Made by a program: the position numbers and the translations under genes. A DNA stretch of 64,000 nt, taken from NCBI RefSeq assembly GCF_001427145.1, contig NZ_LMGL01000001.1, positions 1,441,241 through 1,505,240 of the forward strand, in the 5' to 3' direction. Under the pieces are notes generated by a model, which had not been told where the DNA came from, did not search any database, and was given only the letters and a program-made list of their open reading frames with translations. The DNA is from Microbacterium sp. Root166. GTDB taxonomy: Bacteria; Actinomycetota; Actinomycetes; Actinomycetales; Microbacteriaceae. Positions 1-64,000 of this stretch are shown here, piece by piece. Every line of letters starts with the position of its first letter. Position 1 is the first letter of the stretch.

Positions 1-170
1 GGTCCGAGCAGCGAGATGAACTCGCCGGGCTGGATCGTCAGCGAGAGGTCGTCGACGGCGACCTGGTCGCCGTAGCGCTTCGTGATGGCGTCGAGCACCA
101 CCTCGCCGCGACGCTCCGCAGGTGCGGGGGTGTTCGCGGGAGCCGTCTCCGCGTCAGTCGCCGTGGTCAC
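1..170 (-). CDS. ABC transporter ATP-binding protein, N-terminal fragment
   Basis: Only the first 56 codons lie in the window; the gene runs off the left edge. The start is GTG at 170, with AGGAGG ten bases upstream (181-186 on the plus strand). After about 20 Ala/Pro/Thr-rich residues comes VLDAITKRYGDQVAVDDLSL followed by PGEFISLLGP, the usual lead-in to the Walker A loop of an importer-type ABC ATPase, best matching PotA/spermidine-type or similar families. The Walker A lysine lies outside the window. Substrate and partner genes cannot be told from here. Confidence 0.8.
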   Translation of the reverse strand, partial: MTTATDAETAPANTPAPAERRGEVVLDAITKRYGDQVAVDDLSLTIQPGEFISLLG

Positions 171-186
171 TCGGTCGGGTCCTCCT

Positions 187-454
187 GGTCACGAGCCGCG
201 CGACGCTGCGCGGCTGATCGATGTGAGGGGTATTCAATATCGGGCGGTTCTGCCCCCGCAACGTGCCGCTCGGCGAACCGGACGATCCGGGGTGCGGACG
301 GCACCGGCCCGACAGATCGTCCGGGGTTGTGTAACGGTCAGGAAACCGCGCGGTTTCGGGCGGCTCACGGTGGCGGCGGACCGGGTCGCGGGCGATTCGC
401 CGACAGATCGTCCGTCGGCGCTGATCCGGGCGCGTCGTCAGAGGGTCCTCGCGC
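187..454. other. Intergenic region with palindrome and hairpin
   Basis: No gene is seen. The region separates the minus-strand ABC ATPase from the 3' end of the glycosylase gene, so it should carry the ATPase promoter. It holds a perfect 16-bp palindrome (GAAACCGCGCGGTTTC, 342-357), a 13-bp direct repeat (GACAGATCGTCCG at 311-323 and 402-414) and a 7-bp-stem hairpin (195-214) just upstream of the ATPase ribosome binding site. No confident -10/-35 pair was found. Confidence 0.5.
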
Positions 455-1235
455 TCAGGTCTGACACACCGGGCACCAGAAGACGATGCGCTCTCGAGTC
501 GGATCGGCACCCAGCGAGCCGCCTCGGATGAGGGTGCCGCAGCGGCGGCACGGCCGACCCTCCCGGCCGTACACCCAGGTCGAGCGCCCCGGGCGGTCCT
601 CCCCGGTGAAGGTGCGCCGGGACCGGTTGCGGTTGGCGCGGATCATGCGCGCGCCCAGGTCGACGACGGCCGCGGCATCCGTCTCATCCGCCGGTGTGGT
701 GGGAAGGATGCCGCGCACGAACAGGATCTCGTTCGCGTACTCGTTGCCGAAGCCGGCGATGTTGCGCTGGTCCTGGATCGCCACGTGCACCGCGCGGGTG
801 TCGGCGCTCAGCCGCCGGACGGCCTCGGCCGGATCCCAGGTGTCGGCGAGCGGATCAGGACCCAGATGGCCGACGAGCTGGTCCTCGTGCGTGGTCGGCA
901 CGACCGAGATGTCGGCGAGGTCGAATCCGACCGTCTCCCATTCGGTGCCGTCGGGTGCCCGCGCCCCGATCACGGCACGCGCCTTGAACGCCGCATTGCG
1001 CCATCGCTCGCCGCGGCGGTAGACGTGCCACTCGCCCTCCATCTTGAGGTGCGTGTGGAGCGTGTAGTCCCCGATCCGGTGCAGCAGGTGCTTGCCGCGA
1101 GGCACGACGTCGTGCACCGTGCTGCCGGTCAGATCGACCGTGGCCGCCTGGGGTACGCGCAGCTCGAACCGGGTCACCTCGGCTCCCGCCAGTGCGTCGT
1201 TCAGACGGCGCGCGGTCCGGAAGACGGTGTCGCCC

Positions 1236-1243
<8 letters not shown>
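455..1243 (-). CDS. nei: Fpg/Nei-family DNA glycosylase (endonuclease VIII-like)
   Basis: Base-excision repair glycosylase/AP lyase of 262 residues. The start is placed at MPEGDTV because the family uses the processed N-terminal proline and the following glutamate as catalytic residues; a GTG 27 bases upstream is less likely. A PRGKHLL segment near residue 50 carries the conserved lysine. The C-terminus has a zinc finger, with CRRC and CPVC pairs near residues 233 and 258. The start overlaps the stop of the upstream lhr gene by 8 nt (ATGCCTGA), so the two are translationally coupled. The lhr-nei order matches the adjacent pair in Mycobacterium. Nei2-type enzymes excise oxidised pyrimidines; the exact substrate is not shown here. 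Confidence 0.93.
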
Positions 1244-5981
<4,738 letters not shown>

Positions 5982-6058
5982 CTCGACCATCCCTCCATCT
6001 TGGTCGCTGGCGCCGACATCCGGGCGGGCTTGACGGACGGCCGAGGCCCTGGGGCGGA

Positions 6059-6241
6059 TCAGTCCTCGGAGGGGATGAGGATCCAGAGCGCGATGTAGAC
6101 CCAGAGGGACAGGCCGAAGAAGACCATCGCGAGGAGGGTCAGGATCCGCACCGCCACCACGTTCACGCCGAACCGGTTGGCCACCGCGGCGCACGCCCCC
6201 GCGATCATGCGCCCCTCGCGGGGCCGGACGAGTTGCTTCAT
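6059..6241 (-). CDS. PspC-domain small membrane protein
   Basis: A 60-residue protein. The N-terminal half, MKQLVRPREGRMIAGACAAV then ANRFGVNVVAVRI, matches the PspC motif (RxxxxRMIAGVCAGLA, then V-x-RI). The second half is one strongly hydrophobic membrane helix ending LWILIPSED. ATG 6241 is chosen because the PspC motif begins there and CATGAT lies six bases upstream like a -10 box; no Shine-Dalgarno sequence is present. It lies 77 bp upstream of lhr in the same direction. PspC proteins belong to envelope-stress systems, but PspA and PspB are absent here, so its role is open. Confidence 0.85.
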   Translation of the reverse strand: MKQLVRPREGRMIAGACAAVANRFGVNVVAVRILTLLAMVFFGLSLWVYIALWILIPSED

Positions 6242-6253
6242 GTGCACATCATG
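6239..6253 (-). promoter_or_regulatory. CATGATGTGCACATG start-site box of pspC-like gene
   Basis: The 15 bases ending in the pspC-like ATG read CATGATGTGCACATG on the minus strand. The same 15 bases end in the start codon of the STAND ATPase gene at 52638. CATGAT sits six bases before ATG, the position of the -10 box in the window's leaderless genes, and GTGCAC is palindromic. Confidence 0.45.
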
Positions 6254-6316
6254 TCCGAAAGGCGCCGCGCCCGACACCCGGTCCGCGTGCGGCGGACCGG
6301 ATGCCGGGCACCGGCG

Positions 6317-7963
6317 TCACTGCTCGGTGAGGCCGCCGTCGCGGTGGAGCTCGAGGGTGAGGTCGATGCCCAGCCTGCTGAGGAAGGCGTCGTCGTGGCT
6401 CACCACGAGCACCGCACCGCGATAGGCGGCGAGGGCGTCGACGAGCTGGTCGACCGTGTCGAGGTCGAGGTTGTTCGTCGGCTCGTCGAGCACGATCAGC
6501 TGCGGCGCGGGGTCGGCCAGCAGCAGCCGCGCCAGGGCGACGCGGAACCTCTCGCCGCCCGACAGCGTGGACACCGGCCGCGAGACGGCGTCGCCTCGGA
6601 TCAGGAACCGCGCCAGGCGGTTGCGCAGCTCGGGGATCGGGACCTGCGGCGCTGCGGCTGCCACGTTCTCGAGCACAGATGCGCCCTCGTCGAGTCCGTC
6701 CATCCGCTGCGGCAGGTACCCGACCCGGTCGGTCTGCGCCGTCGCGACGGGACGAAGCGTTTCGTCTCGCTGCGCTCGCTCAACGACCGCTGGCCACGGA
6801 GCCCCCGCGCCGCCGGCCGACGCGACCAGCGCCTCGAGCAGCGTCGTCTTGCCGGCGCCGTTCGCGCCGACGAGGGCGACCCGCTCGGGGCCCTGCACGA
6901 TCCAGGAGTGCTCACCGTCGCCGAGCGTCGCGATGCGCCGGCCGGCAGGCACGCCCGGGTCGGGCAGGTCGATGCGCACGGAGTCGTCCTCGCGCACCCG
7001 CCGCTCGGCCGCGTCGAGGGTCGCTCGCGCCGCGGCCTCGCGCTCGGCCTTCTCGCCGCGCAGCTTGCCCGCGGAGACCTGCGCCGCGCGCTGCAGATTG
7101 CCGGCCACGATCGGCGGCACCCGCTTCTGCACCTGGGCCTTCCGTCCCATCGACTGCCGGTGCGCGATCGTCGTCTCGGCCTCGATGCGCTGCCGCTTCT
7201 CGCGGCGCACGGCCTGCGCCGCGGTCTTCTCGGCCCGTCGTGCGGCGTCCTGCTCGGCATCCAGCCACGCCTTCCACTGCGAGTAGGGGCCGCCGAACAC
7301 CGACAGCTCGCTGCCGTAGAGCTCGGCGGTGCTGTCCATCAGCTCGAGCAGCGAGACGTCGTGGCTGACGACGATCAGGGTTCCGCGCCAGTCCCGCACC
7401 ATGTCGCCGAGCCGGGCCCGGGCGTCGCGGTCGAGATTGTTGGTGGGCTCGTCGAGCAGGGCGATCGGCGCCCCGCGCAGGCGAATGCCTGCGATGGCGG
7501 CCAGCACGGACTCTCCGCCGGACAGCTCGCCCACGCTCCGGTCGAGCATGTCGGGCGCGAGTCCGGCCTCGGCCAGCGCCCCGTGGGCGCGTGCCTCGAT
7601 GTCCCAGTCCGAGCCGATGGCGTCGAAGTGGCGGGGGTCGTCATCCCCGGACTCGATGGCGCGCAGCGCCGTGAGCGGCGCGAACACGCCGAGCAGCTCG
7701 GCGACGGGTCGGTCGACGTCGAGCGTGAGCCGCTGCGGGAGGTACGCGACATCCGAGGAGGTCGTGACGTGCCCCGCAGCGGGAGTGAGCTCCCCGGCGA
7801 TGAGCCGGAGCAGCGTGGACTTGCCGGTGCCGTTGCGGCCGACGAGTCCGGTGCGACCGGTCCCGAACGCGCCGGAGACGTCGTTCAGGGCCGGCGTGCC
7901 GTCATCCCACGCGAACGAGACGCGATCGAGGAGGACGGATGGAAGAAGGGTATGGGCGGGCAT
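6317..7963 (-). CDS. ABC-F family ATPase (ribosome-associated)
   Basis: Soluble protein of 548 residues with two ABC domains and no membrane segments, as in ABC-F translation factors and antibiotic-resistance proteins that act at the ribosomal E site. Walker A loops are GRNGTGKS (about 42-49) and GANGAGKT in the second half; both halves have LSGGE signatures and DEPTNNLD Walker B/D-loop segments. A charged coiled-coil linker of roughly 80 residues (EQDAARRAEKTAAQAVRREK onward) joins them. The start is ATG 7963 with GGAGG four bases upstream. Residues about 392-402 (VERAQRDETLR) are encoded by a dispersed repeat inserted in frame. Whether it gives drug resistance or is a housekeeping EttA-like factor cannot be settled by eye. 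Confidence 0.92.
   Translation of the reverse strand: MPAHTLLPSVLLDRVSFAWDDGTPALNDVSGAFGTGRTGLVGRNGTGKSTLLRLIAGELTPAAGHVTTSSDVAYLPQRLTLDVDRPVAELLGVFAPLTALRAIESGDDDPRHFDAIGSDWDIEARAHGALAEAGLAPDMLDRSVGELSGGESVLAAIAGIRLRGAPIALLDEPTNNLDRDARARLGDMVRDWRGTLIVVSHDVSLLELMDSTAELYGSELSVFGGPYSQWKAWLDAEQDAARRAEKTAAQAVRREKRQRIEAETTIAHRQSMGRKAQVQKRVPPIVAGNLQRAAQVSAGKLRGEKAEREAAARATLDAAERRVREDDSVRIDLPDPGVPAGRRIATLGDGEHSWIVQGPERVALVGANGAGKTTLLEALVASAGGAGAPWPAVVERAQRDETLRPVATAQTDRVGYLPQRMDGLDEGASVLENVAAAAPQVPIPELRNRLARFLIRGDAVSRPVSTLSGGERFRVALARLLLADPAPQLIVLDEPTNNLDLDTVDQLVDALAAYRGAVLVVSHDDAFLSRLGIDLTLELHRDGGLTEQ
6758..6789. repeat. Dispersed palindromic-unit repeat inside the ABC-F gene
   Basis: The 32 bases starting CGTTTCGTCTCGCTGCGCTC and ending CTCAACGACCG match each arm of the long hairpin at 20061-20140. 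Here a single arm is embedded in frame in the second half of the ABC-F gene. Confidence 0.75.
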
Positions 7964-8215
7964 GAGGCCTCCGAGGTGTGTCGGTCATGCGCTGACACCG
8001 GATGCCGCGAAAGAGCTCGGCGGCCCGCAAGGAAGCAGGCAGAGGCCGAGGAGAAGCGGCGGGATCGACGGTCAGCGCGTTATCAGAAGCGCTGGCACGT
8101 CGGAGATCGACGGAGCAGCGCGATTACAGCGCGGTCGCGGCGATCAGCTTCAAGGGAGTTCCTCACAGAGGGGACAAGGCCGGGAGCCACGATAGCGGAT
8201 GCCGGCACCCCGCGG
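7964..8215 (-). other. Leader region of the ABC-F gene with possible upstream ORF
   Basis: This 252-nt gap lies between the esterase stop and the ABC-F start. On the minus strand an ATG at 7988 opens a 28-codon frame (MTDTPRRPHARTYP...) that covers the ABC-F Shine-Dalgarno sequence and ends inside the ABC-F coding region in another frame. It has no good ribosome binding site of its own. A weak promoter (TTGAAG, 19 bases, TGTAAT) lies farther upstream and would leave a leader of about 160 nt. Regulation by a leader peptide is possible but not shown. Confidence 0.3.
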
Positions 8216-8887
8216 CTAGGAGGGTGCTGAGTCCTCGAGTGCCACGAGCTGCTTCTCGAGGAAGACGCGCACGTCGGCGAGCTCGGGCTCGGAGACGCTG
8301 TGGGTGAGCCCGGGATAGACGCGCCCGCTCAGCTCGACGTGGCCGGGAAGCCACTGCGTCGTGTGCTCGACCAGGAAGTCCGGGATCACGTCGTCGTTCG
8401 TGCCGCGCCCCCAGAAGACGGCGGGCTTGCGCTCGGCGAGCTCTCCGTCGCGAGCCAGATCGCCGGGCGTGACGTAGCCCGAGAGGTTCACGGCGAAGGC
8501 GAAGCGCTGCGGCTCCAGCCGCATGGCCTGCAGGGACACAGCGGCCCCCTGCGAGAAGCCCAGCAGCCCGATGGAGCGATGAGCGTGGGCCGCGGCATCC
8601 GTCCACTCGATGAGCCGGGTCGCCGATGCGGTGACGTGCTGCGCGTCGCGGCTCTCGAGGCCCTCGATCGGGTACCAGGAGTATCCCGGCGCGGGGAACG
8701 GCGGCGCGAGGGGCGCCCGCACCGCGGCGACGACGAACTCCGGCGGCAGGTACGGCACGAGCCCGAACAGGTCGCGCTCGTCGGCGCCGTAGCCGTGAAG
8801 CAGCACGAGCAGCGGACGGTCCTCCCGGTCGCCGTCATCGGCGGACCACAGGACGGCATCGACATCGAGGGGCGTGTGCGGACTCAC
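8216..8887 (-). CDS. Alpha/beta hydrolase, carboxylesterase/phospholipase type
   Basis: Predicted cytosolic serine esterase of 223 residues in the phospholipase/carboxylesterase (acyl-protein-thioesterase-like) family. LLVLLHGYGADERD near residues 27-40 gives the oxyanion-hole segment; GFSQGAAVSLQ carries the nucleophilic serine; WGRGTNDDVIP and LTHSV supply the Asp and His of the triad. The start is GTG 8887, which gives VSPHTPLDVDAVLW; no ATG fits. There is no signal peptide. The gene is divergent from the Nudix-like gene (75-bp gap) and lies upstream of the ABC-F gene. The natural ester is unknown. Confidence 0.9.
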   Translation of the reverse strand: MSPHTPLDVDAVLWSADDGDREDRPLLVLLHGYGADERDLFGLVPYLPPEFVVAAVRAPLAPPFPAPGYSWYPIEGLESRDAQHVTASATRLIEWTDAAAHAHRSIGLLGFSQGAAVSLQAMRLEPQRFAFAVNLSGYVTPGDLARDGELAERKPAVFWGRGTNDDVIPDFLVEHTTQWLPGHVELSGRVYPGLTHSVSEPELADVRVFLEKQLVALEDSAPS

Positions 8888-8962
8888 GCATCCATCCTGC
8901 CGGTCGCACGCCCCGACCGCGCCCCTGAGACGCGCGCGGGGTCGCTGGGGTATACAGGAGTC

Positions 8963-9592
8963 ATGCCGGTCCGCACGCCTGATCCCGATCCCAACGAGCC
9001 CAGTGACGAGGGCCCCCGCGATCCGATCGGCAGCGGCGGATCGCCGTTCAGCTCCCCGTCGCGCGGCAGCGCCGCCAACCCGGGCTGGCTCTCCGACATC
9101 GAGCTCGCCGAGGCGCGTCGCCGGCTGCCCATGCTCTACGTCGAGGCCCTCCCGGTGCGCACCGACGGCGTCGGCGTGGTCACCGAGGTCGGCATCCTGC
9201 TGCGCGCGACGCCGCTCGGCGAGATGACCCGCACCCTCGTCTCCGGCCGGGTCAGGTACGGCGAGACGGTCCGGGATGCGCTGTTCCGCCACGTCGAGAA
9301 CGACCTCGGGCCGATGGCGTTCCCGCTGCTGCCCCCGCAGCCTTCCCCCTTCACCGTGGCCGAGTACTTTCCGATGCCGGGACTCAGCCCTTTCCACGAC
9401 GATCGCCAGCACGCGGTGTCGCTCGCTTTCGTCGTGCCGGTGACGGGCACGTGCGAGCCCCGGCAGGACGCGCTCGAGGTCACCTGGCTGACGCCCGGGG
9501 AAGCGGCATCCGATGCCCTTTCCGCCGAGATGGAAGGCGGCCGGGGCACCCTCATCCGCCTCGCGCTGGCGAGCGTCGGCGCCTTGCGCTGA
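8963..9592 (+). CDS. DUF4916/degenerate Nudix-fold protein
   Basis: Protein of 209 residues: a disordered Pro/Ser/Asp-rich N-terminus (about 1-45), then a Nudix-like domain. The segment corresponding to the Nudix box reads GRVRYGETVRDALFRHVENDLG: the first G-x5-E is kept, but RE is RH and the metal-binding EE is ND, so classical pyrophosphohydrolase activity is doubtful. This fits DUF4916-type proteins of actinobacteria. TATACA six bases upstream of ATG 8963 resembles a -10 box and suggests a leaderless transcript, although AGGAG is also close. The M3 peptidase gene begins 25 bp downstream with its own TAGGCT box. Confidence 0.8.
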   Translation: MPVRTPDPDPNEPSDEGPRDPIGSGGSPFSSPSRGSAANPGWLSDIELAEARRRLPMLYVEALPVRTDGVGVVTEVGILLRATPLGEMTRTLVSGRVRYGETVRDALFRHVENDLGPMAFPLLPPQPSPFTVAEYFPMPGLSPFHDDRQHAVSLAFVVPVTGTCEPRQDALEVTWLTPGEAASDALSAEMEGGRGTLIRLALASVGALR

Positions 9593-9611
9593 TTCGGGCG
9601 GCACGTAGGCT
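9584..9611 (+). promoter_or_regulatory. Promoter of the M3 peptidase gene
   Basis: TTGCGC (9584-9589), a 16-bp spacer and TAGGCT (9606-9611) form a sigma-70-like promoter whose start point would fall on or beside the GTG start codon at 9618. Confidence 0.55.
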
Positions 9612-9617
9612 CGTCCG

Positions 9618-11537
9618 GTGACCAACGACGCTCTGCCGCCTCTCGCCTTTCCCGCTGACGACGCCGCGTGGGCGGTGTTCGCGGCCGATCGGCCCGCCCA
9701 GCGCCTGGCGCACGTCGCCGCGATCGATGCCCGGCTCACCTCGGATCCGTCGCTGACCACGCTCGAGCGGCTCGAACTGTGGAACGACGCCGACATCGCG
9801 CTCTCCGAGGCGCTCAGCGAGGCCTACGTGCTCAGCGAGGCGCACCCCGACAGCCACATCCGCGAGGTCGCCGAGGGGCAGGTGCAGGCCGTCGAGTCCG
9901 TCAGCAGCGCCCGCATGCTCGACCGCGCGCTGTGGTCGGTGTTCGCCGACGCCGATGCGACCGGTCTCGACGACGACGCGGCACGGCTGCTGACCCACGT
10001 GCAGCGGGACTTCCGTCGTGGCGGCGTCGACCTCGACGAGAGCGACCGCGAGCGGGTGCGCGAGCTGACCGACCGCGACACGGAGCTCTCGCTCGAGTTC
10101 TCGCGGAACGTCCGTGACGGCAGGCGCGAGGTCACCGTACCGGTCGCCGGCATCGCCGGGCTGCCGCAGGACTTCATCGACGCGCACCCGGTCGACGCCG
10201 ACGGACTCGTCACCCTCACCACCGAGTACACCGACCTCATGCCGGTCCGCGAGTACGCCGCCTCCCGCGAGACCCGGATCGCGGTGCTCAGCGCCTACAA
10301 CGACATGGCGTGGCCCGAGAACGACCCCGTGCTCGCCGAGCTCCTCGCCGTCCGCGCCGAGCGCGCGGGCCTGCTGGGCTTCTCCGACTGGGCGGACTAT
10401 GAGACCCAGACGCGCATGATCGGCGCGGGCGCCGAGATCCCCGCCTTCCTCTCGAAGCTGGATGCCGCGTCCGCCGTCGCCGCCGAGCGCGAGTACGCGC
10501 GGCTCCTCGAGCGGCTGCGCCGCGACGCGCCCGATGCCGACGCCGTGAGCATCGCGGACTTCTGGTACCTCCTGGGCGCCATCAAGCGCGAGGAGTACGA
10601 CGTGGACGCGCAGCTCGTGCGCTCGTACTTCCCGTTCGATCGCGTGAAGCCCGGCGTGCTCGAGGTGACGGGGCGGCTGCTGGGCCTCGAGTACCGCCCG
10701 GTCGACGTGCCGACCTGGCACGAGGACGTCTCGAGCTACGACGTGCTGCGCGACGGTGAGCGGATCGGCCGCATCCACCTCGACCTCCACCCCCGTCCGG
10801 GCAAGTTCACGCATGCCGCGTGCTTCCCGCTCGCGCCGGGCGTCGCCGGCCGCGTGCTTCCGGAGGCCGTGCTGCTGTGCAACTTCTCGCGGGGCCTGCT
10901 CGAGCACGACGAGGTCGTGACGTTCTTCCACGAGTTCGGGCACCTCGTCCACGACATCCTCGGCGGCGCGCAGCGCTGGGCCCGCTTCAGCGGCGTCGCG
11001 ACCGAGTGGGACTTCGTCGAGGCGCCGAGCCAGCTCCTGGAGGAGTGGGCGTGGGACGCCGACGTGCTCCGCTCGTTCACCGCGAACGAGGCCGGCGAGC
11101 CGATTCCGGCCGAGCTGGTCGCCAAGATGCGCGTCGCCGATGCGTTCGGCCGGGCCCTCGAGGTGCGCCGGCAGCTGGGCCACGCGAATGTCTCGTACCA
11201 CCTGCACGTCGATCGTCCGGGCGACCTGCAGGCGGCGACCGAGCAGCTCTACGCCACGTCGTCGCCGGTGCAGCCGCTGCCCGGGCTGCACTCGTACGCG
11301 GGCTTCGGGCACCTCACCGGCTATGGCGCCTGCTACTACACCTACCAGTGGAGTCTGGTGATCGCGCGCGACCTGCTCTCCGGGTTCGGGGCGGGTCTCA
11401 TGGACGAGCAGACGGCGCAGCGCTACCGGCGCGAGATCCTCGAGCCGGGCGGCAGCCGCGATGCGCGCGACCTGGTCGAGGCATTCCTCGGGCGGCCCTA
11501 TTCGTTCGACGCGTACCAGGAGTGGCTGGGCGCCTGA
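9618..11537 (+). CDS. M3 family metallopeptidase (oligopeptidase)
   Basis: Zinc oligopeptidase of 639 residues, normal size for the thimet oligopeptidase/Dcp family, which cleaves short peptides in the cytosol. The zinc site HEFGHLVH lies near residue 437, with the third ligand Glu in the following helix (EAPSQLLEEWAW). The C-terminal GYGACYYTYQWS segment is typical of the family. There is no signal peptide. The start is GTG 9618, with TAGGCT exactly six bases before it (9606-9611) and TTGCGC 16 bases further upstream, so the mRNA is probably leaderless. Confidence 0.95.
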   Translation: MTNDALPPLAFPADDAAWAVFAADRPAQRLAHVAAIDARLTSDPSLTTLERLELWNDADIALSEALSEAYVLSEAHPDSHIREVAEGQVQAVESVSSARMLDRALWSVFADADATGLDDDAARLLTHVQRDFRRGGVDLDESDRERVRELTDRDTELSLEFSRNVRDGRREVTVPVAGIAGLPQDFIDAHPVDADGLVTLTTEYTDLMPVREYAASRETRIAVLSAYNDMAWPENDPVLAELLAVRAERAGLLGFSDWADYETQTRMIGAGAEIPAFLSKLDAASAVAAEREYARLLERLRRDAPDADAVSIADFWYLLGAIKREEYDVDAQLVRSYFPFDRVKPGVLEVTGRLLGLEYRPVDVPTWHEDVSSYDVLRDGERIGRIHLDLHPRPGKFTHAACFPLAPGVAGRVLPEAVLLCNFSRGLLEHDEVVTFFHEFGHLVHDILGGAQRWARFSGVATEWDFVEAPSQLLEEWAWDADVLRSFTANEAGEPIPAELVAKMRVADAFGRALEVRRQLGHANVSYHLHVDRPGDLQAATEQLYATSSPVQPLPGLHSYAGFGHLTGYGACYYTYQWSLVIARDLLSGFGAGLMDEQTAQRYRREILEPGGSRDARDLVEAFLGRPYSFDAYQEWLGA

Positions 11538-11693
11538 TCGCGGCATCCTCGGGTGTGAAGATCCCATCGACCGCACTCAGGTAGGCGGGGTAACCTTCCC
11601 CTGCCGGACACCGTTCCCCCCACCTCGCCCGGCCCCTGATCACGGCCGCACTCTCGCGCGCGCCGACATCCCCCGAAGAAGCGGAGACACCAG

Positions 11694-13289
11694 ATGTCCG
11701 ACAACGCCGCGCACGGCCGAGCCGACGCCGAAGAATCGACCCCGTTCGACCGGCTGATCGCCGACTCCACGTCGCCGTCCAGTGCCCCCACGGCGGCGTC
11801 GTTCGCGACGTCGTTCCGCGGCTACGACAAGGACGAGGTGGATGCCGAGCTGCGCTCGCTGCGCGCCAAGCTGAACTCCGCAGAGGACCAGGTCACCTCG
11901 CTCAAGCAGAACCAGCGCCGGGCCGGCGCCGCGGTGACGCACAGCCGCGAGAAGATCGAGAAGCTCGAAGCCGACCTCGCCGCCGCCGAGGCGCAGCGCG
12001 CCGAGGCCGTCGAGAATCTCGAAGCCGCGGTCGCCGCGGCCGTCGAGCACGATCGCGACGCGGTCGAGCGGCTCTCTGGCGAGCTGGCCGCGGCCAACGC
12101 CCGTGCAGCGAGCGCCGAGCACCGCGTGCAGGCGCTCACCGAAGAGCTCGTCGGCGCGGCCGAGGAGTCGTCGTCGTCCGATCGTCCGCGGTTCGAGGAG
12201 ATCCTCCGCGTCGCCGAGGAGCAGGCGAACGTCCTGCTGCGCAACGCCACCGTCCAGGGCGAGCGGCTGCTCGAAGTCGCGCTCGAAGACATCGAGGCGC
12301 GCCGCAAGGACGCGCAGGCCGAGGCCGAGGCCGTCGTCTCGCAGGCGCAGCACGAGGCGCAGCAGATCCGGCTGAAGATCGACACCGAGCTCACTGCGCA
12401 CCAGGCGCGCCTCGAGCGCGAGGCCGCCCACGCCGCCGAGAAGGTGTCGCAGGCCGAGCGTGAAGCCGCGGCCATCCGCACCGAGTCCGAGAAGGGCGCG
12501 GCCGCGCTGCGCTCGATGGTCGCCCGCGAGACCGGCCAGGCCCGTGCCGAGGCGGAGGAGGCGGTGCGCGAGCTCCGTGTCCGCGCCCTCGACTTCGAGG
12601 CCTCGCTCACGCGGCGCCAGGACGACGCGCAGCAGGAGTTCCTCGTGCTGCACACCCAGGCCGTCGCGCACGCCGAGCGCATCACGCAGGACGCCAACGA
12701 GCAGGTCGCCGCGTCGCTCGACCACGCGCAGCGCGTGTCGGCGAAGGCCGAGGACTTCGAGCGCCTCATGCGCGCTCAGGCCGCGCAGATCGAGGCGGAC
12801 GCCAATGTGCGATCCCGCGAGACGCTCGACCAGGCGCACGCCAAGGCGCAGCGGATCATGGACCTCGTCACCACGCAGGCGCAGACCGTGCTGCGCGACG
12901 CCGAGGACCGCACGCGCCAGCTGCGCTGGCAGCAGCACCAGCTGACGAGCTTCATGTCCGAGGTCAAGGAGATGATCCGCCCCGCCGGTGTCGAGTCGTC
13001 CCGTTCCGCCGGCGCGGCTGCTGAGGTCGAGGCTGTCGTCGAGGCTGAGCCGGCCGGCGTCGTGGTCTCGGACGAGTCGGATGCCGACGCTGAGGCTGAG
13101 GCTGAGGCTGAACCGGCCGGCGCTGTGGCTGAGGACGAGTCGGATGCCGACGCCGAGGCCGACGACGAGATCGTGATCGCCGAGCTCAAGGGCGAGGACG
13201 AGGACGCCGCCGACAGCGACGCTGACGACGCTCAGGCCGAAGACGCCGAGACCGAGCGCGTCGACGAGCTCGAGCCCGCCAACAGCTGA
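11694..13289 (+). CDS. DivIVA-like coiled-coil protein
   Basis: Acidic protein of 531 residues. SFRGYDKDEVDAELRSLRAKL (about residues 41-60) matches the N-terminal membrane-binding and first coiled-coil motif of DivIVA/Wag31 proteins. About 370 residues of nearly unbroken heptad coiled coil follow, rich in Ala, Glu, Gln and Arg. The tail after about residue 440 is Asp/Glu/Ala-rich with two imperfect copies of an AEPAG...DESDADAE unit, so it is probably disordered. It is longer than Wag31 and is more likely a polar or cytoskeletal scaffold like other actinobacterial DivIVA-domain proteins than Wag31 itself. ATG 11694 has GGAG seven bases upstream. TAACCT at 11591 is a candidate -10 box, giving a leader of about 90 nt. 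Confidence 0.85.
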   Translation: MSDNAAHGRADAEESTPFDRLIADSTSPSSAPTAASFATSFRGYDKDEVDAELRSLRAKLNSAEDQVTSLKQNQRRAGAAVTHSREKIEKLEADLAAAEAQRAEAVENLEAAVAAAVEHDRDAVERLSGELAAANARAASAEHRVQALTEELVGAAEESSSSDRPRFEEILRVAEEQANVLLRNATVQGERLLEVALEDIEARRKDAQAEAEAVVSQAQHEAQQIRLKIDTELTAHQARLEREAAHAAEKVSQAEREAAAIRTESEKGAAALRSMVARETGQARAEAEEAVRELRVRALDFEASLTRRQDDAQQEFLVLHTQAVAHAERITQDANEQVAASLDHAQRVSAKAEDFERLMRAQAAQIEADANVRSRETLDQAHAKAQRIMDLVTTQAQTVLRDAEDRTRQLRWQQHQLTSFMSEVKEMIRPAGVESSRSAGAAAEVEAVVEAEPAGVVVSDESDADAEAEAEAEPAGAVAEDESDADAEADDEIVIAELKGEDEDAADSDADDAQAEDAETERVDELEPANS

Positions 13290-13311
13290 CCCCGGCTCCG
13301 GGGCACCCCCG

Positions 13312-13528
13312 CTGAGACTCAGTTCCGCGCCTGAGACTCCGTGCGTCGCACTGAGTCTCAGGCGCTCGAGTGAGTCTCAGCGCCGGGCCCGCCGTCGACG
13401 GGCGGACGACGGCCGCGGCATCCACCGTCAGCGGTTGAGCGGCGAACCTCCGCACTTCACCGAGACTCAGCGCTCCGCCCGAGACCCCGGGCATCGCCGT
13501 GAGTCTCGGGCGGACTGCCGAGTCCCAG
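13312..13528. repeat. Two nested GAGACTCAG palindromic elements
   Basis: Element A (13312-13380) contains CTGAGACTCAG, CTGAGACTC, CTGAGTCTCAG and TGAGTCTCAG, so both halves can fold back on each other and each half can also self-pair. Element B (13461-13528) is a diverged copy with the same order of arms (CGAGACTCAG, GAGACCCC, GAGTCTCGG, AGTCCCAG). The copies start 149 bp apart. They lie just downstream of the DivIVA-like gene and may terminate its transcript. Confidence 0.8.
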
Positions 13529-13566
13529 CGCCTCGGGCGCTGCGTCCTGCGCCCGCCACGTCCCTG

Positions 13567-14070
13567 TTCATCTGTGCGACTTCGATCTTCCGGCGCGGGG
13601 TCGAGGTCGATTCCGCACAGATGAGCGCAGCGGAACGGCATGACCCTGCGCGCGAGCCCGGCCCGCGGTCCGGGCCCGGGTCAGCCCACCCGCCGTTCGG
13701 CGTCCATGTGTCAGTTCGTCTGTGCGAAATCGATCCCCAGCGCGGCGCCGAGGTCGATTTCGCACAGATGAGCGCCAGAACCCCGAACCCCCTGCGCGCG
13801 AGCCCGGCCCGCGGTCCCGACCCGGGTCAGACCACCCGCCGGTTCGGCATCCGTGCGTCAGTTCATCTGCGCGACTCCGACCTTCCGGCGCGGCGCCGAG
13901 GTCGATTCCGCACAGATGAGCGCAGCGGAACCGGCATCACCCTGCGCGCGAGCTCGGCCTGCGGTCCTGACCCGGATCAGCCCACGCGCCGGTTCGGCAT
14001 CCGTGTGTCAGTTCGTCTGTGCGACATGGACCTTCCGGTGCGGTGTCTAGGTCGATTCCGCACAGATGAG
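13567..14070. repeat. Tandem array of four ~148-bp units, each with a 59-bp inverted repeat
   Basis: Units start at 13567, 13715, 13862 and 14012 (spacing 148, 147, 150). Each begins TTC(A/G)TCTG(T/C)GCGA and ends near a right arm CGCACAGATGAG about 59 bp on; in unit 2 the 18-bp arms differ at one base. The roughly 90 bp between hairpins is also conserved between units. The array fills the space between the convergent DivIVA-like and threonine aldolase genes. No open frame with gene-like character was seen in it. A fifth, isolated copy of the hairpin is at 33237-33298. Confidence 0.9.
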
Positions 14071-14090
14071 CGCCGGCGCGCCCGCGCGCG

Positions 14091-15158
14091 TCAGACCGAG
14101 GTCTCGCGGGCGATCGCGGCGACGAAGGCGTCGATGTCGTTCTCGCTGGTGTCGAACGAGCACATCCAGCGGACCTCGTTCTTCGCGGCATCCCAGTCGT
14201 AGAACCGGAACGAGCCCCGCAACCGGTCGGCGACCCCGTCGGGCACGGTCGCGAAGACGCCGTTCGCCTGCGTCGGCTGCGTGAACGCGACCCCGCGGAT
14301 CGAGCCGTCGGCGAGGCCGGACTCGACGCCGGCGCGCAGGCGCTGCGCCATGGCGTTGGAGTGCGACGCGTTGCGCAGCCAGAGGTCGCCGTCGAGCAGC
14401 GCGACCAGCTGCGCCGAGACGAAGCGCATCTTCGACGACAGCTGCATGTCGAGCTTGCGCAGGTACGTGAGTCCCTGCGACGCCTCGGGGTTGAGCACGA
14501 CGATCGCCTCGCCGAGCATCGCGCCGTTCTTGGTGCCGCCGAAGCTGAGCACGTCCACGCCCACATCGGTCGTGATCGCCCGCAGCGGGACGCCGAGCGA
14601 GGCCGCCGCGTTCGACAGGCGCGACCCGTCCATGTGCAGCTTCATGCCGTGGCCGTGCACGTGGTCGGCGATGGTCCGCAGCTCGTCGGGCGTGTACAGC
14701 GTGCCCAGCTCGGTCGACTGCGTGATCGACACCACGAGCGGCTGCGCGCGGTGCTCGTCGCCCCAGCCCCACGCCTCGCGGTCGATGAGCTCGGGGGTCA
14801 GCTTGCCGTCGTCGGTCGGGACGTTCAGGATCTTGATGCCGCCGACGCGCTCGGGCGCGCCGCCCTCGTCGACGTTGATGTGGGCGGTCGTGGCCGCGAT
14901 CACCGCGCCCCAGCGCGGCAGCATCGACTGCAGCCCGACCACGTTCGCACCGGTGCCGTTGAACACCGGGAACGCCTCGACGCCGTCTCCGAAATGGCGC
15001 GCCATGCCCTGCTGCAGCCGCGCGGTGTAGTCGTCCTCGCCGTACGCGACCTGGTGCCCGTCGTTGGCCGCCGCGATCGCGGCCAGCACCTCGGGGTGGA
15101 TGCCGGAGTAGTTGTCGGAGGCGAAGCCGCGCAGGTTCGTGTCGTGGATCGTGGTCAC
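14091..15158 (-). CDS. Low-specificity threonine aldolase / beta-eliminating lyase
   Basis: PLP enzyme of 355 residues that likely splits L-threonine or allo-threonine into glycine and acetaldehyde. The start region TNLRGFASDNYSGIHPEVL, the glycine-rich FPVFNGTGANVVGLQ (cofactor phosphate site), HMDGSRLSNA with the PLP-binding Asp, and SFGGTKNGAMLG with the Schiff-base lysine all fit the aldolase class of the family. The start is GTG 15158, with TAGATT eight bases upstream and no ribosome binding site, so translation is probably leaderless. Its 3' end abuts the tandem repeat array. The next minus-strand gene upstream is the SDR, with an independent stop 44 bp away. Confidence 0.93.
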   Translation of the reverse strand: MTTIHDTNLRGFASDNYSGIHPEVLAAIAAANDGHQVAYGEDDYTARLQQGMARHFGDGVEAFPVFNGTGANVVGLQSMLPRWGAVIAATTAHINVDEGGAPERVGGIKILNVPTDDGKLTPELIDREAWGWGDEHRAQPLVVSITQSTELGTLYTPDELRTIADHVHGHGMKLHMDGSRLSNAAASLGVPLRAITTDVGVDVLSFGGTKNGAMLGEAIVVLNPEASQGLTYLRKLDMQLSSKMRFVSAQLVALLDGDLWLRNASHSNAMAQRLRAGVESGLADGSIRGVAFTQPTQANGVFATVPDGVADRLRGSFRFYDWDAAKNEVRWMCSFDTSENDIDAFVAAIARETSV

Positions 15159-15202
15159 GGTGTTCCAATCTAGCCGGGCGCGCAGCGGCGCCCGCGTGGA
15201 GC

Positions 15203-15886
15203 TCAGAGGTCGGGGGCCGTCAGCTCGACGATGGTGTCGTTGACCTCGGCGGCTTCGGCCTGCCAGAGGTCCGTGAAGCGCAGGGCGAGCGCGTCTTCCA
15301 GGCCCGAGAGTGCCTTGACCCGGAAGACGACGGATGCCGCGGCCAGCGGCGCTCCGGCATCCCGAGCCGCCTTGGCGAAGCCCTGCGCGACCGCACGCGT
15401 CCAGGCCTCGGTCGCCGCCTTGACGGCCGCGTAGTTCGCACCACCGGCGAGTGGCCGCGCGACGGCGGTGGAGGAGACGACGGCCAGGCGCCCGGCGGAC
15501 GAGGCGCGCAGATCGGCGTCGAACGCGCGGCTGACGTGACGCAGCGCCGTGAACGACGACTCGAGCGCCCGGTAGTCGGCTTCCGTCTGGCCGGCGAGCC
15601 CGCCCCCGCCACGCCAGCCGCCCACGAGGTGGAGCACGCCGTCCACAGCGCCGAACGTACCGTGCACGCGCTCCGCGAGCGCACCGACAGCGGCCTCGTC
15701 GCCGAGGTCGCACACCTGCGTGCCGATCCCCGAAACCTCCGCGGCGAGCTCGTCGAGCTTCGCGCGGTCGCGCCCGGCCGCGACCACCCGCGCGCCGGCC
15801 GAAGCCAGCGCGCGGGCGGCCGCGAGTCCGGACGCGCTCGTGGCGCCGGCGATCAGGACCAGCCGGCCGTCGACGGAGTCAGGCAT
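15203..15886 (-). CDS. Short-chain dehydrogenase/reductase (SDR)
   Basis: NAD(P)-dependent oxidoreductase of 227 residues. VLIAGATSASGLAAARALA gives the Rossmann nucleotide loop (the last glycine of TGxxxGxG is altered), LHLVGGWRGGG stands in for the NNAG region, SSTAVARP has the catalytic serine, and NYAAVKAATEAW has the YxxxK dyad. ATG 15886 overlaps the stop of the DUF6421-like gene by 8 nt (ATGCCTGA) and follows GGGGACG, so the pair is translationally coupled. The substrate is unknown; the conserved partner suggests that the two act together. Confidence 0.88.
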   Translation of the reverse strand: MPDSVDGRLVLIAGATSASGLAAARALASAGARVVAAGRDRAKLDELAAEVSGIGTQVCDLGDEAAVGALAERVHGTFGAVDGVLHLVGGWRGGGGLAGQTEADYRALESSFTALRHVSRAFDADLRASSAGRLAVVSSTAVARPLAGGANYAAVKAATEAWTRAVAQGFAKAARDAGAPLAAASVVFRVKALSGLEDALALRFTDLWQAEAAEVNDTIVELTAPDL

Positions 15887-17438
15887 CGTCCCCGCGCCCA
15901 CTCCGCTGATCGCTGGCGCGATCGGCGGAGCCCCCGGGCGCGTGGGCCCACCCGGTGACGCCGGCCGTCGATTCGATGACGGGCTTCATCTTCTTGTCCA
16001 GCGCTTCGAAGAACATCGAGAGCGGGAACTCGTCGTCCAGCACCGCGTCGGTGTAGCCCTTGGGCGCGCCGGCGAGGATCTCGTCCGGCAGGCCGCGGGC
16101 CCAGACGGATGCCGGGCTCGGGGTGACCGTGCCGCGGACGAGGTCATAGGCGGCGAGCCAGTGCGCGACCTTCGGCCGGTCGATCGAGCGCCAGTACAGC
16201 TCGTCGATCGCGTCGGCCAGCGCCATGACGGCCGCCGGCACGTCGGGCCAGTCGAACGCCAGCGAGGTGTCGGTCCAGTGCAGCACGCCCCGCTGGTGCA
16301 GCCACGCGAACAGCAGCTGGCCGCCGAGCCCGTCGTAGTTGCGCACCCGCGAGCCGGTGATCGAGAACCGGAAGATCCGGTCGAAGATCACCGCGTACTG
16401 CACGAGGCCCGCGTGCTCGAGCATCTCGCGCTCTGCGTCGTCCAGCTGCTCGCCCGACTCGGCACGAGCGGCGAGGCGCCCCTGGATCGCGACGCACTCG
16501 CGGAACGCCGTGAGGTCGCACCGCAGCTCCTCCAGCGAGTACAGGAAGAACGGCATCCGCTGCTTGATCATGAACGGGTCGAACGGCAGGTCGCCGCGCA
16601 TGTGCGTGCGGTCGTGGATGATGTCCCACATCACGAACGTCTTCTCGGTGAGCGCCTGGTCGTCGAGCATGCGGGCGGCGTCGGCCGGCAGCTCGAGCTT
16701 GGTGATCTCGGCTGCCGCGCGCACGACGCGGCGGTAGCGCGCCGCCTCACGGTCCTGGAAGATCGCGCCCCACGTGAAAGCGGGGATCTCGCGCATCGCG
16801 ACCGTCTCGGGGAACAGCACGGCCGAGTTGGTGTCGTAGCCCGGCGTGAAGTCGAGGAACCGCAGCGAGACGAACAGCTTGTTCGTGTACTGCGTCTCGA
16901 GCTCGGCGATGAACTCCGGCCAGATCACCTCGACGAGAACGGCCTCCACGTGCCGGTTCGACGAGCCGTTCTGGGTGTACATCGGAAAGACGACGAGATG
17001 ACGGATGCCGTCGACCCGGTGCTGCTGCGGCTGGAAGGCCGTCAGCGAGTCGAGGAAGTCCGGGATGCCGAAGCCTTCGTCCATCCAGCGGGCGAAGTCG
17101 CGCCGCGACGCGTCGAGATACTCGGCGTCGTGCGGGAACAGCGGGGCGAGCTCATCCACCGCCGCGATGATCGCGCGGACGTGCTCGGCGGCGGCGGGAC
17201 GATCGGATGCCTCGGCGACCGAGCCGTCCTTGATCTGGAGTGCCTGGAGCGCTGTCGCGGCCGCCTTCAGGGAGAGCCAGGCAGAGGAGGTCTCGACGCC
17301 CTGGGCCAGGTCTGCGTCCTCCACGACTGGGGCCACGCGCCCGGAGGCTCCGCCCGACGCGTCAGCGGCGAGTGGAGTGGGCGTGGGGGCTGGTTCGCCG
17401 ACGATCGCCTGGGACGCGTGGATGTGGCTGGTGGGCAT
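15879..17438 (-). CDS. DUF6421-like protein of unknown function
   Basis: Soluble 519-residue protein resembling actinobacterial DUF6421 proteins; no catalytic family is recognised. Its middle is rich in aromatic and acidic residues with conserved-looking blocks such as VVFPMYTQNGSSNRHVEAVL and WDIIHDRTHMRGDLPFDPF, the latter His/Asp-rich and possibly metal-binding. ATG 17438 has GGAGG six bases upstream. Residues about 21-36 (PLAADASGGASGRVAP) and the last ~20 residues (APGGSADRASDQRSG) are encoded by two inverted copies of one dispersed repeat. It is divergent from an lrp-type gene across a region with a clear operator and overlaps the SDR gene downstream. Confidence 0.75.
   Translation of the reverse strand: MPTSHIHASQAIVGEPAPTPTPLAADASGGASGRVAPVVEDADLAQGVETSSAWLSLKAAATALQALQIKDGSVAEASDRPAAAEHVRAIIAAVDELAPLFPHDAEYLDASRRDFARWMDEGFGIPDFLDSLTAFQPQQHRVDGIRHLVVFPMYTQNGSSNRHVEAVLVEVIWPEFIAELETQYTNKLFVSLRFLDFTPGYDTNSAVLFPETVAMREIPAFTWGAIFQDREAARYRRVVRAAAEITKLELPADAARMLDDQALTEKTFVMWDIIHDRTHMRGDLPFDPFMIKQRMPFFLYSLEELRCDLTAFRECVAIQGRLAARAESGEQLDDAEREMLEHAGLVQYAVIFDRIFRFSITGSRVRNYDGLGGQLLFAWLHQRGVLHWTDTSLAFDWPDVPAAVMALADAIDELYWRSIDRPKVAHWLAAYDLVRGTVTPSPASVWARGLPDEILAGAPKGYTDAVLDDEFPLSMFFEALDKKMKPVIESTAGVTGWAHAPGGSADRASDQRSGRGDDA
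15898..15950. repeat. Copy of the AADASGGASGR-encoding repeat (C-terminal copy in DUF6421 gene)
   Basis: On the plus strand it starts CCACTCCGCTGATC and ends GGGCGCGTGGGCCCA, matching the copy at 34212-34260 with some changes. It lies in the last codons of the DUF6421-like gene, antisense to the reading direction found in the other two copies. Confidence 0.75.
17329..17377. repeat. Copy of the AADASGGASGR-encoding repeat (N-terminal copy in DUF6421 gene)
   Basis: On the minus strand it starts CTCCACTCGCCGCTGACGCG and ends GGCGCGTGGCCCC, nearly identical over about 49 bases to 34212-34260. It is in frame and encodes PLAADASGGASGRVAP. Confidence 0.85.
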
Positions 17439-17506
17439 GGTGAACCTCCGTTCCTGGGTGGACAGAGGTCAGTCTACGGGAGAACTTCCTGTGGATCATG
17501 CCATCG

Positions 17507-17523
17507 GCAGGAATAGTTCCTGC
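17507..17523. promoter_or_regulatory. Palindromic operator between DUF6421-like and lrp-type genes
   Basis: GCAGGAATAGTTCCTGC is a perfect 17-bp palindrome (TAG centre). It overlaps the expected -35 position of the lrp promoter (TAGGGT at 17543). A second half-site (AACTTCCTGTGG, 17483-17494) lies one to two helical turns away toward the divergent gene. Lrp/AsnC regulators usually autoregulate and control a divergent neighbour, so this is probably their binding site. Confidence 0.7.
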
Positions 17524-17542
17524 TGACGCCCACCGCGCTTGG

Positions 17543-17548
17543 TAGGGT
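17543..17548 (+). promoter_or_regulatory. -10 box of the leaderless lrp-type gene
   Basis: TAGGGT lies exactly six bases before ATG 17555, with no Shine-Dalgarno sequence between; transcription should start at or next to the ATG. Confidence 0.6.
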
Positions 17549-17554
17549 CGGACC

Positions 17555-18037
17555 ATGCTCAGCTCCGACGAATCGACGCCGACCGCGCCGGTGGACGACC
17601 CGATCGATGCGGCGATCGTGCGCGAGGTGTCGCGCAATGCCCGGGCGACGCTCGCCGAGCTGTCCACTGCTGCGGGGCTCTCGATCTCGGCCGTGCAGAC
17701 GCGGCTGCGCCGCCTCGAGTCCCGCGGCGTGATCACGGGCTATCGCGCGGTGATCGATGCCGAGTCGGTGGGCAAGCCGCTGTCGGCGTTCATCGAGATC
17801 ACGCCGCTCGACCCCGCCCAGCCCGACAACGCGCCCGAGATGCTCGAGCACCTCGCCGAGATCGAGGCCTGTCATTCGATCGCCGGTGACGCCAGCTACA
17901 TCCTCTTCGTGCGCGTGAGCTCGCCGCGGCACCTCGAGTCGCTCATCCGCGACATCCGCCTGGCCGCCTCGGTCAACACCCGGACGACGGTGGTGCTGCA
18001 GACCTTCTACGAGAACCGCCCGATCCTTCCGGCCTGA
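17555..18037 (+). CDS. Lrp/AsnC family transcriptional regulator
   Basis: A 160-residue regulator. Residues about 15-75 form the AsnC-type helix-turn-helix (PIDAAIVREVSRNARATLAE, then LSISAVQTRLRRLESRGVI); residues about 80-155 form the ligand-binding RAM domain (KPLSAFIEITPL through TTVVLQTFYENRPILP). It would sense an amino acid or related metabolite and probably controls the divergent DUF6421-SDR pair through the palindrome at 17507-17523. The gene is leaderless by its TAGGGT box. Confidence 0.95.
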   Translation: MLSSDESTPTAPVDDPIDAAIVREVSRNARATLAELSTAAGLSISAVQTRLRRLESRGVITGYRAVIDAESVGKPLSAFIEITPLDPAQPDNAPEMLEHLAEIEACHSIAGDASYILFVRVSSPRHLESLIRDIRLAASVNTRTTVVLQTFYENRPILPA

Positions 18038-18059
18038 CGCGGTGGGTAGTGTCGGGCCT

Positions 18060-19025
18060 ATGCCCTCTGCGCCCACGCCACTGCCCGCCGTCGAGCGCGG
18101 GGCCGGGGTGCTCATCCTTCGCAACGCCCTCGCCGGCTCGGCCGTGCTGCGCAGCGACCCGGGGCCCACCATCGCGGACCGCCTGCCCGACGCCGTGGTG
18201 CGCGAGCTCGCCGAGGGCGAGGATCTCGGGGAGGTCGTCGCCGCGGCCATGGCCGGCGACGCGGCGCCGGAGGTGCTGGGCGTCTACGGCGGCGACGGCT
18301 CCGTCTCGCGCATGGCGGATCTGGCGCGCAAGTACGACCGCCCGCTGCTGGCGATGCCCGGCGGCACGTTCAACCACTTCGTGCGAGCCCTCGGCATCGC
18401 CGACGTCGACACCGCCATCGACGCGCTGCAGGCGGGATCGGGGGTGACTGCGGGCGTCGTGGAGGCGAGCGCCGACGGCGGCGATCCGGTCACCGTGCTC
18501 AACGTCGTCTCGGTCGGCGCGTACCCCGAGCTCATCGAGGAGCGTCAGCGACGCAGCAGCCTGGGCAAATGGCTCGGCGGAGTCGCGGCGACCTGGGGAG
18601 CGCTGCGCAGCGCCGAGCCGATCACCGTCGTCCTCGACGGCAAGCGCGCGCGGGTGTGGTCCGTCTTCGTCAGCGTCGGCCGGAACGACCCGGAGCGCGT
18701 GGCCACCATGCAGCGGCAGGACGTGACGGCCGATCGCCTCGACATCCGGATCCACCACGCGCGCGGCTCCCGCCTGCGGGCGCTCGCATCCCTCGCCTTC
18801 GGCAAGCGCACGGCGGCGGTGCTGCGGGCGGTTCGCCTGTTCCCGCGGGATGCCGACATCGAGCGACTGGTGCTTCACGAGGTCGAGTTGCACGTGCGTC
18901 CGCAGCCGGGCCGTCCGTCGGTGTTCGTGCACGACGGCGAGCTCGTGCAGCGCGAGCCCGAGGGCTTCACGCTGCGCTGCGAGGCCGTCCCATCGTCGCT
19001 GCGGGTCTACGCCCCGGCGCTCTAG
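18060..19025 (+). CDS. Diacylglycerol kinase catalytic-domain protein
   Basis: A 321-residue protein of the DAGK/sphingosine-kinase-like superfamily. LGVYGGDGSVSRMADLA (about residues 78-94) matches the GGDGT nucleotide-binding motif with Ser for Thr, and LAMPGGTFNHFVRALGI matches the downstream PxGTxNxFA motif. The C-terminal half is the expected beta-sandwich. The first ~60 residues differ from canonical lipid kinases. Start ATG 18060 has TAGTGT seven bases upstream and is leaderless. The gene follows lrp by 22 bp but has its own promoter box. Lipid substrate unknown. Confidence 0.87.
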   Translation: MPSAPTPLPAVERGAGVLILRNALAGSAVLRSDPGPTIADRLPDAVVRELAEGEDLGEVVAAAMAGDAAPEVLGVYGGDGSVSRMADLARKYDRPLLAMPGGTFNHFVRALGIADVDTAIDALQAGSGVTAGVVEASADGGDPVTVLNVVSVGAYPELIEERQRRSSLGKWLGGVAATWGALRSAEPITVVLDGKRARVWSVFVSVGRNDPERVATMQRQDVTADRLDIRIHHARGSRLRALASLAFGKRTAAVLRAVRLFPRDADIERLVLHEVELHVRPQPGRPSVFVHDGELVQREPEGFTLRCEAVPSSLRVYAPAL

Positions 19026-19984
19026 GCCTGATACACCGTGGCGGTGTCGATCGTCATGTACGGGAAGTTCAGCGTCACCCAGCTGTAGACCTTGAAGTTG
19101 CTGCCGTCGGGACCGGTGAGGGGCCGCCCCTGAGTGTCGGTGAGCGTGGATGTCGCAGTCACCCGGCCGACCGCTCCGAAGAGGTACTCTCGGCCGCCCT
19201 GGACGAGGAAGCGCTTGCGGAACGGCCGGGGGGTGAACAGCGCCCCCGGGAGCCGGTTGCGCTCTGGCCCATGGCTCTGGTCGCGGGTGATTCGGGCGAT
19301 CGGCTGGTCGGAGTAGTCGATCAGGTCGTATCCGCCCGGGATCACCTGCCAGAGCGCGAGCACGACGCTCGCGCTCAGGGTCACGCTGCCGGCCGACACG
19401 GTCGGAAAGTAGTCGAGAACCGAGGTGAGCATGCCATCCCGCACCGCGACGACCGGCTCGAAGTCGACGGTGCCGAGCGTGAACTCCGGCGTATAGCGCA
19501 CTCCGATCCCCGCCTCGGAGCGCGAGTCGGCGCCGGGAGAGGACCACGGGACGATCGTGTAGGCGAACAGGCTCCCGTCGTCGGCATTGGCCCAGTCGGG
19601 TCGCGTGGGATTGCCGACGGCCGGCCACGCGGCCGCGTAACGCTGCCGGTCGGGCGGCGGCGTCAGCCAGAACTCCCGGTAGTCGGCGCGCCGCGGGATG
19701 TACAGCGACTTCGGCCAGCGGATCGCTCCGAGGTCGAGGTCCAGGTCGAGCACGCGCTTGCGGCCGAAGGCCCCGGAAGTCGTGAAGTCGCCCCATTCAC
19801 CCCAGTACCCCGCCGCGGCATCCCCGCCGCGAACGGGAAGCGCATCGGGGATCTCGGACTCCAGACCGCTGCGGCGAAGCGCCGCCTCGATGTGCGCGGT
19901 GGAATGGTCCCCGACCCTGTCGGCGGGCAGCCGAAGCTGCTCCGGGTCGAGCTCGGGCGTGGCGCGGTTCCCTGAGTCGTTCAT
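19022..19984 (-). CDS. Hypothetical protein, beta-rich, Trp/Tyr/Pro-rich
   Basis: A 320-residue protein I do not recognise. It has no signal peptide and no membrane helix, many aromatic residues (for example WGEWGDFTT, REFWLTPPPDRQRY, DGSLFAYTIVPW), and alternating polar/hydrophobic strands toward the C-terminus (SVTLSASVVLALWQVIPGGY). The first ~45 residues carry no clear fold. ATG 19984 has GCAGGA upstream. The gene converges with the DAGK-like gene, and the two stop codons overlap by two bases within CTAG (19022-19025). A function cannot be given from sequence alone. Confidence 0.7.
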   Translation of the reverse strand: MNDSGNRATPELDPEQLRLPADRVGDHSTAHIEAALRRSGLESEIPDALPVRGGDAAAGYWGEWGDFTTSGAFGRKRVLDLDLDLGAIRWPKSLYIPRRADYREFWLTPPPDRQRYAAAWPAVGNPTRPDWANADDGSLFAYTIVPWSSPGADSRSEAGIGVRYTPEFTLGTVDFEPVVAVRDGMLTSVLDYFPTVSAGSVTLSASVVLALWQVIPGGYDLIDYSDQPIARITRDQSHGPERNRLPGALFTPRPFRKRFLVQGGREYLFGAVGRVTATSTLTDTQGRPLTGPDGSNFKVYSWVTLNFPYMTIDTATVYQA

Positions 19985-20060
19985 GTTCCTGCCTCTCCGC
20001 TGGATCTGCAGAAGAGGAGGCCTCCGGCCCGCACCAGATACACACACGCGACGCTCGGCA

Positions 20061-20140
20061 CGTTTCGTCTCGTCGCTTCGCTCCTCGCTCAACGACCGGG
20101 TGTGGTTCCGGTCGTTGAGCGAGTGGAGCGAGACGAAACG
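20061..20140. repeat. Long hairpin with CGTTTCGTCTCG...CTCAACGACCGG arms
   Basis: The left arm (20061-20099) and right arm (20108-20140) are inverted copies of a ~33-bp unit: both have CGTTTCGTCTCG at the outside and CGCTCAACGACCGG at the inside, with small indels between. It sits in the promoter-side gap of the unknown gene at 19022-19984. A single arm is inside the ABC-F gene (6758-6789). Confidence 0.85.
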
Positions 20141-20153
20141 GCAGCGGAGACGA

Positions 20154-20187
20154 CGGATGCCGCGACCCATGAAGGCCGCGGCATCCG
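20154..20187 (-). terminator. Hairpin downstream of the pyrimidine operon
   Basis: CGGATGCCGCG (20154-20164) pairs with CGCGGCATCCG (20177-20187), an 11-bp perfect stem 9 bp after the mmsA stop in the reading direction. No T run follows. It belongs to the window's GGATGCCGCGGCATCC hairpin family and may end the 10-kb operon or stabilise its 3' end. Confidence 0.5.
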
Positions 20188-20195
20188 GTGTTCGC

Positions 20196-21746
20196 TCAGT
20201 CGTGCTGCGGGAAGCCCAGGTTCAGACCCCCGTGCGACGGGTCGAGCCAGCGCGAGGTGATCGCCTTCTCGGCCGTGAAGAACTCGAAGCCGTGGGGACC
20301 GTAGGCCTTGGCGTCGCCGAACAGCGAGGCCTTCCAGCCGCCGAACGAGTGGTACGCGACCGGGACAGGGATCGGCACGTTGATGCCGATCATGCCGACC
20401 TGGGCCTCGCGCTGGAAGCGCCGTGCGGCACCGCCGTCGTTGGTGAAGATCGCCGTGCCGTTGCCGTAGAGGCTGGAGTTGATGATGCCGAGGCCGTCCT
20501 CGTAGCCCTCGACGCGCACGACCGACAGCACCGGCCCGAAGATCTCGTCGGTGTAGACGGTCGACGAGGTCGGCACCTTGTCGATCAGGGTGGGGCCGAG
20601 CCAGAAGCCGTTCGGGTCTCCGTCGATATCCACGTCGCGGCCGTCGACGACCACCGAGGCGCCGTCGGATGAGGCGACGTCGATGTAGGACGTGACCTTG
20701 TCGCGGTGCTGCCCGGTGATGAGCGGACCCATGTCGCAGCCGCGCATGCCGTCGCCGGTGCGCAGGGTCGCCATGCGCTCCGAGACCTTCTGCACGAACT
20801 CGTCGGCGATGGTGTCCACCGCCAGGACCACCGAGATCGCCATGCAGCGCTCGCCGGCCGAGCCGAAGCCGGCGTTGACGGCGGCGTCGGCCGCGAGGTC
20901 GAGGTCGGCGTCGGGCAGGATCAGCATGTGGTTCTTGGCGCCGCCGAGAGCCTGCACGCGCTTGCCGTGGCCGGTCGCGGTCTCGTAGACGTACTTCGCG
21001 ATCGGGGTCGAGCCGACGAACGAGATCGCCTTGACGTCGGGGTGCTCGAGCAGCGCGTCGACGGCCTCCTTGTCGCCGTGCACGACGTTGAGCACGCCGT
21101 CCGGCAGCCCGGCCTCCTTGAGGAGCGCGGCCATCCAGTTCGCAGCGGTCGGGTCCTTCTCGCTGGGCTTGAGGATCACGGCGTTCCCGGCCGCGAGCGC
21201 GACGGAGAAGAACCACAGCGGCACCATCGCCGGGAAGTTGAACGGGCTGATGATGCCCACGACGCCGAGCGGCTGGCGCAGCGTGTAGACGTCGATGCCG
21301 GTCGAGACGTTCTCGGAGTAGGCGCCCTTCGTCAGGTGCCCGAGGCCGCATGCGAACTCGACGACCTCCATGCCGCGCGCGATCTCGCCCAGGGCGTCCG
21401 ACAGGACCTTGCCGTGCTCGGACGTGAGGATCTCGGCCAGCTCGCCCTTGCGCTGGTTGAGCAGCTCGCGGAAGGCGAACATGACGCCCTGGCGCTTGGC
21501 GATGGAGGAGTCCCGCCAGCCCGCCCACGCCTCGGAGGCGACGTCGACGGCGGATCCGACATCCGCTTTCGAGGCGAACCGCACCTGCTTCTGCACCGTT
21601 CCGAGCGCGGGGTTGAAGACGGACCCGGTCCGCTCGGATTCGCCGGCCCAGGCCGCCCCTCGCACCCAGTGCTCGAGGATCGTGGTCGCGGACTGGTCGG
21701 TCCGCTCCAGGGTCGTGGTGTCGGTCATCGTGTTCCTGCCCTTCAT
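20196..21746 (-). CDS. mmsA: CoA-acylating methylmalonate/malonate-semialdehyde dehydrogenase
   Basis: A 516-residue aldehyde dehydrogenase that converts malonate semialdehyde or methylmalonate semialdehyde plus CoA and NAD to acetyl- or propionyl-CoA and CO2. SPFNFPAMVPLWFF is the cofactor segment typical of the CoA-dependent class, GGAKNHMLILPDAD follows, and GSAGERCMAIS holds the catalytic cysteine (about 301). ATG 21746 is chosen for AGGAGG eight bases upstream; ATG 21728 is a possible alternative. It is the last gene of the operon and would finish beta-alanine degradation after the aminotransferase. Confidence 0.94.
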   Translation of the reverse strand: MKGRNTMTDTTTLERTDQSATTILEHWVRGAAWAGESERTGSVFNPALGTVQKQVRFASKADVGSAVDVASEAWAGWRDSSIAKRQGVMFAFRELLNQRKGELAEILTSEHGKVLSDALGEIARGMEVVEFACGLGHLTKGAYSENVSTGIDVYTLRQPLGVVGIISPFNFPAMVPLWFFSVALAAGNAVILKPSEKDPTAANWMAALLKEAGLPDGVLNVVHGDKEAVDALLEHPDVKAISFVGSTPIAKYVYETATGHGKRVQALGGAKNHMLILPDADLDLAADAAVNAGFGSAGERCMAISVVLAVDTIADEFVQKVSERMATLRTGDGMRGCDMGPLITGQHRDKVTSYIDVASSDGASVVVDGRDVDIDGDPNGFWLGPTLIDKVPTSSTVYTDEIFGPVLSVVRVEGYEDGLGIINSSLYGNGTAIFTNDGGAARRFQREAQVGMIGINVPIPVPVAYHSFGGWKASLFGDAKAYGPHGFEFFTAEKAITSRWLDPSHGGLNLGFPQHD

Positions 21747-21780
21747 TGGGAAGCCCTCCTCGTGAGAGGACGTACACGCG

Positions 21781-23100
21781 TCAGAAGAGGTCTTCTTCGA
21801 CGCTCGTCAAGGCTTCATCGTAAATCGTCATGGCCTGTGCCACCTCTTCGTCGGTCACGACGCAGGGCGGCACCACGTGGATGCGGTTCTCCGCGGCGAA
21901 GGGCAGCAGCCCTCGCGCGGTCAGTTCCTTCTTGAGCTTTCCGATCACATCGGCGCCGACGGGCTCGCGCGTCGCGCGGTCGGAGACGAGCTCGATCGCC
22001 CAGAACACGCCCTCGCCGCGGACCTCGCCGACGAGCGGGTGCTTGTCCTCCAGAGCGCGCAGTCCGGGGCCGATCGCGTCGGCGCCCACGCGGCGGGCGT
22101 TCTCGACGATGCCCTCGCTCTCCATCGCATCGATGGAGGCGATGATGGATGCCGCGGCCAGCGGGTGCCCGGAATACGTGAGCCCGCCCGGGAAGACGCG
22201 GTCGTCGAAGGTCGCCGAGATCGCGTCCGAGATCACGACCCCGCCGACCGGCACGTAGCCGGAGTTCACGCCCTTCGCGAAGACGATGAGGTCGGGCACG
22301 ACATCCGAGCCCTCGAACGCGAACCAGCGGCCGGTGCGCCCGAACCCGCACATCACCTCGTCGGCGATCAGGACGATGCCGTACCGGTCGCACAGCGCGC
22401 GCACGCCGGCGAGGTAGCCGGGCGGCGGCACCAGGATGCCGGCGGTGCCGGGCACGGACTCGACCAGGATCGCCGCGATCGTCGCCGGTCCCTCGGAATG
22501 GATGACCCGCTCGAGGTGGTGGAGCGCGCGCGCCGACTCCTCCTCCGGCGTCAAGGCCCAGAACTCGCTGCGGTACAGGTACGGCCCGAAGAAGTGGGCG
22601 TGTCCGCGGGCGTACTGGTTCGGCATCCGTCGCCAGTCGCCCGTCGCGACGATCGCCGCCCCGGTGTTGCCGTGGTACGAGCGGTAGGTCGACAGCACGG
22701 TGTCGCGCCCGGTGTGGAGGCGGGCCATGCGGATGGCGTTCTCGTTGGCGTCCGCCCCGCCGTTGGTGAAGAAGACCTTGGCGAACCCGGCCGGCGCCTT
22801 CGAGAGGATGCGCTCGGCGGCCTGACCGCGAGTGAGGTTGGCGGTCGCGGGGCCGATGGTCGCGAGCTCGCCCGCCTGCTTCTGGATGGCGGCGACGACG
22901 GCCGGATGCTGATGCCCGATGTTCACGTTCACCAGCTGGCTGGCGAAGTCGAGCATGCGATTGCCGGCGTGGTCCCACACCACCGTGCCCGAGCCGCCGG
23001 CGATCACCGGGAGGTCGAGTCCGGCCTGCGCGGACCAGGAGTGGAAGACGTGCTCGCGGTCGAGTTGCTTCGCCACGGCGTCGAGATCCTCTGTCGTCAC
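21781..23100 (-). CDS. Class III aminotransferase (beta-alanine/omega-amino acid type)
   Basis: PLP aminotransferase of 439 residues. Key segments: FTNGGADANENAIRMAR (about 111-127), SYHGNTGAAI, IADEVMCGFGRTG with the PLP-binding Asp (about 247), and LIVFAKGVNSGYVP with the Schiff-base lysine (about 276). GTG 23100 is preceded by GGAAGGA; the upstream frame has no family character. It lies 34 bp upstream of mmsA, which suggests beta-alanine (or beta-aminoisobutyrate) to malonate semialdehyde as its reaction, with pyruvate or 2-oxoglutarate as acceptor. The pathway assignment comes from context. Confidence 0.93.
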   Translation of the reverse strand: MTTEDLDAVAKQLDREHVFHSWSAQAGLDLPVIAGGSGTVVWDHAGNRMLDFASQLVNVNIGHQHPAVVAAIQKQAGELATIGPATANLTRGQAAERILSKAPAGFAKVFFTNGGADANENAIRMARLHTGRDTVLSTYRSYHGNTGAAIVATGDWRRMPNQYARGHAHFFGPYLYRSEFWALTPEEESARALHHLERVIHSEGPATIAAILVESVPGTAGILVPPPGYLAGVRALCDRYGIVLIADEVMCGFGRTGRWFAFEGSDVVPDLIVFAKGVNSGYVPVGGVVISDAISATFDDRVFPGGLTYSGHPLAAASIIASIDAMESEGIVENARRVGADAIGPGLRALEDKHPLVGEVRGEGVFWAIELVSDRATREPVGADVIGKLKKELTARGLLPFAAENRIHVVPPCVVTDEEVAQAMTIYDEALTSVEEDLF

Positions 23101-23139
23101 GCCACTGTCCTTCCGTCGAGGTTCCTTCGCTACGCTCGT

Positions 23140-23182
23140 CGCTCGGCGACCGGGGGTCAACAGGCAACCCGGCCGCCGAGCG
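23140..23182 (-). other. Intercistronic hairpin between transporter and degradation genes
   Basis: CGCTCGGCGACCGGG (23140-23154) pairs with CCCGGCCGCCGAGCG (23168-23182), 15 bp with one mismatch and a 13-base loop. It lies 30 bp past the stop of the binding-protein gene and 40 bp before the aminotransferase start, so it could partly stop transcription or protect the upstream mRNA. Confidence 0.55.
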
Positions 23183-23212
23183 GGCGATGCGATACGGAAC
23201 GTCCGGGTGGTG

Positions 23213-24367
23213 TCAGTTGCCGCCTTCCAGCAGTTCGACCTCGATGGGCTCGAACGAGTCGCCGGTGAGGTCGACACCGTCGGCCTCGAGCTCGTCCAGC
23301 GCCTGCTGGATGTACTCGTTCGACCAGGCGCTCGCCGGCGGCTCCTCGGTGATGAGGTGCGCCCCGGTCTCATTGACGGCCGCCAGGGCTCCGTCGACGG
23401 TCTGCTGCCACGCGGCCTCGTCGATGATCCCGATGCCGTCCGGCGACGGCCAGATGAGCTTGTTGATCTCGTTCATCATCCACAGCTCGTGGCTGGGACC
23501 CCACGCGGAGCCGTTCTCGAGGGTGATCGCCGCGGCATCCTCGGGGTTGTCGCGTGCGAACAGCCAGCCCTTGACGACCGCCTTCAGGAACGCGACGGCC
23601 GTCTCGGCGTACTCCTCGTCGCTATCGAGGCGCTCGGTGTCGGCCCAGATCGCGTCCTGCAGCATGGCGCCGACGGTGTCCTGGTAGCTGATGACGTTGA
23701 AGTCCTCGGGCTGGTAGAGCTCACCCGTGTCGGGGTCGACCGTCTCGAGCAGCTGGGCGTACTCGTTGTACGTCATCGCCTGCGCGGCGTCGATGTCGCC
23801 CTGCAGGAACGCGTTCATGTTGAAGTCCTGCGTGATGATCTGCACGGTGGTCGAGTCGAGGCCCTCGGCGGCCATGGCCGCGAAGATCTCCCACTCGTTG
23901 CCGAAGCCCCACGAGCCGATGGTCTTGCCCTCGAAGTCGGCGACGGACTCGATGCCGGAGTCGGCCCACGAGACCTGCAGGGTGCCCGACCGCTGGAAGA
24001 TCTGGGCGATGTCGGTGAGGTTCGCTCCGGCCTCGATCGAGCCGAGCACCTTCGGCACCCACGCGATCGCGAAGTCGACGTCGCCGTTGGCGAGGGCGTC
24101 CTGCGGCACGATGTCACCGCCGGACGGGATGATCTCGACGTCCAGGCCCTCCTCTTCGAAGTAGCCCTGGTCGATCGCGGCGAAGTATCCCGCGAACTGC
24201 GCCTGGGGCAGCCACTGGAGCTGCAGCTTGACGGGCGTGAGGTCGCCGTCGCCGCCGTCGCCTCCGTCGGTGTCGTCCGTTCCCCCCGAGCCGGCGCAGC
24301 CGGCGAGAAGGACGGCCGACAGGGCGAAGGCCCCGGTCGCGAGTGCGCGACGTGTGCTGTGGTTCAT
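23213..24367 (-). CDS. NMT1/THI5-like ABC transporter substrate-binding lipoprotein
   Basis: A 384-residue lipoprotein: signal peptide with Arg pair, hydrophobic core and lipobox LLAGC (cysteine about 24), then a Gly/Asp linker. The mature part begins KLQLQWLPQAQFAGYFAAID, the hallmark of the NMT1/THI5 family that binds pyrimidine-like or sulfonate-like ligands; GYFEEEGLDVEIIPSGG and GSWGFGNEWE follow. ATG 24367 has AAGGA six bases upstream. It works with the two permeases and ATPase just upstream. Given the catabolic neighbours, the ligand is probably a pyrimidine, dihydropyrimidine, hydantoin or ureido acid. Confidence 0.92.
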   Translation of the reverse strand: MNHSTRRALATGAFALSAVLLAGCAGSGGTDDTDGGDGGDGDLTPVKLQLQWLPQAQFAGYFAAIDQGYFEEEGLDVEIIPSGGDIVPQDALANGDVDFAIAWVPKVLGSIEAGANLTDIAQIFQRSGTLQVSWADSGIESVADFEGKTIGSWGFGNEWEIFAAMAAEGLDSTTVQIITQDFNMNAFLQGDIDAAQAMTYNEYAQLLETVDPDTGELYQPEDFNVISYQDTVGAMLQDAIWADTERLDSDEEYAETAVAFLKAVVKGWLFARDNPEDAAAITLENGSAWGPSHELWMMNEINKLIWPSPDGIGIIDEAAWQQTVDGALAAVNETGAHLITEEPPASAWSNEYIQQALDELEADGVDLTGDSFEPIEVELLEGGN

Positions 24368-24401
24368 GTCGTTCCTTTCGATGTGACGCTGCGGTGCAGG
24401 G

Positions 24402-24419
24402 CCGTCCCTGAGGGGACGG
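24402..24419 (-). other. Small hairpin before the binding-protein gene
   Basis: CCGTCCC (24402-24408) and GGGACGG (24413-24419) form a perfect 7-bp stem with a four-base loop in the 70-nt gap between the permease stop and the lipoprotein start, a common place for RNA processing or stabilisation that raises binding-protein output. Confidence 0.45.
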
Positions 24420-24437
24420 GGTCGGGGATCGCTGTGC

Positions 24438-25259
24438 TCATGCGCCTCCGGAGGGGATGCGGCGGAGCACGAGCCACTCGAGCAGAGCGGTCGCGAGGTA
24501 GAAGAGCAGGCCGAGTGCGATGGCCGCCGCCACGTAGGCCCAGGCGCGTGCGTAGGCGCTCGTGGCCGCCGAGGTGGCGATGAAGGTGCCGAGGCCGCCG
24601 CGGGGTCCGCCGAAGTACTCGGCGACCAGCGCCGAGATCACGGCGAGCGAGCTGGCGATGCGGATGCCCGTCATCAGGTACGGCACGGCCGTCGGCAGCG
24701 TGACCTTGCCGAACGTCTGCGCTCCCGAGGCGGCGTACACGCGCATGAGGTCGCGGTGGACCGGCCGGGTCTGTCGGAGGCCCCGCAGGGTGTTCACGAA
24801 CACCGGGACGAACGCGGCGAGCGCGGCGATGGCCTGGCGCCCGAACTGGCTGTCGGCGCCGAACATCGAGTTGAGCACCGGGGCGAGCGCCACGATCGGC
24901 ACGACCGCGAGGGCGGCGACGATGGGCGCCGACATGCCGTCCACGGCGCTCCACCGCGACGCGAGGGCGGCGAGGAGTACGGCGGTCACGGTGCCGACGA
25001 CGAGTCCGATGAGGGCGTTGGTACCCGTGACGATCGTCGCCGACAGGATCGCGGGCCAGAACTCGACGAGCTGCTCGGCGATCGCCGCGGGGCTCGGCAG
25101 CAGGTAGTCCGACACTCCGACGACGGTCACCAGGAACTGCCAGACCGCCAGCCCGAGCAGGCCCACGACGATGGGCGCGATGACGCGGAGCCGGCGCTCG
25201 GTGGCTGGGCTCCAGCCCGCGTCGCGGGTGGCGGGGGCGGTGGGCGCGTCGACGGTCAT
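24438..25259 (-). CDS. ABC transporter permease (SsuC/NMT1-type), second
   Basis: A 273-residue inner-membrane permease with about six helices (first at residues 27-50). The coupling loop motif is VYAASGAQTFGKVTLPTAVP (EAA-like), followed by IRIASSLAVISALVAEYFGG, typical of the SsuC/TauC/ThiX group. ATG 25259 overlaps the ATPase stop by 4 nt (ATGA). It pairs with the permease at 26095-27048 as a heterodimer. Confidence 0.92.
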   Translation of the reverse strand: MTVDAPTAPATRDAGWSPATERRLRVIAPIVVGLLGLAVWQFLVTVVGVSDYLLPSPAAIAEQLVEFWPAILSATIVTGTNALIGLVVGTVTAVLLAALASRWSAVDGMSAPIVAALAVVPIVALAPVLNSMFGADSQFGRQAIAALAAFVPVFVNTLRGLRQTRPVHRDLMRVYAASGAQTFGKVTLPTAVPYLMTGIRIASSLAVISALVAEYFGGPRGGLGTFIATSAATSAYARAWAYVAAAIALGLLFYLATALLEWLVLRRIPSGGA

Positions 25260-26095
25260 CGCTCCTCCGTGCCTCGCGGCCCGGTGGCGGGAGTGCCGTG
25301 GAGCGCCTCGCGCACCGCGGTCACGACGGCGAAGAACGCCGGCGTCTCGCGGAGCGTGTCGTCGCGTGCGACATCCGTCCCGAACCCCGTCTCGATGACG
25401 GTGGTGATCCGGCCCGGCCGGGGTGACATGACCACGACCCGGTCCGAGAGGAACACCGCCTCGGGGATCGAGTGGGTGACGAACACCACCGCGGCGCCGG
25501 TCTCGGCCGCGATGCGCGAGAGCTCGGCCTGCATGCGCTCGCGCGTCATCTCGTCGAGCGCTCCGAAGGGCTCGTCCATCAGCAGCAGCCGCGGCCGCTC
25601 GGCCAGGGCCCGCGCGATGGCGACGCGCTGCTGCATCCCTCCGGAGAGCTGATCCGGATGCCGATCCGCGAAGTCCGACAGTCCGACGAGGTCCGCGAGC
25701 TCGGCGACCCGCGCCTGACGTTCCGCCGCGCCGACGCCGTGGATCTCCAGCGGCAGCGCGATGTTGGCGGCGACCGTCCGCCAGGGGAGGAGCCCGGCCT
25801 GCTGGAACGCGATGCCGTAGTCCTGGTCGCGGCGGGCCCGGTTCGCCGGCTTGCCGAACACCTCGATGGTTCCGGCGCTCGCCGTGTCGAGATCGGCGAT
25901 GAGGCGGAGCAGCGTCGACTTTCCGCAGCCGGATGGACCGATGAGGGACACGAACTCGCCGGCAGCGACCGTCAGGTCGATCCCGTCGAGGGCGGTGACG
26001 TCGCGCGCCTTGGAGGCGAAGACCTTCGAGACTCCGCGGACGCTCACCGCCGCGGCGGTCGTCGCGGTCTGCGGGCTCGTCGCCGTGTCGGTCAT
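25256..26095 (-). CDS. ABC transporter ATP-binding protein (SsuB/NMT1-type)
   Basis: A 279-residue ATPase: Walker A GPSGCGKST (about 58-66), Q-loop AFQQAGLLPWRTV, signature [15 protein letters not shown], Walker B LLLMDEPFGALDEMTRE, H-loop VFVTHSIPEAVFLSDRV. The PWRTV and FGALD wording is that of nitrate/sulfonate/taurine/NMT1 importers. Its ATG (26095) shares one base with the stop of the upstream permease (TGATG), and its stop overlaps the next permease start, so all three are coupled. Confidence 0.95.
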   Translation of the reverse strand: MTDTATSPQTATTAAAVSVRGVSKVFASKARDVTALDGIDLTVAAGEFVSLIGPSGCGKSTLLRLIADLDTASAGTIEVFGKPANRARRDQDYGIAFQQAGLLPWRTVAANIALPLEIHGVGAAERQARVAELADLVGLSDFADRHPDQLSGGMQQRVAIARALAERPRLLLMDEPFGALDEMTRERMQAELSRIAAETGAAVVFVTHSIPEAVFLSDRVVVMSPRPGRITTVIETGFGTDVARDDTLRETPAFFAVVTAVREALHGTPATGPRGTEER

Positions 26096-27048
26096 CAGGC
26101 GGCCTCTCCTCGTCGGTAGTCCTTCAGGAACACGCCCAGCAGCGCCACGGAGCCCGCCGCCACCAGTCCGAGCGCGACGGCCCCGAAGATGGGGGCCCAC
26201 GCCTTGGACGGGTCGCCCGACGCCTGCCCGGCGAACTGGATGAGCAGGCGCCCGATGCCTCCCTGGAGCCCGGTCGACACCTCGGCGACCACCGCGCCGA
26301 TGACGGCGTTGGCGGCGCCCAGGCGCAGCGCGGGAAGCAGGTAGGGGACGGATGCCGGCAGCCGCAGCTTCAGCAGCGTCGGCCAGTAGCCGGCCGCGTA
26401 GGTGCGCATGAGCTCGGTGTGGATGCGGTCGGGGGACTGCAGGCCGCGGAGCGCGCCGACGGCGATCGGGAAGAACGCCAGGTACGAGGCGATGAGCGCG
26501 ACCGACATCCAGTCCTGCCACTCCCAGCCGCCGATCTCGATGCGGGACCCCCAGCTCTTCACGATCGGCGCGAAGGCGATCAGCGGCACGGTCTGGCTGA
26601 GGATGATCCAGGGCAGCAGACCCCATTCGGCCAGGCGCCAGCGCTGCATGAGCAGCGCGAAGAGGAAGCCGACGATCATGCCGACGATCCAGCCGACCGC
26701 CGCGATGCCGAGGGTCGTGAGCGCGCCCAGGGCGACCATCGACCACAGTGGCGGCGACCCCTCCTGGCGGGTGACCGGCTCGACGAGGCGCGCGGCCATG
26801 TCCCACACGTGCGGCATGGCGAGGTCGGTGGTGCGGGGCAGGATGCGCACCCCGAGCACGATCACCCCGTCCTCCGGCGCCAGCAGCTTGTACAGCTCCC
26901 ACACCACGATCACCGCCGCGACGCCGACGATGCCCCACAGCCACGCGCGCGCGGGTCGCGGGCCGCGGGGCCGGGCGGCGCGCGCGGGGTGCGCCGGGTC
27001 TCCCGGAGCGGCAGGAGCGGCCTCGGCCGCGGTGGGATCCGCCGTCAT
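26095..27048 (-). CDS. ABC transporter permease (SsuC/NMT1-type), first
   Basis: A 317-residue permease: a disordered Ala/Pro-rich N-terminus (about 1-33), then about six membrane helices. The EAA-like loop TYAAGYWPTLLKLRLPASVP and the LGAANAVIGAVVAEVSTGLQ segment match the SsuC group. It has a longer periplasmic loop between helices 1 and 2 than its partner. ATG 27048 overlaps the LLM gene stop by 4 nt (ATGA). Confidence 0.92.
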   Translation of the reverse strand: MTADPTAAEAAPAAPGDPAHPARAARPRGPRPARAWLWGIVGVAAVIVVWELYKLLAPEDGVIVLGVRILPRTTDLAMPHVWDMAARLVEPVTRQEGSPPLWSMVALGALTTLGIAAVGWIVGMIVGFLFALLMQRWRLAEWGLLPWIILSQTVPLIAFAPIVKSWGSRIEIGGWEWQDWMSVALIASYLAFFPIAVGALRGLQSPDRIHTELMRTYAAGYWPTLLKLRLPASVPYLLPALRLGAANAVIGAVVAEVSTGLQGGIGRLLIQFAGQASGDPSKAWAPIFGAVALGLVAAGSVALLGVFLKDYRRGEAA

Positions 27049-28070
27049 GCCTTCGCCGTCACCTGAGCCGAGAGCGCGGGGATGACCGTCTCGCCGTACA
27101 CGCGCATCGTCTCCTCCTTGTTGTCGTGCTGGAGGTAGCCGGCGAACTGGGTGACGCCGAGCGCACGCAGCTGCTCGAGCTTGGCGATGTGCTCGTCGGC
27201 GGTGCCGAGGATGCAGAATCGCTCGACGATCTCGTCCGGCACGAAGTCGACGTGGTCGTTGTCGGCCTTGCCGTGGGTGTTGTAGTCGTATCCCTGGCGG
27301 CCGGCGATGTACTCCGTGAGGGCGTCCGGCACGGCGCCGTGCTCGCCGTACTTCGCGACGATGTCGGCGACGTGGTTGCCGACCATGCCGCCGAACCACC
27401 GGCACTGGTCGAGCATGTGCGCGCGGTCGTCGCCGATGTACATCGGAGCGGCGACGCAGAAGGCGATCGACTCGGGGTCCCGCCCGGCGGCGGCCGCGGC
27501 ATCCTTCACCGTCTTGATCATCCAGGCGGCGATGTCGACGTCCGCGAGCTGCAGGATGAAGCCGTCGCCCACCTCACCGGTGAGCTTCAGCGCCATCGGG
27601 CCGTACGCCGCGACCCAGACGTCCAGCTCGGAGCCGCGGCTCCAGGGGAACTGCAGCGTCGCGCCCTTGTATTCGACCGGCCGCGAGTTGGCGAGCTCGC
27701 GGATGACATGGATCGACTCGCGCAGCTCGGCCATCGTCACCGGCTTGCCGTTCGTGACCCGCACCGCCGAGTCGCCGCGGCCGATGCCGCAGATCGTGCG
27801 GTTGCCGTAGAGCTCGTTGAGGGTGGCGAAGACGGATGCCGTGACCGTCCAATCCCGCGTGGCGGGGTTCGTGACGAACGGGCCCACCGTGACCCGCTTG
27901 GTCGCGTTGAGGATCGCCGAGTGGATGACGTAGGGCTCCTGCCACAGCAGGTGCGAGTCGAACGTCCACACGTGGCTGAAGCCGTGGGCCTCGGCGAGCT
28001 GGGCGAGCTGCACGGTGCGCGCGGCGGGCGGGTTGGTCTGAAGGACGACTCCGAAGTCCATCTGTGTCAC
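27045..28070 (-). CDS. LLM-class F420-dependent oxidoreductase
   Basis: A 341-residue luciferase-like TIM-barrel protein. MDFGVVLQTNPPAARTVQLA, GFSHVWTFDSHLLWQEPYV, VGPFVTNPATRDW and GIGRGDSAVR are the F420-binding-type blocks of the family; C-terminal ILGTADEHIAKLEQLRALGV closes the barrel. It resembles the subfamily habitually found beside dihydropyrimidinase genes in actinobacteria. GTG 28070 (VTQMDFG) or ATG 28061 may be the start; neither has a good ribosome binding site, fitting translation coupled to the upstream gene seven bases away. It may reduce the pyrimidine ring with F420H2, or act on a downstream intermediate; the role is inferred from position. Confidence 0.9.
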   Translation of the reverse strand: MTQMDFGVVLQTNPPAARTVQLAQLAEAHGFSHVWTFDSHLLWQEPYVIHSAILNATKRVTVGPFVTNPATRDWTVTASVFATLNELYGNRTICGIGRGDSAVRVTNGKPVTMAELRESIHVIRELANSRPVEYKGATLQFPWSRGSELDVWVAAYGPMALKLTGEVGDGFILQLADVDIAAWMIKTVKDAAAAAGRDPESIAFCVAAPMYIGDDRAHMLDQCRWFGGMVGNHVADIVAKYGEHGAVPDALTEYIAGRQGYDYNTHGKADNDHVDFVPDEIVERFCILGTADEHIAKLEQLRALGVTQFAGYLQHDNKEETMRVYGETVIPALSAQVTAKA

Positions 28071-28077
28071 CGGCCCG

Positions 28078-29520
28078 TCAGACCAGGTACTGCGACAGGC
28101 CGCGCTTGAGGTAGCGCCCGTCGCCCTTCGTGCCGAGGTACTGCCCGCCGTCGACGACGACCTTGCCGCGCGAGATCACGGTGTCGACGTGTCCGTCGAT
28201 CTCGTAGCCCTCCCATGCCGAGTGGTCCATGTTCATGTGGTGGGTGCGGCCTTCGCCGATCCCGATGGAGGTGTGCCCGTTCGGGTCGTAGACGACGACG
28301 TCGCCGTCGGCGCCCGGCTGGATCACCCCCTTGCGTCCGTAGAGGCCGAACATGCGGGCGGGGGTCGTGCTGGTCAGCTCCACCCAGCGCTCGAGGGTGA
28401 TCTTCCCGGTCACGACCCCCTGGTACATGAGATCCATGCGGTGCTCCACCGAGCCGATCCCGTTCGGGATGGCGCGGAAGTCGTCCGTGCCCAGCTCTTT
28501 CTGGCCCTTCATGCAGAACGGGCAGTGGTCTGTGGAGACCATCTGGATGTCGTTCGTGCGCAGCGCCTGCCACATGTGGTGCTGGTGGCCCTCGCCGCGG
28601 CTGCGCAGCGGCGTCGAGCACACCCACTTCGCGCCTTCGAACTGGCCCCACTCCTCGCTGAACGCGCCGAGCTGCTCCTCGAGCGAGAGGTACAGGTACT
28701 GCGGGCACGTCTCGCCGAAGACGTTCCACCCCTGGTCGCGCGCCCACGCCAGCTGCTCGACCGCCTGCTTCGCGGATACGTGCACCACGTACAGCGGCGC
28801 CCCGGTCAGGTTGGCGAGCATGATCGCCCGGTGCGTGGCCTCTTCCTCCATCTGCCAGGCGCGCGCGATGCCGTGGTAGTACGGCGCCTTCTTGCCCATC
28901 TCGGCCAGCTGGGCCGCGAGGACGTCGATCGCCGGGCCGTTCTCGGCGTGCATCATCGTGAGCAGCCCGGTTTCGGCCGACTTCTGCATCGCCCGCAGGA
29001 TCTGCGCGTCGTCCGAGTAGAAGACCCCGGGATAGGCCATGAAGAGCTTGAAGCTCGTGACGCCCTCGTCGATCAGGCCGTCCATCGCGCGGAGCGAGTC
29101 CTCGTCGACGCCGCCGACGATCTGGTGGAACCCGTAGTCGATCGCGCAGTTGCCCACGGCCTTCTCGTGCCAGGCGGCCAGGCCGTCCTGCACGCGCTCG
29201 CCGTAGCGCTGCACGGCGAAGTCGATGATGCTCGTCGTGCCGCCCCACGCGGCCGCCCGCGTCCCGGTCTCGAAGGTGTCGGACGCGTTCGTGCCGCCGA
29301 ACGGCAGCTCCATGTGCGTGTGGGCGTCGATGCCGCCGGGGATCACGTACTTGCCGGTCGCGTCGATGACGCGGTCGACGGATGCCGCGACATCCGTCCC
29401 GAGCAGTTCCGACCCCGGGCGCAGCACCGCCGCGATGGTCTCGCCGTCGATGAGCACATCGGCCTCGCCCCGGCCGGTGGCCGAGACGACGGTGCCGCCG
29501 GTGATGAGTGTCGTGGTCAT
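28078..29520 (-). CDS. hydA: Dihydropyrimidinase / D-hydantoinase
   Basis: Cyclic amidohydrolase of 480 residues that opens dihydrouracil, dihydrothymine or hydantoins to N-carbamoyl amino acids. All binuclear-metal ligands are visible: H67 and H69 (GGIDAHTHMELP), carboxylated K158 (SFKLFMAYPG), H191 (MMHAENG), H247 (VVHVSA) and D331 (STDHCPF). ATG 29520 has GGAGA about nine bases upstream. Length and motif order are normal for the family. It lies second in the operon, between the N-carbamoyl amidohydrolase gene and the F420 oxidoreductase gene. Confidence 0.96.
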   Translation of the reverse strand: MTTTLITGGTVVSATGRGEADVLIDGETIAAVLRPGSELLGTDVAASVDRVIDATGKYVIPGGIDAHTHMELPFGGTNASDTFETGTRAAAWGGTTSIIDFAVQRYGERVQDGLAAWHEKAVGNCAIDYGFHQIVGGVDEDSLRAMDGLIDEGVTSFKLFMAYPGVFYSDDAQILRAMQKSAETGLLTMMHAENGPAIDVLAAQLAEMGKKAPYYHGIARAWQMEEEATHRAIMLANLTGAPLYVVHVSAKQAVEQLAWARDQGWNVFGETCPQYLYLSLEEQLGAFSEEWGQFEGAKWVCSTPLRSRGEGHQHHMWQALRTNDIQMVSTDHCPFCMKGQKELGTDDFRAIPNGIGSVEHRMDLMYQGVVTGKITLERWVELTSTTPARMFGLYGRKGVIQPGADGDVVVYDPNGHTSIGIGEGRTHHMNMDHSAWEGYEIDGHVDTVISRGKVVVDGGQYLGTKGDGRYLKRGLSQYLV

Positions 29521-29558
29521 TGTGCGATTTCTCCGATCTCGCTTGCCTTCGAACCGCG

Positions 29559-29621
29559 AACCAGGGGATTCGCGGTGAACCCGATGGCCTCGCCCTCGGG
29601 TTCGACGGTGATCCCTTGGTT
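29559..29621. repeat. Imperfect 26-bp inverted repeat between amidohydrolase and dihydropyrimidinase genes
   Basis: The left arm (29559-29584, starting AACCAGGGGAT, ending GAACCCGA) and right arm (29596-29621, starting TCGGGTTC, ending GATCCCTTGGTT) pair over most of 26 bp with a short loop. It fills the 118-nt gap between the first two genes of the operon. Confidence 0.7.
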
Positions 29622-29638
29622 CGGCATCCGTCCGTGCC

Positions 29639-30487
29639 TCACGGCTTCGCGATCTTCGTGTACGAGTCGGGACGGCGGTCGCGGTAGAACTGCCAGTCGT
29701 CGCGCATCTGCTTGACCATGTCCATGTCGAGGTCGCGAATGAGCACCTCCTCATCGCTGCCCGAGCCGCGCTCGCCCACGAAGTCGCCCCGCGGGTCGAT
29801 GACCTGGCTCGTGCCGTAGAAGTCGACGGCGAGCTCGCCGTACTCGTTGTCCTCGCGCCCCACGCGGTTGGGCTGCAGCACGAAGTACCCGTTCGCCACA
29901 GCCGCGCACGGGCCCTCGACCTCCCACAGCCGGTTCGACAGTCCGGGCTTGGTGGCGTTGGGGTTGAAGACGATGTGCGCGCCGTTCAGGCCGAGTTCGC
30001 GCCAGCCCTCGGGGAAGTGGCGGTCGTAGCAGATGTACGTGCCGACCTTGCCGACGGCGGTGTCGAACACGGGGTAGCCGAGGTTGCCGGGACGGAAGTA
30101 GAACTTCTCCCAGAAGCGGTCGAGGTGCGGCAGGTGGTGCTTGCGGTACTTGCCGAGGATCGTGCCGTCGGCATCGACGACCACCGTCGTGTTGTAGTAA
30201 ACGCCGGTGATGTCCTCCTCGTAGATGGGGAGGATCATCACCATGTTCAGCTCGGCGGCCAGCGCCGCGAATCGCTGCACGATCGGGCCGTCGGCGGGCT
30301 CTGCGTAGTCGTAGTACTTCTTATCCTGCGTGATCCCGAAGTACGGGCCGTAGAAGAGCTCCTGGAAGCAGATCACCTGCGCACCCTGGGCCGCGGCATC
30401 CCGCGCGAACTGCTCGTGCTTGTCGAGCATCGACTCCTTGTCGCCCGTCCAGGTGGTCTGCGTGATGGCCGCGCGTACCGTCGTCAT
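29639..30487 (-). CDS. Nitrilase-superfamily N-carbamoyl-beta-alanine amidohydrolase (beta-ureidopropionase-like)
   Basis: A 282-residue carbon-nitrogen hydrolase. The triad is visible: E43 (CFQELFYGPYF), K116 (KYRKHHLPH) and C153 (TYICYDRHFPEGWRELG). The HHLPH and RHFPEGWR wording matches the beta-ureidopropionase/N-carbamoyl-D-amino-acid group. It would convert N-carbamoyl-beta-alanine to beta-alanine, CO2 and NH3. ATG 30487 has AGGGAGA close upstream. It is the first gene of the nine-gene operon, so the operon promoter should lie in 30488-30600. Confidence 0.94.
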   Translation of the reverse strand: MTTVRAAITQTTWTGDKESMLDKHEQFARDAAAQGAQVICFQELFYGPYFGITQDKKYYDYAEPADGPIVQRFAALAAELNMVMILPIYEEDITGVYYNTTVVVDADGTILGKYRKHHLPHLDRFWEKFYFRPGNLGYPVFDTAVGKVGTYICYDRHFPEGWRELGLNGAHIVFNPNATKPGLSNRLWEVEGPCAAVANGYFVLQPNRVGREDNEYGELAVDFYGTSQVIDPRGDFVGERGSGSDEEVLIRDLDMDMVKQMRDDWQFYRDRRPDSYTKIAKP

Positions 30488-30605
30488 CGTCTCTCCCTGC
30501 CTCTTCGCCGATCGTCGCCCATCTGGATTTCCCAGCGGTTTCGGCCTGTGACGCGACAGTAAAGCCTGGTTCGCGCCGCCGCAATGGTGGGTTGGGCAGA
30601 CCTTA

Positions 30606-30619
30606 GCGATGTACATCGC
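30606..30619. promoter_or_regulatory. Perfect 14-bp palindrome GCGATGTACATCGC
   Basis: GCGATGTACATCGC lies in the 174-bp divergent region between the pyrimidine operon and the sensor kinase gene. Its size and symmetry suit a dimeric repressor or activator site (GntR- or TetR-like). Which gene it controls is not known. Confidence 0.5.
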
Positions 30620-30623
30620 GGGA

Positions 30624-30641
30624 CGGATGCCGCGGCATCCG
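30624..30641. repeat. Perfect 18-bp palindrome of the GGATGCCGCGGCATCC family
   Basis: CGGATGCCGCGGCATCCG overlaps the expected -35 area of the kinase promoter (TACCGT at 30650-30655). The same family forms hairpins at 20154, 34288 and 41161, with a partial member at 35741. Confidence 0.75.
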
Positions 30642-30661
30642 TTCTCCCGTACCGTGAGACG

Positions 30662-31843
30662 GTGTTCCGCAGCCTGAAGCCGTACCAGATCGTCGTCGAC
30701 GTCGTGGGGGCCGTGCTGTTCTTCCTGGTGGCCTGGCCCGTCGAGGCCGTGCTCGTCAGCCGGGCAGGCCTGGAGCCCAACGTCGACGCCGTCGGAGCGA
30801 GCCTCGAGGCGGCCCTGGTGGCCGCCGTGTTCGCCGTCGCGATCGCGCTGCGGCGACTCTCGCCCGGACTCGCGCTCACCGTCGCGTGGGCCGGTGCCCT
30901 GCTGCAGATGGGCCTCGGACGCTCGCCGGGCCTGGCCGACATCGCGATCTTCGCGGTGCTCTACGCCACCGCCGCCTACGGCTCCTCGCGCGTGTACTGG
31001 GCCGGGCTGCTCTCTGCCCTCGGCGGCGCCCTCGTGATCACGGTGTACCTCATGGCCGGCCCGGTGTTCGCCGGGGGAGGCGGGCTGACGTGGCAGACCC
31101 TGCCCCTCGCTCTGGTCATGCTGGTCGCCGCGGCCTTCGCCCTCGGTCTCTCTTGGACGATCGGCGCCCTCGTGCGCACGGCGATGCGCGCGCGGCAAAG
31201 CCGCGAGGCCAAGGATCGCGCCGAGGCGGACGCCGTCGTCGAGCAGGAGCGCGTGCGCATCGCGCGCGACATGCACGACGTCGTCGCGCACTCGCTGGCC
31301 GTCGTGATCGCGCAGGCCGACGGCGCACGATACGCCGCGGCAGCCGACCCGGCCGCGGCGACGACGGCGCTCACGACCATCTCGACGACGGCGCGATCCG
31401 CGCTGGCCGACGTGCGGCTGCTGCTCACGCAGCTGCGGCACAGCCAGGCCGACGGTCCCCAGCCGACGATCGCCGACCTCGAGCAGCTCTACGCCCAGGT
31501 CCGCGCCGCCGGGGTGCAGCTGCGCGTCGACGTCGACCCCATGCCGCCCGGCGAGCCGCCGGCCGGGGTGCAGCTGGCGGTCTACCGGATCCTGCAGGAG
31601 GCGCTCACCAACGCGCTGCGCCACGGCGCCGGCGGCCCGGTCGACGTGCGCCTGTCGTGGCATCCGGATCGCGTCGACCTGGAGGTCGGCAACCCCTCCG
31701 CCGGCGTGGTCGGCGCCGCGCCCGGGCACGGCGTGATCGGCATGCGCGAGCGCGCGCAGCTGGCGGGCGGCAGCCTCGACACCTCGGCCGACGCCGGCCG
31801 GTTCACCGTGCGCGCGACGCTCCCGATCGGGGCGGCCTCGTGA
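30662..31843 (+). CDS. Two-component sensor histidine kinase (HisKA_3, NarL type)
   Basis: A 393-residue membrane kinase. About five or six hydrophobic helices span residues 10-170 without a large extracellular domain; then the dimerisation domain EQERVRIARDMHDVVAHSLA with phospho-acceptor H205, and a HATPase_c domain with N-box ILQEALTNALRHG and G-box GHGVIGMRERAQLAGG. GTG 30662 lies six bases after TACCGT and has no ribosome binding site. It overlaps the response regulator gene by 4 nt (GTGA). With so little outside the membrane it may sense membrane or cell-envelope state; the signal is unknown. Confidence 0.93.
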   Translation: MFRSLKPYQIVVDVVGAVLFFLVAWPVEAVLVSRAGLEPNVDAVGASLEAALVAAVFAVAIALRRLSPGLALTVAWAGALLQMGLGRSPGLADIAIFAVLYATAAYGSSRVYWAGLLSALGGALVITVYLMAGPVFAGGGGLTWQTLPLALVMLVAAAFALGLSWTIGALVRTAMRARQSREAKDRAEADAVVEQERVRIARDMHDVVAHSLAVVIAQADGARYAAAADPAAATTALTTISTTARSALADVRLLLTQLRHSQADGPQPTIADLEQLYAQVRAAGVQLRVDVDPMPPGEPPAGVQLAVYRILQEALTNALRHGAGGPVDVRLSWHPDRVDLEVGNPSAGVVGAAPGHGVIGMRERAQLAGGSLDTSADAGRFTVRATLPIGAAS

Positions 31844-32487
31844 CCGGCCCGATCCGGGTCGCGCTCGTCGACGACCAGGCGCTGTTCCGGGCGGGCATCC
31901 GCATGCTCGTCGACTCGCAGCCCGACCTCGAGGTCGTGGCCGAGGCGTCGAACGGGCAGGAAGCGCTCGGCGTGGTCCGGGCCACGCGACCCGACGTCGT
32001 GCTGATGGACATCCGGATGCCGGTGATGGACGGCCTCGCCGCGACCGCCGAACTGCTGCGCGACGACGACCCGCCGCGCATCGTGATGCTCACGACCTTC
32101 GACCTCGACGAGGCCGCGGCCAGGGCCATCCGCGAGGGGGCGAGCGGCTTCCTGCTCAAGGACGCCGATCCCGAGTTCCTCCTCGCCGCCGTCCGCACCG
32201 TGCATGCGGGCTCGGCCGTGATCGCGGCATCCGCCACCCGCGATCTGTTCGCCCACTTCTCGGATGCCGCGCCCCGGCCCGTGCCCGCCGCCTACGGCAC
32301 GCTGACCGACCGTGAGCGCGAGATCTTCGCGCTGGCCGCCCGTGGACTCTCCAATGCCGAGATCGCCGGTCGCGAGTTCCTCAGCGAGGCCACGGTCAAG
32401 ACGCACATCAGCCGCATCCTCACCAAGCTGGCGCTCCGCGACCGCGTGCAGCTGGTCGTGTTCGCCTTCGAGCACGGGCTCGCCTGA
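31840..32487 (+). CDS. LuxR/NarL-family response regulator
   Basis: A 215-residue regulator: receiver domain (VALVDDQALFR; phospho-acceptor D57 in VVLMDIRMPVMDG; LLKDADPE with the conserved lysine) and C-terminal LuxR helix-turn-helix (LTDREREIFALAARGLSNAE, then LSEATVKTHISRIL). Translated from GTG 31840, overlapping the kinase stop. Targets are not evident; the MacB-like exporter nearby is one possibility by position only. Confidence 0.95.
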   Translation: MTGPIRVALVDDQALFRAGIRMLVDSQPDLEVVAEASNGQEALGVVRATRPDVVLMDIRMPVMDGLAATAELLRDDDPPRIVMLTTFDLDEAAARAIREGASGFLLKDADPEFLLAAVRTVHAGSAVIAASATRDLFAHFSDAAPRPVPAAYGTLTDREREIFALAARGLSNAEIAGREFLSEATVKTHISRILTKLALRDRVQLVVFAFEHGLA

Positions 32488-33212
32488 CGCGCGCGCGAGG
32501 CGCCGGGCTCAGCGCCCTTCGAGCGCCGCCGGTGCTTGGCGTAGGCGCGCCGCCCGATCAGCCGCCATGCGATCCGCCCCGGCGCGGGCATGTGCTTGTG
32601 CAGCCACTCGTGACCGCCGTCGGGCTGCGACGCCAGGATCTCGCCGAGCTGCTGCCATGTCTGGCCCTTCGGCACGGACTTGCGGCCGTGCTCGGCGAAC
32701 CACTCCACTTCGCGCTGGGTGATCGTGGACTCCATGACGGGCACGATGTTCGTCTCCTCGTCGGGCAGATGCACGGCCATCGCGCGATTGATGCCGTCGA
32801 GGGCGGCGAGCACCGGCGGGGCATCGGTGCTCGATCCCGAGCCGCGCCAGGCCGGAAGCGCTGCATCGAGCGCCATCAGGTGAACGAGGAGCTCGGCATG
32901 CTGCTCCTTCATGCGCGCGACGTGGGCCGAGCACGACGGCGCCCGCTCGTCGAGCGCGTCCCACAGCCGCTCGTCCTCGGCCTCGTGGTGGGCGTGCAGC
33001 CCGATCGACAGCGTCTCGAGCTGCGTGGCGACGGCTGCCGCGTGGACGGTGTCCTCCTCGGACACCGCGCGGAGGAGGTCGGCTGCTTCCCCGAAGCCGC
33101 GCCGGAACATGCGGTGGATCTCGATCATCCCGCTCGCATCGCAGGTCTTGGGGCGATCGGGCAGCGAGCGGTCGGGCAGCTCGCCGCTGGGGGGCAGGGG
33201 CGTCGCAGGCAT
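32292..33212 (-). CDS. Hemerythrin HHE-domain protein with run-on C-terminus
   Basis: A 306-residue frame whose residues about 25-165 form a hemerythrin-like four-helix domain: IEIHRMFRRGF, LHAHHEAEDERLW, MKEQHAELLVHLM and HLPDEETNIVPVM hold the usual iron-ligand positions. ATG 33212 has AGGAG six bases upstream. After AKHRRRSKGAEPG (about residue 238) the frame runs 196 nt into the convergent regulator gene and encodes a Ser/Arg-rich tail that looks like antisense of that gene. Either the stop was lost by a small frameshift or the gene really overlaps; a TGA in another frame lies right at the expected end (near 32510). Confidence 0.82.
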   Translation of the reverse strand: MPATPLPPSGELPDRSLPDRPKTCDASGMIEIHRMFRRGFGEAADLLRAVSEEDTVHAAAVATQLETLSIGLHAHHEAEDERLWDALDERAPSCSAHVARMKEQHAELLVHLMALDAALPAWRGSGSSTDAPPVLAALDGINRAMAVHLPDEETNIVPVMESTITQREVEWFAEHGRKSVPKGQTWQQLGEILASQPDGGHEWLHKHMPAPGRIAWRLIGRRAYAKHRRRSKGAEPGASRARQASPCSKANTTSCTRSRSASLVRMRLMCVLTVASLRNSRPAISALESPRAASAKISRSRSVSVP

Positions 33213-33236
33213 CGGGTCTCCTGGTCGTCGTGGAGC

Positions 33237-33298
33237 GGTTCATCTGTGCGAGATCGACGATCCCCCGGCCGCGAAGGTCGGTTCCGCACAGATGAACC
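33237..33298. repeat. Isolated copy of the TTCATCTGTGCG inverted repeat
   Basis: GGTTCATCTGTGCG (33237-33250) and CGCACAGATGAACC (33285-33298) are perfect 14-bp inverted arms; the elements in the tandem array at 13567-14070 share the same arms. It lies between the hemerythrin-like gene and the MacB-type gene. Confidence 0.88.
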
Positions 33299-33415
33299 GA
33301 CCTGTCGAGACCATAGACCCGGCGACCCCGCCCGCGGAAGAGTCATCCTCGCGATGTACGCGGATGCTCCGCCCGGCCGATTCCGCGGCGAACCGTCGTC
33401 CGTAGCGTCGAAGCC

Positions 33416-34194
<779 letters not shown>

Positions 34195-34198
<4 letters not shown>

Positions 34199-35724
34199 TC
34201 CCCACGGCTTCTCCACTCGCCGCTGACGCGTCGGGCGGAGCCTCCGGCCGCGTGGGCCCATCTTCGGTGACAGTGCCGGTGGCAGAGCGGATGCCGCGGC
34301 CCGCGGCATCCGGATCCCTCTCCTGGCTCCGGGAGCGGGGCATGGGCGCGAGCATCCTCGTCGCGGCCATCTCGAGCGCGTTCGGTGCGGTGCTGCTGAG
34401 CGCGACGGGCTATATCGCGGCGATCATGCGCGCCGACCCGTACATCGGCGACAGCGGGATGGTCGCCCTGGTGCTCGGGATCATGACGTTCGTCCTGGTC
34501 GGCGTCGCGGTGTACGTCGCCGCGATCGTCACCTCGAACACGTTCTCGACCGTGGTCGCCGGTCGCACGCGCCGCATCGCGCTGATGCGCCTCATCGGCG
34601 CCTCCGCGCGGTCGCAGCGCACGGAGGTCGCGCGCCAGGGGCTCGTCGTCGGGGCCATCGGGGCGTTCCTCGGCCTGCTCGCCGGCACGGCGGTGTCGGC
34701 GCTCGGCATCGTGGTGCTCGAGGCGACGCTCGGGATCGGCGATGTCGGCTACACCGTCGTGCAGGGGATGCTCCTCATCCCCGCCGTGATCGTCGCCCTC
34801 ACCACCTGGGCGGCGGCGTGGACCGGTTCGCGACGGGTGCTCACGGTCACGCCGCTGCAGGCGCTCGGCGGCTCGGTGGAGGCATCGCACGAGACCCTCG
34901 CCCACCGCCGCGGCCGCAACGGCTCGGCCATCGCGCTGTTCATCACCGGCGCGGCGCTCCTCGCTGCGGGAATCCTGCTCGGCTTGCTGAGCCCGCTCGG
35001 CGTGATGGTGGCCTTCGTCGGCGGCATCCTGTCGTTCACCGGTCTCGTCCTGGGGTCGACGCTGATCATGCCGCCCGTGCTGCGGCTCGTCGGCCGGCTG
35101 TTCGGCCGCTCGGCGACCGCGCGACTGGCCGCCGAGAACGCGCTGCGCTACCCCGAGCGCTCGAGCCGGATGGCCATCGGCGTCGTGATCGGAGTGACGC
35201 TCGTCACGATGTTCGCCGTGGCCCTGGAGACCGTGAAGTCGGTCATCGCGATCTCGTCGGGGGGCGAGATCGAGCCGGAGTTCTCGACGCTCATCGACAC
35301 GTTCGCCGGCATCATGATGGCGCTCGTCGCCGTGTCGGCGGTCATCGCCGCGGTGGGACTCGTCAACCTCCTGACGATCGGCGTGGTGCAGCGTCGCCGC
35401 GAGCTGGGGCTGCTCCGCTCGCTCGGCGTATCGACCGGACAGGTGCGGCGCATGGTCCTGCTCGAGGCCGCGCACATCACGATCGCCGCCGTCAGCACCG
35501 GGCTGGTGCTCGGGATCGGCTACGGCTGGGCGGGGGCGCAGTCGCTGCTGGGGTCGGTGCCGATGCCTCCGGCCTGGCAGGCGCCGACGCTGGTGGCACC
35601 GGCGGTGCCGTGGCTGCCGGTCCTCATCATCGTCGTCGCGATGGCCGCATTGACGCTCATCGCGGCGGTGGTGCCGACGCGACTGGCGACCCGGGTCGCT
35701 CCCGTGGAGGCGCTCGCCGATTGA
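34195..35724 (+). CDS. FtsX-like permease of a MacB-type ABC exporter
   Basis: A 509-residue membrane protein with two FtsX-type halves and about eight helices: groups at about 53-75, 83-110, 150-180 and 193-215 in the first half, and 245-285, 325-350, 385-410, 460-500 in the second. The cytoplasmic GRTRRIALMRLIGAS and RRRELGLLRSLGVS loops are the paired FtsX motifs. No large extracellular domain is present, unlike Gram-negative MacB. Residues about 6-41 are built almost wholly from two dispersed repeats (34212-34260 and 34288-34312), which may lengthen a disordered N-terminus. Substrate (lipid, peptide or drug) unknown. Confidence 0.92.
34212..34260. repeat. Copy of the AADASGGASGR-encoding repeat in the FtsX-like gene
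   Basis: Nearly identical over about 49 bases to the copy at 17329-17377. Read in frame it encodes PLAADASGGASGRVGP at residues about 7-22 of the permease. Confidence 0.88.
34288..34312. repeat. GGATGCCGCGG hairpin inside the FtsX-like gene
   Basis: CGGATGCCGCGG (34288-34299) and CCGCGGCATCCG (34301-34312) form a perfect 12-bp inverted repeat encoding RMPRPAAS in frame. Confidence 0.85.
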
Positions 35725-35740
35725 CACGGCGACGGACGAG

Positions 35741-35773
35741 GATGCCGCGGCTCGGGCTTCGAGCCGCGGCAAC
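35741..35773 (+). terminator. Hairpin downstream of the exporter operon
   Basis: GCCGCGGCTC (35744-35753) pairs with GAGCCGCGGC (35761-35770) 20 bp after the permease stop. No T run; a member or relative of the GGATGCCGCGG hairpin family, probably ending the exporter mRNA. Confidence 0.5.
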
Positions 35774-35790
35774 CGTTTCCGGTCTCCGGA

Positions 35791-36324
35791 TCAGTTCCCT
35801 GGGTCGTCCACCGGAGGCTCGACGGTGTCCGGAACCGGGTCGTGCGCCCACGTCGGCGCGAGCGCCTTGATGCGCGCTCCCCGCCACTGCCACATGCCCC
35901 ACAGCATCGGCCATAGGGCGGGGGCCGTCGGGCCGCCGATCACGAGGCGATCCCGCCACAGCGTACGAGTGGGATCGCCCGGCGCGGGCGAGACCGCCAT
36001 CTGGTGATCCCAGACGTCCAGACTTGCGAGCGGCCCGGTCAGCGGAATGCCGCTGTCGCGGAAGATCCGCACCCGCCCATCGGGCTCGTCGACGGAGCGT
36101 TCGCTGATGTGGATCAGCTGACGCCCCATCGGCAGGGAGCCGAAGGCCGAGAGCTGCACCGGAACGTCGTCGCCTGGGCTCCACGCCGACGGCATGCCGC
36201 TGGGCACGAGCGGCTCGAGGTCGAGCATCGGGCCGTACAGCTCGGCGACCGCGCGAGGGGAGTGCACCGCCCGCCACGCGGCGTCGGCGTCGCAGTCGAT
36301 CACGATCTTCAGCATGATGCGCAT
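35791..36324 (-). CDS. SRPBCC-like (START/polyketide cyclase fold) protein
   Basis: A 177-residue protein. MLKIVIDCDADAAWRAVHSP starts like an SRPBCC domain (first strand plus the DxxxAWxxxxxP helix), and the alternating strands through RTLWRDRLVIGG and the long helix ALWPMLWGMWQWRGARIKAL fit that fold. The Pro/Asp tail after about 155 is disordered. The start is ATG 36324 (an ATG three codons in is also possible). Ligand or substrate unknown; it is divergent from the ComB-like gene. Confidence 0.72.
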   Translation of the reverse strand: MRIMLKIVIDCDADAAWRAVHSPRAVAELYGPMLDLEPLVPSGMPSAWSPGDDVPVQLSAFGSLPMGRQLIHISERSVDEPDGRVRIFRDSGIPLTGPLASLDVWDHQMAVSPAPGDPTRTLWRDRLVIGGPTAPALWPMLWGMWQWRGARIKALAPTWAHDPVPDTVEPPVDDPGN

Positions 36325-36444
36325 GCCTCAGTGTCGCACCGCCGGGCACAGGCCCCGGCGTGCTGGCGCCGCCGCCGATCCGCAGCTATGGTGTGCCGCC
36401 TCCCGGGCACGGGCCAGGGTCGCGACCCGTCGTACGCTGGACGG

Positions 36445-37092
36445 ATGCCCGGCCCGCAGCATCCGCATGACCAATCCGCCTACCAGGTCCGCCTGGAGTG
36501 GGGCGTCGAGGGGCTCGAGCGCCTCGCTCCGGCCGACGTGATCGTGATCGTCGACGTGCTGCGGTTCTCGTCGACCGTGATCCGGGCCGTCGAGCGCGGC
36601 GAGACGATGGGGCTGGATGCCGCGGCCCACGCCGTCTCGCTCAACGGCGCCGCCGTGGCCGTGGCCGCCGGCGCAGGTACGGCGCGGGTGCTGATCGGAG
36701 GACTGCGCAACGCGGCGGCCGTCGCACGCGCCATCCTGGACCTGCAGCATGAGCGCGGCGCGCGCACGAGCATCTCGGTCATCGCCTGCGGAGAACTGGC
36801 CTCCCGCGAGCAGGGTGCGGCCCTGCGCTTCGCGGTCGAAGACCTGCTCGGCGCCGGCGCCGTCATCGACGCGCTCGCCGGGCTCGGCATCGACCACAGC
36901 TCACCCGAGGCCGCCGTGGCGGGCGAGGGCTTCCGCTCCCTCCGCGGGGCGGCGAAGCACCTGCTCACCGCGAGCGCGTCAGGACGCGAGCTCGACGCCA
37001 AGGGTCTGCGCGACGAGGTGCTGGCCGCAGCCGCCGTGGATGCGGCATCCGTGGTCCCCGTCCTGCGCGACGGCGTCTTCGCCGCCCTCTGA
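36445..37092 (+). CDS. ComB-family 2-phosphosulfolactate phosphatase-like protein
   Basis: A 215-residue protein with the ComB opening WGVEGLERLAPADVIVIVDV LRFSSTV (conserved VDVLRFSSTV block near residues 32-41), then VLIGGLRNAAAVARA, SVIACGE and IDALAGLG. ComB is a magnesium phosphatase of coenzyme M synthesis, but in non-methanogens such as this the natural substrate is unclear. ATG 36445 lies six bases after TACGCT (leaderless). Confidence 0.85.
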   Translation: MPGPQHPHDQSAYQVRLEWGVEGLERLAPADVIVIVDVLRFSSTVIRAVERGETMGLDAAAHAVSLNGAAVAVAAGAGTARVLIGGLRNAAAVARAILDLQHERGARTSISVIACGELASREQGAALRFAVEDLLGAGAVIDALAGLGIDHSSPEAAVAGEGFRSLRGAAKHLLTASASGRELDAKGLRDEVLAAAAVDAASVVPVLRDGVFAAL

Positions 37093-37115
37093 CCCGGGGC
37101 GGGCCAGCCCGTCGG

Positions 37116-37173
37116 TGAACGGTCGCAACACGCCGCATCGACTCGCGACGTGACGGCGTGTCGCGTCCGTTCA
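37116..37173. repeat. 58-bp element with 20-bp inverted arms
   Basis: TGAACGGTCGCAACACGCCG (37116-37135) pairs with the arm at 37154-37173 (CGGCGTGTCGCGTCCGTTCA), 18 of 20 positions, around an 18-bp centre. It lies between the convergent ComB-like and SprT-like genes and matches the ~59-bp length of the CATCTGTGCG elements. Confidence 0.8.
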
Positions 37174-37212
37174 TCGCGCGCGAGGGCGCCGGCCGGCCGT
37201 GCCGGGCCGGGC

Positions 37213-37701
37213 TCAGCGCGGGGTGACCGCGGCGAGGCGCGTCGCGGGCGAGATCTGGCGCCGCGACCACGTGAAGGCGTGGCGCTCGTCGAACCGCGGC
37301 GCGCACTTGGCGCACGAGGTCGGCCGGGTCGCGCGGCGGTGGCGATAGGCGACGTGCCCGGCGGGGCAGACCCCCACCCAGGGGGCCAGATCGGTCGCCG
37401 TCTCGCCGCGGTGGGTGGTGCCGCCGACGTAGCCGAGCTCGCGCGCGATCGTCTTCCACTTCGGCCCGTGGCCCGCGGCGGGGCCGGCGAGCGCGTGGGC
37501 GACCTCGTGCAGCAGGGTCTGGTGGTTGGTGTCGTCGTCGTGCAGGACCGCGAGGTAGCGAGAGACGCTCAGCCGCTTGCGCGAGAAGTCACACAGGCCC
37601 GCACGGCGCTTGGCGTTGTCGAAGCCGAAGCTCCACGTCTCATCGAGGTGCGCGGCGATCAGCGCCTCAGCCCAATGGCGCACCCGGTGCAGTTCCGACA
37701 T
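37213..37701 (-). CDS. SprT-like zinc metalloprotein
   Basis: A 162-residue SprT-family protein. LLHEVAHALAGPAAGHGPKW holds the HExxH zinc motif and the third histidine; a C-terminal zinc-ribbon-like part has CPAGHVAYR and CAKCAP. SprT/Spartan domains act on DNA-protein crosslinks in eukaryotes; the bacterial role is not settled. ATG 37701 has TACGCT seven bases upstream and no ribosome binding site. Confidence 0.9.
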   Translation of the reverse strand: MSELHRVRHWAEALIAAHLDETWSFGFDNAKRRAGLCDFSRKRLSVSRYLAVLHDDDTNHQTLLHEVAHALAGPAAGHGPKWKTIARELGYVGGTTHRGETATDLAPWVGVCPAGHVAYRHRRATRPTSCAKCAPRFDERHAFTWSRRQISPATRLAAVTPR

Positions 37702-37731
37702 GGATGAGAGCGTAAGCCGCGCCGGCGACAG

Positions 37732-38259
37732 TCAGCTGGCGACCGGCGTGTGGGCGCGTCGGCGGTCGGCCGCGTCGATGGCGAGCAGCGTCGATTCGAG
37801 CTGGTCGTCGGCCGCGCCGGATTCCTGGCGCAGGAACAGCGCGTTCTTGAAGTCGCGGCGGGCGGCCTGGAAGTCGCCGGCCTCGTAGTGCACCTTGCCG
37901 CGGTGCTGATAGGCGAACGCTGCGATGCCCGCCCAGCCCTGTCCCTCGGCCTCTTCGGCGCACGTGGTGAGCTCCTGGTCGGCGGCAGCGTACGCGCCGC
38001 GCACCTGCAGCACCGAGGCGTGGAGGATGCGCGCGCGCAGCAGGTCCTTGCGCGTCCCCGCCATGCGGGCCACGCGGACCGACTGCTCCGAGACCACGAG
38101 GGCGTCTTCGGCGCGGTCCAGCACCTTCAGCAGCCAGACCCGCTCGAGGAGCGCGGGCAGGCTGCGCTGCTCGCCGATCTCGTCGAGTCGCTCGCGACAC
38201 TGACGCACGTCGACCTGCTCGCGGAGGGTGTCGGGGTCGTACCCGCGGATGTAGCTCAC
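37732..38259 (-). CDS. TPR-like helical repeat protein
   Basis: A 175-residue all-helical protein. Repeats near residues 36-70 (LPALLERVWLLKVLDRAEDA LVVSEQS), 72-105 and 112-145 (AAFAYQHRGKVHYEAGDFQA ARRDFKNALFLR) follow the TPR pattern, so it probably mediates protein contacts. GTG 38259 has GGGAG six bases upstream. It lies 30 bp upstream of the SprT-like gene in the same direction, which nevertheless has its own TACGCT box. Partner unknown. Confidence 0.82.
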   Translation of the reverse strand: MSYIRGYDPDTLREQVDVRQCRERLDEIGEQRSLPALLERVWLLKVLDRAEDALVVSEQSVRVARMAGTRKDLLRARILHASVLQVRGAYAAADQELTTCAEEAEGQGWAGIAAFAYQHRGKVHYEAGDFQAARRDFKNALFLRQESGAADDQLESTLLAIDAADRRRAHTPVAS

Positions 38260-38361
38260 AGCGACTCCCTTCAGCCGTGCCCGGTCGCTCCATCCAGTGT
38301 GACGCGCGCCTTCGCGATCATCGGTCGTGGCACGCCGACAGCGGTCAGGACGGAAGCGAGA

Positions 38362-39225
38362 TCAGCGGTCGAACAGGGATGCCGAGGGTTTCGGCGAGTC
38401 CGTCGCGTCACCGTCCGAGGCGACCCGCGCGCCGCGCGCGAACTCCGTCACCTCGGCGCCCTCCGCGACCTTCGCCGGGTGCGGTCCCGCGGCCATGAGC
38501 CGCGGAAGCCACTGCGTGGGAAGCGGCGCGCGCGACGCCGCGATCACGAGGTTGCCGAACCGGCGCCCCTTGAGGGTCTGCACCTCGGCCAGCACGATCA
38601 CGTTCTCGAGCACCGCCCCGATCGTCGCGACCTGGCGCCGCGCGAAGGCGAGCCCGGCGCCGTCGGCGACATTGACCAGCAGTACGCCCTCGGGCGCGAG
38701 GTACCGCGCCGCGGCGGCGTAGAACTCCACGGTCGTGAGGTGGGCGGGGGTCTGGGCGCCCGAGTACACGTCCGACACCACGAGGTCTGCGGCGCCGACG
38801 AGGCCGGCGGGCAGGCGGTCCAGCCCGGCCCTCGCGTCGCCGATGCGCACCCGGATCGCCGCTCCACGCGGCAGCGGGAGGTTCTCGCGCACCAGGTCCC
38901 ACAGCGCCGGCTCGAGCTCGATCACCTGCTGGCGCGAACCCGGCCGGGTCGCCTCGACGTAGCGCGGGATGGTCAGGGCTCCGGCGCCCAGGTGGATCGC
39001 GGTGAGCGGCTGCTTCGGCATCCGCAACTGGTCGATCACCGCGCCCATGCGCGCGATGTACTCGAAGTGCAGGTGGGTCGGATCGTCGAGGTCGACGTGG
39101 GACTGCGGGGTGCCGTCGACGTCGAGCTCCCAGCCGCCGCCGAAGGTCGAGGGGATGACCCGGGCGAGCGTTCCGTCGGACAGTCGCGCCGAGGGAGCGG
39201 ATGCCTCATTCCTCGTGCGCGCCAT
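38362..39225 (-). CDS. Spermidine-synthase-like methyltransferase-fold protein
   Basis: A 287-residue protein with the Rossmann domain of spermidine synthases. TAIHLGAGALTIPRYVEATRP is the SAM/dcSAM glycine loop, VIELEPAL the acidic loop, RVRIGDARAGL follows, and LVVSDVYSGAQTPAHLTTVEF carries the DxYxG motif, as in synthase-fold proteins annotated as fused MFS/spermidine synthase. No membrane part is present. TAACGT lies six bases before ATG 39225, so it is leaderless. Polyamine synthesis is not proven. Confidence 0.87.
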   Translation of the reverse strand: MARTRNEASAPSARLSDGTLARVIPSTFGGGWELDVDGTPQSHVDLDDPTHLHFEYIARMGAVIDQLRMPKQPLTAIHLGAGALTIPRYVEATRPGSRQQVIELEPALWDLVRENLPLPRGAAIRVRIGDARAGLDRLPAGLVGAADLVVSDVYSGAQTPAHLTTVEFYAAAARYLAPEGVLLVNVADGAGLAFARRQVATIGAVLENVIVLAEVQTLKGRRFGNLVIAASRAPLPTQWLPRLMAAGPHPAKVAEGAEVTEFARGARVASDGDATDSPKPSASLFDR

Positions 39226-39480
39226 GCCACCACGTTAGGCCCGCCGTGCAGCTTCGCCGGCCGCCGTTGACACTTCTGTGACGCGAGCCGCACGCGCATT
39301 GCGCATATCGCTGTGTCGCAAAGCCCTGTCATCGTCGAAATACAATCGAGACACAGGTGTAACAGTCGTGACTGCCCGGTCCGGGTAGCGTCGATTCATC
39401 ACACCCCCTGAGGGCTGCGCGCACCTCTGCTCCACATCGATGTGCAGCGGGGCCCACACGACATGGAAGGTGCACAGCAC
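39226..39480 (+). promoter_or_regulatory. Regulatory region of the peptide-type ABC importer operon
   Basis: A 255-bp gap between divergent genes. TAGCGT at 39386-39391 is a candidate -10 box for the binding-protein gene and would leave a leader of about 85 nt. A/T-richer stretches (39290-39355, including TGCGCATATCGC and GAAATACAATCG) stand out from the surrounding GC and may bind regulators. ATCGATGTGCAG near 39437 precedes the start by 40 bases. No gene is seen. Confidence 0.45.
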
Positions 39481-41151
39481 ATGCTCCACACTTCGAAGAG
39501 GCGCCTGCTTGCCGGCGCCGCAGCGATCGCCGTCGGGGCGATCGTCCTCACCGCGTGCGCGAGTCAGCGCGAAGAAGGCGGCGCCAGCGAAGAGGCCGGC
39601 GACGTCGACTCGACGTTCGTCTTCGGCGCTTCGGGCGACGTCTCGGGTCTCGACCCGGCCATGGCCAACGACGGCGAGACCTTCCGTGTGTCCCGCCAGA
39701 TCTTCGAGGGCCTCGTCGGCGTCGAGCCGGGAACGGCCGACCCCGCCCCCGGTCTCGCCGAGAGCTGGGAGCAGTCCGAGGACGGCCTCACCTACACGTT
39801 CGCGCTCAAGGACGGCGTCACGTTCCACGACGGGACCGACTTCAACGCCGAGGCCGTGTGCTTCAACTTCGACCGGATGAACAACTTCACCGGCGTGGCG
39901 GCGAGCGAGAGCCTGTCGTACTACTGGGGCAAGCTGATGCGCGGCTACGCCGAGACCGGCACGTCGATCTACGGCGGCTGCGAGGCCACCAGCGACACCG
40001 AGGCCGTCATCACCCTCACGCAGCCCTTCGCCGGATTCATCCCCGCGCTGTCGCTGCCGTCCTTCGCGATCCAGAGCCCCGCGGCGCTCGAGGAGTTCGC
40101 CGCCGACGAGGTCGGCGGCACGGCCGAGGCGCCGGTGCTCTCCGAGTACGCGCAGGGCCACCCGGTCGGCACCGGTCCCTTCAAGTTCGAGTCGTGGGCG
40201 CCGGGCGAGTCCCTCAGCCTCAGCGCGTACGAGGACTACTGGGGCGAGCAGGGCCAGGTCCAGGAGGTCATCTTCCAGGTCATCGGCGACACCACCGCGC
40301 GTCGCCAGGCACTCGAGTCCGGCAGCATCGACGGCTACGACCTCGTCGCCCCCGCCGACCTCGGCGCGCTCGAGGAGGCCGGCTTCATGCTGGTCAACCG
40401 CGACCCGTTCAACATCCTCTACCTCGCGATGAACCAGGCCGACCCGGCACTCGCCGACATCAAGGTCCGTCAGGCGATCGCGCACGCGGTCGACAAGGAG
40501 CAGCTGGTCACCCAGGTGCTGCCCGAGGGCACCGAGGTCGCGCGTGAGTTCATGCCGCCCGCGGTCATCGGCTGGAACGAGGACGTCACGACGTACGAGT
40601 ACGACCCCGAGGCGGCCAAGGCGCTGCTGGCCGAGGCCGGCTTCGACGAGGCGAACCCGCTGACGCTGCAGTTCAACTACCCCGTCAACGTGTCGCGTCC
40701 GTACATGCCGAACCCGGAGCAGATCTACACCAACCTGGCGTCGCAGCTCGAGGCTGTCGGAATCGTGCTCACCCCGGTCGGCGAGGAGTGGAACCCCACC
40801 TACCTCGACCGCATCCAGGGCGGCAGCGACCATGGCATCCACCTGCTCGGCTGGACCGGCGACTACAACGACCCCGACAACTTCGTGGGCACGTTCTTCG
40901 CCTCCGCCGGCAACGAGTGGGGCTTCGAGAACGCGGAGCTGACCGCGGCGCTGACCGAGGCCCGCGGCCTCGCGACGGCCGAGGAGCAGGAGGCCGCGTA
41001 CCTCGCGATCAACGAGCAGATCATGGAGTTCCTGCCCGGACTCCCGCTGGCCCACCCGGTGCCGACGCTGGCCTTCGCCGAGCGCGTCACCTCGTACCCG
41101 GCCAGCCCTGTCCAGGACGAGGTCTACAACCTCGTCGAGCTGAGCGAGTAA
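39481..41151 (+). CDS. Family 5 (peptide/nickel) ABC transporter substrate-binding lipoprotein
   Basis: A 556-residue lipoprotein. The signal peptide MLHTSKRRLLAGAAAIAVGA ends in lipobox VLTAC (Cys about 24); the mature protein follows the SBP_bac_5 plan (FGASGDVSGLDPAMANDGET; RQIFEGLVGVEP; VTFHDGTDFNAEAVCFNFDR; GTGPFKFESW; RQAIAHAVDKEQL). ATG 39481 is preferred over upstream in-frame starts because the signal sequence begins there; GGAAGG is 10 bases upstream. It delivers a peptide or peptide-like ligand to the two permeases just downstream. Confidence 0.95.
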   Translation: MLHTSKRRLLAGAAAIAVGAIVLTACASQREEGGASEEAGDVDSTFVFGASGDVSGLDPAMANDGETFRVSRQIFEGLVGVEPGTADPAPGLAESWEQSEDGLTYTFALKDGVTFHDGTDFNAEAVCFNFDRMNNFTGVAASESLSYYWGKLMRGYAETGTSIYGGCEATSDTEAVITLTQPFAGFIPALSLPSFAIQSPAALEEFAADEVGGTAEAPVLSEYAQGHPVGTGPFKFESWAPGESLSLSAYEDYWGEQGQVQEVIFQVIGDTTARRQALESGSIDGYDLVAPADLGALEEAGFMLVNRDPFNILYLAMNQADPALADIKVRQAIAHAVDKEQLVTQVLPEGTEVAREFMPPAVIGWNEDVTTYEYDPEAAKALLAEAGFDEANPLTLQFNYPVNVSRPYMPNPEQIYTNLASQLEAVGIVLTPVGEEWNPTYLDRIQGGSDHGIHLLGWTGDYNDPDNFVGTFFASAGNEWGFENAELTAALTEARGLATAEEQEAAYLAINEQIMEFLPGLPLAHPVPTLAFAERVTSYPASPVQDEVYNLVELSE

Positions 41152-41160
41152 GACGAGCAG

Positions 41161-41195
41161 AGCGGATGCCGCGGCCCCGGGTCGCGGCATCCGCT
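41161..41195 (+). terminator. 13-bp-stem hairpin between binding-protein and permease genes
   Basis: AGCGGATGCCGCG (41161-41173) pairs perfectly with CGCGGCATCCGCT (41183-41195), 9 bp after the binding-protein stop. No T run. It probably causes partial termination or 3'-end protection, giving more binding protein than permease. Confidence 0.55.
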
Positions 41196-41253
41196 CTCCC
41201 CTCCCCGCTCGGCCCGGCGGCGCTCCCGCTGCCCGACTCCCGGAGAACCATCC

Positions 41254-42258
41254 GTGCTACGCACCATCGGTCACAGGCTCCTCCTGCTGATCCCGACCCT
41301 GTTCGGACTGTCCGTCCTCCTCTTCCTCTGGGTGCGCGCGCTCCCCGGCGGACCGGCCGTGGCCCTGCTGGGCGAGCGGGCCACGCCCGAGGCGATCGAG
41401 GAGATCAACGAGGCCTACGGCTTCAACAAGCCGCTCATCGAGCAGTACTTCACGTGGCTCGGCCAGCTGCTCTCCGGAGACTTCGGCACCTCGCTGCAGA
41501 CCCGCGCACCCGTGATCGAGGAGTTCGCGCGCCGCCTGCCGGCCACCCTCGAACTCAGCATCTTCGCGATCATCATCGCGGTGGGCGTCGGCATCCCGCT
41601 CGGCTATCTCGCCGCCCGCCGGCACGGCCGGGCATCCGACCACGTGCTGGTCGCGTCGAGCCTCATCGGCATCACGATCCCGGTGTTCTTCCTCGCGTTC
41701 ATCCTGAAGTGGATCTTCGCGGTCCAGCTCGGCTGGCTCCCCTCGGAGGGGCGCCAGGACCCGCGCATGGACGCCACGCACTACACCGGCTTCTACGTTC
41801 TCGACGGCATCCTCACGGGTGAATGGGATGCCGCGTGGGACGCCTTCACGCACCTGATCCTCCCCGGAATCGCGCTCGCGACCATCCCGCTGGCGATCAT
41901 CGTGCGCATCACCCGCGCCTCGGTCCTCGAGGTGCAGAACTCCGACTACGTCCGCACCGGCATGGCCAAGGGCGTGGCGCGGGGCACGATCCGCAGCCGG
42001 TTCATCCTGCGCAACGCGATGCTCCCGGTGATCACCACGATCGGCCTGCAGGTCGGTCTGCTCATCTCGGGCGCGGTCCTCACCGAGACCGTCTTCGCCT
42101 TCCCCGGCATCGGCTCGTTCCTGTACCGCGCGATCTTCTCGCGCGACTATCCGGTCCTGCAGGGGTTCATCATCTTCATCGCCGTCGGATACGCGCTGAT
42201 CAACCTCGCGGTGGACGTGTCCTACAGCTTCATCGACCCGAGAGTGAGGGTCTCATGA
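41254..42258 (+). CDS. Peptide-type ABC transporter permease (DppB-like)
   Basis: A 334-residue permease: N-terminal helix MLRTIGHRLLLLIPTLFGLS, LWVRALPGGPA (the conserved PGDP region), then five more helices; the EAA loop is YVRTGMAKGVARGTIRSRFI followed by LRNAMLPVITTIGLQ and ETVFAFPGIG, all DppB/OppB hallmarks. The start is GTG 41254 with GGAGA about seven bases upstream. Its stop overlaps the next start by 4 nt (ATGA). Confidence 0.95.
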   Translation: MLRTIGHRLLLLIPTLFGLSVLLFLWVRALPGGPAVALLGERATPEAIEEINEAYGFNKPLIEQYFTWLGQLLSGDFGTSLQTRAPVIEEFARRLPATLELSIFAIIIAVGVGIPLGYLAARRHGRASDHVLVASSLIGITIPVFFLAFILKWIFAVQLGWLPSEGRQDPRMDATHYTGFYVLDGILTGEWDAAWDAFTHLILPGIALATIPLAIIVRITRASVLEVQNSDYVRTGMAKGVARGTIRSRFILRNAMLPVITTIGLQVGLLISGAVLTETVFAFPGIGSFLYRAIFSRDYPVLQGFIIFIAVGYALINLAVDVSYSFIDPRVRVS

Positions 42259-43217
42259 CCTCCGCGATGCTGCCCCCCGCGCCCAGCGGCGGCCCCGTCG
42301 ACGACACCTCGATCGACGACAAGGAGCTGCTCGGCGCCAAGACGTCCGGCGGCGGATTCTGGCCCGACGTCCTCCGGCGCCTCCGCAAGAACCCCAGCGC
42401 CTGGGTGGGCGCCGCGATCATCGCCGTCTTCCTGCTCGTGGCGATCCTGGCGCCGTGGCTCGCTCCGTACGGGCCGACCGAACTCCCGGGGCAGCGCTAC
42501 ATCACCCCGACGCACATCCCCGGCCCGGGGGAGCTCGAGCAGTTCCCGCTCGGACTCGACCGCTTCGGCGGCGACGTGCTCTCGAAGCTCATCTGGGGCG
42601 CTCGGGCGACGCTCATCATCGGCGTCGTCTCGACCGCCATCGGCCTCATCGGCGGCATGATCCTCGGCTTCCTGTGCGGCATGTTCGGAGGCTGGGTCGA
42701 CACGCTCATCATGCGCATCGTCGACATCATGCTGTCGGTCCCGTCGCTGCTGCTCGCGGTCTCGGTCGCGGCGGTGATCGGCCAGAACCAGGGCTCGCTC
42801 ATGATCGCCATCGGCGTGGTCCAGGTGCCGGTGTTCGCGCGCCTGCTGCGCGCCTCGATGCTGCAGCAGCGCAACGCGGACTACGTCCTGTCGGCGCAGA
42901 CCCTCGGGCTTGGGCGCGGCAAGATCACCATGTCGCACGTGCTGCCCAACGCGGTCGGACCGGTCATCGTTCAGGGCACGCTCTCGCTCGCCACGGCCGT
43001 GATCGAGGCCGCCGCGCTGTCGTACCTCGGACTCGGCGGCGACGTGCCGCAGACGGCGGAATGGGGGCGCATGCTGACGTACGCGCAGCTCGAGCTCGCC
43101 ATCGCGCCGTCGCTCGCGTTCCTGCCCGGCATCTGCATCACCATCACCGCGCTCGGCTTCACGCTGCTCGGCGAGGCGCTGCGGGAGGCCATGGATCCTC
43201 GCACGCGGGCTCGCTGA
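42255..43217 (+). CDS. Peptide-type ABC transporter permease (DppC-like)
   Basis: A 320-residue permease: RRLRKNPSAWVGAAIIAVFL is the standard OppC/DppC N-terminal segment; LGLDRFGGDVLSKLIWGARATL, GGWVDTLIMRIVDIMLSVPS and YVLSAQTLGLGRGKITMSHV LPNA (EAA loop) follow. The final codons (DPRTRAR) and the stop lie inside the first unit of a 110-bp tandem duplication (43197-43413), so an extra copy of the 3' end stands downstream. Confidence 0.95.
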   Translation: MTSAMLPPAPSGGPVDDTSIDDKELLGAKTSGGGFWPDVLRRLRKNPSAWVGAAIIAVFLLVAILAPWLAPYGPTELPGQRYITPTHIPGPGELEQFPLGLDRFGGDVLSKLIWGARATLIIGVVSTAIGLIGGMILGFLCGMFGGWVDTLIMRIVDIMLSVPSLLLAVSVAAVIGQNQGSLMIAIGVVQVPVFARLLRASMLQQRNADYVLSAQTLGLGRGKITMSHVLPNAVGPVIVQGTLSLATAVIEAAALSYLGLGGDVPQTAEWGRMLTYAQLELAIAPSLAFLPGICITITALGFTLLGEALREAMDPRTRAR

Positions 43218-43438
43218 GGTTTCGTCGGGGTCCGCTACGCGATTCGCGGTCCGGCGCGCTGCCCTCGCGCCGGGCTTCGCCCGGGGCTCCCGCCAGACCC
43301 GGTGCTCCTCGCACGCGGGCTCGCTGAGGTTTCGCTGGGGGTCGCTGCGCGATCGCGGTCCGGCGCGCTGCCCTTGCGCCGGGCTTCGCCCGGGGCTCCC
43401 GCCAGACCCGGTGCCACGCGCGCCGGACCGCGAATCGC
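43197..43438. repeat. 110-bp tandem duplication plus 21-bp inverted repeat at the dppC end
   Basis: Unit 1 starts at 43197 in the dppC-like gene and unit 2 at 43307; both start CCTCGCACGCGGGCTCGCTG and end near CCAGACCCGGTG. Each has a compact GC hairpin (CCGGGCTTCGCCCGG). The 21 bp at 43239-43259 in unit 1 are perfectly inverted at 43418-43438; unit 2 has a shorter version (43353-43368 with 43418-43433). Confidence 0.88.
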
Positions 43439-43663
43439 TTCGCTCCGCGGATGCAGCGACCCTGGCGTCGCTCGTGGGAAAGGGCAGACCTGGGTTGCGC
43501 GTTGGTTCGGGCTGCCCCTTGGCCGACGCACGCGCTTCCTTACGAGGCATGCGGATCATCGGCGTGCATCAGCACACAATGCGTGCCTCAGCGGGCTCGG
43601 CGTGCCTCGGTGAAGCGGCGCTCGCACGGCGCGCCGCGCCGCGCCGCCGCGCCGCCCGCGGGG
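43439..43663. other. Intergenic remnant, no gene seen
   Basis: The rest of the gap between the convergent dppC-like and fused ATPase genes. It has GC-rich low-complexity sequence near 43620-43655 (repeated GCGCCGC) and a short direct repeat GCGTGCCTC (43582 and 43600 region), but no ORF with family character. Confidence 0.5.
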
Positions 43664-45403
43664 TCAGACGGCGATGTCGAGCTCGTTGCCCGGGATCGAG
43701 GCCAGGAGCCGGCGGGTGTAGGGGTCGCGCGGGTTCGTGAAGATCTCCTCGCTCGAGGCCGCCTCCACGAGAGCGCCGTCCTTCATCACGCAGACGTAGT
43801 CGCTGATGAGGCGCACCACCGCGAGGTCGTGCGAGATGAAGAGGTAGCTCAGGCCGTACTCGCCCTGGAGATCGCGCAGCAGCGTCAGCACCTGGTCCTG
43901 CACGAGCACGTCGAGAGCCGACACCGGCTCGTCGCACACGATGAGGTCGGGGGAGAGCGCGAGGGCGCGCGCGATCGCGACGCGCTGACGCTGACCGCCC
44001 GAGAGCTCCGACGGGTAGCGGCGCAGCATCGTCTGCGGCAGCGCGACGTCGTCGAGCAGCTGCCGCACGCGCGCAGCGCGCTCCTTGGCCGATCCGCGCT
44101 TGTAGAAGTCCAGCGGCTCGGTGATGATCCGCTCGATCGAGAACATCGGGTTCAACGACGAGTAGGGGTCCTGGAAGATCGGCTGCACACGCTGGCGGAA
44201 CTCCTTGAGCTGCTTGCCCTTGAAGGTCGCGACATCCGTCCCGTCGAAGCGCATCACGCCCTTGGTGGGTTCGACGACCTTGAGCATCATGCGAGCGGTG
44301 GTGGTCTTGCCCGATCCGGACTCACCGACGATCGCGACGGTCTCGCCGCGCGGGATCGAGAACGACACGTCGTCCACCGCGACGAAGTCCTCCTTGCTGC
44401 CCCGCACCTTGAAGACCTTGGTCAGGCCCTCCACCTCGACGATGTTGTCGACCACGGCTGCCTCGGCCGGCGTCGAGGGCGCGGCGGCCTCCGGGCGCTC
44501 GGTGACCACGGCCGCGGCATCCGTCTTCGCGATCTCGGGGATGCCGGAAACGGTCGTCCGGAACACCTCGGGCCGCAGCCGCACCGCCGACACCGACGGA
44601 GCGGCCCGGACGAGCGCCTGCGTATAGGGCTGCTGCGGGTCCTCGAGGATCTGCCGCGCCGGGCCCTGCTCGACGATGCGGCCGCGGTTCATCACGACGA
44701 CGCGCGATGCCCGCTCGGCCGCCAGGCCGAGGTCGTGCGTGATGAGCATGAGGGCGGTGCCGAGCTCGCCGGTCATACGCTCGAGCTGGTCGAGGATCGT
44801 CTTCTGCACCGTCACGTCAAGGGCGCTGGTGGGCTCGTCGGCGATCAGCAGCTTGGGGTTGCACGCGAGGCCGATGGCGATGAGCGCGCGCTGGCGCATG
44901 CCGCCCGAGAACTCGTGCGGGTACTGCTTGGCACGCTCCTCGGCGTTGGGCAGGCCCGCCGCGGCCAGGGTCTCGACGACGCGCTTGTCGACGTTCTTGC
45001 GCGTGGCCAGGCCGTGCGCGAGCAGCGTCTCGGCGATCTGCGTCCCGATCTTGGCGACCGGGTTGAGGTTGGACATCGGGTCCTGCGGCACCAGGCCGAT
45101 CGAGCGCCCGCGGATCGTGCGCATCACGCCTTCGGAGGCGCCGACGAGGTCTTCGCCCTCGAACATGATGCTGCCGCGGGTGACCTTGCCGTTGCCGGGC
45201 AGGAGGCCGATGACGGCCATGGCGGTCGTCGACTTGCCCGAACCCGACTCGCCGACGATGGCGAGCGTTTCGCCGGCGGCGAGGTCGAGGTCGACGCCCT
45301 CGACCGCGTTGACCGGCCCGTCCATGGTCTGGAACTGGACCGCGACGTCGCGGACCTGGAGCAGCGGCGTGCCCGCTGCGAGACGTTCGGTGGATCGGGC
45401 CAT
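43664..45403 (-). CDS. Fused DppD-DppF-type ABC ATPase
   Basis: A 579-residue protein with two complete peptide-importer ATPase domains. Each half has Walker A GESGSGK(S/T)T, a signature ([33 protein letters not shown]), a Walker B (LLIADEPTSALDVTVQ; LIVCDEPVSALDVLVQ) and an oligopeptide C-terminal extension (PQQPYTQALVRAAP; PRDPYTRRLLASIP). An Ala/Pro/Glu-rich linker (about 290-330) joins them. ATG 45403 has AGGA about eight bases upstream. It converges on the dppC-like gene and would energise that importer, replacing the usual two separate ATPases. Divergent from the pxpA gene. Confidence 0.95.
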   Translation of the reverse strand: MARSTERLAAGTPLLQVRDVAVQFQTMDGPVNAVEGVDLDLAAGETLAIVGESGSGKSTTAMAVIGLLPGNGKVTRGSIMFEGEDLVGASEGVMRTIRGRSIGLVPQDPMSNLNPVAKIGTQIAETLLAHGLATRKNVDKRVVETLAAAGLPNAEERAKQYPHEFSGGMRQRALIAIGLACNPKLLIADEPTSALDVTVQKTILDQLERMTGELGTALMLITHDLGLAAERASRVVVMNRGRIVEQGPARQILEDPQQPYTQALVRAAPSVSAVRLRPEVFRTTVSGIPEIAKTDAAAVVTERPEAAAPSTPAEAAVVDNIVEVEGLTKVFKVRGSKEDFVAVDDVSFSIPRGETVAIVGESGSGKTTTARMMLKVVEPTKGVMRFDGTDVATFKGKQLKEFRQRVQPIFQDPYSSLNPMFSIERIITEPLDFYKRGSAKERAARVRQLLDDVALPQTMLRRYPSELSGGQRQRVAIARALALSPDLIVCDEPVSALDVLVQDQVLTLLRDLQGEYGLSYLFISHDLAVVRLISDYVCVMKDGALVEAASSEEIFTNPRDPYTRRLLASIPGNELDIAV

Positions 45404-45504
45404 TCGTCCATCCTGCCTCCCTCGGGCCGCACGCGCACGTGCCGCGCACGAGGTTTTACGCAGTCGTGACGCGGGCCTCCGGGGCTCGCTCGCGGCGCCA
45501 TTGA

Positions 45505-45586
45505 GCACAACTCCTCAAGATCGGATGCCGCTCCCTCCCTTTCCCGGCATTTCGGCTCACAAGCCCTCGGTTTTGAGGAGTTGTGC
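45505..45586. repeat. Inverted repeat GCACAACTCCTCAA / TTGAGGAGTTGTGC
   Basis: Perfect 14-bp arms at 45505-45518 and 45573-45586 with a 54-bp centre, in the divergent region between the fused ATPase gene and pxpA, ending 28 bp upstream of the pxpA -10 box. It may be a regulatory site pair or another dispersed palindromic element. Confidence 0.75.
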
Positions 45587-45613
45587 CCAGGCCGACGGCG
45601 TCCCGGAGCGGAC

Positions 45614-45619
45614 TAGCGT
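45614..45619 (+). promoter_or_regulatory. -10 box of the leaderless pxpA gene
   Basis: TAGCGT lies six bases before ATG 45626 with no ribosome binding site between. Confidence 0.55.
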
Positions 45620-45625
45620 GGACCT

Positions 45626-46381
45626 ATGGCGGCCATCGATCTCAACGCCGATCTGGGCGAGACCATCGACGGCGTGCCGACGGCCGACGACGAGGCGATG
45701 TTCGCGGTGATCTCGAGCGCGAGCGTCGCCTGCGGCGGGCATGCGGGGGATGCCGCGGCCATGGCCGAGGCGGTGGCACGCGCCGCGCGGCACGGTGTCG
45801 CGGTCGGCGCGCACCCGTCCTACCCGGATCGGGCCGGCTTCGGTCGCGTGGCCATGAGCTTGAGCCCGGACGAGCTCGCCGAGACCGTCGCGGTGCAGCT
45901 CGGCGCCCTCGTCGCGGCCGGCGCCGACGTGCGGTACGTGAAGCCGCACGGCGCGCTCTACCACGCCGTCGCGCACGACGACGCGCAGGCCCACGCGGTC
46001 GCCCGGGCCATCGCCGATCAGTCCGACCTCCTCGGCCGCGCGCTGCCGATCCTGGGCCTGAGCGGCCGAATCGCGGCGGCCGCGGCATCCGTCGGTCTGC
46101 CCTTCGTGCGCGAGGCCTTCCTGGACCGCGGCTACACCGCTGCCGGCGGCCTCGTCCCGCGGGGCGCGGCCGGAGCGCTGCTCGACGACCCCGACGCCGT
46201 GGCGACACGCGCGATCCGGCTCGTGCGCGAGGGAGTCGTCGAGGCCGCGGACGGAGCACTCGTCGAGGTGGATGCCGCCTCCCTGTGCCTGCACGGCGAC
46301 TCGCCGTCGGCGGTGGCGATGGCCCGCGCCGTGCGGTCGGCCCTCGACGCGGACGGCATCGAGGTGCGCGCGCCGTGGTGA
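45626..46381 (+). CDS. pxpA: 5-oxoprolinase subunit A (LamB/YcsF family)
   Basis: A 251-residue LamB/YcsF protein. MAAIDLNADLGETIDG carries the NxDxGE block; ASVACGGHAGDAAAM, GAHPSYPDRAGFGR and YVKPHGALYHAV are diagnostic. With PxpB and PxpC it cleaves 5-oxo-L-proline (pyroglutamate) to glutamate using ATP. Its stop overlaps the start of the fused pxpB-pxpC gene by 4 nt (GTGA). Confidence 0.95.
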   Translation: MAAIDLNADLGETIDGVPTADDEAMFAVISSASVACGGHAGDAAAMAEAVARAARHGVAVGAHPSYPDRAGFGRVAMSLSPDELAETVAVQLGALVAAGADVRYVKPHGALYHAVAHDDAQAHAVARAIADQSDLLGRALPILGLSGRIAAAAASVGLPFVREAFLDRGYTAAGGLVPRGAAGALLDDPDAVATRAIRLVREGVVEAADGALVEVDAASLCLHGDSPSAVAMARAVRSALDADGIEVRAPW

Positions 46382-47931
46382 GCGTGCAGGTGCTCCCGGT
46401 GGGGGAGCGCGCGTTCCTGCTCGAGACCGGCTCGCTCGACGAGGTGCTCGCGCTGCTCGCGGCGCTGGAATCCGCCCGCCCGGACGGCGTCGTCGATCTC
46501 GTGCCCGCCGCGCGGACGGTCCTGGTCCGCGTCGATCCGCGTGTGCTCCCGCTCTCGGCCGCTCGTGCCTGGGCGCTCGGCGTCGCACAGGCGGCTCAGA
46601 GCGCAGCGGCGGCACCCGGCGAGACCGTCGAGCTCGAGGTCGCCTATGACGGCGCCGACCTGGCCGAGACGGCCGAGCTGCTGGGCGTGACGCCCGCCGA
46701 GCTCGTGCAGCGGCACACCGGCGCCGAGTGGACGGTCGCGTTCACGGGCTTCGCGCCGGGTTTCGGGTACCTCGTCAGCGGTGACTGGCCCTTCGACGTC
46801 CCCCGCCTGGACGCCCCGCGCACCCGGGTGCCGGCCGGGTCGGTCGCGCTCGCGGGCGAGTTCTCCGGCGCCTACCCCCGCGATACCCCCGGCGGCTGGC
46901 GGCTGATCGGGACGACCGGAGCACGGCTTTTCGATCCGGATGCCGCGTCCCCCGCGCTTCTCGCGCCGGGGACGCGCGTCCGATTCCGGGAGCTGTCCGG
47001 CGGATCGTCGCCGGTGCGCGCGAGCACAGGATCTCCTGCCGCCGTGCGCCCGCCGGACGGAGCATCGATCGAGGTCGTCGAGCCCGGCCTGCTCGCAACC
47101 CTGCAGGACCTCGGCCGCGCCGGGTCGGCCGCCCTCGGCGTAGCGACCTCGGGCGCGCTCGACCGTGCCGCCCTGCGGACGGCGAACCGCCTGCTCGGCA
47201 ACGGCGAGAACGCCGCGGCGATCGAGGTGACGATGGGCGGCTTCCGGGCCGTGGCGCGGTCCGAGCTCTGGTTCGCGGTGACCGGCGCCTGGGGTCCGAT
47301 CCGGCTCGACGGCCACGAGGTGGACCCGTTCCAAGCGCACCGCTGGCCCGCGGGCGCAGAGCTGCACGTCGACTGGTTCGCGCACGGCGCGCGCGCGTGT
47401 CTCGCGGTGCGCGGCGGCTTGGACGGGCCGCCGGCGCTCGGCTCGCGCGCGACCGACCTGCTGGCCGGGCTCGGACCGGCTCCTCTCCGGCGCGGCGACG
47501 TGATCGGCGTGCGCGACGACATCGCCGGCCCGATCCCGGTCGGGCCGCCCGCACTGTGGGGGATGCCGCACGACGACGAGCTCGTGCTCGAACTCGCGCC
47601 CGGGCCCCGCGCGGACTGGTTCGCGCCGGCCGCTCACGAGCAGCTGTTCGAGGCCGTGTGGACGGTCACGAGCGACGCCGACCGCGTGGGTGTGCGTCTG
47701 GACGGCCCCGAGCTCGCACGCATCCGCACCGGGGAGCTCGCGAGCGAGGGCATGGTGCCCGGCGCGCTGCAGGTCCCGCCGAGCGGCCGGCCGACGATCC
47801 TGCTGTCGGACGGCCCCGTGACGGGCGGCTACCCCGTCATCGCGGTGGTGACGGATGCCGCGCTCGACCTGCTCGCGCAGGCACGGCCGGGCACCGGCAT
47901 CCGCTTCCGTCACGCCCGGACGGCGAGCTGA
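46378..47931 (+). CDS. pxpBC: Fused 5-oxoprolinase subunits B and C (KipI-KipA)
   Basis: A 517-residue fusion. Residues about 1-205 are PxpB/KipI (LPVGERAFLLE; WTVAFTGFAPGFGYLVSGDW; PRTRVPAGSVALAGEFSGAY P); residues about 220-517 are PxpC/KipA (IEVVEPGLLATLQDLGRAGS; GVATSGALDRAALRTANRLL GN; RGGLDGPPALGSRATDL; SEGMVPGALQVPPSGRPTIL). Separate genes in many bacteria, joined here by a short Pro/Ser linker. GTG 46378 overlaps the pxpA stop. Its stop lies 7 bp from the convergent gene. Confidence 0.94.
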   Translation: MSVQVLPVGERAFLLETGSLDEVLALLAALESARPDGVVDLVPAARTVLVRVDPRVLPLSAARAWALGVAQAAQSAAAAPGETVELEVAYDGADLAETAELLGVTPAELVQRHTGAEWTVAFTGFAPGFGYLVSGDWPFDVPRLDAPRTRVPAGSVALAGEFSGAYPRDTPGGWRLIGTTGARLFDPDAASPALLAPGTRVRFRELSGGSSPVRASTGSPAAVRPPDGASIEVVEPGLLATLQDLGRAGSAALGVATSGALDRAALRTANRLLGNGENAAAIEVTMGGFRAVARSELWFAVTGAWGPIRLDGHEVDPFQAHRWPAGAELHVDWFAHGARACLAVRGGLDGPPALGSRATDLLAGLGPAPLRRGDVIGVRDDIAGPIPVGPPALWGMPHDDELVLELAPGPRADWFAPAAHEQLFEAVWTVTSDADRVGVRLDGPELARIRTGELASEGMVPGALQVPPSGRPTILLSDGPVTGGYPVIAVVTDAALDLLAQARPGTGIRFRHARTAS

Positions 47932-47938
47932 GCCCCGG

Positions 47939-49948
47939 CTACGGGTTGAGCTGGTGCCGGGCGGGGTACGCCTTCGGAGTGAGCGTGAGCGTGAGCGTGA
48001 TCTTCTTGCGCGCGGGCAGCTCGACCTCGATGCGGTTGGTGCTCACCGCCCTGCGGGTCGTCTTCGTGCGGACCTCCGGCGTGGCGAAGTCGATGATCTT
48101 GCCGGGGTAGTCGCCCTCGTCGATGACGGTCGCCTCGACCTCGTCGATGCGGTCCTCGCCGAATGCTCCGGCCTGCACGACGACGCTCGCGCCGCGGCGG
48201 ACGCCGAGGTTGACGAGCTCCAGCGTGACGCTGTCCGGGGTGATCTTCGACACCAGGGCCGACACCTCGGGCGGGAGGCCCGGACGCCCGGCGGCACGGT
48301 CGTAGTAGCGCACGCGGGCGTGCTGCAGGCCGCCGTTGTACAGCGCGGGCGGCGCACCGGTCGTGAGCTGCGTGAGCACCTCGGTCACCACGGGGTTGAC
48401 CCCCTGCCAGTAGTGGATGTGCGACTTCTGCGGGTCGAACGGGAAGAGGTCCATCAGGTCGAGGCGGTGGTTGACCTGACCGAGGGCCATGGTCAGCGCG
48501 CGCTCGGGGTAGTCCGGGTTGGCTCCCCACAGGTAGGACACCCACGGTGCTTCGTGGCCGGCCTCTTCCTTGTCGCGGAACTCGGCGACCACGGTGGGGT
48601 CGACGATGCCCTGTTCGAGGACCCGCTCGAGCCGCTGCGTGTCCTGGTCGTTCATCGTCCACCACCACAGCCAGGTCGGAAAGGCGTTCAGCATGGGGCC
48701 GTAGTCGAACCAGCCGTCCTGGCCGTAGCGCATCGGCACGAGCATGCCGGCCTTCTCGTCCTCGTACAGGCCGGTGGTCTTGTTGCCCATGCGGGCCATC
48801 CACGAGCCGCGCAGGCTCAGCGGCTGGTCGACGTCGGGCTCCTCCATGACCGCGTTCTCGATGACGAGGTCCAGCGGCACGCGGGTGAGGTCGAAGTACG
48901 AGTCGTCGCCGGTGACCAGCGCCGCGTTCTGGCCGGCGATGAGGGTTCCCATGCCGATGCTGGCGATGCCGTGCGGCCACGTCCACCCGTAGTGCCCGCC
49001 GTACCAGCGGCCGTCCTGCATGCCGCCGGCGACGCCGTCCAGGTCGACGTTGTCGGGAACGATGCCCGAGTTGGCGTTGGCGCGCTCCACCCAGCCGTCC
49101 ACGTACCGCGTGATCCACTCGGCGTACTTCGCGTCGCCGTCGTACAGCCACGCGTTGGCGGCGAGCGAGGTGGCCGCGAGGTTCATGGGGATGTCGCCGT
49201 TGCCCATGCGGGTCTGCATGGCCTGACCCATGCGGTCGGCCATCCCGGGCTTGCCCAGGTCGTCCCACTCGACGATCCCGGGCACGTGGTGCAGCGGCAG
49301 GCCGTACTGGGCCATGAGGGGCTGGTTCGCCGGATAGGTCTCCCATTCCGGGCCGACACCGGGACGCAGACCCATCGAGCCGTTGTGGGGTGCGCCGATG
49401 GTGTTGGTCGCTTCGTCGTAGTTGACGCTGCCCGGGAGGTAGTAGTCGGCGAGGCGGCGGGCGCGCTCGCGGAACGCCTCGTCCGACGGGTCGGCCGCGC
49501 AGATGCCGTAGAAGTAGATCAGCGCCTCGCCGTTGTGGAACCAGTCGTAGCCGCGCTCGAGATCGTCCACAACGAACCCGGCCTCGGTCATCTGCGCCGT
49601 GATTCCGCGCCAGTGGTGCTTCAGGGCCTCAAGGAGATCGTCGGCGCCGCCGAGCATGTACAGCGCCGGCCAGTTGAAGAAGGGCTCGTAGAAGTCGTCC
49701 GAGCCGTCGCGCGTGTCGGTGAACGCGCGTGAGAACCGCAGCCGTCCGTCCTCCTCGCAGAAGCGCGCCACCAGCTCGCGCCAGCCCTCGTCCATGACGT
49801 CGAACAGGCGGCGCTGAAGCACGGCCCACTCCGGAGGAGACTGCACGGGCACGGACGCGGAGAAGCGAGGAAGCGGCCTCTCATGCGTCGGCAGGGCGGG
49901 GGAGGGGCTCAGTTCATCGCTCAAGGATTTTCCAGACGTCGTTGCCAA
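47939..49948 (-). CDS. Large soluble protein of unknown function, possibly carbohydrate-active
   Basis: A 669-residue protein I cannot place. Residues about 40-500 are helical with many Trp/Tyr/Asp/Gly loops (FYEPFFNWPALYMLGGADDL; GAPHNGSMGLRPGVGPEWET; GRWYGGHYGWTWPHGIASIG; HYWQGVNPV), the look of an (alpha/alpha) barrel glycosidase or lyase. Residues about 520-669 are beta-rich (SVTLELVNLGVRRGASVVVQ; EVELPARKKITLTLTLT), like the accessory sheet domains of such enzymes. There is no signal peptide, so it would be cytosolic. The start is uncertain: TTG 49948 is the longest option; TTG 49924 is another. It lies 56 bp downstream of the STAND gene, in the same direction. Confidence 0.6.
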   Translation of the reverse strand: MATTSGKSLSDELSPSPALPTHERPLPRFSASVPVQSPPEWAVLQRRLFDVMDEGWRELVARFCEEDGRLRFSRAFTDTRDGSDDFYEPFFNWPALYMLGGADDLLEALKHHWRGITAQMTEAGFVVDDLERGYDWFHNGEALIYFYGICAADPSDEAFRERARRLADYYLPGSVNYDEATNTIGAPHNGSMGLRPGVGPEWETYPANQPLMAQYGLPLHHVPGIVEWDDLGKPGMADRMGQAMQTRMGNGDIPMNLAATSLAANAWLYDGDAKYAEWITRYVDGWVERANANSGIVPDNVDLDGVAGGMQDGRWYGGHYGWTWPHGIASIGMGTLIAGQNAALVTGDDSYFDLTRVPLDLVIENAVMEEPDVDQPLSLRGSWMARMGNKTTGLYEDEKAGMLVPMRYGQDGWFDYGPMLNAFPTWLWWWTMNDQDTQRLERVLEQGIVDPTVVAEFRDKEEAGHEAPWVSYLWGANPDYPERALTMALGQVNHRLDLMDLFPFDPQKSHIHYWQGVNPVVTEVLTQLTTGAPPALYNGGLQHARVRYYDRAAGRPGLPPEVSALVSKITPDSVTLELVNLGVRRGASVVVQAGAFGEDRIDEVEATVIDEGDYPGKIIDFATPEVRTKTTRRAVSTNRIEVELPARKKITLTLTLTPKAYPARHQLNP

Positions 49949-49962
49949 GGAGACGGCTATAG

Positions 49963-49974
49963 ATTATCGATAAT
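49963..49974. promoter_or_regulatory. Palindrome ATTATCGATAAT
   Basis: A perfect A/T-rich 12-bp palindrome in a very GC-rich sequence, 14 bp upstream of the TTG start of the unknown 669-residue protein. It probably is the operator of a dimeric regulator and overlaps a candidate promoter. Confidence 0.6.
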
Positions 49975-50004
49975 GACCGTGGCTGACAAGAGCCGGCCGT
50001 CGGA

Positions 50005-52638
50005 TCACCAGTGTGCCAGCGCCGCCTCGACCCCCGCATGCTCCGTTTCGGGGAGCGCCAGGCGCACCGCCTCGGGCACGCTCAGCTCGGCCCCGGCGGC
50101 CTCGCCGGCCGCGACGACCTCGGGATCCCGGCCGCGCAGGATGTCGAGGTACGGGGTGTGCACCGTGAACGCCTCGACGTCGAAGATGCCGATGCGACGG
50201 CGGATCACGCCGGCGGCCACCGCGAGAGCGGACGCGCGCCACGCGTCGCCCTTCGCCGCAGCGACCGCGCACACCCCCTCGAGCCCGTACGCGACGCCCT
50301 CCTCGTAGTGCAGCTCCACCGAGAGGAGCAGGGTCTGGAGGAACTCGTCCTCGGCGAGATCGATGTGTCCGAGCTGGAAGTTCAGTCTCGAACGGAGGTT
50401 GCCGGCGACCGACGTGGTGAACAGGTCGCCGCCGGCCGAGGCGACCTCGGTGGCGCGGTCGAAGTGCGCGAGCGCCTCCTCGATCGAGCCGCGCACCCAG
50501 GCCAGTCGGCCGAGCGACACCTCCGTGATGGCCTCCGCCCAGCCGTTGCCGAGCGCGCGCAGCCGGGCCACCGCACGGCGCAGCTCGCGTTCGGCCTTGG
50601 CGACATCGGGGTCGACGAGCTGCACGCGCGCCGTCGCCCGCGCGGCGAGCGCCATGGCCGCGGCATCCTCGTCCCCGCTCTCGGTGAACAGCCGCACGCA
50701 CTCTCCCAGCCCGGCCACCACCTGCGGGCTCGGCCGCTGCCACATCTCGCCCCACAGGGCGAGGAACCACGCGACGGCCCGCGTGTGCGGGGTGATCGGC
50801 TGCTCGTGCTGCTTCTCGAGGAGCTCCAGCATCCACAGGCGCACCTCGGCGAAGAATCCCGAGATCCACCAGTAGATGAGCAGGCTCCAGGCGAAGTCGC
50901 CGGCGTCGTCGAGGCGGTCCGTGTAGACGAGGTGGCGGACGGCCGCGCGAAGATTGGGCAGCTCCAGTCCGAGCTGCACGGCCGCCTGCGCCTGCCCATC
51001 GCCTCGCAGGCCGGGGGCCACCCGCCGCACGAATTCGACGTAGTAGTCCGCGTGCGCCGCTCGCACGCGGTCGGCGTCGCCTCGCGCCTTGAGGCGCCCC
51101 AGCGAGTACTCGCGCACGATCGCGAGCAGCGAGAACACCGCGCGCCCGCCGATCTCGGTCTGCGTGACGAGCGAGCTGTCGACGAGGGCCGCCAGGGCGT
51201 CGAGCTCCTGGCCTTCCCACGACCGCCCTGGAGCCAGCGCCTCGACGGCCTCGAGGGTGAAGCGCGTCGCGAAGACTCCCAGATCCTCCAGGAGATCCCG
51301 CTGCGGTTCCGGCAGCAGGCCCACGCTCCAGTCGATGGTGGCCCTCATGGTCCGGTGACGCTCCGGCAGGTCGCGCACCGCAGCCGTCAGCAGGGGGAGG
51401 CTCTGCTCGAGTCGCTGCGCGATCCCGCTGGGCGTCAGGATGCGGGTCTTCGCCGCAGCGAGTTCGATCGCCAGGGGCAGGCCCTCGAGGGCCCGGCAGA
51501 TCACCGCCAGGTCGGCGGCGTTGTCCGGGGTCACGTCGAAGCCGGGCTTGACGGCCTGCGCCCGGTCGACGAAGAGGGCGACCGCGGCCGAGCGGGTCGA
51601 CGGATCCAGACTCGCCGACGCGCCCTGCGGCGGAGTCGTCAGCGTCGGCACCTCGTACACGCGCTCGCCGCGGATGCGCAGGACGATCCGGCTCGTGACC
51701 AGGAACGTCGCGGTCGGGGCGACCGAGTAGAGCCGGACGAGCACCGGAGCGGCCTCGACGATCTGCTCGAAGTTGTCGAGCACTACGAGCACCTTGCGGT
51801 CGGCCAGCGCGTGCGAGATGCGCTCCTCGAGCGCCGCCTCGCCGTTGTCGCGGATGCCCAGGTGATAGGCGATGGTCGGCAGCAGCAGGCCGGGCTCGAG
51901 GACGCCCTCCAGCAGCACGAAGTACGTGCCGTCGGGGAAGAGGTCCTCGGATGCCAGTGCCGTCTCGATCGCCAGCCGGCTCTTGCCGATGCCGCCGGGA
52001 CCGATGAGGCTCACCACTCGGTCCGTCCCGCGGGCGAGCACGTCCCGCACCGCCGCGATGTCGGCGTCCCTGCCGATGGTGGCGGTGTAGGGCGCCGGAA
52101 TGCGTGCGATGAGGGATGCCGCGGCCCCGTCGCCGTCGGAGTCGGTGACCATGCGGGACTCGTCGAAGCGCTCGGCCAGGAGCATCGCGAGATCGCCCGC
52201 GACCTGATCCTCGAGCTCCTCCGCGGAGCGGAAGTGCAGATAGGCCGCCGTGTCGTCTGCCTGGATGCGCTCGATCAGCTCGGTGAGGCGCTCGTCCCGC
52301 GTCGCCGACTCCTTGATGTAGATGAGCTTCGGCATCCCCTTCGGTGCGAGGTTGTACTCGTCCTCCAGTCCCGAGACGTCCTCGTCGGGCGCCACCCAGC
52401 CGTAGCTCGCGCCGTAGATGCCGATGAACACGTCGCTCTGCGACAAGTAGGAGCGATACAGCTCGCGCGGGGGATGGGGGCGCGCACCCAGTTCGAACAT
52501 GACGGGCGCGAGCCGCATCCGCTCCACGGCGCCACGCACCGCCCGACGCTCGTCGGCGAGCTCGCGCAGAGTCGAGCTCACGAACACCCGGATCCGCTGG
52601 TCGGGAGTGCGGATCACGGGGTGTGTGACCCCAGTCAT
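50005..52638 (-). CDS. DUF4062-STAND NTPase with helical repeats
   Basis: An 877-residue signal-type ATPase. Residues about 14-110 are a DUF4062-type domain (RIRVFVSSTLRELADERRAV; SQSDVFIGIYGASYGW). Residues about 185-440 are an NB-ARC-like AAA core: Walker A GPGGIGKS (213-220), Walker B KVLVVLDNFEQ, LVTSR (313-317) and GLPLAIELAAAK (386-397). A winged helix (LEDLGVFATRFTLEAVEALA) and then about 350 residues of TPR-like helices follow. This is the plan of STAND sensors: the repeats sense, the NTPase switches, the N-terminal domain signals. ATG 52638 is chosen over GTG 52644 because CATGAT sits six bases before it. No SARP DNA-binding domain is present. Confidence 0.88.
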   Translation of the reverse strand: MTGVTHPVIRTPDQRIRVFVSSTLRELADERRAVRGAVERMRLAPVMFELGARPHPPRELYRSYLSQSDVFIGIYGASYGWVAPDEDVSGLEDEYNLAPKGMPKLIYIKESATRDERLTELIERIQADDTAAYLHFRSAEELEDQVAGDLAMLLAERFDESRMVTDSDGDGAAASLIARIPAPYTATIGRDADIAAVRDVLARGTDRVVSLIGPGGIGKSRLAIETALASEDLFPDGTYFVLLEGVLEPGLLLPTIAYHLGIRDNGEAALEERISHALADRKVLVVLDNFEQIVEAAPVLVRLYSVAPTATFLVTSRIVLRIRGERVYEVPTLTTPPQGASASLDPSTRSAAVALFVDRAQAVKPGFDVTPDNAADLAVICRALEGLPLAIELAAAKTRILTPSGIAQRLEQSLPLLTAAVRDLPERHRTMRATIDWSVGLLPEPQRDLLEDLGVFATRFTLEAVEALAPGRSWEGQELDALAALVDSSLVTQTEIGGRAVFSLLAIVREYSLGRLKARGDADRVRAAHADYYVEFVRRVAPGLRGDGQAQAAVQLGLELPNLRAAVRHLVYTDRLDDAGDFAWSLLIYWWISGFFAEVRLWMLELLEKQHEQPITPHTRAVAWFLALWGEMWQRPSPQVVAGLGECVRLFTESGDEDAAAMALAARATARVQLVDPDVAKAERELRRAVARLRALGNGWAEAITEVSLGRLAWVRGSIEEALAHFDRATEVASAGGDLFTTSVAGNLRSRLNFQLGHIDLAEDEFLQTLLLSVELHYEEGVAYGLEGVCAVAAAKGDAWRASALAVAAGVIRRRIGIFDVEAFTVHTPYLDILRGRDPEVVAAGEAAGAELSVPEAVRLALPETEHAGVEAALAHW

Positions 52639-52756
52639 GTGCACATCATGGCGCAGCAGGCGGTTGTCGCGCCATCAAGACAGGCGGAAATCCGCGGCTG
52701 GATGCCCCTCCGCTCGCGGTTATACCGCAGCATCCGAAAGTCGTCAAGGATGCCGC

Positions 52757-52785
52757 TGGACATGGCGCGTCATGACACGTATAGT
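52757..52785 (+). promoter_or_regulatory. Main promoter of rpoB-rpoC
   Basis: TGGACA (52757-52762), a 17-bp spacer and TATAGT (52780-52785) are the best sigma-70-type promoter in the window. It leaves a leader of about 160 nt before the rpoB start at 52956. The rest of this 317-bp gap (52639-52955) holds no gene; leader control of RNA polymerase synthesis is possible. Confidence 0.75.
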
Positions 52786-52955
52786 AGGTCCTTGCGCTCT
52801 TGGATTCCCCCTGCCCTCATATGGTGGTCGGCTGTGCCTGCGCCCCCTCGCTTGATCGCGAGGCGTGCCGCGCGGGTTATCGGGGAAACGACTGAGCACT
52901 CCACCCTGACGACAAGGAAACGAGCCCCTGACCCGGGCCCACGGAGGTAATCCCC

Positions 52956-56447
<3,492 letters not shown>

Positions 56448-56488
56448 CCCGGCCAGGCAACGAACAGAATTCCGACACAGGAGAACCA

Positions 56489-60379
<3,891 letters not shown>

Positions 60380-60430
60380 CACCGCCGACGTCACCGAGTG
60401 CCTCTAGCACTATGACGTAGCGATCCGCAC

Positions 60431-60460
60431 GAAGGGCCCCGGCATCTGCCGGGGCCCTTC
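60431..60460 (+). terminator. Strong terminator after rpoC
   Basis: GAAGGGCCCCGG (60431-60442) pairs perfectly with CCGGGGCCCTTC (60449-60460) around a six-base loop that can zip further. It is followed by GTCGTGGG, so there is no T run, as is usual for intrinsic-type terminators in high-GC actinobacteria. It also lies 20 bp past the convergent DUF3618 gene stop and may serve both. Confidence 0.85.
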
Positions 60461-60479
60461 GTCGTGGGACGGATCGGTC

Positions 60480-61112
60480 TCAGACCTGAGTGCCGCCCAC
60501 CGGTCCGCCGGCGGCAGCCCCACGCTGTTCCCCCGCGCCGACGTTCTCCTTCACACGATCGGCAGTCGACTGCGCCTCTTCCTTGACCGTCTCTGCGGAG
60601 TCGACCGCCGCCTGCTTGACCTGGTCCACGGCGTCCTTCGCCGGCTGCTTGAGGCTGCCCGCCACCTCCCGCGCCGTCTCGCCCGCCTTGTCGACGAGCG
60701 GCTGCGCCTGATCCTTCAGCTGGGATGCCATCCTGCGTTCGCGGTCGCTGGCGGGGATCAGCATGGCGGCTACGAAGGCGAGGCCTGCGGCGACCGCACC
60801 CACCACGAGCGGTGCGCCCTGCGTGGTCTGCTTCGCCTTGTGCGGCAGGTCGGCGACCACCTCGCCCGCCGACGAGACGGCGTCCGAGACGGCGTGCCCG
60901 GCGGTGGAGGCCGCCCCGGATGCCGAGTGCCCGATGTCGTCGGCCTTGCCCATGACACGCTCCCTTACGTCGTCGATCCGCTGGCGCAGTCGGGTCTTCT
61001 GGCGGTCGACGATCTTGACGGGCGTCACCTTGTCGGCGAGCGCGTCGACGTCCTGGCCGAGCTCTGCGCGGGTCACCTCGATGTCTGCGCGAATCTCATC
61101 CGGAGTGCTCAT
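60480..61112 (-). CDS. DUF3618-domain membrane-associated protein
   Basis: A 210-residue protein. TPDEIRADIEVTRAELGQDV DALADKV is the DUF3618 signature; one membrane helix (APLVVGAVAAGLAFVAAMLI) lies near residues 100-120; both flanks are amphipathic Ala/Lys/Glu helices resembling apolipoprotein- or LEA-type repeats (AKDAVDQVKQAAVDSAETVK). ATG 61112 overlaps the upstream gene stop (ATGA), with AGGAGA five bases before it. Last gene of a three-gene coupled set, probably a membrane or osmotic-stress module. Confidence 0.88.
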   Translation of the reverse strand: MSTPDEIRADIEVTRAELGQDVDALADKVTPVKIVDRQKTRLRQRIDDVRERVMGKADDIGHSASGAASTAGHAVSDAVSSAGEVVADLPHKAKQTTQGAPLVVGAVAAGLAFVAAMLIPASDRERRMASQLKDQAQPLVDKAGETAREVAGSLKQPAKDAVDQVKQAAVDSAETVKEEAQSTADRVKENVGAGEQRGAAAGGPVGGTQV

Positions 61113-61531
61113 CGGTTCTCCTCATTCCTCTTCAATGTCTCGGGGATTTCCTTGATCGTCTCGACGGTCTGGGGAGCACCCCGGACCTTCTTCACCTGGC
61201 TGCGGCCGACCGCGAACAGGATCGCTCCGATGACCGCCCACAGGATGGCCACGATCACGGCCGCCCATGCGTTCCCCATCAAGTAGCCGAGCGCCCACCA
61301 CAGGGCGATCGACAGGAAGAGGATGGCCATCATCGCGCCGTAGGCGGCGCCGGCGAACATCCCGGCCCCCGCGCCTGCCTTCTTGGCGGAGTCTTTGAGC
61401 TCGACCTTGGCGAGCTCGAGCTCCTTGCGCATCAGCGTCGACAGATCGCGCGTGACCTCGCCGACCAGCTGTCCGAGAGATGAGTCGGCGGCCTGCTGCT
61501 GTGAAGGCGTGTCGAAGGTGGGGTCTGTCAT
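61109..61531 (-). CDS. Phage-holin-like / YqjE-type small membrane protein
   Basis: A 140-residue protein. SLGQLVGEVTRDLSTLMRKE LELAKVEL is the lead segment of the actinobacterial 'phage holin family' (Pfam YqjE-like) proteins; two membrane helices follow (AYGAMMAILFLSIALWWALG and NAWAAVIVAILWAVIGAILF). It is a host gene despite the name, standing between two stress-type genes. It overlaps both neighbours by 4 nt. Confidence 0.88.
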   Translation of the reverse strand: MTDPTFDTPSQQQAADSSLGQLVGEVTRDLSTLMRKELELAKVELKDSAKKAGAGAGMFAGAAYGAMMAILFLSIALWWALGYLMGNAWAAVIVAILWAVIGAILFAVGRSQVKKVRGAPQTVETIKEIPETLKRNEENR

Positions 61532-62265
61532 GGTCGATCACCCTGACTTCCCTGTGCCGTCCACGGGTCGCCCGAGGTGGTGTCGCCCACCACGGTCTCG
61601 CCGTAACCGGCGTCCACGGCCCCCGAGCCGTAGCCCGTCGCGCCTGCTCCCACGGTCGTGCCCTGACCCGAGGCGACCGCTGTTGCGAGCGGCGTCTCGT
61701 CGTACGGCGAAGTGTTCGCCGACTCGAGGGCGGGCGTCCCGCCGTAGCCGCTGACTCGGGCGGGCTGCTCGGGTTCGCCCTCACGGAGCGCCCGAGCCAT
61801 GCGGCCCGCCACGACGCCGATTCCTGCGGCGATCGCGAGGAAGAGCCCCGTATTGCGGCGCGCGAAGCTCCGGACCTCCTGGACGATGTCGTCCGGCTCG
61901 CGGTCCGAGAGCCAGGTCGCCGCCGAGTCGACGCGCTGCGACAGCGAGCGCACCAGGTCACTGGCGGGGCCGGACTCGGCGTTGTCGGCCATCGAGGAGA
62001 ACTGCGAGCCTGCACTGCGCAACCCGTCGGCGGCGCGCTGCTTCTGCGTCGAGGCCTGGTCCGTCAGTTGACTGCGGGCGTCTGAGAGCAGGCCGCGGGC
62101 GGCGCGCTTCGCCTGGTGAGCGACGTGGGACGCCTCATCCTTGGCGACATCGGCGACATTGGTCGCGCCCGCGCCGACCTCAGCAGCCGCGTCGATCGCC
62201 TTCTCTTTGAGGCCCTCGCCGCCGGAGCCGGTGTTGTCCGGTGTTCCTGTTTCGTACGTCGTCAT
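61528..62265 (-). CDS. Ala/Gly-rich stress-type protein with one membrane helix
   Basis: A 245-residue protein, first of the coupled three-gene set. Residues about 20-120 are amphipathic helices (AAAEVGAGATNVADVAKDEA; ARSQLTDQASTQKQRAADGL) like LEA-type repeats; one membrane helix (TGLFLAIAAGIGVVAGRMAR) near 140-160; a Gly/Thr/Tyr-rich disordered tail. ATG 62265 has AGAGGA six bases upstream. No enzyme domain. Confidence 0.82.
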   Translation of the reverse strand: MTTYETGTPDNTGSGGEGLKEKAIDAAAEVGAGATNVADVAKDEASHVAHQAKRAARGLLSDARSQLTDQASTQKQRAADGLRSAGSQFSSMADNAESGPASDLVRSLSQRVDSAATWLSDREPDDIVQEVRSFARRNTGLFLAIAAGIGVVAGRMARALREGEPEQPARVSGYGGTPALESANTSPYDETPLATAVASGQGTTVGAGATGYGSGAVDAGYGETVVGDTTSGDPWTAQGSQGDRP

Positions 62266-62470
62266 GTCCGTTCCTCTCACTTTCGCGACGGCAAGGCCTG
62301 TGGCACCCGGCCGGGCCTGGGGGTGCCCGCCGTCGGAACGGCTAGATTCCCTCCACGATGCGGGATCTCCGAGGGGGTCGACGTAGCGCAGGTCGTGGGA
62401 TAACCTCTGCCGCCTCGACCGGGCCCGGCGCTTCGCTGCGCGTCGCGCCGAGCGCCGACGGATCCCGCCG

Positions 62471-62476
62471 TACCGT
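62471..62476 (+). promoter_or_regulatory. -10 box and ribosome binding site of the 62496 gene
   Basis: TACCGT at 62471-62476 followed by TTGAGGAGGAGGTG puts a transcript start near 62482 and a strong Shine-Dalgarno sequence before TTG 62496. This decides the start in favour of the short form. Confidence 0.5.
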
Positions 62477-62495
62477 TGAGGAGGAGGTGGGGGCC

Positions 62496-63113
62496 TTGGC
62501 GCGAATCGGCGGACGCAACTCGTGGATCGCCATCCCTGCGGGGATGGTGTGCACGGCGATCGTCGCTGCCCTCATCTGGCTCTCCCTGCCGATGGTGCCG
62601 GTGACCATCGCCTGGGCCGGCGACACGATGCGCCGCGCGACCGCGCCCCGGGTCGCCGCCCCGCCGACGGACACTCCCGCGCTGCGCATCGTCGCCGGTG
62701 AGACGATGGACTGTCGCTCGATCTACACCGACAGCCTCTGGAATGAGCTCACGTGGCAGGGAAAGGCGGTGCTCGACCAGAGCTTTGATCCGCCGGCGAC
62801 CGCGGTGACGACCTTGACCGAGGTGCTCGCACCTGATGTCCGGCTGACGTGCGCGTGGCGGATCGACGGCGCGCCCGTGATCGTGACCACCCTCGCCGTG
62901 GTGGCGGCGGACGCGCCCGCTCTGACCGAGGCGGCGCTCCTCGGCCAGGGTTTCGCCTGCGGGATCCCCGACGGCGCGGTGCGGTGCTCGCGGGTGCTCG
63001 GTGGCGTGACGGAGGTGCAGGTCGTCCGCGATGGCCTGTGGATGTCGAGCGTGGAGAGCGGGTGGCGCCCCGAGCGCTTCAGCGACCGCGTGGCGGCGGA
63101 GGTGTGGGGCTGA
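62496..63113 (+). CDS. Membrane-anchored hypothetical protein
   Basis: A 205-residue protein with one N-terminal anchor (WIAIPAGMVCTAIVAALIWL) and an extracellular domain with four cysteines (DCRSIYTDSLW, LTCAWRIDG, FACGIPDGAVRCSRVLGG), which could form two disulfides. The start is taken as TTG 62496, where TACCGT (62471-62476) and GGAGGAGG precede it in proper order; an ATG at 62358 would add 46 Gly/Arg-rich residues. No family recognised. Confidence 0.72.
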   Translation: MARIGGRNSWIAIPAGMVCTAIVAALIWLSLPMVPVTIAWAGDTMRRATAPRVAAPPTDTPALRIVAGETMDCRSIYTDSLWNELTWQGKAVLDQSFDPPATAVTTLTEVLAPDVRLTCAWRIDGAPVIVTTLAVVAADAPALTEAALLGQGFACGIPDGAVRCSRVLGGVTEVQVVRDGLWMSSVESGWRPERFSDRVAAEVWG

Positions 63114-63201
63114 CACCCGCACGGCACGAACTTGCAACCTCGCCTGCGCCACCACGGCACGCCTGCGCGTCGCAGGCGCGAGCGGGTACTACCCTCGCAC
63201 T

Positions 63202-63218
63202 GCGGGGACCATCCCCGC
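63202..63218 (+). other. Leader hairpin before the last gene
   Basis: GCGGGGA and TCCCCGC pair perfectly around CCA, starting at the expected transcript start of the next gene (TACCCT at 63190-63195) and ending just before its GAGGAG ribosome binding site. It may protect the 5' end or affect initiation. Confidence 0.45.
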
Positions 63219-63234
63219 GTGAGGAGTGCCTGCG

Positions 63235-64000
63235 ATGAGTGACCCCAAGTCGTCCTACGGCGAGCCGGTCGAAGAGCCCACGCCCGTCGATGACGTCGTC
63301 GGCCGTGCGCACGAGGGTCTCGCCGAGGCCGAAGCCGCGCGCCGTGAGTCCGCCGCCGACGAAACCGTCGCCCCGGCTTCCGATGCCGAGGTCCAGGCCG
63401 CTCCGGCAGCCCCCGCAGAGCCCGACCCCTGGGACTCGCCCGAAGCCGCCTCGCTGACGACCGAGAGCACGCCGGCCGCGGCATCCGACTCGGTCGTCTA
63501 CGACAAGCCCGCCGTCACGGCCTACGACACTCCCGCCGAGTCGGCGGCGGCCGCTCCTGTCGTGACCGCGAGCGACCCCGTCGCCGAGACCGTCGTCGTC
63601 TCGCCGGCGACTCCGCAGCCCATCTTCGTCCAGGCGCCGGAGGCTCCGAACCCCCGCGGCAATCGTGCCGCGGCGGGTGCCATCGGCCTCGTCGCCGCGC
63701 TCACCTTCGCGGTCCTCTACTTCGGTGTCTGGCTGGGCCTGACCGCCCTCGCCGGCGACGTCACCGCCGACAACGTGGGCACGGTCGCGCTCGGCGGGCT
63801 CGGCTCGTTCGTCCTCTGGGTGCCGGTCGTCGTCTTCTTCCTCGCGTTCTGGCTGCTCGGCGCCATCATCAACCGCGGTCGCTGGGGCCAGTGGGTCGTG
63901 TTCGGACTGCTGGTCGGCGTGGCGTCGTGGGCCGGCTACCTGCTCGGCCAGCTGTTCCAGGAGCAGTTCTGGATGCTGACCGCGTCCGAGGGCGCGCAGC
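63235..64000 (+). CDS. Multi-pass membrane protein with acidic Ala/Pro-rich N-terminus, partial
   Basis: The first 255 residues; the gene runs past the window end. Residues 1-140 are disordered, rich in Ala, Glu, Asp, Pro and Thr (EPVEEPTPVDDVVGRAHEGL; two VYDKPAVTAYDTP-like stretches). Helices follow at about 145-168, 182-206 and 218-238 (GAIGLVAALTFAVLYFGVWL; FVLWVPVVVFFLAFWLLGAI; WVVFGLLVGVASWAGYLLGQ). ATG 63235 has GAGGAG ten bases upstream. No family recognised; many actinobacteria have such tethered membrane proteins near the cell-envelope genes. Confidence 0.75.
   Translation, partial: MSDPKSSYGEPVEEPTPVDDVVGRAHEGLAEAEAARRESAADETVAPASDAEVQAAPAAPAEPDPWDSPEAASLTTESTPAAASDSVVYDKPAVTAYDTPAESAAAAPVVTASDPVAETVVVSPATPQPIFVQAPEAPNPRGNRAAAGAIGLVAALTFAVLYFGVWLGLTALAGDVTADNVGTVALGGLGSFVLWVPVVVFFLAFWLLGAIINRGRWGQWVVFGLLVGVASWAGYLLGQLFQEQFWMLTASEGAQ

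What the first reader, a model, noticed from the sequence alone, without database searches (positions are those of the whole stretch)
50005..52638. DUF4062-STAND ATPase as a candidate intracellular sensor or defence protein
The order DUF4062, NB-ARC-like NTPase, winged helix, TPR-like repeats is that of STAND switches, several of which sense phage proteins in bacteria. It stands alone beside rpoB rather than in a defence island, and the adjoining downstream gene encodes a 669-residue protein of unknown fold. The pair may be a stable, core version of such a system.
Basis: partly seen in the sequence, partly recalled or inferred. Interest (0 to 1): 0.6.

Follow-up and report, generated by a model that had tools for sequence, protein, structure and literature searches.

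The report
NLR-like cell-death switch beside rpoB
A gene next to the RNA polymerase gene of a Microbacterium-type bacterium most likely encodes a protein built like animal and plant immune receptors, which would sense an invader and make the cell destroy its own NAD+; in sister species the same spot holds tandem copies and caspase-type proteases, so the spot looks like a small immune locus, although its effect on phage is untested.

Summary
50005-52644 (minus strand) encodes an 879-aa protein: DUF4062, an NB-ARC/AP-ATPase STAND core with winged helix, then TPRs. Its model matches Apaf-1 (Z 25.4). A 2026 preprint reports that DUF4062 is a TIR-like NADase (bacterial Swarozyc, human TEP1). The window's E96 aligns with Swarozyc's catalytic Glu; one TEP1 active-site Arg is kept (R27), another is Ser (S80). 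I read it as an NLR-type abortive-infection switch acting by NAD+ depletion. Function is inferred.

The pair idea fails. The 669-residue gene sits beside the STAND gene in 1 of 8 close genomes and in 0 of 74 related loci. Its homologues lie in a sugar-uptake-type operon with a shared operator-like motif.

'Core' fails, but 'positionally stable' holds. In a sample of 247 genus genomes, 55 carry 1-4 copies within 15 kb of rpoB; distances track rpoB (Mantel r 0.81). Other mapped genomes have an empty gap, a remnant or other genes. 'Not a defence island' is true of this window, but in other species the gap also holds CHAT and caspase genes (8 of 37 named slots; 15 of 17 full-length caspase homologues in the sample). 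New variant of a known kind.

The parts
50005..52644 (-). DUF4062-STAND-TPR gene, 879 aa from GTG (877 from ATG 52638)
52165..52614 (-). DUF4062 / TIR-like domain (residues about 11-160)
   Evidence: Pfam 8.8e-21 over residues 19-100; profile match to solved KpSwz DUF4062, 5.5e-05
52357..52359 (-). codon of E96, aligned with the position of KpSwz catalytic E97 (Ala in the solved construct)
   Evidence: alignment; E96 in 13 of 13 sequences found without a pattern
51055..52104 (-). NB-ARC/AP-ATPase core and winged helix (residues 181-530)
51976..52002 (-). Walker A GPGGIGKSR (residues 215-223)
   Evidence: G215, G217, G218, G220 and K221 in 102 of 102 copies
51766..51789 (-). Walker B region, ending LDNFE (residues 286-293)
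   Evidence: D290 and E293 in 102 of 102 copies
50008..51054 (-). TPR-like sensor half (residues 531-879)
   Evidence: its last part evolves fastest of the domains
52956..56447 (+). rpoB, divergent neighbour that marks one side of the slot
52757..52785 (+). sigma-70-like promoter match pointing to rpoB in the shared intergenic region
   Evidence: 10 of 12 matches; consensus scan only
46375..47931 (+). 5-oxoprolinase-like (pxpB/C) gene, other side of the slot; gene name recalled, no family search run on it beyond PADLOC
47939..49948 (-). 669-aa gene: not a partner; lone member of a family otherwise found in a sugar-uptake-type operon
49962..49973 (.). GATTATCGATAA, operator-like motif before the 669-aa gene, shared (GATTATCGATTA) with the operons of its homologues; once in the whole genome

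Best explanation
The gene encodes a bacterial NLR-type abortive-infection switch. In the resting state the STAND core holds ADP and the TPR superhelix locks it. An invader-derived ligand binds the TPR half, ADP is exchanged for ATP, and the protein oligomerises through its NB-ARC and winged-helix core. Oligomerisation brings DUF4062/TIR-like domains together, and E96 cleaves NAD+ so that the infected cell dies or stops growing. Shown here by comparison: domain order, Walker motifs, the Apaf-1-like model, alignment of E96 with the proven KpSwz Glu, patchy occupancy and tandem turnover at one chromosomal gap, and CHAT/caspase genes in that gap in other species. Inferred: ligand binding, nucleotide exchange, oligomerisation, NADase activity, cell death, and that phage is the trigger.
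For: DUF4062 above Pfam cut-off. Profile match to solved KpSwz (5.5e-05) and, weakly, TEP1 (0.013), with E96 facing the mutated E97 position. DUF4062 reported as a TIR-like NADase in antiphage defence and in TEP1 (PMC13174449). Walker K221 and D290/E293 in 102 of 102 copies. Apaf-1 Z 25.4 over 415 residues, plus plant NLR NB-ARC and a STAND-TPR protein. Slot turnover: of 33 genus genomes mapped, 8 hold the gene, 1 a remnant with a stop, 8 an empty gap, 2 a lipoprotein-like gene, and 14 have another gene order. 92 copies near rpoB in 55 of 247 genomes, 1-4 each. CHAT + caspase beside the STAND genes in 8 of 37 named slots. Full-length caspase homologue in 14 of 55 genomes with STAND near rpoB against 3 of 192 others (Fisher 7e-8; relatedness not corrected; three further genomes with partial matches left out).
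Against: No activity or phage data. Of two TEP1 active-site Arg checked by alignment, R908 is kept (R27) but R976 is Ser (S80) here and in 55 of 58 copies at rpoB-bearing loci, window included. NPHP3, NWD1 and NWD2, which have DUF4062 next to NACHT, were inactive in vitro (PMC13174449). PADLOC has no model for it. Among 10 neighbours given to PADLOC (39.5-63.1 kb, not rpoB/rpoC) I see no defence gene: the hits are of an ABC-transporter ATPase (mad3 2.9e-57, mad8 and others, which I take as ATPase cross-matches) and a weak ZorA match of 60483-61112. The sensor half is not hypervariable (dN/dS 0.24-0.37), and the gene follows rpoB distances, unlike many mobile defence systems. The window's genome lacks a homologue of the slot caspase.
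Confidence: 0.55

Rival explanations
1. A cell-death or stress switch of the same build whose trigger is not phage (plasmids, other invading DNA, metabolic stress or kin recognition).
For: No relative found in the viral-contig scan or, for the DUF4062 part, in the phage collection (these bear on carriage, not on the trigger). rpoB-tracking distances at a fixed place and a sensor half under purifying selection.
Against: Tandem gain, loss and remnants and the reported phage-portal trigger of a DUF4062 protein (PMC13174449).
Confidence: 0.17
2. The DUF4062 domain is a catalytically weak or dead adaptor, and the STAND acts through partners (CHAT and caspase where present, unknown elsewhere), as CARD does in Apaf-1.
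For: S80 in place of the TEP1 R976 equivalent; NPHP3/NWD1/NWD2 inactive in vitro (PMC13174449); CHAT/caspase genes in 8 of 37 named slots.
Against: E96 kept in 102 of 102 copies (partly by construction, see report) and lowest dN/dS in this domain (0.185). The window's own genome lacks a homologue of the slot caspase.
Confidence: 0.15
3. A transcriptional or metabolic regulator of the MalT/AfsR kind.
For: AfsR matches profile positions 169-772 (3.4e-14), maltose-system chain 8bob_C Z 22.2, sub-cut-off NCBIfam hits to HaaT and AfsR.
Against: No DNA-binding domain among Pfam hits up to E 1; N-terminal DUF4062; patchy presence (55 of 247 near rpoB).
Confidence: 0.1
4. A two-gene system of the STAND protein and the 669-aa protein.
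For: Same strand, 56 bp apart in this window.
Against: Adjacent in 1 of 8 close genomes and 0 of 74 loci. Homologues lie in a transport/catabolic operon in 5 of 5 genomes. Related operator-like motif before the gene or its operon in 6 of 6.
Confidence: 0.03

Closest known systems
Swarozyc (KpSwz, DUF4062 + winged AUX domain), PMC13174449
   Same: DUF4062 TIR-like domain with the aligned catalytic Glu.
   Different: KpSwz is described as DUF4062 plus an HTH/winged AUX domain that senses phage portal, and lies in a defence island. The window protein has STAND and TPR instead, S80 where KpSwz and TEP1 have Arg, and sits beside rpoB.
Human TEP1, NWD1/2 and NPHP3 (DUF4062 next to NACHT), PMC13174449
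   Same: DUF4062 directly before a STAND ATPase; repeat domain after it (TPR in NPHP3 is recalled).
   Different: NB-ARC/AP-ATPase type core here rather than NACHT; bacterial; no TROVE, WD40 or vault.
Apaf-1 / plant NLRs (NRC, RPP1)
   Same: NB-ARC-winged-helix fold, Z 23-25 for Apaf-1, NRC2 and NRC1; effector domain N-terminal, repeats C-terminal; in some species caspase genes next door.
   Different: TIR-like DUF4062 effector, TPR sensor; no shown resistosome.
TIR-AP-ATPase-TPR effectors of ternary conflict systems (PMC7159879, passages seen)
   Same: N-terminal TIR, AP-ATPase, C-terminal TPRs.
   Different: DUF4062 instead of a classic TIR. Whether vWA-MoxR-VMAP partners are nearby was not searched for specifically.
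AfsR / MalT STAND regulators
   Same: AfsR is the best sequence match of the STAND-TPR part among PDB chains.
   Different: No DNA-binding domain detected.

Membership tests
DUF4062 TIR-like NADases | DUF4062 domain | tested here: met
   PF13271 74.3 bits against cut-off 24.7
DUF4062 TIR-like NADases | catalytic Glu (KpSwz E97, TEP1 E1008) | tested here: met
   E96 aligned with the Ala of the E97A construct (that this Ala is residue 97 is my numbering inference); the TEP1 alignment stops before E1008
DUF4062 TIR-like NADases | active-site Arg of TEP1 (R908, R976; Ala lowers activity) | tested here: inconclusive
   R908 position is R27; R976 position is S80. Numbering of the solved chain is my inference, consistent for three Arg
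DUF4062 TIR-like NADases | NAD+ hydrolysis | not testable with these tools
   needs protein
Swarozyc | DUF4062 followed by the HTH/winged AUX domain | tested here: not met
   879 aa with STAND and TPR; the solved KpSwz chain is 326 aa
Swarozyc | activation by phage portal | not testable with these tools
   needs phage
STAND / AP-ATPase switches | Walker A and B, winged helix, NB-ARC fold | tested here: met
STAND / AP-ATPase switches | ligand-driven oligomerisation | not testable with these tools
   needs protein
Known defence systems in PADLOC | match to a system model | tested here: inconclusive
   0 families at E up to 1; the library is of 2023
AfsR/MalT regulators | DNA-binding domain | tested here: not met
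   no HTH family among Pfam hits up to E 1; the model continues from the core into helical repeats to its end
STAND + 669-aa two-gene system | conserved adjacency | tested here: not met
   1 of 8 genomes, 0 of 74 loci

The most novel reading that the evidence does not exclude
The pxpBC-rpoB gap of Microbacterium is a genus-specific, vertically kept 'NLR cluster'. Paralogous DUF4062-STAND receptors, in three lines apparently older than the genus, are gained, lost and fused there, and in some species they are wired to a CHAT protease and a caspase to make a bacterial apoptosome, with NAD+ depletion as the simpler arm. The window species would keep only the minimal, NADase-only form. The place beside rpoB may be no accident if the receptors guard or report on RNA polymerase.
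Probability: 0.2. Interest if true: 0.8.

Novelty: new variant of a known kind. Interest (0 to 1): 0.55.

Why it matters
The DUF4062 preprint tested bacterial proteins with an AUX domain and only speculates how a STAND ATPase drives the domain in TEP1. These bacterial proteins put DUF4062 directly on an Apaf-1-like core with a TPR sensor, and so offer a tractable model for that open question. Their sister loci place the same receptor beside caspase and CHAT genes.

Tried and rejected
Pairing with the 669-aa gene: rejected. Its fold: AF2 on the single sequence failed (pLDDT 34.5), and a profile of six sequences (the window's and five homologues) found no solved relative up to E 5, so its enzyme class stays unknown; sugar catabolism rests on operon context only.

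Mobile element: 282 plasmid records match, none covering 80% of the query, and the 12 rows listed all start at residue 171 or later, after DUF4062. No phage match of the DUF4062 part at 1e-5; no relative in the viral-contig scan. A PHROG of unknown function matches residues 15-114 at 1.6e-8, so phages do carry something distantly like DUF4062. Hypervariable sensor: not seen.

The fold search lists show no TIR structure for the DUF4062 part. The lists are filled by the STAND and TPR parts, so this is no evidence either way; the link to TIR rests on the profile match and the preprint. E96 and E94 invariance in the named loci is partly by construction, because one of the two search patterns was [IV]SGLEDEY; the 13 sequences were found without it. 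One search kept the best 80 (74 distinct loci) of 304 relatives; the rest were not examined. 4 of the 74 loci gave no near full-length copy (L105, L133, L147, L161). The match list was cut at its weak end. In one search three genomes with partial caspase matches (G146, G190, G207) were left out. The near-palindrome upstream of rpoB looked conserved, but it is exact in only 12 of 33 mapped genomes, so I make nothing of it.

'Swarozyc' as a search word found nothing, presumably because the paper prints an accented letter. No held paper joins Microbacterium, defense systems, phage and NLR. DUF4062 occurs in 9 held papers, of which I opened one; its main text does not contain TPR, tandem or Actinom, and its supplements were not read. 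I therefore do not claim that bacterial DUF4062-STAND proteins are unreported.

Full report
OBSERVATION. Pfam gives DUF4062 at 8.8e-21 (residues 19-100) and, below cut-off, AAA_16, AAA_22, NB-ARC and TPR_12. NCBIfam gives sub-cut-off matches to HaaT and AfsR. PADLOC gives none. An AF2 model with 38 sequences reaches mean pLDDT 83.4 and pTM 0.73. It matches Apaf-1 (Z 25.4, rmsd 4.4, 415 residues), resting NRC2 (23.5), the NRC1 NB-ARC (23.2), the STAND-TPR protein 6mfv (23.1) and 8bob_C of the maltose system (22.2). It is the only DUF4062 match of the genome.

THE EFFECTOR DOMAIN. A 2026 preprint (PMC13174449; main text before the references, legends and passages read; supplements not read) reports that DUF4062 is a TIR-like NADase. 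KpSwz, named Swarozyc, protects E. coli from phage, needs E97 and its AUX domain, and is triggered by phage portal. Human TEP1 is active through E1008, while NWD1, NWD2 and NPHP3 were not active in vitro. A profile of 20 DUF4062 domains finds KpSwz (10wc, 5.5e-05) and TEP1 (11gz, 0.013) among PDB chains. The window's SGLEDEYNLA is aligned with SFTEKAFDYA of the KpSwz construct, so that E96 faces the Ala, which should be the mutated E97 (this numbering is my inference from the E97A construct named in the paper). In the same way TEP1 R908 falls on R27 and R976 on S80. Ala at either position lowered TEP1 activity in the paper. At S80, 55 of 58 copies at rpoB-bearing loci have Ser; in the other 44 copies Arg is commonest (19; Ser 14). 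This counts against an unchanged active site.

CONSERVATION. E96, K221, D290 and E293 are kept in 102 of 102 near full-length copies from 71 sources (70 of 74 named loci plus the window). Because one search pattern contained the E96 motif, the unbiased figure is 13 of 13 in the alignment made without it. Among 36 slot copies at least 68% identical to the window protein, median dN/dS is 0.185 in DUF4062, 0.25 in NB-ARC and in ARC/winged helix, 0.24 and 0.37 in the two TPR parts, and 0.61 in the 20-residue linker. Protein distance follows rpoB distance (Mantel r 0.814, 34 copies, 0 of 2000 permutations as high).

THE SLOT. I mapped the region upstream of rpoB in 33 of 35 same-genus genomes; the other two had only partial rpoB matches. 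8 hold the gene between rpoB and the pxp or ABC-transporter genes, 1 holds a remnant with a stop, 8 have pxpBC within 400 bp of rpoB and nothing between, 2 have a lipoprotein-like gene, and 14 have another gene order. In a sample of 247 genus genomes, 61 had STAND-type DUF4062 matches (132 in all, 56% domain identity or more). 55 genomes had 92 of them within 15 kb of rpoB (8.8 kb at most), 1-4 each; 40 copies lie elsewhere, and 6 genomes have only such copies, one of them (G232) on a contig end. Of 74 named loci (from the best 80 of 304 relatives), 40 are Microbacterium and 37 of these carry rpoB in the fetched stretch. The other three are a 3.5-kb contig and two extra copies of strain cf046. 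All 59 copies at those 37 slots point away from rpoB; 20 of 22 gaps between neighbours are under 200 bp (strand of rpoB). Agrococcus, Agromyces, Leifsonia and others have relatives at other places. In Agrococcus that place is also constant: 7 of 9 loci share four flanking genes, and the other two are on short contigs. The tree (FastTree) shows three lines of slot copies, two of which also hold Agrococcus copies, so the duplication seems older than the genus unless copies moved between genera. In strain Root180 two tandem copies are fused in one 1750-aa frame, and in M. yannicii PS01 the middle copy is frameshifted.

CHAT AND CASPASE. In 8 of 37 named slots the STAND genes are followed, same direction, by a CHAT protein and a caspase-domain protein. 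Pfam was run on 3 of the 8 (L094, L100, L101: CHAT 1e-20 to 3e-22, caspase 6e-22 to 8e-26); the other five were identified by similarity to L101. The caspase protein has an N-terminal half that looks hydrolase-like to me by eye. In the 247-genome sample 17 genomes carry a full-length homologue of this caspase (43-100% identity; one, G032, with a stop inside); three more with partial matches were left out. 15 of the 17 have it near rpoB, and 13 of those 15 share the slot with a STAND gene. 14 of 55 genomes with STAND near rpoB have it against 3 of 192 others (Fisher 7e-8, not corrected for relatedness). CHAT is beside it in 5 of 5 such slots fetched; two of these, G229 and G244, have CHAT and caspase without STAND. 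The window's genome has no homologue of this caspase. So the gap is a small conflict-gene site in the genus, and the window shows a simple form of it.

THE 669-AA GENE. It is in the slot only in the window's genome: 1 of 33 mapped genomes and 0 of 74 loci. Homologues (50-54% identity) are in 5 of the 57 other genomes searched. In all 5 they follow a solute-binding protein and two probable permeases and precede an RraA-like gene and an aldo-keto reductase, with an amidohydrolase next in 4 of 5 (Pfam on one example of each of five of these genes). GATTATCGAT stands before the window gene and just upstream of the first gene of all 5 operons. GATTATCGATWA occurs once in the window's 3.46-Mb genome. 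It is best read as a displaced catabolic gene with its own control, not a STAND partner.

MECHANISM AND VERDICT. The anatomy is that of an NLR: N-terminal killing domain, NB-ARC switch, C-terminal repeat sensor. The best reading is abortive infection by NAD+ depletion upon sensing an invader. Domain identity, catalytic Glu and fold are shown by comparison. Activity, oligomerisation, trigger and phage protection are inferred. It is not Swarozyc in the strict sense, because the AUX architecture is absent. It is a new variant of the DUF4062/TIR-STAND kind. Literature search was limited (passages in 85 and 91), so absence from print is not claimed.

Noticed in passing
L101:12797-17215 and equivalents in L094, L100, L103, L106, L128, L129, L132: CHAT-protease and caspase genes between the STAND array and pxpBC in 8 named Microbacterium slots.
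   Followed up: partly
L143, L144, L146, L149, L150, L153, L154, L156, L157, L046, L048: A conserved 250-300-aa gene, by eye a multi-pass membrane protein (no Pfam match for the L157 one), directly follows the STAND genes of the more distant clade in 11 loci.
   Followed up: partly
L091:7376-12631 (G012): Two tandem DUF4062-STAND copies fused in one open frame of 1750 aa.
   Followed up: partly
L118:12878-15385 and L166:10869-13378: A LuxR-type AAA/TPR regulator gene shares the slot in these two genomes (in two pieces in L166).
   Followed up: no
genus survey, e.g. G107, G248, G269: Apparently stand-alone DUF4062 proteins (open frames of about 350-400 codons, 35-41% identity), size like KpSwz, in several genus genomes.
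   Followed up: no
window 52716-52728: GCGGTTATACCGC, a near-palindrome between the STAND gene and rpoB; exact within 400 bp upstream of rpoB in 12 of 33 mapped genus genomes, with or without a STAND gene.
   Followed up: partly
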